IMG/VR virus record: IMGVR_UViG_3300047379_000427
Coordinates: 1-23,598 of that record
Direction: 5' to 3' (one strand)
From: a virus
Length of the DNA stretch: 23,598 nucleotides
Part shown: in pieces, positions 1-23,598 of the stretch
How the letters are laid out: every line of letters starts with the position of its first letter
Numbering within the stretch: position 1 is the first letter of the stretch
Notes under the pieces: generated by a model
Seen by the model: the letters and a program-made list of their open reading frames with translations, nothing else
Databases searched by the model: none
What the model was told of the DNA's origin: nothing
Position numbers and translations under genes: made by a program

Positions 1-2
1 AG

Positions 3-602
3 ACTGCTGGAAAAGGTAAATGGTTTAGAGTAGTAGAGAGAACAAATTTAGATGCACTTGTAAGAGAGAGACAAATCATACGAAGTGCAAGAGAAGACTT
101 TGCAAATCAAGAAGGTAATGAAGATTCCCCAACAGGAATTCAACCTCTTTTATTTGCTGGCATCCTTCTTGACGGAGGGATAGTTGGTTATGACACTAAC
201 ATTGAAAGTGGTGGACGAGGTGCAAGAACATTAGGCATCGGTGCATCAAACTCCTATAGGAGAGATGTGGTGACTGTAAGTTTGAGAGGAATTTCAACAC
301 TTACTGGTGAAATATTATTAAACGTCCAAACTAAGAAGACGATTCTTAGCACGGGTGGTGGGTATGATGTATTCAAGTTCGTGGATATGGATACTCAACT
401 AGTGGAAGTAGAAGATGGTGTAGCACAAAACGAAGGAGTCACAAAAGCGACTCGTTCTGCAATTGAACTTGCCGTCTTAGAATTAATATACCAAGGACAC
501 GATAGAGGTTTTTGGGAAATAAAAAGTGGACATCGTCACCCTCATGGAACTCATGGGAGAAACGAACTTCACAATATAGAGGAAAAACAAAATGAAGAAT
601 AA
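3..602 (+). CDS. csgG: CsgG-like curli secretion channel, 5' partial
   Basis: This is the C-terminal 199 residues of a CsgG-family protein; the reading frame is open from base 3 and the start lies outside the window. CsgG is the outer-membrane lipoprotein nonamer that exports curli subunits. The visible part matches the family strongly: an ILLDGGIVGYDTN segment, then SGGRGARTLGIG, then a strand-rich stretch with STLTGEILLNVQTKKTILS, and near the end SAIELAVLELIYQGHDRGFW, which parallels the E. coli SAIETGVIFLINDGIDRGLW region. The lipobox and N-terminus cannot be seen. The gene overlaps the downstream curlin-repeat gene by 11 nt, so it belongs to the same transcriptional unit as probable export cargo. 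No CsgE or CsgF homologue is visible here; one could lie upstream. The family call is very secure; its role in a phage is inference. Confidence 0.93.
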   Translation, partial: TAGKGKWFRVVERTNLDALVRERQIIRSAREDFANQEGNEDSPTGIQPLLFAGILLDGGIVGYDTNIESGGRGARTLGIGASNSYRRDVVTVSLRGISTLTGEILLNVQTKKTILSTGGGYDVFKFVDMDTQLVEVEDGVAQNEGVTKATRSAIELAVLELIYQGHDRGFWEIKSGHRHPHGTHGRNELHNIEEKQNEE

Positions 603-1317
603 ACTTCTTTTATTATGTTTATCATTAGGGTTAACTGGTTTCGTATCTGCTGGTGCAGATGATAACGAGATTTGGATACAACAGACAGGTGACAATTTAA
701 TATTGAACTTCACTCAGAGGGGATATGGAAACAAAGTCGGTTTAGATGATTTCTCAGGAACATCTGCTGATATGATTATCACTGGTGCATCTAACAGTTT
801 AACATTATTACAAGACGGAGATAACAATAAGTTGTTCGGGCCTTTCCTTGCAGATAGTTCAACAGTAAATTTAACTTTTACTGGTGACTCTAACTCAATG
901 GATTGGAACGTAGGATATGTTGGTAGTGCAGATAACTTAAACATGTTAGGAACTGTGACAGGTGATTCAAATACATTCGATATTGATGTCGGATATGATG
1001 CATCTGCAGAATACCTTAACTGGGATTTAGTGTTAACTGGAGATTCAAACGTATTCACTACTAAAATAGATAGTGATAATGCAGTTTGGAACTGGACTAT
1101 TACTGGAGATTCAAATGATATTAACACTAACCAATCAGATGCAACTGATAACAAAATCACTGCAATCTTAACTGGTGGTTCAAATGATATAGATATCATT
1201 CAGAAAAGTGGAACTACAGGTTGTCCAAGTGGTCAGTCATGTAGTGGTATTATTGATGTATCTTTCGTGACTTCTAATGCAAATATTGATATCGTTCAGA
1301 AAGATTCTGGCGAGTAG
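592..1317 (+). CDS. Secreted curlin-repeat protein (CsgA/CsgB-like), copy 1
   Basis: A 241-residue protein with a signal peptide (residues 1 to about 20, cut likely after FVSA) followed by about eight repeats of 20-26 residues. The first repeats carry the Gln/Gly/Asn pattern of curlins (IQQTGDN, FTQRGYGNK, LLQDGDNNK); the middle ones centre on TGDSN. Each unit suggests a strand-turn-strand of a beta-solenoid amyloid. The last 40 residues contain two close cysteines (TGCPSGQSC) and end in NIDIVQK. The start ATG lies inside the end of csgG, so translation is probably coupled. Curlins are exported through CsgG and polymerise outside the cell, so the neighbour supports the call. The repeats diverge from E. 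coli CsgA, with fewer Gln residues, and I cannot say whether it acts as nucleator or main subunit. Confidence 0.85.
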   Translation: MKNKLLLLCLSLGLTGFVSAGADDNEIWIQQTGDNLILNFTQRGYGNKVGLDDFSGTSADMIITGASNSLTLLQDGDNNKLFGPFLADSSTVNLTFTGDSNSMDWNVGYVGSADNLNMLGTVTGDSNTFDIDVGYDASAEYLNWDLVLTGDSNVFTTKIDSDNAVWNWTITGDSNDINTNQSDATDNKITAILTGGSNDIDIIQKSGTTGCPSGQSCSGIIDVSFVTSNANIDIVQKDSGE

Positions 1318-2413
1318 TCTTTTACTTATTGGTTCACTTCAAGGTGAACCGATAGGTGAGATTATAGAATACAAAGGTTCAGCAGGACTTCAGAGAGACG
1401 GAGAGTCTTCTGTTGTCAGTGCAAATACTGAACCCGATGTGTTGATGTATGATACAGCACAAACTCAGAATGGGAGAATGAAGATTGAGTTCAAAGGTGA
1501 AGAACGACTGGACTTAACAGAACACTCCAAGGTTTGGATTGACGAGGTATATTACGACCCCGACCCATCCAAATCCAAAATGGCCATACGAATGGCACAA
1601 GGAACAGCAAGATTTGCTTCGGGTTTCGGTGGTAAGATAAAGAAAAGTAATATTAAAGTGTCGACACCTACAGCACAAATTGCTGTGGTTGGAACAGATT
1701 TCACTACCAGTATTGATGAAATCGGAAGGTCATTGGTTATATTGCTTCCCGATGAATTTGGTAATCCTTCGGGAAAAATCATAGTCAGTAATGCAGGAGG
1801 AAGTATCACACTTGATGAAGCATATCAGGCGACAATGGTATCTTCTTTTGATGATTCACCTACTAAACCAGTAACGGTTAGTGGTATTGATGCAAGTATG
1901 ATTGATAACATGTTTATTGTCAATCCACCCGAAGAGATTCAAGAACAAGTTGCAGAAGAATCCAGTGGTGGAGAAAATGATAGTAGTAATATTTTAGATG
2001 TGGACTTCCTAGAGTTCAATGATTTAGAAGAGGACTACTTTGAAGATGATGAGTTGGAATATACAGAACTCGACAGAGACTTATTAGATGTCGATTTCTT
2101 ACAAGATTTACTAGATGTAGTTTTAGAGATTGACCGAAAGGTTGGTATTGATGCAGAAAGAAAGGCAGACCCTTTCGGAGTTGCAAGGATAGAAGGAACT
2201 GCATTTGGGTTTGATAAAGATTCTCAATACAATACAATTGTTGACAAGGGTCTTGGTCAAATTTGGTTCTACAGGGAAGTACAGGGAATTATCTCTATTA
2301 AAATCCCAATCTATGCACAAGCAACGATTAGAACCACTACAGACGAAAAAGGTTCACTAATTAAGGTGGGTGATGGTTCGTCTATAAATATTACCATCAC
2401 ACAAACAAACTAG
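1277..2413 (+). CDS. Secreted FecR-domain protein with acidic repeats
   Basis: A 378-residue protein starting 41 nt inside the upstream curlin gene in another frame. Residues 1-23 form a signal peptide (LASSLLLIGSLQG). Residues about 25-190 resemble the FecR domain: a beta-rich segment with MAQGTARFASG followed by STPTAQIAVVGTDF, the family's hallmark 'T-P-T-A-x-I-x-V-x-G-T-x-F' stretch. Residues about 220-290 are very acidic and contain two LDVDFL copies. The C-terminal end (SINITITQTN) resembles a curlin strand. FecR-domain proteins bind or sense at the envelope; here the protein has no inner-membrane anchor apart from its signal peptide and sits between two curlin genes, so a periplasmic or surface accessory role in fibre assembly is more likely than iron signalling. 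That role is inference. Confidence 0.8.
   Translation: MQILISFRKILASSLLLIGSLQGEPIGEIIEYKGSAGLQRDGESSVVSANTEPDVLMYDTAQTQNGRMKIEFKGEERLDLTEHSKVWIDEVYYDPDPSKSKMAIRMAQGTARFASGFGGKIKKSNIKVSTPTAQIAVVGTDFTTSIDEIGRSLVILLPDEFGNPSGKIIVSNAGGSITLDEAYQATMVSSFDDSPTKPVTVSGIDASMIDNMFIVNPPEEIQEQVAEESSGGENDSSNILDVDFLEFNDLEEDYFEDDELEYTELDRDLLDVDFLQDLLDVVLEIDRKVGIDAERKADPFGVARIEGTAFGFDKDSQYNTIVDKGLGQIWFYREVQGIISIKIPIYAQATIRTTTDEKGSLIKVGDGSSINITITQTN
2383..2390 (+). promoter_or_regulatory. Possible T4-late-type promoter (TATAAATA)
   Basis: TATAAATA followed by TTACC lies in the end of the FecR-domain gene, 33 nt before the next ATG (2423). It resembles the T4 late promoter core, but it also encodes Ile-Asn-Ile and one or two chance copies are expected in AT-rich DNA. 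Confidence 0.3.
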
Positions 2414-2422
2414 GAGAAATAT

Positions 2423-2572
2423 ATGAATAGTATATTAGAGAAACTTCGTCAATGGCATGAATTTCAGTTAACTGGATTTCAAGATGCAATGAGACTAGAC
2501 GATTACCATATGTTATGGTTATCATTCAGTAAGGGAGTAGTATTTACATTATTATTTTTATGGATTATCTAA
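2423..2572 (+). CDS. 49-aa small membrane protein
   Basis: A 49-codon gene with a strong Shine-Dalgarno (AGGAGAAA at 2412-2419) just before the ATG. The first 30 residues are polar and amphipathic (KLRQWHEFQLTGFQDAMRLDD); the last 18 (LSFSKGVVFTLLFLWII) form a single C-terminal transmembrane helix. Its stop overlaps the start of the next curlin gene (TAATG), so it is co-translated within the curli module. I recognise no family. It could be a tail-anchored inner-membrane accessory of the secretion system. Confidence 0.7.
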   Translation: MNSILEKLRQWHEFQLTGFQDAMRLDDYHMLWLSFSKGVVFTLLFLWII

Positions 2573-3207
2573 TGAAAAAAAGTTTATTATTAATTTTATT
2601 GACACCTCTAACATGGGCTGGGGATAACCACGTCCATGTTGAGCAGGTTTCCTCGGGAGATGTGGAACTCAACATAACACAACAAGGTTATGATAATGAA
2701 ATTAAGTTTTCTTTTGCACATAGTGGAAACACATTCAATCTATTGCAAACAGGAAATGGAAACTCTATATCTTGGGTCTCTTACTGGGGGCCAGGAAAGT
2801 CATGGGGTGGTGATGTAGACGGAACTAACAATACTGAAAACGTAGAACAAAGTGGTGGTGCAACTTATGGTAGACACATATGGGGCAATAGTAATACAGT
2901 AGATGTATATCAAAACGGAAGTCATACACATAACATAGACGTTCACTCAAATTCAGTAGACCACGAAATACACCAGTCGGGTAGTGGTTCACATTATGCA
3001 CATACTTATTTCTATGGAAGTGCAACTGGGTCAGATTCCAGTATCATGCAGAAGGGTTCGGGAAATCATAATGCACAAATTACACTACAAGGAAACTATC
3101 CAACAATATTGAATCTTTTACAAGAAGGTTCAACAAACAAATCATATACACTAACACAAAATTGTCAAACAACTACTGGTTGTTCAGTATCAGTCACACA
3201 ACAATGA
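2572..3207 (+). CDS. Secreted curlin-repeat protein (CsgA/CsgB-like), copy 2
   Basis: A 211-residue protein. I take the ATG at 2572 because it gives a clean signal peptide (MKKSLLLILLTPLTWA) and overlaps the upstream stop; an in-frame ATG 12 nt earlier is less suitable. The mature part has about eight repeats with the curlin Q-x-G-x-x-N pattern: ITQQGYDNE, LLQTGNGNS, VEQSGGATY, VYQNGSHTHN, IHQSGSGSH, MQKGSGNHN, LLQEGSTNKS. It is rich in His, Ser, Gly and Asn. The C-terminus has two cysteines (NCQTTTGC), like copy 1. It is closer to canonical CsgA/CsgB than copy 1, so the two may be subunit and nucleator, as in bacterial csgBA operons; which is which is not determined. Confidence 0.87.
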   Translation: MKKSLLLILLTPLTWAGDNHVHVEQVSSGDVELNITQQGYDNEIKFSFAHSGNTFNLLQTGNGNSISWVSYWGPGKSWGGDVDGTNNTENVEQSGGATYGRHIWGNSNTVDVYQNGSHTHNIDVHSNSVDHEIHQSGSGSHYAHTYFYGSATGSDSSIMQKGSGNHNAQITLQGNYPTILNLLQEGSTNKSYTLTQNCQTTTGCSVSVTQQ

Positions 3208-3464
3208 AATCAGAATGTCCACCCGAGTTTTATGAATGTCTAACTGAAGAAGAGTATGACGACATATTAGACCTCTTCGAAGAAAACGATATGGTTATGC
3301 CTGAATCTTTGGGTGACGTAGAAGCTGCATCTGATTTCGTATGGCAAATTCTTTTCTTGACACCTATAGAGTTGGTCTACATAGGATTCACAATGACAAT
3401 ACTTGCAACTTACGGACTCTCTATATATTATATGTACAAAAGGATACAAAAGAAATTTAGTTAA
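3204..3464 (+). CDS. 86-aa membrane protein with acidic N-terminus
   Basis: An 86-residue protein starting at the ATGA overlap with the second curlin gene; a longer form from 3162 would run deep into that gene and is less likely. Residues 1-48 are strongly acidic with two early cysteines (SECPPEFYEC). Residues about 55-77 (LVYIGFTMTILATYGLSIYYM) form one transmembrane helix, followed by a basic tail (KRIQKKFS), which predicts a cytoplasmic C-terminus. The stop overlaps the next start (TAATG). No family recognised. Its place at the end of the curli-like block suggests an envelope function, but nothing in the sequence proves that. Confidence 0.7.
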   Translation: MKSECPPEFYECLTEEEYDDILDLFEENDMVMPESLGDVEAASDFVWQILFLTPIELVYIGFTMTILATYGLSIYYMYKRIQKKFS

Positions 3465-4039
3465 TGTTTGAGAACTGGTCGGTCAAAAGAGTCGAGAGGT
3501 CAGACATAAAAGACTTCATAGAAACTCATCACTATTCAAAATCAATCAACGGATGTATTGCAGATTACTGTTATGCATTGTTCCACGAAGAACAAATGAA
3601 AGGTGCAATGTTCTATGGTAGGTTTGCTATGATGAACCAGTGGATGAAATACGGAGATAACAAAGAGGATGTAATAGAACTTAGAAGACTCTGTTGCATT
3701 GATGACACTCCAAAGAACACTGAAAGTTTTTTTATTGGTGCATCCCTAAGACAACTTAAAAAGGATTGGGGTGGTAAGACTGTAGTTAGTTATGCAGATA
3801 ATGAATATGGACATGAGGGAATCATCTATAAAGCAACCAACTTCGATTACATAGGACAAACTAAGTTTGATAGAGTTATCATACATGGAGACCGAAGATA
3901 CCACGACAAGACGATTAGGACAAAGGATGCACATGGTGTATTGAAACCATATGCACAAAAGATTAAAGATGCATTAGAAGAAGGTACTGCACATTATCAT
4001 AGAACTAAAGGAAAGAACATTTTCGTGTATAAATACTAG
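3464..4039 (+). CDS. mom-like: Mom-like adenine-modification protein (GNAT-type)
   Basis: A 191-residue protein resembling the phage Mu Mom family, a GNAT-fold group that modifies adenine in phage DNA so that restriction enzymes fail to cut. The recognisable stretch runs from the early HHYSKS through FYGRFAMMN, then VIELRRLCCIDDTPKNTES, FFIGASLRQLKK, VVSYADNEYGHEG and YKATNFDYIG; this combination is typical of Mom-like proteins in tailed phages. Length is near that of Mu Mom (about 230 aa). The gene starts at a TAATG overlap and its last codons (GTG TAT AAA TAC TAG) contain a promoter-like box for iscU. With the C5-methyltransferase/dioxygenase pair at 7939-10183 it suggests modification of both adenine and cytosine. 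The exact chemistry here is not known; another GNAT transferase is the alternative. Confidence 0.75.
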   Translation: MFENWSVKRVERSDIKDFIETHHYSKSINGCIADYCYALFHEEQMKGAMFYGRFAMMNQWMKYGDNKEDVIELRRLCCIDDTPKNTESFFIGASLRQLKKDWGGKTVVSYADNEYGHEGIIYKATNFDYIGQTKFDRVIIHGDRRYHDKTIRTKDAHGVLKPYAQKIKDALEEGTAHYHRTKGKNIFVYKY

Positions 4040-4046
4040 TATGGCA
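4017..4046 (+). repeat. 30-nt promoter/start module, copy 1
   Basis: The first 16 nt (ACATTTTCGTGTATAA) are identical to 17957-17972. In both copies the ATGGCA start lies exactly 8 nt further on, so the two 30-nt modules align without a length change. Copy 1 spans the mom-like stop and the iscU start. Confidence 0.8.
4028..4035 (+). promoter_or_regulatory. T4-late-like promoter of iscU
   Basis: TATAAATACTAGT closely matches the T4 late consensus TATAAATACTATT. The box ends 5 nt before the iscU ATG, so a transcript starting about 6 nt downstream would begin at the start codon itself. No Shine-Dalgarno is correctly placed for iscU, which supports a leaderless mRNA. Confidence 0.6.
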
Positions 4047-4439
4047 TATTCAAAGAAAGTAATCGATAGATTCGAAGGTGTTCTCAATGCACCCGAACAA
4101 TTCTCTGTTGGAAGATTTGACCCAAAAGACCCAACTGTTGCAACTGGAATGGCAGGAGCTCCTGCATGTGGTGATGTAATGAAACTTCAATTGAAAATAG
4201 ACCCAGGCAACAATCGTATAGTCGATGTCAAGTTTAAAACGTATGGTTGTGGAAGTGCAATTGCATCCAGTTCACTATTTGTGGATTTACTTAAAGGGTT
4301 GACCATAGAAGAAGCAAAAGAAATTAAGGATAAGGACATTGCAGATGCATTGGAATTACCACCAATTAAATTACACTGCAGTGTTCTTGCAGAAGATTCA
4401 ATTAGAAAGGCAATAGAGGATTGGGAAAGTGATGGATAA
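4041..4439 (+). CDS. iscU: IscU-type Fe-S cluster scaffold
   Basis: A 132-residue IscU homologue of normal family length. IscU receives sulfur from IscS, builds a [2Fe-2S] cluster and passes it on with HscA/HscB. All ligand positions are present: Cys43 and Asp45 (APACGD), Cys70 (YGCGSA) and His112-Cys113 (LHCSVLAEDS). The HscA-binding motif LPPVK appears as LPPIK (residues 106-110). The protein therefore looks functional and would have to use host IscS and HscA, since no partners are visible. It begins one base after the mom-like stop, with a late-promoter-like box just upstream. It may maintain host Fe-S proteins during infection or serve a phage protein; neither is shown by the sequence. 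Confidence 0.93.
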   Translation: MAYSKKVIDRFEGVLNAPEQFSVGRFDPKDPTVATGMAGAPACGDVMKLQLKIDPGNNRIVDVKFKTYGCGSAIASSSLFVDLLKGLTIEEAKEIKDKDIADALELPPIKLHCSVLAEDSIRKAIEDWESDG

Positions 4440-4581
4440 AAGAGTAGTAGAACTAGTAAACGAATATCGAATTAAAAGAAGAAGAAAAATGTGGTCAGGA
4501 ATTTGGTCTGCATTTCTTGGTCTTTCATTGATATGTATTTGTCTATACATATTCTTTTTTGCTTGGCCGACAGTTGTATAG
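4432..4581 (+). CDS. 49-aa small membrane protein
   Basis: A 49-codon gene starting within the end of iscU. The N-terminus is basic (NEYRIKRRRKMW) and residues about 22-46 (GIWSAFLGLSLICICLYIFFF) form a single transmembrane helix with the N-terminus predicted inside. It overlaps the start of the cyclase gene by 23 nt in another frame. It could be an independent membrane microprotein, or, if ribosomes shift by +1 in the T-run at 4555-4560, an extra N-terminal helix of the cyclase. No family recognised. Confidence 0.6.
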   Translation: MDKRVVELVNEYRIKRRRKMWSGIWSAFLGLSLICICLYIFFFAWPTVV

Positions 4582-6412
4582 TTGGAAAACAGTCCTAATC
4601 ACCATAGGTGTATTTGTAGGACTTAAGATTTGGTCTCCCTATCTCGTAGATAATATCACTTGGTCTTACTTTGATGTTCTTCATCAGAGTCAGGAGAAAG
4701 TTCAGGTTGATGACATCGTCTTAGTAGACATAGACGAAAAATCACTTGAAGTGTTCGGACAGTATCCGATAAAACGTAGTATCTATAGGGATTTACTCCT
4801 TAACACTCATTACACTAATACACATGTTTTCACTCAACTCTTTAACCAACCTGATAGACAGTCAGGAGAAGATGAGATTTTTGCAGAAGGATTGATAAAC
4901 AGATTAACAATTTTATCAGCTGCACCAACAACACAAACTCAAAAAGGTTCTGCACCATTCGTAGGTAACTCTACATTCGGTGGAGGTGAAGCAAAAGATT
5001 GGTTGTGGAACTTTTCAGGAATATCAAGTCCTATCAGGATTCTTCAGGACAATACTTATGGAGTTGGAGTTACAGTTGCAACACCTAGTGTTTCGGGTAC
5101 TGCAAACTTTGACGGAACAACAAGGTCAATACCTTTAATCGTTACTGCAAACGACCAAGTATATCCTTCTCTTGCACTAGAGACATTACGTGCATTATCA
5201 GACCAACCTTCATATCAAACTAGAATTACAGAGATAGGTGTTGAATGGTTACGAATGGGTAGGGACAAACCTATTACCACCACTCCAACGAGTGATGTTA
5301 TGGTAACCTATTGGAATGAGTTCCAACGGGTTTCTGCAGTAGACTTACCTAATCTAAATCTTACTAATAAGATTCTTGTATGGGGGTTAACTGCTGAGGG
5401 ATTGAATAATCCAGTTTCAACTCCAGTGGGTGTATTGTATCCTCACGAAGTGCAAGCGAACCATATCCAAACCGTTTTGTCAGGAGTTCAAATACAACAA
5501 TCCTACTATCTTGGATTGCTTGAGATTGTTCTTCTGTTGACAGTTCTTGTATTGATATTGGGGATGGTTTACAAACTTCCCACAATTCTTTCGGGGATAA
5601 TGAGTCTAACACTTGTAGGACTTCAAATCTTCGGGAGTTATTATATTTGGACTTCAGAGCTCGTTCTTTTCGATACCTTCTTTTCATCGATTGCCTCCTT
5701 AATTGTTTTCGGTCATGCCTCTTTCAATCAATACTATACAACCTACCAACTCAAAGAAGAAATTAAGAAGCAGTTCCAAAAGTATTTATCTCCCGACATG
5801 GTTGACCAACTCGCAGAGAATCCCGATTTACTTAAATTAGGTGGAGATAGAAAGGAACTTACATTCATGTTCATGGACATATGTGGATTCACTCCAATCA
5901 GTGAACACTACATGAAACAAGACGACCCCGAGGGATTAGTGGAACTCATTAACAAATTCCTTGACATGCAAACAAAGATAATACTAAATAATAATGGAAC
6001 AATTGACAAGTATATGGGTGATTGTATTATGAGTTTTTGGAATGCACCTTTGGATTGTCCCGACCATGCCGAGATGGCAGTCAAGTCTGCAGAAGAAATA
6101 CTAATTGCAACCAAGGAACTTAATGAAGAACTCAAACCACTCGGCCTCCCTCCTATCAATGTGGGTATTGGTATTAACACTGGGGAGTGTATCGTTGGAA
6201 ACATGGGGTCAGAACTTAGATTTGACTATTCCGTCATTGGAGATGCCGTCAACCTTGGTGCTAGACTCGAAGGACAAACAAGAAATTATGAGGGGGTGGA
6301 CGTGTTGTTGGGCGAAGCAACATATCTCCAGTGTCCAAACAGAACATTCACTAAAGTCGACTCTATTACAGTTAAAGGAAAATCAGAACCAGTCGTGGTT
6401 TACACTATCTGA
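4559..6412 (+). CDS. CHASE2-domain class III nucleotidyl (adenylate) cyclase
   Basis: A 617-residue membrane cyclase. Order: one N-terminal membrane helix (about 9-25), a CHASE2-like extracytoplasmic sensor (about 30-310), three membrane helices (about 318-385), then a cytoplasmic class III cyclase domain (about 420-617). The metal-binding aspartates are present: Asp440 in FMDICGFT and Asp488 in KYMGDCIMSFW. The purine-selecting Lys484 favours ATP; the second selectivity position is Ser558 (YSVIGDAVN), where bacterial adenylate cyclases often have Thr or Asp. The transition-state pair is Asn565 and Arg569. The enzyme looks active and would make cAMP in the host. The start is uncertain: no ATG is available before residue 200; TTG at 4559 or 4574 are the options, both without a clear Shine-Dalgarno. 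A sensor-linked cyclase is very unusual in a phage. Confidence 0.9.
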   Translation: MLGRQLYSWKTVLITIGVFVGLKIWSPYLVDNITWSYFDVLHQSQEKVQVDDIVLVDIDEKSLEVFGQYPIKRSIYRDLLLNTHYTNTHVFTQLFNQPDRQSGEDEIFAEGLINRLTILSAAPTTQTQKGSAPFVGNSTFGGGEAKDWLWNFSGISSPIRILQDNTYGVGVTVATPSVSGTANFDGTTRSIPLIVTANDQVYPSLALETLRALSDQPSYQTRITEIGVEWLRMGRDKPITTTPTSDVMVTYWNEFQRVSAVDLPNLNLTNKILVWGLTAEGLNNPVSTPVGVLYPHEVQANHIQTVLSGVQIQQSYYLGLLEIVLLLTVLVLILGMVYKLPTILSGIMSLTLVGLQIFGSYYIWTSELVLFDTFFSSIASLIVFGHASFNQYYTTYQLKEEIKKQFQKYLSPDMVDQLAENPDLLKLGGDRKELTFMFMDICGFTPISEHYMKQDDPEGLVELINKFLDMQTKIILNNNGTIDKYMGDCIMSFWNAPLDCPDHAEMAVKSAEEILIATKELNEELKPLGLPPINVGIGINTGECIVGNMGSELRFDYSVIGDAVNLGARLEGQTRNYEGVDVLLGEATYLQCPNRTFTKVDSITVKGKSEPVVVYTI

Positions 6413-6716
6413 ACCACCTAGTACGTTTGACTGGACTGCATTCTATACTCTTCAACTACTAGATATCTATTCTACATATCGTGGACTTAAATACGATTGT
6501 GTCGTAGAAATGAATCCAATCGTAGGAGAGTCTCCTTCAGTTGCTAGAATGTTTGCAATTAAGACTGCAATTCTAATACCTGCTATTGAGGTGGATAGAA
6601 GAAACAACGAAATAACTGAAGATACATTCCACGAAATGAACTTTCTTATGTCCATAGTAGTTGCAAATAACTTTGACCAAGTAAAACAGGCAAAAAAATA
6701 TTGCAATAAAAGATAA
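6288..6716 (+). CDS. Small conserved protein, DUF5658-like, start uncertain
   Basis: The believable part begins near 6420 and reads DWTAFYTLQLLDIYSTYRGL, then EMNPIVGESPSVARMFAIKT, followed by a polar tail ending KKYCNKR. The 'LLD..ST..GL....E.NP..G' pattern resembles DUF5658-type proteins; it is moderately hydrophobic. No ATG, GTG or TTG lies close to this segment. The nearest upstream ATG in frame is 6288, which would add about 45 residues read out of frame through the cyclase end and gives a 142-residue protein with an AAGGA 13 nt upstream. Alternatives are a rare start codon near 6415 or a +1 shift at the cyclase stop. Function unknown. Confidence 0.5.
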   Translation: MRGWTCCWAKQHISSVQTEHSLKSTLLQLKENQNQSWFTLSEPPSTFDWTAFYTLQLLDIYSTYRGLKYDCVVEMNPIVGESPSVARMFAIKTAILIPAIEVDRRNNEITEDTFHEMNFLMSIVVANNFDQVKQAKKYCNKR

Positions 6717-6723
6717 AACCCCC

Positions 6724-6751
6724 TTGAAATTTTAGAAAAAGTCCTTATAAT
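6724..6751 (+). promoter_or_regulatory. Sigma70-type promoter upstream of hsp20
   Basis: TTGAAA (6724-6729), 16 nt spacer, perfect TATAAT (6746-6751). The predicted start coincides with an ATG at 6758 that opens a three-codon frame (Met-Val-Leu-stop), so the first bases could be read as a leaderless mini-ORF. The transcript would have a leader of about 175 nt before hsp20. Confidence 0.7.
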
Positions 6752-6764
6752 AGTAGTATGGTGT

Positions 6765-6772
6765 TATAAATA
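6765..6772 (+). promoter_or_regulatory. T4-late-like promoter upstream of hsp20
   Basis: TATAAATACCATT matches the T4 late consensus (TATAAATACTATT) at all but one position and lies in a non-coding stretch 14 nt after the sigma70-type -10. The arrangement suggests early and late expression of hsp20 from tandem promoters. Confidence 0.6.
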
Positions 6773-6933
6773 CCATTGTAAGAGAACTTAAAAAGAGCTC
6801 GGATTTGGAACTTGGATTGGGCAACGCCGACATCAAGTGACCCCATTTCTTCAAAAGAGCTCGGTTCTCGAACATTAATGCAATGCTCATTAGAGGTTGC
6901 ACATTATAAACTTGCTTAATAAAGGAGAAAACT
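6773..6933 (+). promoter_or_regulatory. Long 5' leader of hsp20, possible RNA thermometer
   Basis: About 160 nt of non-coding leader in a genome that otherwise hardly wastes a base. It contains a 12-nt direct repeat (AAAAGAGCTCGG at 6791 and 6853). Just before the gene, TTGCT (6912-6916) can pair with the Shine-Dalgarno AGGAG (6923-6927) across a 6-nt loop with one G opposite G. A U-U/C-G-C-U anti-Shine-Dalgarno with that unpaired G is the signature of ROSE thermometers in front of bacterial hsp20 genes. I did not fold the full leader, so this is a candidate only. Confidence 0.4.
6791..6864. repeat. 12-nt direct repeat in the hsp20 leader
   Basis: AAAAGAGCTCGG occurs at 6791-6802 and again at 6853-6864, 62 nt apart. 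GAGCTC in each is a palindrome. It may be an operator or part of a folded leader; function unknown. Confidence 0.7.
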
Positions 6934-7350
6934 ATGACTATCTATGACGATGTCTTCGGGAAATCATTCCCATTCGCAATCGGGTTCGACAGAACTCTAC
7001 AACTATTAGAACGTGCAGATACACATTCTAATGTAAACTATCCACCTTACAATATTGTAAAACACGATGCAGAAAACTTTGCAATCGAACTTGCAGTAGC
7101 TGGATTTGATAAGAAAGATATTTCAATCTCAAAAGAGAAAGAAGTTCTTGCAATTGAAGGTAAACAAAAGGATGGAGAGGAACTTGAGTATGTCCATAAA
7201 GGACTTGCATCACGTTCATTCAAAAGAACATTCACACTTGCAGACGATATAATCGTTAAAGGTGCAGACATGAAGAATGGTATTTTGAGTGTCAGTTTAG
7301 AGAGAATTGTGCCTGAAGAAGACAAACCTCAAGAAATAAAAATTTCTTAA
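6934..7350 (+). CDS. hsp20: Small heat-shock protein Hsp20 (IbpA-like)
   Basis: A 138-residue alpha-crystallin chaperone with an IbpA-like opening (MTIYDDVFGKSFPFAIGFDR). The alpha-crystallin domain covers about residues 38-128, with YNIVKHDAENFAIELAVAGF, the KEVLAIEGKQ strand, GLASRSFKRTFTLAD and the NGILSVSLER strand. The C-terminal I-x-I anchor is present (EIKIS), so it should form oligomers. A good Shine-Dalgarno (AAAGGAG) precedes the ATG. Hsp20 holds unfolded proteins and is common in T4-like marine phages, where a role in virion assembly or host stress is proposed. Tandem promoters and a long leader precede it. Confidence 0.93.
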   Translation: MTIYDDVFGKSFPFAIGFDRTLQLLERADTHSNVNYPPYNIVKHDAENFAIELAVAGFDKKDISISKEKEVLAIEGKQKDGEELEYVHKGLASRSFKRTFTLADDIIVKGADMKNGILSVSLERIVPEEDKPQEIKIS

Positions 7351-7357
7351 AACCCTC

Positions 7358-7386
7358 TTACAGATACACCTGTTATGTTGTATAAT
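7358..7386 (+). promoter_or_regulatory. Possible sigma70-type promoter of the peroxiredoxin gene
   Basis: Perfect TATAAT (7381-7386), 17 nt after a weak -35 (TTACAG). The -10 lies in the loop of the hairpin annotated at 7362-7400, so promoter and terminator overlap. AAAACCC stands just upstream, as at two other promoters in the window. Confidence 0.45.
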
Positions 7387-7400
7387 GGGTGTATCTTTTT
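7362..7400 (+). terminator. Hairpin plus T-run after hsp20
   Basis: A perfect 9-bp inverted repeat (AGATACACC at 7362-7370, GGTGTATCT at 7388-7396) with a 17-nt loop, followed by TTTTT. It fits a rho-independent terminator for hsp20, although the loop is long. A -10 box sits in the loop, so it may also act as an operator. Confidence 0.6.
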
Positions 7401-7417
7401 ATATTATGGAGAAAAAA

Positions 7418-7939
7418 ATGGAAGAAGTACATATGGGTCTGCCTTTAGTTGAAGGACAAGAAGTACCTAACGTAGACTTAACAATAAGAGTTGATGGTGA
7501 TTTCGTTCAACTAAACACAAAAGAACAATTTGCAAATAAAAGAGTAATACTATTTGCATTGCCTGGCGCATTCACACCAACATGTTCAACACAACAATTG
7601 CCTGGCTTTGAAGAAAAGTTTGCAGAGTTCCAAGAAAAAGGAATCGATGAGATATATTGTTTATCCGTAAACGATACATTCGTAATGAACTCGTGGTTTG
7701 AATCACAAAACATTACTAATATTTTTCCACTTCCCGATGGGAATGGAGAGTTCACTCATATGATTGGTGCAGAATGTAAAAAATCTAATTTAGGATTTGG
7801 ATACAGGTCTTGGAGATATGCATTAGTAATTAATGATGGCAAAGTAGAAAAAATATTCATAGAAGAAGGTTTTGGTGATAATGTCGAATCCGACCCTTAT
7901 GAAGTTTCCTCACCCGAGAATGTGCTAAATACATTGTAA
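7418..7939 (+). CDS. Prx5-type peroxiredoxin
   Basis: A 173-residue redoxin of the Prx5 / PrxII subfamily, which reduces hydrogen peroxide and organic peroxides. The peroxidatic cysteine is Cys56 in PGAFTPTCS; the catalytic Thr and Pro are in the same motif, and the conserved Arg is in GYRSWRYALVI. Other family signs are VNDTFVMNSW and the GEFTHMIG stretch. I start at ATG 7418 because GGAG lies 6 nt upstream; ATG 7406 would place that sequence inside the gene. The stop overlaps the methyltransferase start (TAATG). Electron donors would come from the host. Together with iscU and hsp20 it forms a stress-linked set. Confidence 0.92.
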   Translation: MEEVHMGLPLVEGQEVPNVDLTIRVDGDFVQLNTKEQFANKRVILFALPGAFTPTCSTQQLPGFEEKFAEFQEKGIDEIYCLSVNDTFVMNSWFESQNITNIFPLPDGNGEFTHMIGAECKKSNLGFGYRSWRYALVINDGKVEKIFIEEGFGDNVESDPYEVSSPENVLNTL

Positions 7940-9180
7940 TGAACGATTATTTCAGATATACTCTTAAAGACTTAGAAGAAAACTCTGCACAAAAGAAGTT
8001 TAACTATATAACTTTTTTTGCTGGTGGTGGAGGTTCTTCTTGTGCTTACAAACTCGAAGGTGGAGACTGTAGATATATGAATGAGTTTCAACAACTACAT
8101 GTTGATACCTACCTTCAAAACTTTCCCAATACAATTCATGAATGCAAAGACATTAAAGAAGTTACGGGTAAGGGTATTATGGAACTTAGTGGACTTAAAG
8201 TTGGAGAGATAGATATCTTAGATGCAAGTCCTCCATGTCCACCATTCTCTATGGCAGGTTCTAAACGTGAAGGTTGGAACAAGGAAAAAATTGCATACGG
8301 AATGAAACAAACTAACATTGAAGATTTGACTTGGGAAGTAATTAGAATTACTGGAGAACTTAAACCCAAAGTTGTCATATGTGAAAATGTAAAAGGTCTT
8401 ACAATGGATTATGCAAAAGACCATCTAATCAGAATGATTCAAGACTTTGAAGCAGAAGGTTATTCTGCAGTCTATAAAGTTATGAAAGGACAAGAACATG
8501 GAGTCCCACAAAAAAGGGAAAGAACTTTCATACTTGCAGTTCGTAATGATGTGTTAGATAAAATAGGAATGCCATGGATGGTATTAGGAAGTGTTTTTCC
8601 CGAACCATCTGATAAAGAATGGACTGTAAGAGATGCAATCGAAGACCTACAAGATGATGAAGAGAATATAGTAGATGCAACTTACTTAGAAGAAGCAATG
8701 AGAACATCTTCTAAAGCACATTGGGTATTTGGATTTGATACTCATCCCGACTTTCCAAACTCTGGCCCATGTTTAGGAATGAGAGGAATCAATGACAGAA
8801 ATAGAGTTATAAGTATTGGGGATGATATAGTTGGCCCATGGTTCAAAACACAAATCAAAAATGGAATCATAGACCCCGAAGATGAGAAACACTCATACTA
8901 CATGTCAAGAATAGTTCCGTGGGAACAAGCAGCCCATTCGTTGACTGAACAAGGTTGTCAACCAAAATTTATGGGTGGTAATCATTTCCATCCAAGTGGA
9001 GAAAGAATATATACTCCAAAAGAACTACAAAGAATTATGACGTTACCCGATGATTATAAATCAACTGGAGACTATAATGATAAAGGTGCAAGGATAGGAT
9101 TAATGGTTGCACCCTTATGCTTAAGGACACTTGTAGAAAGTGTTAATACAAATATATTGGAGAAGTACAATGTCAATTAG
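7939..9180 (+). CDS. C5-cytosine DNA methyltransferase
   Basis: A 413-residue enzyme that transfers a methyl group from S-adenosylmethionine to carbon 5 of cytosine. Motif I is FFAGGGGSS (26-34), motif IV is SPPCPPFS with catalytic Cys100, motif VI is CENV (149-151), motif VIII is QKRERTF (191-197), and the C-terminal motif IX/X region includes IYTPKELQRIMTLPDDY and GLMVAPLCLRTL. The target-recognition region lies about 225-345. There is no restriction endonuclease beside it. The 11-nt overlap with a TET/JBP-like dioxygenase suggests that its product, 5-methylcytosine, is the substrate of that enzyme. The recognition sequence cannot be read from the protein. Confidence 0.93.
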   Translation: MNDYFRYTLKDLEENSAQKKFNYITFFAGGGGSSCAYKLEGGDCRYMNEFQQLHVDTYLQNFPNTIHECKDIKEVTGKGIMELSGLKVGEIDILDASPPCPPFSMAGSKREGWNKEKIAYGMKQTNIEDLTWEVIRITGELKPKVVICENVKGLTMDYAKDHLIRMIQDFEAEGYSAVYKVMKGQEHGVPQKRERTFILAVRNDVLDKIGMPWMVLGSVFPEPSDKEWTVRDAIEDLQDDEENIVDATYLEEAMRTSSKAHWVFGFDTHPDFPNSGPCLGMRGINDRNRVISIGDDIVGPWFKTQIKNGIIDPEDEKHSYYMSRIVPWEQAAHSLTEQGCQPKFMGGNHFHPSGERIYTPKELQRIMTLPDDYKSTGDYNDKGARIGLMVAPLCLRTLVESVNTNILEKYNVN

Positions 9181-10183
9181 AACACACACCCCAAAGGTTG
9201 ACCATGGTTTTGCATGGACTAAAGAAAAATACAATGGACAGTGGTTAGATGGAAGTGAGATTACTGATTTGGTTTCTACTGTAGGAACAACAGATGAGTT
9301 AACTAAAATCTATAAACCAGTATCAACTCTCGGAGAAGAACCACCATTACTAGCATGTATTGTTAAAGGTGTTTACAAAGGTAAACAGTTAGAAGAACTT
9401 AGAGAAACAGTTCAATCTATAGAAGAAGTATCTACACTTCGTGCAAATGCAGCTGGCCCTATAGACCATGAAGAAATGAAAAGGAAAGGTTTGATTGAAG
9501 GTGTTCATTATAAAATGAGAACTGCAAACTCATATTATCCAATAAAGAAAAATGGTCAGTTTAATCGTATTGCAGAAGCAAATCCTATCCATTCTATTTT
9601 TATGGGTCATAAGAGAGGAAGATTTACAGGAATGATTGGACTAAGTGGTTGGTCTAAACTTGCAAGAAACAAAGAGAAATGGGAGAAGATGCAAGACATA
9701 GCATTACTAAATGAGGTTGCACTAAAGAAAGGTGCGCCAGAGGTATGGCAAAAACAAAGAGAGTTTTGTGATGAATGTGTTGAATCACAATACACATTAA
9801 AAGGAGCTCCCTTTACTTCTATATCTGCAAACAAATATTCTTATGTAGAAGGTGCAGGAAAAATGTCTGCACATGTCGATGGTGATGATTTAGATTTTGG
9901 TATGACAACCATGTGTGTATTCCGTTGTGGAGATTACAAAGGTGCATACTTATCATTCCCGAGATATGGAATAGGAATTGATGCTGACGATGGTGATGTA
10001 ATTATTGCAGACTCAAATGAAATACATGGAGTTACCCAAATAGAAGGAACAGGTGTTAGACATACTTGTGTTGCATATTGTGGAAGTGATGTTGCAACAA
10101 AAGGTGTAAGAGGTAAAACAGAGAATCCTATCGGGCATCATCATAGAGACAAACACGGTAATCTAGATACATTCTTCAGTTAA
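9170..10183 (+). CDS. TET/JBP-like 2-oxoglutarate Fe(II) dioxygenase
   Basis: A 337-residue protein starting at ATG 9170, with GGAG 7 nt upstream. It shows the iron and 2-oxoglutarate signature of the TET/JBP family: His235-x-Asp237 (SAHVDGDD), distal His286 (SNEIHGVTQ) and Arg297 (GVRHTC). The spacing Asp-49-His-11-Arg is close to that of Naegleria Tet1. The conserved strands between are MCVFRCGDYKGAYLSFPRYG and DDGDVIIAD. The N-terminal 150 residues have no assignment. Phage TET-like enzymes next to a C5-methyltransferase oxidise 5-methylcytosine to 5-hydroxymethylcytosine, which may then be decorated. No glycosyltransferase is in the window, so the final product here is open. The C-terminus is His-rich (GHHHRDKHG). 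Confidence 0.83.
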   Translation: MSIRTHTPKVDHGFAWTKEKYNGQWLDGSEITDLVSTVGTTDELTKIYKPVSTLGEEPPLLACIVKGVYKGKQLEELRETVQSIEEVSTLRANAAGPIDHEEMKRKGLIEGVHYKMRTANSYYPIKKNGQFNRIAEANPIHSIFMGHKRGRFTGMIGLSGWSKLARNKEKWEKMQDIALLNEVALKKGAPEVWQKQREFCDECVESQYTLKGAPFTSISANKYSYVEGAGKMSAHVDGDDLDFGMTTMCVFRCGDYKGAYLSFPRYGIGIDADDGDVIIADSNEIHGVTQIEGTGVRHTCVAYCGSDVATKGVRGKTENPIGHHHRDKHGNLDTFFS

Positions 10184-10184
10184 A

Positions 10185-10508
10185 ATGACTGAACTATTTA
10201 ACAGTAAAGTTTACAGAGTTGTAGAAAATCCTCATCAAGATGATGCAGGGATAGAACTAACTGGAGGTGAATGGGACGGTTTAGTTTATCAATATGGTAA
10301 GGTTCATATGGAGGACGGTAAACCACACTTAAACTTTGAAAGAACCATAAGAAGATTACCAAACGGAGTTGAAAACTCAGAAGAAGCACTTACAGATTTA
10401 CTAAATAATAAGGAATTAAATACACTCATGGGTGATATTCTAGTCGAAGTCATGCAGGAACAAATAAGGAAAGAGAATGAACAAAGAGATATTGAAAGAA
10501 CAGATTAA
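10185..10508 (+). CDS. Conserved phage protein, function unknown
   Basis: A 107-residue acidic protein starting 2 nt after the dioxygenase stop. The centre (YQYGKVHMEDGKPHLNFE) and the end (MGDILVEVMQEQI) resemble a short protein often seen in T4-like cyanophages, with no known role. No membrane helix or catalytic motif. It overlaps the lysozyme gene by 32 nt. Confidence 0.7.
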   Translation: MTELFNSKVYRVVENPHQDDAGIELTGGEWDGLVYQYGKVHMEDGKPHLNFERTIRRLPNGVENSEEALTDLLNNKELNTLMGDILVEVMQEQIRKENEQRDIERTD

Positions 10509-10935
10509 GAGACATGAGGGAGAAGTCCTCGAAATTTACGAAGACTCATTAGGATACTTAACTTTTGGAGTGGGCCACTTGATTAAAGATAGTGATGATG
10601 AACATGGTCTACCAGTTGGAACACCAGTTTCACAAGAAAGAGTAGATGATGTTTATGAATACGATTTTGATAAGCACGTAGAAGAAACCATTCATGTATT
10701 TGAATCAAAAGGTGGAGAAGATTTCTATGCACTACCCGAAGACATTCAACACGTTTTAGTTAACATGACATTTAACTTAGGTGGAACAAGATTCAGTAAG
10801 TTTAATAACATGTGGAAAGGTGTTGTTTCATGTGACTGGGAAAAGGTTGCAGTTGAAATGGAAGATTCTAAATGGTTCGGACAGGTAGGAAGACGAAGTG
10901 TTGAACTACAAGAGATGGTAAGAAACTGTGGATAA
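10477..10935 (+). CDS. e: T4-type lysozyme (glycoside hydrolase 24)
   Basis: A 152-residue endolysin that cleaves peptidoglycan glycan strands; T4 lysozyme has 164 residues. The catalytic triad has exact T4 spacing: Glu14 (RHEG), Asp23 (YEDSLG) and Thr29 (YLTFGVGHL), matching T4 Glu11, Asp20 and Thr26. The second lobe carries LVNMTFNLGG and FSKFNNMW. No signal peptide, so it needs a holin or is part of a baseplate; its size favours the free endolysin. The gene symbol is by analogy with T4 gene e. Confidence 0.92.
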   Translation: MNKEILKEQIKRHEGEVLEIYEDSLGYLTFGVGHLIKDSDDEHGLPVGTPVSQERVDDVYEYDFDKHVEETIHVFESKGGEDFYALPEDIQHVLVNMTFNLGGTRFSKFNNMWKGVVSCDWEKVAVEMEDSKWFGQVGRRSVELQEMVRNCG

Positions 10936-11200
10936 TATTAAAGCAGTAAAATTGATTGGTGGTGATATAATCATGGGTCAAATTAAGTCAGACTTTTTAG
11001 GTAATATAACTATTACAGAACCACAACAATGTGTTATCAGTGTTGATGAAGGTAGAATGGAAGTATTACTTGCTGACTGGATTCCATTTTCAATGAAATA
11101 TGAATTTAAACTTAACAGAAAAAACATAATTACAATGTTTGATGTCAAACCCCAACTACTTACAAACTATAAAGTAGGAACAGGTAATAACAAAAGATGA
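10928..11200 (+). CDS. LSm-like small beta-barrel protein
   Basis: A 90-residue protein that begins with GTG 10928 inside the lysozyme end. The pattern (AVKLIGGDIIMGQIKSD, TITEPQQCVI, LADWIPFSMKYEFKLNRKNI) resembles an Sm-like family frequent in T4-like marine phages: a 'GG/SGD-I-I' first strand pair, a 'P' strand and a 'W-I-P-F/L' strand. Sm proteins form RNA-binding rings; a role in phage RNA handling is guessed. Its start overlaps the lysozyme by 8 nt. Confidence 0.6.
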   Translation: MDNIKAVKLIGGDIIMGQIKSDFLGNITITEPQQCVISVDEGRMEVLLADWIPFSMKYEFKLNRKNIITMFDVKPQLLTNYKVGTGNNKR

Positions 11201-11430
11201 TAGATTTTTTATCAGAAAATAGAACTAACTTTCTTGCTCTAATAGATGAGACTGAAGACTTGGATTATGTAAATTTACAACTACAACATTTTTTAAACAG
11301 ATGTGATGATATCGATATCTCATCAGATTCAGATTTAGTATCTGCATATAATACAATAAAAACAGAACTAGGAACAAGAGGTATCACACATACACCTATA
11401 GAAACCCCAACACCAGCAGCAACATTATGA
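11197..11430 (+). CDS. 77-aa protein of unknown function
   Basis: An acidic, mostly helical protein (DETEDLDYVNLQLQHFLNRCDD) with a Pro/Thr-rich end (HTPIETPTPAATL). It starts at an ATGA overlap and its end overlaps the next start, so it is co-translated with its neighbours. No family recognised. Confidence 0.65.
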   Translation: MIDFLSENRTNFLALIDETEDLDYVNLQLQHFLNRCDDIDISSDSDLVSAYNTIKTELGTRGITHTPIETPTPAATL

Positions 11431-11657
11431 GTAGAGAAACATTATTAAAAGCATTACAATCACAATATCAAGGTCAAATGGATATTGCAATGGCAAACAT
11501 CAAAGTTTATCAAAACAATCCTGCAGGTATCGGAGAACATCCCGATGTTGCAGAAGCACTTGATACTCAAGTAGAAAAATATGCAACTGCAAAAGAAAAG
11601 TACGATGCAGTCCAAAGTATTTTAAATCAAAAACCCCAAACTACATTGACAGAATAG
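11427..11657 (+). CDS. 76-aa conserved phage protein, unknown
   Basis: A helical protein (LLKALQSQYQGQMDIAMANI) with the motif NNPAGIGEHPDVAEALDTQ, which I recall from small proteins near replication genes in T4-like cyanophages. The second half predicts a coiled coil (DTQVEKYATAKEKYDAVQSI). Function unknown. Its end carries the -35 box of the polymerase promoter. Confidence 0.7.
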   Translation: MSRETLLKALQSQYQGQMDIAMANIKVYQNNPAGIGEHPDVAEALDTQVEKYATAKEKYDAVQSILNQKPQTTLTE

Positions 11658-11674
11658 TATCCGTATAGTATAAT
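11646..11674 (+). promoter_or_regulatory. Consensus sigma70 promoter of the DNA polymerase
   Basis: Perfect TTGACA (11646-11651), 17 nt spacer and perfect TATAAT (11669-11674). The polymerase ATG is 7 nt after the last T, where transcription should begin, and there is no Shine-Dalgarno, so the mRNA may be leaderless. Confidence 0.85.
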
Positions 11675-11680
11675 TACTAC

Positions 11681-14197
11681 ATGGATTTCTACACTAATGT
11701 CTGCAGAACCCGTGACAAAATTCTAGTCACTGGATATCAAGGAAACAAAAAACAAAAACTATCTGTATCTTACAGACCTAAACACTTTGTCCAATCTAAG
11801 AAAGGGGATACTGCTTACAGGTCTTTAGACGGTAGACCACTTGAAGTTGTCGAACTTAACTCAATGGGTGGTGCAAGAAAGTTTAGAGAACAGTATGCAG
11901 GAACACAAGGATTTGATATCCATGGGTATGACAGATACATCTACACCTATATTGCAGACAAGTGGCCAACAGAAGTTGAATGGGATTATACCAAAGTAAA
12001 AATTGCAACACTTGACATTGAGTGTGAATCAGAAAATGGATTTCCCGAACCAACCATTGCACAAGAAAAGGTCAATGCAATAACAATCAAACCATTCAGA
12101 CACAATGCACATACATTTGGTATTGGTCGTTGGGATGAATGTCCTAGCAATGTTGTTTACTATGAATGTAAAGACGAGGCACACTTACTAGAAGAGTTTA
12201 TCAAACACTGGAGAAAGGCATCCTATGATATCATTACTGGTTGGAATGTAGATTCGTTTGATATCACATATCTCTGTAATCGTATTGATAGATTGTTTGG
12301 AGAAGACCAACACAAAAGATTATCACCTTGGAATATGTCTGATTTTAGAGAGTTCACTTCCTATGGATATCAGAAGAATCAGAAATACACTTTGTATGGA
12401 ATCAATGTTATTGATTACATGGAGTTGTATCAGAAGAGAACTTTCGTCAATCAAGAATCATATTCATTGAATCACATTTCCCATGTTGAATTGGGTAAAG
12501 CAAAACTAGATTACTCGGAACATGGTTCACTACATGGACTTTACAAGAATGATTATTCTAAGTACCTTGCATATAATGTGCAGGATGTTGTTCTCGTAGA
12601 AGACTTAGAAGAAAAACTTGGACTACTAGAATTGACTATGACGATGTCATATGATGCCAAGTGTAATTACTCTGATACTTTTGGAATGGTAAAATACTGG
12701 GAAACTATTATATACAACTTCCTTAAGAAACAAAACATCCAAACACCACCACAAAAATTAAAACAAACCAAGACACATTCTATTGTCGGTGCATATGTCA
12801 AAGAACCTATTGTAGGGAAACATGATTGGGTAATGTCATTTGACTTAAACTCACTCTATCCACATTTAATCATGCAGTTCAACATATCACCCGAGACAAT
12901 AATCAAAGGTGGTCAGAGAATGGATGTAACCATTCAGAATATGCTTGATGGTGAATCAGACTTATCCCAACTTAAGAAGTCCAACAGAACAGTTGCACCT
13001 AATGGAGTAATGTTCAAACGTGACAAACAAGGATTCCTTCCCGAACTCATGGAAACATTTTATGATGAACGTAAGATGTGGAAGAAGAAGATGATTGAGT
13101 ATCAGATTGAAAAGGAATCATGTAAAGAACCTAAACGAAAAAAAGAATTAGAGAGTCTCATCAAACGTGCATACAATAATCAACAGGTAAGAAAGATTGC
13201 ACTTAACTCTGCATATGGGGCTCTTGCAAATCAATACTTTGCATTCTTTGACCCAAACCTTGCAGAAGCAATTACCATGTCGGGTCAGTTAGTTATTAAG
13301 GTTGCAGAGAAAACAATAAACAATTGGATGAACAATGTCCTTAAAACAGAAGACGAAGATTATGTAATTGCAATGGATACCGACTCAGTTTACATTACTT
13401 TTGATAAACTAGTGTCACAAGTGTTTCCCGAAAATACGGATAAGGACAAAATTATCAACTTTCTTGACACTATAGGAAGGGAGAAAGTAGAGGGCATATT
13501 ATCCAAAGGGTATGATGAACTTGCAGATTATACTAATGCATTCCAACAGAAGATGGAAATGGGACGTGAGGTAATTGCAGATAGAGGTATTTGGACTGCA
13601 AAGAAAAGATACATTCTAAATGTATTTGACTCTGAAGGTGTTAGGTTTGAAGAACCTAAATTGAAAATGATGGGTATTGAAACTGCAAAATCATCTACAC
13701 CCGAATGGGTCAGAGGCAGACTTACAGATGCATTCAAAGTTGTTATGAATGGAACTGAACAAGAACTATGGGATTTCGTAGAGACTGCACGAAAGGATTT
13801 TAGAAACCTTCCAGTTGAGAAGATGAGTTCACCGAGAGGTTGTAATAACCTTGAACAATATTCAGACCCAACATCTATTTACTCTAAGGGAACACCCATA
13901 CACGTAAGAGGTGCTTTACTTTACAACCACCAACTTAAGAAACTAAACATAGATAAACGATACGAGAACATCCGAAGTGGAAACAAAATTCTCTTTACCT
14001 ATCTCAAACTACCCAACAAGATGAATGAGAATGTAATATCATACTCAAATGTTCTACCAAAAGAGTTTGACTTACAGAATTATATTGATTACGACAAACA
14101 GTTTGATAAATCATTCATAGAACCATTAAATGCAGTTATCAGCAAAATTGGTTGGAATGTTGAACCAGTGGCATCCTTAGATTCCTTTTTCGGATAA
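11681..14197 (+). CDS. 43: Family B DNA polymerase (gp43)
   Basis: An 838-residue replicative polymerase with both active sites intact. Exonuclease motifs: Exo I with Asp112 and Glu114 (TLDIECE), Exo II with Asp191 (GWNVDSFD) and Exo III (YNVQDVVLVEDL). Polymerase motifs: A with Asp388 (SFDLNSLYPH), B (KIALNSAYGALAN) and C with Asp566-Thr-Asp568 (AMDTDSVYI). T4 gp43 has 898 residues, so this is a compact version. The C-terminus LDSFFG resembles a sliding-clamp-binding tail. It starts a new unit with a strong promoter, apparently without a leader. Confidence 0.97.
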   Translation: MDFYTNVCRTRDKILVTGYQGNKKQKLSVSYRPKHFVQSKKGDTAYRSLDGRPLEVVELNSMGGARKFREQYAGTQGFDIHGYDRYIYTYIADKWPTEVEWDYTKVKIATLDIECESENGFPEPTIAQEKVNAITIKPFRHNAHTFGIGRWDECPSNVVYYECKDEAHLLEEFIKHWRKASYDIITGWNVDSFDITYLCNRIDRLFGEDQHKRLSPWNMSDFREFTSYGYQKNQKYTLYGINVIDYMELYQKRTFVNQESYSLNHISHVELGKAKLDYSEHGSLHGLYKNDYSKYLAYNVQDVVLVEDLEEKLGLLELTMTMSYDAKCNYSDTFGMVKYWETIIYNFLKKQNIQTPPQKLKQTKTHSIVGAYVKEPIVGKHDWVMSFDLNSLYPHLIMQFNISPETIIKGGQRMDVTIQNMLDGESDLSQLKKSNRTVAPNGVMFKRDKQGFLPELMETFYDERKMWKKKMIEYQIEKESCKEPKRKKELESLIKRAYNNQQVRKIALNSAYGALANQYFAFFDPNLAEAITMSGQLVIKVAEKTINNWMNNVLKTEDEDYVIAMDTDSVYITFDKLVSQVFPENTDKDKIINFLDTIGREKVEGILSKGYDELADYTNAFQQKMEMGREVIADRGIWTAKKRYILNVFDSEGVRFEEPKLKMMGIETAKSSTPEWVRGRLTDAFKVVMNGTEQELWDFVETARKDFRNLPVEKMSSPRGCNNLEQYSDPTSIYSKGTPIHVRGALLYNHQLKKLNIDKRYENIRSGNKILFTYLKLPNKMNENVISYSNVLPKEFDLQNYIDYDKQFDKSFIEPLNAVISKIGWNVEPVASLDSFFG

Positions 14198-14199
14198 AT

Positions 14200-14649
14200 A
14201 TGACTATGTATCAGTATAAAGTATCAGTAGTGAAAGTAGTAGACGGCGACACCCTTGATGTAGACATCGATTTAGGTTTTGGTATGTCTTACAAAAAACA
14301 AAGAGTTCGTATGATGGGAATTGATACGCCAGAATCTAGAACTAGAGATAAGGTAGAAAAACTCTTTGGTAAAGCATCTAAAAAACACTTAAAGAAACTA
14401 TTAGAAAGTGCAGAGTCTATTTCTCTTATTTCACATGATAAGGGTAAGTTCGGAAGAATCCTTGGTGAAATCTATATTCATAACGATGATGCTGAACTCA
14501 ATGTTAATCAGAAAATGATTGATGATTGTCATGCAGTTCCTTACACTGGAGAAAATAAAGACTTAGTCGAACAACAACACATGGATAACAGAAAGGTCGT
14601 TATGGAGACTGGATATGTGACCCAAGAACAAATAGATAAAGTATCATGA
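14200..14649 (+). CDS. SNase-like (thermonuclease) nuclease
   Basis: A 149-residue protein of the staphylococcal nuclease family. Calcium and catalytic positions are visible: Asp15 and Asp17 (VVDGDTLDV), Arg35/Arg37 (QRVRMMG), Asp42 and Glu45 (IDTPES), and Arg86 (KFGRILGE). No signal peptide, so it acts inside the cell. It begins 2 nt after gp43; ATG 14200 and ATG 14206 are both possible starts. It may degrade host nucleic acid or process phage DNA. The last codons overlap the next gene (ATGA). Confidence 0.88.
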   Translation: MTMYQYKVSVVKVVDGDTLDVDIDLGFGMSYKKQRVRMMGIDTPESRTRDKVEKLFGKASKKHLKKLLESAESISLISHDKGKFGRILGEIYIHNDDAELNVNQKMIDDCHAVPYTGENKDLVEQQHMDNRKVVMETGYVTQEQIDKVS

Positions 14650-14801
14650 TGACTTTGGATGCATTAGACTGCTTTTACATACTCTCAATAGTTTTTGGAT
14701 TTACATTTATCATGTTCATGGAAGTGCAAATCAAACAAATCAAAACTATGATGGAAGAACATATTAAGTTTGACTGCATAGAAGACCACAAAAAAAACTA
14801 A
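14646..14801 (+). CDS. 51-aa small membrane protein
   Basis: A 51-codon gene starting at an ATGA overlap. Residues about 8-25 (DCFYILSIVFGFTFIMFM) form one membrane helix, followed by a helical polar tail (EVQIKQIKTMMEEHIKFD). It could be a holin-like or accessory protein, but the sequence does not decide. No family recognised. Confidence 0.55.
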   Translation: MMTLDALDCFYILSIVFGFTFIMFMEVQIKQIKTMMEEHIKFDCIEDHKKN

Positions 14802-14810
14802 AAAACCCTA

Positions 14811-14839
14811 TTTACAAAACCTTAACCTATGTGTATAAT
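14811..14839 (+). promoter_or_regulatory. Sigma70-type promoter of uvsX
   Basis: TTTACA (14811-14816), 17 nt spacer, TATAAT (14834-14839). It is followed by a conventional Shine-Dalgarno (AGGAGAAG, 14853-14860) and ATG 14865. AAAACCC lies just before the -35. Confidence 0.8.
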
Positions 14840-14864
14840 AGATGTATACATTAGGAGAAGTGTT

Positions 14865-15917
14865 ATGTCATTTTTAAAAGATTTAGTAAAGGCATCGGGA
14901 AACGAATATGCAAATATAGTTTCTGATGGTGTTGCTGCAGGAGATGTAGATTCGTTTATTGATACGGGTTCTCATATCTTCAATGCACTATTAAGTGGTT
15001 CACTATATGGTGGACTTCCCTCAAACAAGATTACAGCAATTGCAGGTGAATCTGCAACAGGTAAAACATTCTTTGCACTAGGTATGGTAAAACAATTCCT
15101 AGAAGATAACAAAGATGCAGCCGTAATCTACTTTGAATCTGAATCTGCAATATCGAAAGATATGATTGAATCAAGAGGAATAGACTCATCAAGAGTTGTT
15201 ATTGTTCCTGTTGTTACAGTGCAAGAGTTCAGAAATCAAGCAATCAGTATACTGGATAAGTATGCAGAGACCCCAAAGGATAAACGTCCACCTATGATGT
15301 TCTGTTTAGATTCACTTGGTATGTTATCAACAACCAAAGAAATCGAAGACACTGCAGAAGGTAAAGAGACCAAAGATATGACTCGTGCTCAAATCACCAA
15401 AGGTGCATTTAGAGTATTGACGTTAAAACTAGGTCGAGTTGGAGTCCCGATGATTGTAACGAATCACACTTATGATGTGATTGGTTCTATGTTCCCTCAA
15501 AAAGAAATGGGTGGTGGAAGTGGTCTCAAATATGCAGCCTCTTCAATCGTCTATCTCTCTAAGAGAAAAGAAAAAGAAGGTACAGAAATCGTTGGTAATA
15601 TCATTCACTGTAAAAATGCAAAGTCAAGATTGACTGTAGAAAATAGAGTGGTTGATGTTAGATTATCATACGATAAAGGATTGGACAGGTACTATGGTCT
15701 ATTAGACATGGCACTTGCATTTGGAGTATTTGAGAAATCATCTACAAGAGTTAAACTACCAAACGGTAAAACTGAATTTGGTAAGACAATTAATAACAAT
15801 CCCGAAAAATACTTTACACCCGATGTAATGGAAAGATTAGAGACACATGCACAGGAATACTTTAAATATGGAACAGAGAATAGAACAGACAATACTGAAG
15901 AATCTGATTCAGAGTGA
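14865..15917 (+). CDS. uvsX: UvsX RecA-like recombinase
   Basis: A 350-residue strand-exchange ATPase. Walker A is GESATGKT (61-68) and Walker B ends at Asp149 (MMFCLDS). Further RecA-core features are [10 protein letters not shown], the loop after [20 protein letters not shown] and [14 protein letters not shown]. The acidic C-terminus (NTEESDSE) is typical of UvsX. The start at 14865 is set by the AGGAGAAG 4 nt upstream; a longer reading to 14829 would run through that site. UvsX drives recombination-dependent replication with gp41, whose gene overlaps it by 50 nt. Confidence 0.95.
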
Positions 15918-17268
15918 TACTTTTTCACGGAAGGTGCTTCCTTTTCTTAAAGGAGAGTATTTCACCGAGAATGATGAGAGAACTGTATTTCAAGAAGTAT
16001 ATTCATACTTTGAAAAATACACCAAAACCCCAACTGTAGAAGCACTTCTCATTAACCTAGACAATAACACATCGTTAAACGAGAGTGTATTGAAAGGGTC
16101 AAAATCTATAGTAAACAGTTTTGGAACTAAGACAGAGGAAACCCCTCAAGATTGGTTGGTTGACGAATGTGAACAATGGTGCAAAGATAGAGCAATCTAT
16201 ATTGCAGTCATGGATTCCATTGAAGTCATAGATAAAACCTCTCAGCGTTCAACAGGTGAGATACCCGAACTTTTAAAGGATGCACTTTCGGTGTCTTTTG
16301 ACACCAACATAGGTCATGATTTTATTGAAAATTCAGACGATAGATTTGAATTTTATCATACAGAAGAAGAGAAACTCCCGTTTGACCTAGAATATTTCAA
16401 CAAGATTACCAAAGGTGGTTTACCCAATAAGACATTAAACATATGTCTTGCAGGAACTGGTGTTGGTAAATCATTGTTTATGTGTCATTGTGCTTCTGCA
16501 AATCTTATGATGAACAAGAATGTATTGTACATTACACTTGAAATGTCAGAGGAAAGAATTGCAGAAAGGATTGATGCAAACACATTGAACATTCCTATGA
16601 AAGATTTACCCGACCTATCTAAGAAACTCTTTGATAAGAAGATTGATAAAATTGCAGAGAAGACAAAAGGTAAACTTATTGTAAAAGAATATCCTACTGC
16701 ATCAGCACACGTAGGACACTTCAGACATCTATTACAAGAACTTAGTATTAAGAAAGATTTCAAACCCGATATGATTTATATTGATTATCTAAACATATGT
16801 GCAAGTGCAAGAGTCAAGCCAGGCAGTGGTGCAAACAGTTATACACTTATCAAATCTATTGCAGAAGAACTTAGAGGACTTGCAGTAGAGTTTGATGTAC
16901 CAATCATGAGTGCAACCCAAACAACAAGAAGTGGTTATGGTTCAACAGATGTGGAACTTACAGATACTTCGGAGTCCTTTGGTTTACCTGCTACTGCAGA
17001 CTTTATGTTTGCACTGATATCTTCAGAAGAACTAGAAGAGTTAGACCAAATGGTAGTGAAACAGTTAAAGAATAGATACAATGACCCAACCATATTCAAA
17101 AGGTTTGTTATAGGTGTTGATAGAAGTCGTATGAAACTATATGATTGTGAACAAGAAGCACAAGAAGAGTTGTTTGAGAACACTGGTGTTGATGATTCTA
17201 TTCCAGTTCATGACAGAGGAAGGAATGATGGTCAAAGAAGAGATTATAGTTCATTTAAGGTGGAATAG
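15868..17268 (+). CDS. 41: DnaB-type replicative helicase (gp41)
   Basis: A 466-residue hexameric helicase. The N-terminal region (1-150) is helical; Walker A is AGTGVGKS (195-202); [18 protein letters not shown] is the H1a region; Walker B is MIYIDYLNI; and the arginine finger region is near [13 protein letters not shown]4 gp41 has 475 residues. The ATG at 15868 lies inside uvsX in another frame, with no strong Shine-Dalgarno nearby. No primase is in the window. Confidence 0.93.
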
Positions 17269-17271
17269 ATG

Positions 17272-17283
17272 CACTAAATAGTG
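17272..17283. repeat. Short inverted repeat before a 58-aa gene
   Basis: CACTA-AA-TAGTG gives 5-bp arms with a 2-nt centre, 8 nt before the ATG at 17292. It contains TAAATA like the late-type boxes. It may be an operator; too short to be sure. Confidence 0.3.
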
Positions 17284-17291
17284 TTGTTATT

Positions 17292-17468
17292 ATGAAGAAG
17301 AGTTTGACAGCATCAGAAGTTTTAGAGTTAATTCAATCTAGAATTGAATTGAAAAAACAACTTCGCAATGCAAAGAAAACAAAACAGGTAGACGAAAGTA
17401 AAATTATCTCTAAAAAATTGAATAAAATTGAAGATAAACTATCGTCTCGACCACTATCAAAAGTATAA
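17292..17468 (+). CDS. 58-aa basic helical protein
   Basis: A 58-codon gene between gp41 and the next unit. The product is basic and helical (SEVLELIQSRIELKKQLRNA), probably a coiled coil, and could bind nucleic acid. No good Shine-Dalgarno. Its stop codon lies in a TATAAATA box. No family recognised. Confidence 0.55.
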   Translation: MKKSLTASEVLELIQSRIELKKQLRNAKKTKQVDESKIISKKLNKIEDKLSSRPLSKV

Positions 17469-17471
17469 ATA
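17464..17471 (+). promoter_or_regulatory. T4-late-like promoter
   Basis: TATAAATATAGG, 31 nt before the ATG at 17502, which also has its own Shine-Dalgarno (AGAGGA). The position at a gene boundary supports a late promoter for the 138-aa protein. Confidence 0.55.
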
Positions 17472-17501
17472 TAGGTACATAAACTTACACTTAGAGGACT
17501 T

Positions 17502-17918
17502 ATGCCAAATTCAGAAACATACCCACAATCATCAATTGATTCATTGACAGAAGAAAAGAGTTATTTACAGGAATTACATGATTGGCATAGTAATGTTAAT
17601 AAAACATACAACCTTTCACTACTTCCACAAACGGATGATAATGGTGACAGAGTTTTTCCTGCATCAGGCAGTTTTACAGGAGAAGGTAGACTTGCATATT
17701 ACACTCAGTGGAGAACTGATAACCCAAATGCAATAGCATATGTTGATGGTTCGGGTGATGAATCTACAGGATATAATGTTTGGAATGAAGTAGTAAATGG
17801 AGTTGTTCATCCAAATGGAACATGTAAACCAACTTCTACACATTTAAGTAATATTCAAACCAAAATTGACGACCTTACTGCACTAATTGCCCATATGACG
17901 GACAACTTAATCTCGTAA
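17502..17918 (+). CDS. 138-aa protein, possibly structural
   Basis: A soluble acidic protein rich in Ser, Thr, Asn and Asp. The first third is helical (IDSLTEEKSYLQELHDWHSN), the middle carries Gly/Ser/Tyr-rich loops (FPASGSFTGEGRLAYYTQW), and the end is a helix (LSNIQTKIDDLTALIAHM). A late-like promoter in front hints at a virion component, but no family is recognised. Confidence 0.6.
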   Translation: MPNSETYPQSSIDSLTEEKSYLQELHDWHSNVNKTYNLSLLPQTDDNGDRVFPASGSFTGEGRLAYYTQWRTDNPNAIAYVDGSGDESTGYNVWNEVVNGVVHPNGTCKPTSTHLSNIQTKIDDLTALIAHMTDNLIS

Positions 17919-17935
17919 AGTACCTTTCCAAATCT

Positions 17936-17943
17936 TATAAATA
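17936..17943 (+). promoter_or_regulatory. T4-late-like promoter
   Basis: TATAAATAGTAG in the non-coding gap after 17918, 38 nt before the ATG at 17981. It precedes the sigma70-type promoter annotated at 17945-17973, so early and late boxes stand in tandem as they do before hsp20. Confidence 0.55.
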
Positions 17944-17944
17944 G

Positions 17945-17973
17945 TAGACAGGATACACATTTTCGTGTATAAT
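17945..17973 (+). promoter_or_regulatory. Sigma70-type promoter with start at the ATG
   Basis: TAGACA (17945-17950), 17 nt spacer, TATAAT (17968-17973). The ATG at 17981 is 8 nt beyond the last T and has no Shine-Dalgarno. Confidence 0.7.
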
Positions 17974-17986
17974 CTACTATATGGCA
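17957..17986 (+). repeat. 30-nt promoter/start module, copy 2
   Basis: Shares its first 16 nt and the terminal ATGGCA, at equal spacing, with 4017-4046 in front of iscU. The 8 nt between differ but both contain CTA and end in T. Confidence 0.8.
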
Positions 17987-19183
17987 GTTAAAAATTTACA
18001 TTTAGAACACTTAGAAGATGAAATCATCAACAATGGTATCGATGGTGGTCGTGCAGCTATAAACTTCTTACAGGGTCTTAGAGACATGATGAAGGGAAAC
18101 TCTAAGAAGAGTGTTAATATGACTGTTAAGTGGGATGGAGCTCCTGCAATCTTTTGTGGTAAACACCCCGAAACCAATCAATTCTTTGTTGCAAAGAAAT
18201 CCTTATTTAATAAAGAACCTAAGTTCTATACTTCAGAACAACAAATTAAAGATGCACCCGAACTAAGTGGTGCATTAGAATCTAAGTTTTTAGACTCATA
18301 CAAGTATTTGTCTGCACTATCATTTTCTGATATATTGCAGGGCGATTTAATGTTCACTGATGATAAAAATGAGAAAACTATTGATGGAGAAGACTTCATC
18401 ACATTCCAACCCAACACTATCTTGTATGCAATTCAGAAAGATTCTGAAGTGGGTAAAGAAATTGACCGTGCAAAACTAGGAATAGTATTTCACACAACCT
18501 ATTCGGGGACTAGTATTGAAACACTAAGTGCATCATTCGGTGCAGATACATCTAAGTTGGGTAAGAGCAGTGATGTATGGGTAGACGATGCATCATATAA
18601 GGATGTCAGTGGTAAAGGTTCGATGACTGCAAAGGAAACATTAAAGTTAACACAAACACTAAGTGCAACAGGTAAACAATTCCATAAGATTACAAAACCA
18701 AACTTAGTTAAATTTCAAAAAGTGCAAGAGATGATTAATGCAAAAGGTGCTGGTGCATCTTATAAGACATACTGTAATGCACAAATCAGACAAGGAAAAT
18801 TCAACCCAACCTATGAGGGATATCTAAAACACTTTGAAAACTACTGGAGAGATAAAGTAGTTGCAAAGGTTAAGATGGAAAAGACTAAACAAATCAAACA
18901 AGAGATTGGTGAACAAGTCTATGCAGAACTTAGAGGTCTTAAAACAACTATAGAAGCACTAACTAAATTCATGAATGGATTAGTGATATCAAAACAACTT
19001 ATTATCAATGCATTAAACAGAGTCAAATCAATCGGTACTTTTAAGAAGACTGCAACAGGATTTGAAACGGTAAACCCCGAAGGTTATGTTGCAATTGATA
19101 CTAATGGTAAAGCAGTAAAACTTGTAGATAGAATGGAGTTTGCATTCAACAACTTTACTGTTGCAAAGGACTGGGACAAGTAA
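17981..19183 (+). CDS. Large conserved phage protein (DUF6267-like) with ligase-type KxDG motif
   Basis: A 400-residue protein whose opening (MAVKNLHLEHLEDEI) I recall from conserved proteins of T4-like marine phages, probably DUF6267. Residues 50-53 read KWDG, and the segment VKWDGAPAIFCG followed by FFVAKKS looks like motif I of covalent nucleotidyltransferases (DNA/RNA ligases, K-x-D-G). ILQGDLMF (118-125) could be motif III; later Lys-rich strands (ITKPNLVKFQKV) could include motif V. Residues about 260-400 are helical and basic. It may therefore be a divergent ligase or a dead ligase fold; the motif evidence is suggestive only. Its probable partner is the nucleotidyltransferase-kinase two genes on. 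The start has no Shine-Dalgarno and follows a promoter directly. Confidence 0.65.
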   Translation: MAVKNLHLEHLEDEIINNGIDGGRAAINFLQGLRDMMKGNSKKSVNMTVKWDGAPAIFCGKHPETNQFFVAKKSLFNKEPKFYTSEQQIKDAPELSGALESKFLDSYKYLSALSFSDILQGDLMFTDDKNEKTIDGEDFITFQPNTILYAIQKDSEVGKEIDRAKLGIVFHTTYSGTSIETLSASFGADTSKLGKSSDVWVDDASYKDVSGKGSMTAKETLKLTQTLSATGKQFHKITKPNLVKFQKVQEMINAKGAGASYKTYCNAQIRQGKFNPTYEGYLKHFENYWRDKVVAKVKMEKTKQIKQEIGEQVYAELRGLKTTIEALTKFMNGLVISKQLIINALNRVKSIGTFKKTATGFETVNPEGYVAIDTNGKAVKLVDRMEFAFNNFTVAKDWDK

Positions 19184-19371
19184 TGAAATCATTTGGTCAG
19201 TTCAATGAGGATATTAGAGTCCGTATAAATATAGGTGATACTATACTTGGTGGTAAATTTAAGAACAAGAAAATTGTTGTTAAAGATATAGGTAAGAACG
19301 AAAAGGGAGACATTACAATTAATGGTAAACCTTTACTTAAATACAGGATAATACCTAATGAAAACATTTAA
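19183..19371 (+). CDS. 62-aa protein with capsid-targeting-like N-terminus
   Basis: A small protein starting at a TAATG overlap. The first residues (MKSFGQFNED) resemble the N-terminal capsid-targeting sequence of T4 internal proteins (MKTYQEFIAE), though the cleavage-site Leu/Ile is missing. The rest (GGKFKNKKIVVKDIGKNEKG, then INGKPLLKYRI) is a small beta domain that recurs in T4-like marine phages. A TATAAATA lies inside the gene (19224) but encodes Ile-Asn-Ile and is not annotated as a promoter. Confidence 0.65.
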   Translation: MKSFGQFNEDIRVRINIGDTILGGKFKNKKIVVKDIGKNEKGDITINGKPLLKYRIIPNENI

Positions 19372-20638
19372 TAAATTCTTAACAGAAGCAACAGATAAAG
19401 GTGCAGTGTTTTCATTTGGAAGATTCAATCCACCTACAACAGGTCATGCTAAGTTAGTAGACAAACTCAAACAGGAATCTACTGGATATACTCCATTGAT
19501 TTTTACATCACATTCAACCGATACAAAGAAGAATCCTTTAAGTCATAGAGATAAGATTAAGTTCTTAAGAAAGTTCTTTGGTAGGATAATTGTTGACTCA
19601 CAAACACGAACTGTATTTGAAATTGCAGTAGAGTTACACAACCAAAAGTATAACAAAATCAAAATGGTAGTTGGTTCAGATAGAATCAGAGAGTTTGAAA
19701 TGTTATTGAAAAAGTATAACGGAGTCAAAGCACGACATGGGTACTACAAGTTTGATGACATTCTTGTTGTATCTGCAGGAGAGAGAGACCCCGATGCAGA
19801 TGACACTAGTGGAATGAGTGCATCAAAACTTAGAGGTCTTGCACAAGACGGAAGGTATGATGAGTTTGCAGAAGGTGTTCCAACAAGAAACAAGAAAGAC
19901 AAAGAACTACTTTATAAAGCAGTAAGAAAGGGAATGGGTATTGCAGAAGGTACACTACCCACATACATGTATGAAGATTTGATTACAGAAGGGGTCTATG
20001 ACCCTGGCACATTCAAAGCAGTTTTCTTTAGTGGAGGGCCAGGCAGTGGTAAGTCAACAGTAGTTGATGCACTTGCACTAAAATCACTTGGTCTTAAACT
20101 AGTAAATACAGATAAAGCATTTGAACTAGGTCTAAAGAAAGCAGGAATGACACTTGACCTTAGAGGTGCAGACTTTAGTAAAGTAGACCCTATCCGTGCA
20201 AATGCAAAAAGGGTGACTGGAAAGGGTATGGATATGTATATTGATGGTAGACTTGGATTGATATTTGACACTACCAGTGCAAACTTAGATAAAGTCAAAC
20301 AATACAAAGAAATGTTAGATGGTATTGGATACGAATCTAAGATGATACATGTTAGTACATCACTTGCATTTGCACAAAAACGAAATGCAGAGAGACCAAG
20401 GAAATTACCACCCGAAATAGTAGAGAAAGATTGGAATAATTCAACTCGAAACATGATAGCATTACAGAGAATATTCAAAGGTGACTTCTTATCAGTATCA
20501 AATGATGATGATTTAAAATCACTACAAACTAAAGCAAACAAACTCTATGCAAAACTCTTGAGATGGACTACTTCATTCCCAAGTAATAAACTTGCAAAGA
20601 AGTGGAAAGACCAAGAACTACAGTTAAAGAAATCATAA
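19358..20638 (+). CDS. Nucleotidylyltransferase-P-loop kinase fusion with capsid-targeting-like leader
   Basis: A 426-residue two-domain protein. Residues 1-10 (MKTFNKFLTE, next residue Ala) closely match the T4 capsid-targeting sequence MKTYQEFIAE/A that gp21 cleaves. Residues about 14-190 form a cytidylyltransferase-like HxGH-superfamily domain, with GRFNPPTTGH (21-30), VVGSDRI (105-110) and the ISSTxIR-like SASKLR (154-159); NMN adenylyltransferases and NadR are the nearest known types. Residues about 218-426 are a P-loop kinase with GGPGSGKS (226-233) and a following LVNTDKAFE, resembling zeta-toxin-type or polynucleotide kinases. Between the domains, GIAE/G and LITE/G look like prohead-protease sites. 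Layout recalls NadR, but the kinase looks different. The start has AGGA 9 nt upstream and overlaps the previous gene by 14 nt. Confidence 0.82.
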   Translation: MKTFNKFLTEATDKGAVFSFGRFNPPTTGHAKLVDKLKQESTGYTPLIFTSHSTDTKKNPLSHRDKIKFLRKFFGRIIVDSQTRTVFEIAVELHNQKYNKIKMVVGSDRIREFEMLLKKYNGVKARHGYYKFDDILVVSAGERDPDADDTSGMSASKLRGLAQDGRYDEFAEGVPTRNKKDKELLYKAVRKGMGIAEGTLPTYMYEDLITEGVYDPGTFKAVFFSGGPGSGKSTVVDALALKSLGLKLVNTDKAFELGLKKAGMTLDLRGADFSKVDPIRANAKRVTGKGMDMYIDGRLGLIFDTTSANLDKVKQYKEMLDGIGYESKMIHVSTSLAFAQKRNAERPRKLPPEIVEKDWNNSTRNMIALQRIFKGDFLSVSNDDDLKSLQTKANKLYAKLLRWTTSFPSNKLAKKWKDQELQLKKS

Positions 20639-20641
20639 ATA
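20634..20641 (+). promoter_or_regulatory. Late-like box with start at the ATG
   Basis: CATAAATAGTACT differs from TATAAATA at one base and ends 5 nt before ATG 20647, the same spacing as the iscU box. No Shine-Dalgarno precedes the start. Confidence 0.45.
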
Positions 20642-20646
20642 GTACT

Positions 20647-22119
20647 ATGGATTTATTAGATAAGATACTCAACGAAGTAAAACAAGACAAAGATGTCAAA
20701 GACAAGGATGGAACTCAACCTGCAAAATACTATGCAGGAGATATGTCTAAGTCCACAAAAGATAAAAGAGATGCACACTTCAAAGCAAAAAAGAGTGGCC
20801 CAGCACCTGGCGATGCATCTGCAGAGACTAAAAAGTCTAAACACACTATGAAATTTGATAGAATGTTTAATGAAGATAAAGGACTCGATGCAAAAGCAAA
20901 AAAATCGGGTATCTCTAAATCTATCTTAAAGAAAGTTTACGATAGAGGATTAGCTGCATATAAGACTGGTCATAGACCTGGCGCAACTGCACCCCAATGG
21001 GCAATGGCACGTGTTAATTCTTTTATCACTAAAGGTAAAGGAACATGGGGTGGTGCAGACCAAGACCTTGCAAAGAAAGTCAGAGGTGAATCAATCGAAG
21101 AATCAGTTGATGTCAAAAAGGTACTATCGAAAATTAAAGGTCTTAGTAAAAAACAATTAGAAGCATTATCAACAATGAACACTTCACAATTAACAGTTGT
21201 AGTTCAACAGTTAAGTGGTTTGGTCATGGGTGAACAAGATGAATGTTGGGACGGATACACACAAAAAGGTATGAAAAAGAAAGGGGACAAAATGGTGCCC
21301 AATTGTGTTCCCGAAGAAACAGTCAACGAAAATGTTGCAGTTAAACAAGCAGAACTTAAAGCAAAACAAGTCGAAGAGATGGAAAGACTTAAAGAGAAAC
21401 AAGAGAAAGAACTTGAAGCACTTAAGTTGAGACATGAAAGAGATAACGAAAAACTTTCAAAAGAAAAGGACGGGGAGTCAGAACGAGATAGACTTTCCAA
21501 CGAATCGGTAGAAGAAGGTAAGTATGTTTCAGACTATAGAGATGTTTTGGGTGTTATTTTAAAGAAGATTGGACTCAAGGTTGAGAAAGAATTTCTAAAG
21601 AACCAAGAAAAAGGTGTATCAATCATAAATACATTAGGTGCAATGGTTGGACATAAAGTAACCGATAAAGGACAAGACAAACACAGATTATTCCTTAAGT
21701 TCGGTGAAGAGTTAGAAGAAGGATATGCAGAGAGACTAAGAGACAAAACTAAGTCTCAACAGAAAGCACATCAAAAGGCAATGATGAAAATTGCAAGAAA
21801 ATCTATCAAAGACTATGATAAAAGAAATAAGAAATCTGAAGAAGTCGAAGAGGATAGAGATTACAAAAAGGAATATGAGAATTATCACTCAGACCCTAAA
21901 CAGATTAAAAGACGTGCAAAGAGAAATGAAGCACGAAGAAGTTTAAAGAACAGTAAGAAACTTACTGCAGATAAAGACGTACATCATAAGGATAACAATC
22001 CTATGAACAACGATAAGTCTAATCTTAGTATTGTTTCTCAGAATTACAACAGAAAAGAACCTCGTATGAGGGACAAACTAAAGGAAAAGGGGTGTTTACC
22101 AAATGGCAAAAGGAAATAA
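20647..22119 (+). CDS. Modular polyprotein with DUF5824-like, Cys-pair and HNH-like parts
   Basis: A 490-residue, highly charged protein. Residues about 80-145 (KSILKKVYDRGLAAYKTGHR, then PQWAMARVNSFI) match a DUF5824-like phage domain. Residues 200-220 are the module C-WDGYTQKGMKKKGDKMVPN-C seen in several T4-like marine phages, perhaps metal binding. Residues about 229-285 are a long charged coiled coil. Residues 290-355 form another unknown domain. Residues about 405-475 look like an HNH nuclease: DVHHKDNNPMNNDKSNL with the downstream Asn. Linkers carry glutamate sites like those of the T4 prohead protease: ILNE/V (10), IEE/S (152), VEE/G (290), LEE/G (358). I infer a processed head or internal polyprotein. 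The start at 20647 follows a late-like box; an upstream ATG (20602) lies inside the previous gene. Confidence 0.75.
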   Translation: MDLLDKILNEVKQDKDVKDKDGTQPAKYYAGDMSKSTKDKRDAHFKAKKSGPAPGDASAETKKSKHTMKFDRMFNEDKGLDAKAKKSGISKSILKKVYDRGLAAYKTGHRPGATAPQWAMARVNSFITKGKGTWGGADQDLAKKVRGESIEESVDVKKVLSKIKGLSKKQLEALSTMNTSQLTVVVQQLSGLVMGEQDECWDGYTQKGMKKKGDKMVPNCVPEETVNENVAVKQAELKAKQVEEMERLKEKQEKELEALKLRHERDNEKLSKEKDGESERDRLSNESVEEGKYVSDYRDVLGVILKKIGLKVEKEFLKNQEKGVSIINTLGAMVGHKVTDKGQDKHRLFLKFGEELEEGYAERLRDKTKSQQKAHQKAMMKIARKSIKDYDKRNKKSEEVEEDRDYKKEYENYHSDPKQIKRRAKRNEARRSLKNSKKLTADKDVHHKDNNPMNNDKSNLSIVSQNYNRKEPRMRDKLKEKGCLPNGKRK

Positions 22120-23598
22120 ATTTAACAACGGAGTATGGGAACAGGGAACACCCGAAATCGTACTTGCATATCAACACGACACACCTGGCCAGAAGGTAGA
22201 AGAATATGTAGAAGGTCTTCAACTTCAGAATGAGAAGAAGAAACTTAATGCAAAAAAACAATTCACACAAGTATTCGATAATCCTCTAAAAGGTTTCCCT
22301 TACAACGAAGAGTTTGAAGTAAAGGAAATTAAAGAAGAAACTGTATCAGAAAATGCAGACATGGTAATCCATGTTGATGATAAACTTCAAACAAATCTTG
22401 TTACTAAAATGGCAAGTAAATTCGGACTAACATCAAAGAAAACTAAAATTTCTTGGTCAGGTAAAGACGGAGTTGTTGTATCAGGTGATGCAAATAAATT
22501 AAAGAAGTTTATGTCATCAGTTGAAAATGTGTTTAAAGAAGAAACTATAACAGAAATCAAACAACAAGAAGTTGATGCATTAAAGAAACTATCTAAAGAA
22601 ATGCAATCAGTTCTAAAAGGTTATCAAAAGATTGCTAAAATGGGTGATAAAGAACTTACAAACACAAAGTATAATAAAGATTACGAAGCAGTTCTTAAGT
22701 CAAGAGACACTATCTTACAACTTATTGGTAAAGTAAATACTCAGAAGATTTTAAACAAAGAAGAAATTGTAAATTCTTTAGAAGAAGATTACAAAAAAGT
22801 AATCAAAATGTTCCCAAGAGATAACGACTGGAAAAAACTTATCACAAAACATAGACGTGCAATTGATGATTTCAGAAACAATAACAAAGATTTACCTTCT
22901 AAAGTAGAGGATGAATTATTAACTTGGGCATCACAAACTGGTGAAGTCAGTGGTAAACATGATGCAGAAGATTTCATACTAGATATCCTTGATGAGAAAT
23001 TTAAACCTTACATGCCGAGAGGATATGAAAGAGTTACCGATATGTATATCCAGTTCAGAGGAAATGGAGAAGAGAAAGACTTTGCAAAGGCAAAGAAAAT
23101 GGTTATGGATTACTCTAAAAAACATAAACTAGATATCAAAGATAACCCAAGAAACAAAGTATTCGGAACACCTCAAGAAGGTTCAAGTGCATATAAAATA
23201 AGTCTTTTTGCAAAGTTCACTAAAGATGAAAATCATGACCTTGCACCACTGTACAAACAATTAGCAACATTGAAGACTGCAGAAGACCATGGTGGTGGTA
23301 ATGCAGAACCAATCAAAGAGAACTACAGGACTGCAGCTAGACATGGTATGGGTACTGAAGGTAAGAAAGAGGCAAGAGTCGGTTTAGAATTAGACTATTA
23401 CGATAAAACTGGTACAAAGTACATGGGTAAAATCGTAAAGAAAGATTCAAAAGGTTACACAGTCAAAGATGACAAAAGTGGTAAGATGCATACGTTTGTC
23501 TATCACGACAGAATCAAGGCAAGAAAATTCTTACAGAAAGTTGGTGAAGAAGGTGATAATATGTTAACTAAATTAAAGATTTCATTCAAAGAAGACAC
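22103..23598 (+). CDS. Second long modular polyprotein, 3' partial
   Basis: An open frame of at least 498 codons that starts 17 nt inside the previous gene (ATG 22103) and continues past the window without a stop. No known enzyme domain is seen. Segments: residues 1-75 unknown; about 83-145 a small alpha-beta unit (IHVDDKLQTNLVTKMASKFG); about 152-220 helical; about 225-300 an acidic helical unit; about 300-390 another unit (YERVTDMYIQFRGNGEEKDF); about 425-470 an SH3-like strand pair (YMGKIVKKDSKGYTVKDDKS). Acidic linkers ending in Glu (ITE/I at 151, LEE/D at 228) resemble the cleavage-like sites of the preceding protein. Probably a related processed structural or internal protein; function unknown. 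Confidence 0.8.
   Translation, partial: MAKGNKFNNGVWEQGTPEIVLAYQHDTPGQKVEEYVEGLQLQNEKKKLNAKKQFTQVFDNPLKGFPYNEEFEVKEIKEETVSENADMVIHVDDKLQTNLVTKMASKFGLTSKKTKISWSGKDGVVVSGDANKLKKFMSSVENVFKEETITEIKQQEVDALKKLSKEMQSVLKGYQKIAKMGDKELTNTKYNKDYEAVLKSRDTILQLIGKVNTQKILNKEEIVNSLEEDYKKVIKMFPRDNDWKKLITKHRRAIDDFRNNNKDLPSKVEDELLTWASQTGEVSGKHDAEDFILDILDEKFKPYMPRGYERVTDMYIQFRGNGEEKDFAKAKKMVMDYSKKHKLDIKDNPRNKVFGTPQEGSSAYKISLFAKFTKDENHDLAPLYKQLATLKTAEDHGGGNAEPIKENYRTAARHGMGTEGKKEARVGLELDYYDKTGTKYMGKIVKKDSKGYTVKDDKSGKMHTFVYHDRIKARKFLQKVGEEGDNMLTKLKISFKED

Follow-up and report, generated by a model that had tools for sequence, protein, structure and literature searches.

Phage TET dioxygenases that are encoded together with C5-methyltransferases reportedly oxidise 5-methylcytosine (5mC) in the DNA itself, and some of their gene clusters, as described by Burke et al. 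in 2021 (PNAS), are said to include glycosyltransferases as well. T4 arrives at 5-hydroxymethylcytosine (5hmC) through a dCMP hydroxymethylase acting on the nucleotide pool, followed by glucosyltransferases. In the CmoA-CmoX-CmoY system of Synechococcus phage S-B43, the product is 5-carboxymethylcytosine, and CmoX (structure 8YF3) is a DNA cytosine C5-carboxymethyltransferase that uses the cofactor Cx-SAM and modifies GC motifs (PMC12783734). The gene pair described here is most likely a known kind of viral DNA modification, namely a post-replicative 5hmC system, and what is new about it, as far as the literature searched shows, is the lineage in which it is found, a leucine that contrasts with the Arg of CmoX, and downstream genes that can be exchanged. 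Like the phage TETs of Burke et al., the pair consists of a Tet_JBP dioxygenase adjoining a C5-cytosine methyltransferase, but it belongs to T4-like marine phages, the stretch analysed is devoid of glycosyltransferases, and many relatives have a P-loop kinase instead. With the CmoA-CmoX-CmoY system it has in common a related SPPC-containing C5-transferase, the occurrence in T4-like marine phages and the cytosine of DNA as predicted target, whereas Leu388 replaces Arg350, there is no CmoA, and the second enzyme is a TET dioxygenase where that system has an amide ligase (PMC12783734). Like in the case of T4, 5hmC is predicted in the phage DNA, and a T4-type alpha-glucosyltransferase is even present in one relative (L022), but the modification is predicted to take place on the DNA rather than at the level of nucleotides. 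Naegleria Tet1 and mammalian TET2 share the catalytic motif and the predicted fold with the dioxygenase, at an identity of about 12% over the structural alignment.

The whole stretch analysed, a virus record of 23,598 bases referred to as the window, comes from a marine T4-like phage similar to pelagimyophages, of which it covers a part; profile searches found in it a family B DNA polymerase, UvsX, a DnaB-like helicase, Hsp20 and a peroxiredoxin. The window also codes for weakly curlin-repeat-like proteins and a CHASE2/guanylate cyclase, and as Pelagibacter phage HTVC008M has a similar gene content, with curli genes and an annotated adenylate/guanylyl cyclase, the host probably lies in or near SAR11. 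The cyclase gene (4559-6412) is an example of a phage protein that combines CHASE2 with a guanylate/adenylate cyclase. All genes at the locus itself are on the plus strand. The peroxiredoxin gene (7385..7939; PF08534, 7.6e-29) shares one base of its stop codon with the ATG of the methyltransferase gene (7939..9180), which is followed by the dioxygenase gene (9170..10183) and then directly by the gene of a conserved phage protein of 107 amino acids, termed c2 (10185..10508; PHROG 3998, 2.6e-07). An earlier note, made from the DNA letters, had read the two central genes as a C5-methyltransferase overlapping a TET/JBP-like dioxygenase, and this holds, with matches to PF00145 and PF12851, respectively.

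The first enzyme of the pair is a CmoX-related C5-cytosine DNA methyltransferase of 413 amino acids that covers profile positions 1-321 of 324 in PF00145 (1.8e-48) and also matches the DNA methyltransferases of PHROG 116 (1.2e-62). The PC motif, ENV, QxRxR and motif X are all there, and SPPC (S97-P98-P99-C100), ENV and QKRER are invariant in 23 homologues. Cys100 in the SPPC motif (codon 8236..8238) aligns with the catalytic Cys98 of CmoX (8YF3). The part encoded by 8668..8976 does not align to CmoX and lies between the matched blocks 6-244 and 346-409 (8YF3), a position that suggests a putative role in target recognition. Close to the C-terminus, Leu388 (codon 9100..9102) corresponds by alignment to Asn304 of HhaI and to Arg350 of CmoX, the cofactor-selecting site, and it is invariant in the 23 homologues, which are TET-paired. 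The enzyme presumably transfers a methyl group to the C5 of cytosine.

The second enzyme is a TET/JBP-family Fe(II)/2-oxoglutarate dioxygenase of 337 amino acids with a predicted double-stranded beta-helix fold of the TET type, and its match to PF12851 (Tet_JBP; 1.3e-11) scores 44.5 bits, above the curated cut-off of 34.9. It likely starts at the ATG at 9170 and not at the listed GTG at 9140 further upstream, because a GGAG that is likely its ribosome-binding site lies just upstream of this ATG (9159..9162) and relatives also use an ATG there. With this start, the gene begins inside the methyltransferase gene, as the earlier note had proposed, and the two overlap by 11 nt (9170..9180); overlaps of comparable kind recur between both genes in relatives. 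The predicted iron ligands His235-x-Asp237 (9872..9880) and His286 (10025..10027) and the predicted 2-oxoglutarate contact Arg297 (10058..10060) are exactly as that note had named them when counted from the ATG at 9170, and all are invariant in 24 homologues. Searches of PDB sequences with the single sequence or a profile gave no meaningful match, but a structure model built from 22 homologues (pLDDT 78.8, pTM 0.81) did place the enzyme: the 26 best PDB fold matches are all TET2, CcTet, NgTet1 or CMD1 (4.7e-12 to 1.9e-8), and FTO follows as the next group from 2.0e-6. The assignment to the TET/JBP group rather than to another dioxygenase group is thus borne out by the predicted structure. For the N-terminal 150 residues, a role as a distinct domain that reads methylated sites is not supported, as this part is conserved together with the core, with many invariant positions before residue 155 in 24 homologues, and residues 1-87 are modelled mostly with high confidence (residues 88-121 poorly). 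The N-terminal part looks like an integral portion of the enzyme and may possibly contact DNA. The dioxygenase would oxidise methylcytosine with DNA as the substrate.

Dozens of contigs from marine T4-like phages have kept the pair, which is also present in the cultured Methylophilales phage Melnitz, with 46% identity for the dioxygenase and 57% for the methyltransferase (tblastn). The dioxygenase of Melnitz is annotated as 'hypothetical', and the Melnitz paper treats the methylase alone and not the dioxygenase. A set of 84 distinct TET sequences was compiled from Melnitz and IMG/VR loci, with the distant TETs from Cr30 and HTVC112P among them, and in 72 of these the gene immediately before the TET is that of the methyltransferase. 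The remaining ones are mostly accounted for by contig ends that cut the locus, by a methyltransferase that lies farther upstream, at about 0.6 kb (L116, L120), or by their being distant TETs; two TETs without a methyltransferase directly upstream (L052, L267) count against the explanation preferred here. Other phage Tet_JBP proteins with stronger Pfam scores were observed at loci without a C5-methyltransferase (L276:5710-6618, L275:5254-6582, L471:3491-4357); the genomes of two of these also have TAGT-like genes, and the proteins may act on thymine.

Taken as one system, the pair is quite likely to carry out a post-replicative cytosine hydroxymethylation, with 5hmC as the likely product, that would protect the virion DNA. 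The methyltransferase would place a methyl group from ordinary SAM on the C5 of cytosines in the phage DNA, the TET-family dioxygenase would then oxidise the 5mC, most likely to 5hmC, and the oxidised virion DNA would resist host nucleases. For the phage of the window and those closest to it, the modification would probably end with 5hmC, barring a modifier beyond the 23.6-kb fragment, whereas in other relatives the hydroxyl would be further substituted by a kinase or by glycosyltransferases whose genes lie immediately behind the pair. The earlier note had contrasted such a route with the nucleotide-pool route of T4, and in agreement with that, PF00303, to which dCMP hydroxymethylase belongs, had no match in 20 IMG/VR records, the window being partial, nor in the complete Melnitz genome; the sole match was found in Cr30, whose TET goes without a C5-methyltransferase. 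What speaks against this reading is that the selective benefit is not obvious, since restriction-modification systems are rare in SAR11, to which the host presumably belongs (PMC7029224), and this raises the question why phages of SAR11-like hosts would keep methyltransferase/TET pairs.

The relationship to CmoX could suggest another function. CmoX is the nearest solved structure of the methyltransferase (8YF3, 4.2e-65), the SPPC motif is common to both, and CmoX occurs in T4-like cyanophages, so that the enzyme might be a carboxymethyltransferase of this type, with the dioxygenase acting on another base or on 5-carboxymethylcytosine. This is very improbable. In CmoX, the carboxyl group of Cx-SAM is held by Arg350, which replaces Asn304 of HhaI (PMC12783734), and precisely this arginine is a leucine in all TET-paired members examined; in addition, the Cx-SAM synthase CmoA (TIGR00740) was not found in the TET-paired records, the window itself being a fragment, whereas the CmoX phages S-CRM01 and S-B43 both have it. 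With leucine for arginine and no CmoA in the paired records, an identity as CmoX carboxymethyltransferase was discarded despite the shared SPPC. The same division is found throughout 210 loci, a number that includes repeated contigs: leucine stands at the cofactor site in 112, of which 110 have a TET nearby, two are truncated where the contig stops and none has CmoA; arginine stands there in 95, with CmoA nearby in 90 and TET in none; the three loci with methionine have neither, and the two associations are never mixed. The tree of the methyltransferases shows distortion from a short fragment and from a long branch, and of it only the split between the Leu enzymes and the rest was used, which falls on one branch with a support of 100/100; as the split is essentially this one branch, the correlation does not represent many independent events but probably a single evolutionary one. 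The Leu-type enzymes are expected to use SAM. The residue at the cofactor site cannot by itself predict this, because the R350N variant of CmoX took neither SAM nor Cx-SAM (PMC12783734) and leucine is neither Asn nor Arg. The contrast nevertheless offers a testable rule, based on sequence alone, by which family members that methylate could be distinguished from those that carboxymethylate.

If the methyltransferase does produce 5mC, the dioxygenase might still lead to something other than 5hmC, either by over-oxidation to 5-formyl- or 5-carboxylcytosine or by a CMD1-like addition of another group. TET2 oxidises stepwise, and TET2 and CMD1 rank near each other in the fold search, which would be compatible with such products, but the genes behind the pair in relatives (TAGT, AGT, P-loop kinase) act on a hydroxyl, and an end product other than 5hmC is therefore considered unlikely. 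It is less likely still that the dioxygenase is of the JBP kind, with thymine as the base that it hydroxylates, and that the methyltransferase acts independently. For the Tet_JBP proteins of the phages Cr30, HTVC112P and P12024L, a C5-methyltransferase is not nearby or was not detected, as one would expect in that case, but the tight overlap and the conserved pairing with a C5-methyltransferase speak against it at this locus, and so does the downstream T4-type alpha-glucosyltransferase of L022, as enzymes of this class act on 5hmC in DNA.

The preferred reading, a cytosine hydroxymethylation system, leads to the genes behind the pair. Directly 3' of the TET gene is a variable slot, the right-hand edge of which is c2, and c2 follows at once in 13 of the 84 distinct sequences, the window included. 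What most often stands there instead is a P-loop kinase of about 178 amino acids with a weak likeness to PF18751 below the cut-off, and Melnitz, too, has a kinase gene besides the pair. Often this kinase is preceded by a protein of 331-424 amino acids without family assignment, termed c15, which thus lies between TET and kinase (L017:9039-10034 and relatives); c15 has no match in Pfam or PHROG, its structure model reached a pLDDT of 49.4, and a faint ParB-like stretch has an hhalign probability of 25%. Other slots contain the TET-associated glycosyltransferase TAGT (PF20691) or else a protein without family match that appears GT-B-like by eye, and in L022, TAGT is followed by the T4-type DNA alpha-glucosyltransferase (PF11440, 5.7e-74). 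The slot content can differ even between close relatives, as the TET of L008 is 88% identical to that of the window, yet L008 has the kinase. In the window and its nearest long relatives (58 and 106 kb), neither TAGT, AGT, the kinase nor PF00535 (GT2) was found, which makes plain 5hmC the likeliest product in these nearest kin. The 'hypermodification' of the earlier note is thus not evident in the window and its closest long relatives, but candidate genes for it do come behind the pair in other relatives, TAGT and AGT among them.

It is possible, though at somewhat less than even chances, that the C5-transferase family has split into enzymes with Arg and CmoA that install a carboxyl handle and enzymes with Leu and TET that install a hydroxyl handle, and that the downstream cassette is swapped, with a kinase phosphorylating 5hmC as the commonest version. 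In the literature searched, no report on a phosphorylation of 5hmC in DNA was found for cytosine, and the downstream kinase hints at a so far unexplored chemistry on this base. The exchange is not limited to the genes behind the pair: among sister contigs with the flanking cyclase, Hsp20 and c2 (L396-L463), the place that corresponds to 7939-10184 of the window is taken in some by an N6/N4 amino-methyltransferase (PF01555) and in others by a cassette of a DruA-like protein, a cytidylyltransferase, a GT-B-like protein and TAGT or a kinase. The slot between Hsp20/peroxiredoxin and c2 appears to be a hotspot at which different DNA-modification genes replace one another. A DruA-like protein (PF14236, 4.8e-07) was observed in a phage cassette together with glycosyltransferase genes (L397:3709-4824, also L413, L415, L420, L421 and L432), which suggests a DruA relative with a role in base modification.

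As for the target, GpC is plausible for the pair, since it would fit the GC motifs of CmoX as well as the GpC preference of phage TETs. AGCT, GGCC and TGCA are avoided in five T4-like phages without a C5-methyltransferase, and this avoidance is lacking in twelve pair-bearing phages, Melnitz being the weakest case. As a proof of GpC specificity the missing avoidance of these palindromes was rejected, because it is confounded by sister contigs without the pair that also lack it, be it with the amino-methyltransferase (AGCT 1.42) or with an empty slot (AGCT 1.36); only those sister contigs whose slot holds the DruA-like cassette have kept the avoidance (AGCT 0.51, GGCC 0.31). Apart from that, most of the phages in the set formed by the window and its relatives strongly avoid GATC and CCGG, often to near 0 of the expectation, but not AGCT and GGCC.

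What the first reader, a model, noticed from the sequence alone, without database searches (positions are those of the whole stretch)
20647..23598. Adjacent modular polyproteins with protease-like sites, the first ending in an HNH-like nuclease
Two overlapping genes encode long charged proteins built from unrelated small modules joined by acidic linkers ending in L/I/V-x-E. This resembles head core or internal proteins matured by a prohead protease. One module is an HNH-like nuclease and another a Cys-flanked GY-GMK-VPNC motif. They could be a cassette for loading several effectors into one capsid.
Basis: inference. Interest (0 to 1): 0.65.

Follow-up and report, generated by a model that had tools for sequence, protein, structure and literature searches.

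The report
Marine phage internal-protein polyproteins, protease-site joints
A marine relative of phage T4 strings many small, mix-and-match protein modules (one an HNH nuclease) into long chains with a capsid-protease cutting motif at nearly every joint, which suggests that it loads its capsid with chains that are then cut into separate proteins to be injected into the host.

Summary
Genes A (20647-22119, 490 aa) and B (22103-23598, 706 aa in the identical contig L082) are chains of at least 15 small modules. In about 140 related marine viral loci the modules occur in 102 different architectures. Alignment breakpoints sit at [LIVMF]-x-E motifs more than at other glutamates (P=0.003 and 0.002). 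Junctions carry the motif far above shuffled controls, and module interiors largely avoid it. In relatives several modules are separate small genes beginning with a T4-like capsid-targeting leader that ends in the same motif, e.g. MMTFRQLFE|RDYKKEYENY (HNH alone) against VEE|DRDYKKEYENY (HNH in the chain). The upstream genes begin MKSFGQFNE|D and MKTFNKFLTE|A; T4 IPII/IPIII begin MKTYQEFIAE|A. All five relatives of at least 100 kb encode a T4 gp21-type prohead protease. Published virion proteomics of cyanophage S-CREM2 found this locus's cytidylyltransferase, whose leader is MKNFSSFLTE|A, and a protein carrying a GY-GMK-VPNC-type module. Most likely these are T4-type internal proteins fused into polyproteins and cut at the joints in the prohead. 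Cleavage, injection and module functions remain unproven.

The parts
17981..19183 (+). DUF6267 protein, 400 aa, first gene of the block after gp41; no leader here, but the HTVC008M homologue gp127 starts MYNDLLVE|D
   Evidence: Pfam PF19782 E 6e-101; HTVC008M translation
19183..19371 (+). 62-aa gene with T4-type leader MKSFGQFNE|D
19358..19387 (+). T4-like capsid-targeting leader MKTFNKFLTE| of gene C
   Evidence: compare T4 ipII/ipIII MKTYQEFIAE|A and ipI MKTFKEFTSTTTPVSTITE|A
19388..19990 (+). cytidylyltransferase-like module of gene C, ending in DLITE|
   Evidence: Pfam PF01467 E 2e-5; PHROG 3041 E 6e-57
19991..20635 (+). P-loop kinase (Zeta/AAA_33) module of gene C; a separate gene in HTVC008M starting MIPFILKE|GLYDPG, against ITE|GVYDPG here
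   Evidence: Pfam PF06414 E 2e-10; HTVC008M gp129
20647..22119 (+). gene A, 490-aa modular protein
20647..20676 (+). putative leader MDLLDKILNE|
   Evidence: sequence; leader scan
20683..20874 (+). module DUFn (DUF5824 N-terminal part), ends MFNE|
20875..21087 (+). module DUFc (DUF5824 C-terminal part); alone in relatives, e.g. MIKFSQYITE|NEG..
21103..21234 (+). module A_160, between IEE| and MGE|
21235..21315 (+). CWxGYxxxGxKxKxxxxVPNCVPE Cys module; invariant C200, W201, G208, K210, V217, P218, C220, V221 in 32 rows; a variant occurs in S-CREM2 gp160, found in virions
21331..21492 (+). charged coiled-coil-like linker (A_CC), the one stretch of A with LxE inside it (residues 244, 250)
21517..21708 (+). 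module A_290, preceded by [IVLMF]-x-E, mostly followed by G
21721..21852 (+). module A_358, between LEE| and VEE|
21853..22074 (+). HNH-like nuclease module after VEE|; H447, D449, N454, N459 conserved in 97-100% of 29 rows, H446 in 83%
22103..23598 (+). gene B, first 498 of 706 aa (3' end in L082:5685-7805)
22103..22351 (+). N-terminal module B_N (GNK..DNGVxExGT..DTPGQ..NPLKGFPYNEE), ends VSE|
22352..22555 (+). module B_86, ends FKE/ITE|
22556..22786 (+). helical module B_147, preceded by [LIV]xE[IVT] in all 18 non-redundant junctions
22787..22996 (+). module B_226 ([LVIF]xE|DYKKVIKM..); alone in L141 as MKFKELRE|DYKKVIKM
22997..23320 (+). module B_298
23321..23598 (+). module B_404 ([VLIM]xE|NYR..), predicted SH3/Tudor-like barrel (weak structural hint only)

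Best explanation
Genes C, A and B encode T4-type internal (core) proteins of a marine Kyanoviridae-like phage. Small internal-protein genes have been fused into polyproteins. A short N-terminal leader (seen on C and A) takes the chain into the prohead core. The phage's gp21-type prohead protease then cuts after Glu at the [LIV]-x-E site in each linker and frees folded modules. The modules stay with the DNA and some are injected as early effectors: cytidylyltransferase, P-loop kinase, HNH nuclease and small modules of unknown function. SHOWN here: modular reshuffling, sites at the joints, avoidance of the motif inside most modules, leaders, protease genes in relatives. REPORTED IN RELATIVES: presence of homologous proteins in purified virions. 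INFERRED: the cutting, the injection and the functions.
For: Joints: 221 of 243 non-redundant junctions hold [LIVMF]xE (133 expected). Hydrophobic residues stand at position -2 of Glu in 43% of cases at junctions, 5% inside modules and 30% in other ORFs of the same loci (base 22-27%). Averaged over 14 module families, -2 is the lowest of all offsets (0.054; 13 of 14 families below base). Breakpoints concentrate at LxE glutamates in A and B, and -2 is the top offset in both. P2 is free while P3 and P1 are fixed, e.g. [VLIM]xENYR, [LVIF]xEDYKKVIKM, [IVLMF]xEGK. Fission/fusion pairs: the same module alone starts right after a leader's LxE, e.g. MMTFRQLFE|RDYKKEY, MKFKELRE|DYKKVIKM, MNFKQLRSKLLE|GTMEFGIF against LKE|GTMAIGIK, and MIPFILKE|GLYDPG against ITE|GVYDPG. 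Leaders match T4 IPs. gp21 family PF03420 in 5 of 5 relatives of at least 100 kb. Virion proteomics: S-CREM2 cytidylyltransferase, gp136 (MQTFSMFFSE|D), gp156 and gp160 (GY-C type module) detected (PMC10665884); cytidylyltransferase T4-GC190 in S-SM1 virions (PMC3037559). Predicted structures are beads on a string (pTM 0.27; low-confidence gaps at most LxE sites of A).
Against: No cleavage or injection has been observed. Gene B and DUF6267 have no clear leader here. The larger enzyme domains of gene C contain internal [LIVMF]xE (residues 86, 110, 170, 354), so avoidance is not universal. With glutamate positions held fixed, LxE is not significantly tied to low-confidence segments in single models (P=0.11 and 0.34). 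Module families were partly delimited by eye, so one search is not fully independent; one search is. The loose leader pattern also matches about 4-6% of ORFs generally. The 32 kb extension of the window has no protease match, so the protease is inferred from larger relatives.
Confidence: 0.7

Rival explanations
1. They are disposable core/scaffold proteins: like T4 gp22, gp67 and gp68 they fill the prohead and are chopped at many LxE sites so that the fragments leave; the modules have no function in the host.
For: T4 core proteins are cut into several fragments by gp21 (PMC9026906); A and B are charged and gap-rich; B_N and A_CC carry internal sites.
Against: Module interiors avoid the motif, so intact domains are spared; nuclease, kinase and nucleotidyltransferase domains are kept; homologues are reported in mature virions; modules also exist as separate leader-bearing genes.
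Confidence: 0.15
2. Uncut modular virion or replication-locus proteins; LxE is a by-product of acidic linkers, and the linkers are where recombination breaks are tolerated.
For: Glutamate itself is enriched in the linkers (23 of 45 Glu of A lie in low-confidence segments).
Against: The signal is specific to offset -2, with strong depletion inside modules and none in control ORFs; the same site lies at the end of N-terminal leaders in stand-alone versions.
Confidence: 0.1
3. The HNH module is a homing/selfish or packaging-associated nuclease that joined the chain by chance; the array is not an effector cassette.
For: HNH homing genes occur in T4; in Pelagibacter podoviruses the free homologue sits between the scaffolding and capsid genes.
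Against: The HNH recurs in many architectures, mostly after an acidic linker, or alone with a leader.
Confidence: 0.15

Closest known systems
T4 internal proteins IPI-III/Alt with capsid-targeting sequence and gp21 processing (PMC9026906)
   Same: N-terminal ~10-residue leader MKT[FY]xxF[IL]xE| ending in L/I-x-E; gp21-type protease encoded by relatives; highly variable gene content; virion location reported for homologues
   Different: T4 IPs are small proteins cut once at the leader; here up to 8 unrelated modules per chain with a site at each joint, in the gp41-gp61 interval
Polyvalent proteins of phages and conjugative elements (Iyer et al. 2017, PMC5512222)
   Same: multidomain chains of unrelated domains proposed to be delivered with the DNA; explicitly compared with polyproteins
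   Different: those rely on embedded peptidase domains for release; here no peptidase domain was found in the chain and cutting would be in trans by the capsid protease; modules are small
phiKZ/SPN3US ejection proteins and their prohead protease (AxE sites; PMC10052503)
   Same: mass-packed ejection proteins, propeptides removed by several cuts after Glu
   Different: there one mature domain follows a long propeptide; here several domains would be released
DUF5824 (PF19141), DUF6267 (PF19782), PHROG 3041/455 cytidyltransferases
   Same: the same domains, already seen fused in different combinations in cyanophages
   Different: annotated as unknown or as metabolic enzymes; no processing or capsid role assigned in what was read

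Membership tests
T4-type internal protein with capsid-targeting sequence | N-terminal leader of about 10 residues, aromatic/hydrophobic at 4 and 7, ending in L/I-x-E | tested here: met
   Gene C MKTFNKFLTE|A, small gene MKSFGQFNE|D (F-x-E), gene A MDLLDKILNE|V. The loose pattern also hits 16 of 262 T4 ORFs, so it is not specific. Gene B: no clear leader.
T4-type internal protein with capsid-targeting sequence | present inside virions | tested here: inconclusive
   Homologues reported in S-CREM2 and S-SM1 virions, but the S-CREM2 authors note possible carry-over; this phage itself untested.
gp21 substrate | cleavage after (L/I)-x-E shown by N-terminal sequencing or MS | not testable with these tools
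   Sites present and under constraint; no MS data held.
gp21 substrate | phage encodes a gp21-type prohead protease | tested here: inconclusive
   PF03420 in 5 of 5 relatives of at least 100 kb, E 1e-26 to 4e-44; the window itself is a fragment without the head genes, so met in relatives only.
Polyvalent protein | multiple unrelated domains in one chain | tested here: met
Polyvalent protein | embedded peptidase domain releasing the parts (seen in some members) | tested here: not met
   no peptidase family in A, B or C
HNH endonuclease | conserved H-H...N...N signature and match to an HNH family | tested here: met
   VHHxDxNPxNNxxxNL conserved; free homologue passes HNH_3; structural neighbours Gme HNH and I-HmuI not significant
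HNH endonuclease | nuclease activity | not testable with these tools
   needs an assay

The most novel reading that the evidence does not exclude
A DNA phage uses a true polyprotein strategy for its injected proteins. Unrelated effector modules are concatenated behind one capsid-targeting leader, carried into the prohead as a chain and released in trans by the capsid maturation protease, so that new effectors can be added by simple in-frame fusion at an LxE linker.
Probability: 0.5. Interest if true: 0.82.

Novelty: new variant of a known kind. Interest (0 to 1): 0.66.

Why it matters
Internal proteins of marine T4-like phages, which are abundant in the sea, are largely unidentified, and the 'cytidylyltransferase' in their virions has been read as a metabolic gene. 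If the joints are cut, these phages deliver many small proteins from a few genes, copy number per capsid is coupled between modules, and LxE-bounded modules give a sequence rule for finding hidden internal proteins in unannotated genomes. It would also be a natural model for loading several proteins into one capsid.

Tried and rejected
Genome-wide depletion of LxE per ORF as a marker of internal proteins: too weak per protein, even for T4 IPs. A loose leader regex over whole genomes: about 4-6% of ORFs match, so it is only a lead. LxE against AlphaFold low-confidence segments, conditioned on Glu: not significant. Foldseek against PDB: nothing significant for A (best E 0.68) or B (best E 0.024); HNH, SH3/Tudor-like and ferredoxin/KH-like neighbours are hints only. 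PADLOC: no defence family in A, B, C or HTVC008M gp126. PDB sequence search with the HNH module: none. First fragment alignments for structure prediction were misaligned and rebuilt. Gene B has no match in INPHARED phages.

Full report
OBSERVATION. The window is a 23.6 kb fragment of a T4-like marine phage (gp43, endonuclease VII-like, UvsX, gp41), held as a virus record. After gp41 comes a block: DUF6267 (17981), a 62-aa gene (19183), cytidylyltransferase + kinase (gene C, 19358), gene A (20647) and gene B (22103, running off the end; 706 aa in the identical contig L082).

MODULARITY. BLAST and HMM comparison with about 140 IMG/VR loci and named phages breaks A and B into at least 15 modules. 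In 366 module-bearing ORFs I counted 102 architectures. The HNH occurs at the C-terminus, after various partners, before DUFn, or alone; DUFc moves into B-type chains; A_290 follows ten kinds of upstream context.

CLEAVAGE-LIKE SITES. T4 gp21 cuts after Glu in L/I-x-E (PMC9026906). All [LIVMF]xE in A lie at or beside module edges except two in the coiled-coil linker; in B nearly all do. Over 243 non-redundant junctions 221 carry the motif (133 after shuffling, maximum 155). The signal is confined to offset -2: 43% at joints, 5% inside modules, 30% in control ORFs; per family the interior mean at -2 is 0.054 against 0.13-0.25 at other offsets. Because I drew module borders partly by eye, I repeated the test with BLAST breakpoints only: LxE glutamates have about twice the breakpoint density of other glutamates in both proteins (P 0.003 and 0.002). 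P2 varies freely while P3 and P1 do not, as for a protease site and unlike a shared DNA motif.

NATURAL FISSION. The same modules occur as separate small genes whose first 8-14 residues look like the T4 leader and end in LxE about where the internal site would be: MMTFRQLFE|RDYKKEYENY, MKFKELRE|DYKKVIKM, MIKFSQYITE|N, MNFKQLRSKLLE|GTMEFGIF, and for gene C's kinase MIPFILKE|GLYDPG in HTVC008M against ITE|GVYDPG here. In two other loci (L068, L077) the HNH starts bare, MPRDYKKEYENY. In S-RIM8 an apparent leader is buried inside a chain, EISFQQFQE|KCWKGYKQVGMKKK, against stand-alone MISFKQLRE|KCWAGYHAVGMKK. The simplest reading is fusion of leader-bearing internal-protein genes with the cut site kept.

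CAPSID LINK. Leaders of gene C and the 62-aa gene resemble T4 IPs. All five relatives of at least 100 kb encode Peptidase_S77. The T4 and S-CREM2 major capsid proteins carry an N-terminal LTE|A (in T4 the known cleavage site, from general knowledge; for S-CREM2 my reading), and HTVC008M has LGE|I at about the same place. In S-CREM2 (PMC10665884), virion mass spectrometry detected the cytidylyltransferase (leader MKNFSSFLTE|A), gp136 (MQTFSMFFSE|D), gp155, gp156 (NTP_transf_2) and gp160, which carries a CWPGYEKKGTKK..NNCV module. In S-SM1 (PMC3037559) the cytidylyltransferase was also in virions. The S-CREM2 authors caution that carry-over is possible.

STRUCTURE. AlphaFold models (A: pLDDT 68, pTM 0.27; B: 62, 0.27) show small domains without fixed arrangement; low-confidence gaps of A fall on most LxE sites, though given that glutamates cluster there this alone is not significant.

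MECHANISM. Inferred: the leader recruits the chain to the prohead core; gp21-type protease cuts the linkers; leaders and linkers leave; folded modules stay and some are injected. The nucleotide-acting domains suggest early host takeover or counter-defence, but nothing here tests that.

NOVELTY. The parts are known kinds (T4 internal proteins, prohead protease, polyvalent proteins). The combination, multi-module internal proteins with a capsid-protease site at each joint, was not found in the papers searched (open-licence papers only, so a prior report elsewhere is possible).

Noticed in passing
L153:18966-19130 (phage T4 gene 61.1): T4 gene 61.1 (54 aa, hypothetical) starts MKTFKEFIKE|DMVAGDSGG, an IP-like leader, and lies in the gp41-gp61 interval, as does the marine block; it may be an unrecognised T4 internal protein.
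   Followed up: no
L157:25343-26236 (S-CREM2 gp160) and L157:15482-16852 (major capsid protein): gp160 shares GFTGAAAPEGPVAGYDPLMG with the N-terminal part of the mature major capsid protein (GFTGAAAPGGPNAGFDPVMIG).
   Followed up: no
L164:1067-2842 (S-RIM8 gp147); L163:2102-3385 (S-B43 'structural protein'): A second modular protein near terminase in cyanophages carries the GY-C module with other modules (ACYxKVKxRYxVWPSAYASGALVKC, GAAWTRxEGQN..SLRAWNC) and LxE at joints.
   Followed up: partly
L152:4233-5291 (HTVC008M gp126): Leader-like N-terminus (LSFTGYSNLSE|A) followed by TDFTIGNNKISLKSG, which looks like a PD-(D/E)xK nuclease motif; no Pfam match.
   Followed up: partly
L165:2507-2731 (Pelagibacter podovirus Gjalp): The HNH homologue is a stand-alone gene between the scaffolding and capsid genes in an unrelated phage family.
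   Followed up: partly
L082:8133-8666, 9232-9804, 11560-11949: Downstream of the window more genes carry leader-like starts (MKTFHELAINE|T, MSYKSENWHQKLAE|V, MKTFKNFLNE|D), so the block continues for at least 4 kb.
   Followed up: partly
window 3464-4039, 4041-4439, 7385-7939: Mom-like DNA modification protein, NifU-like protein and peroxiredoxin genes elsewhere in the window.
   Followed up: no
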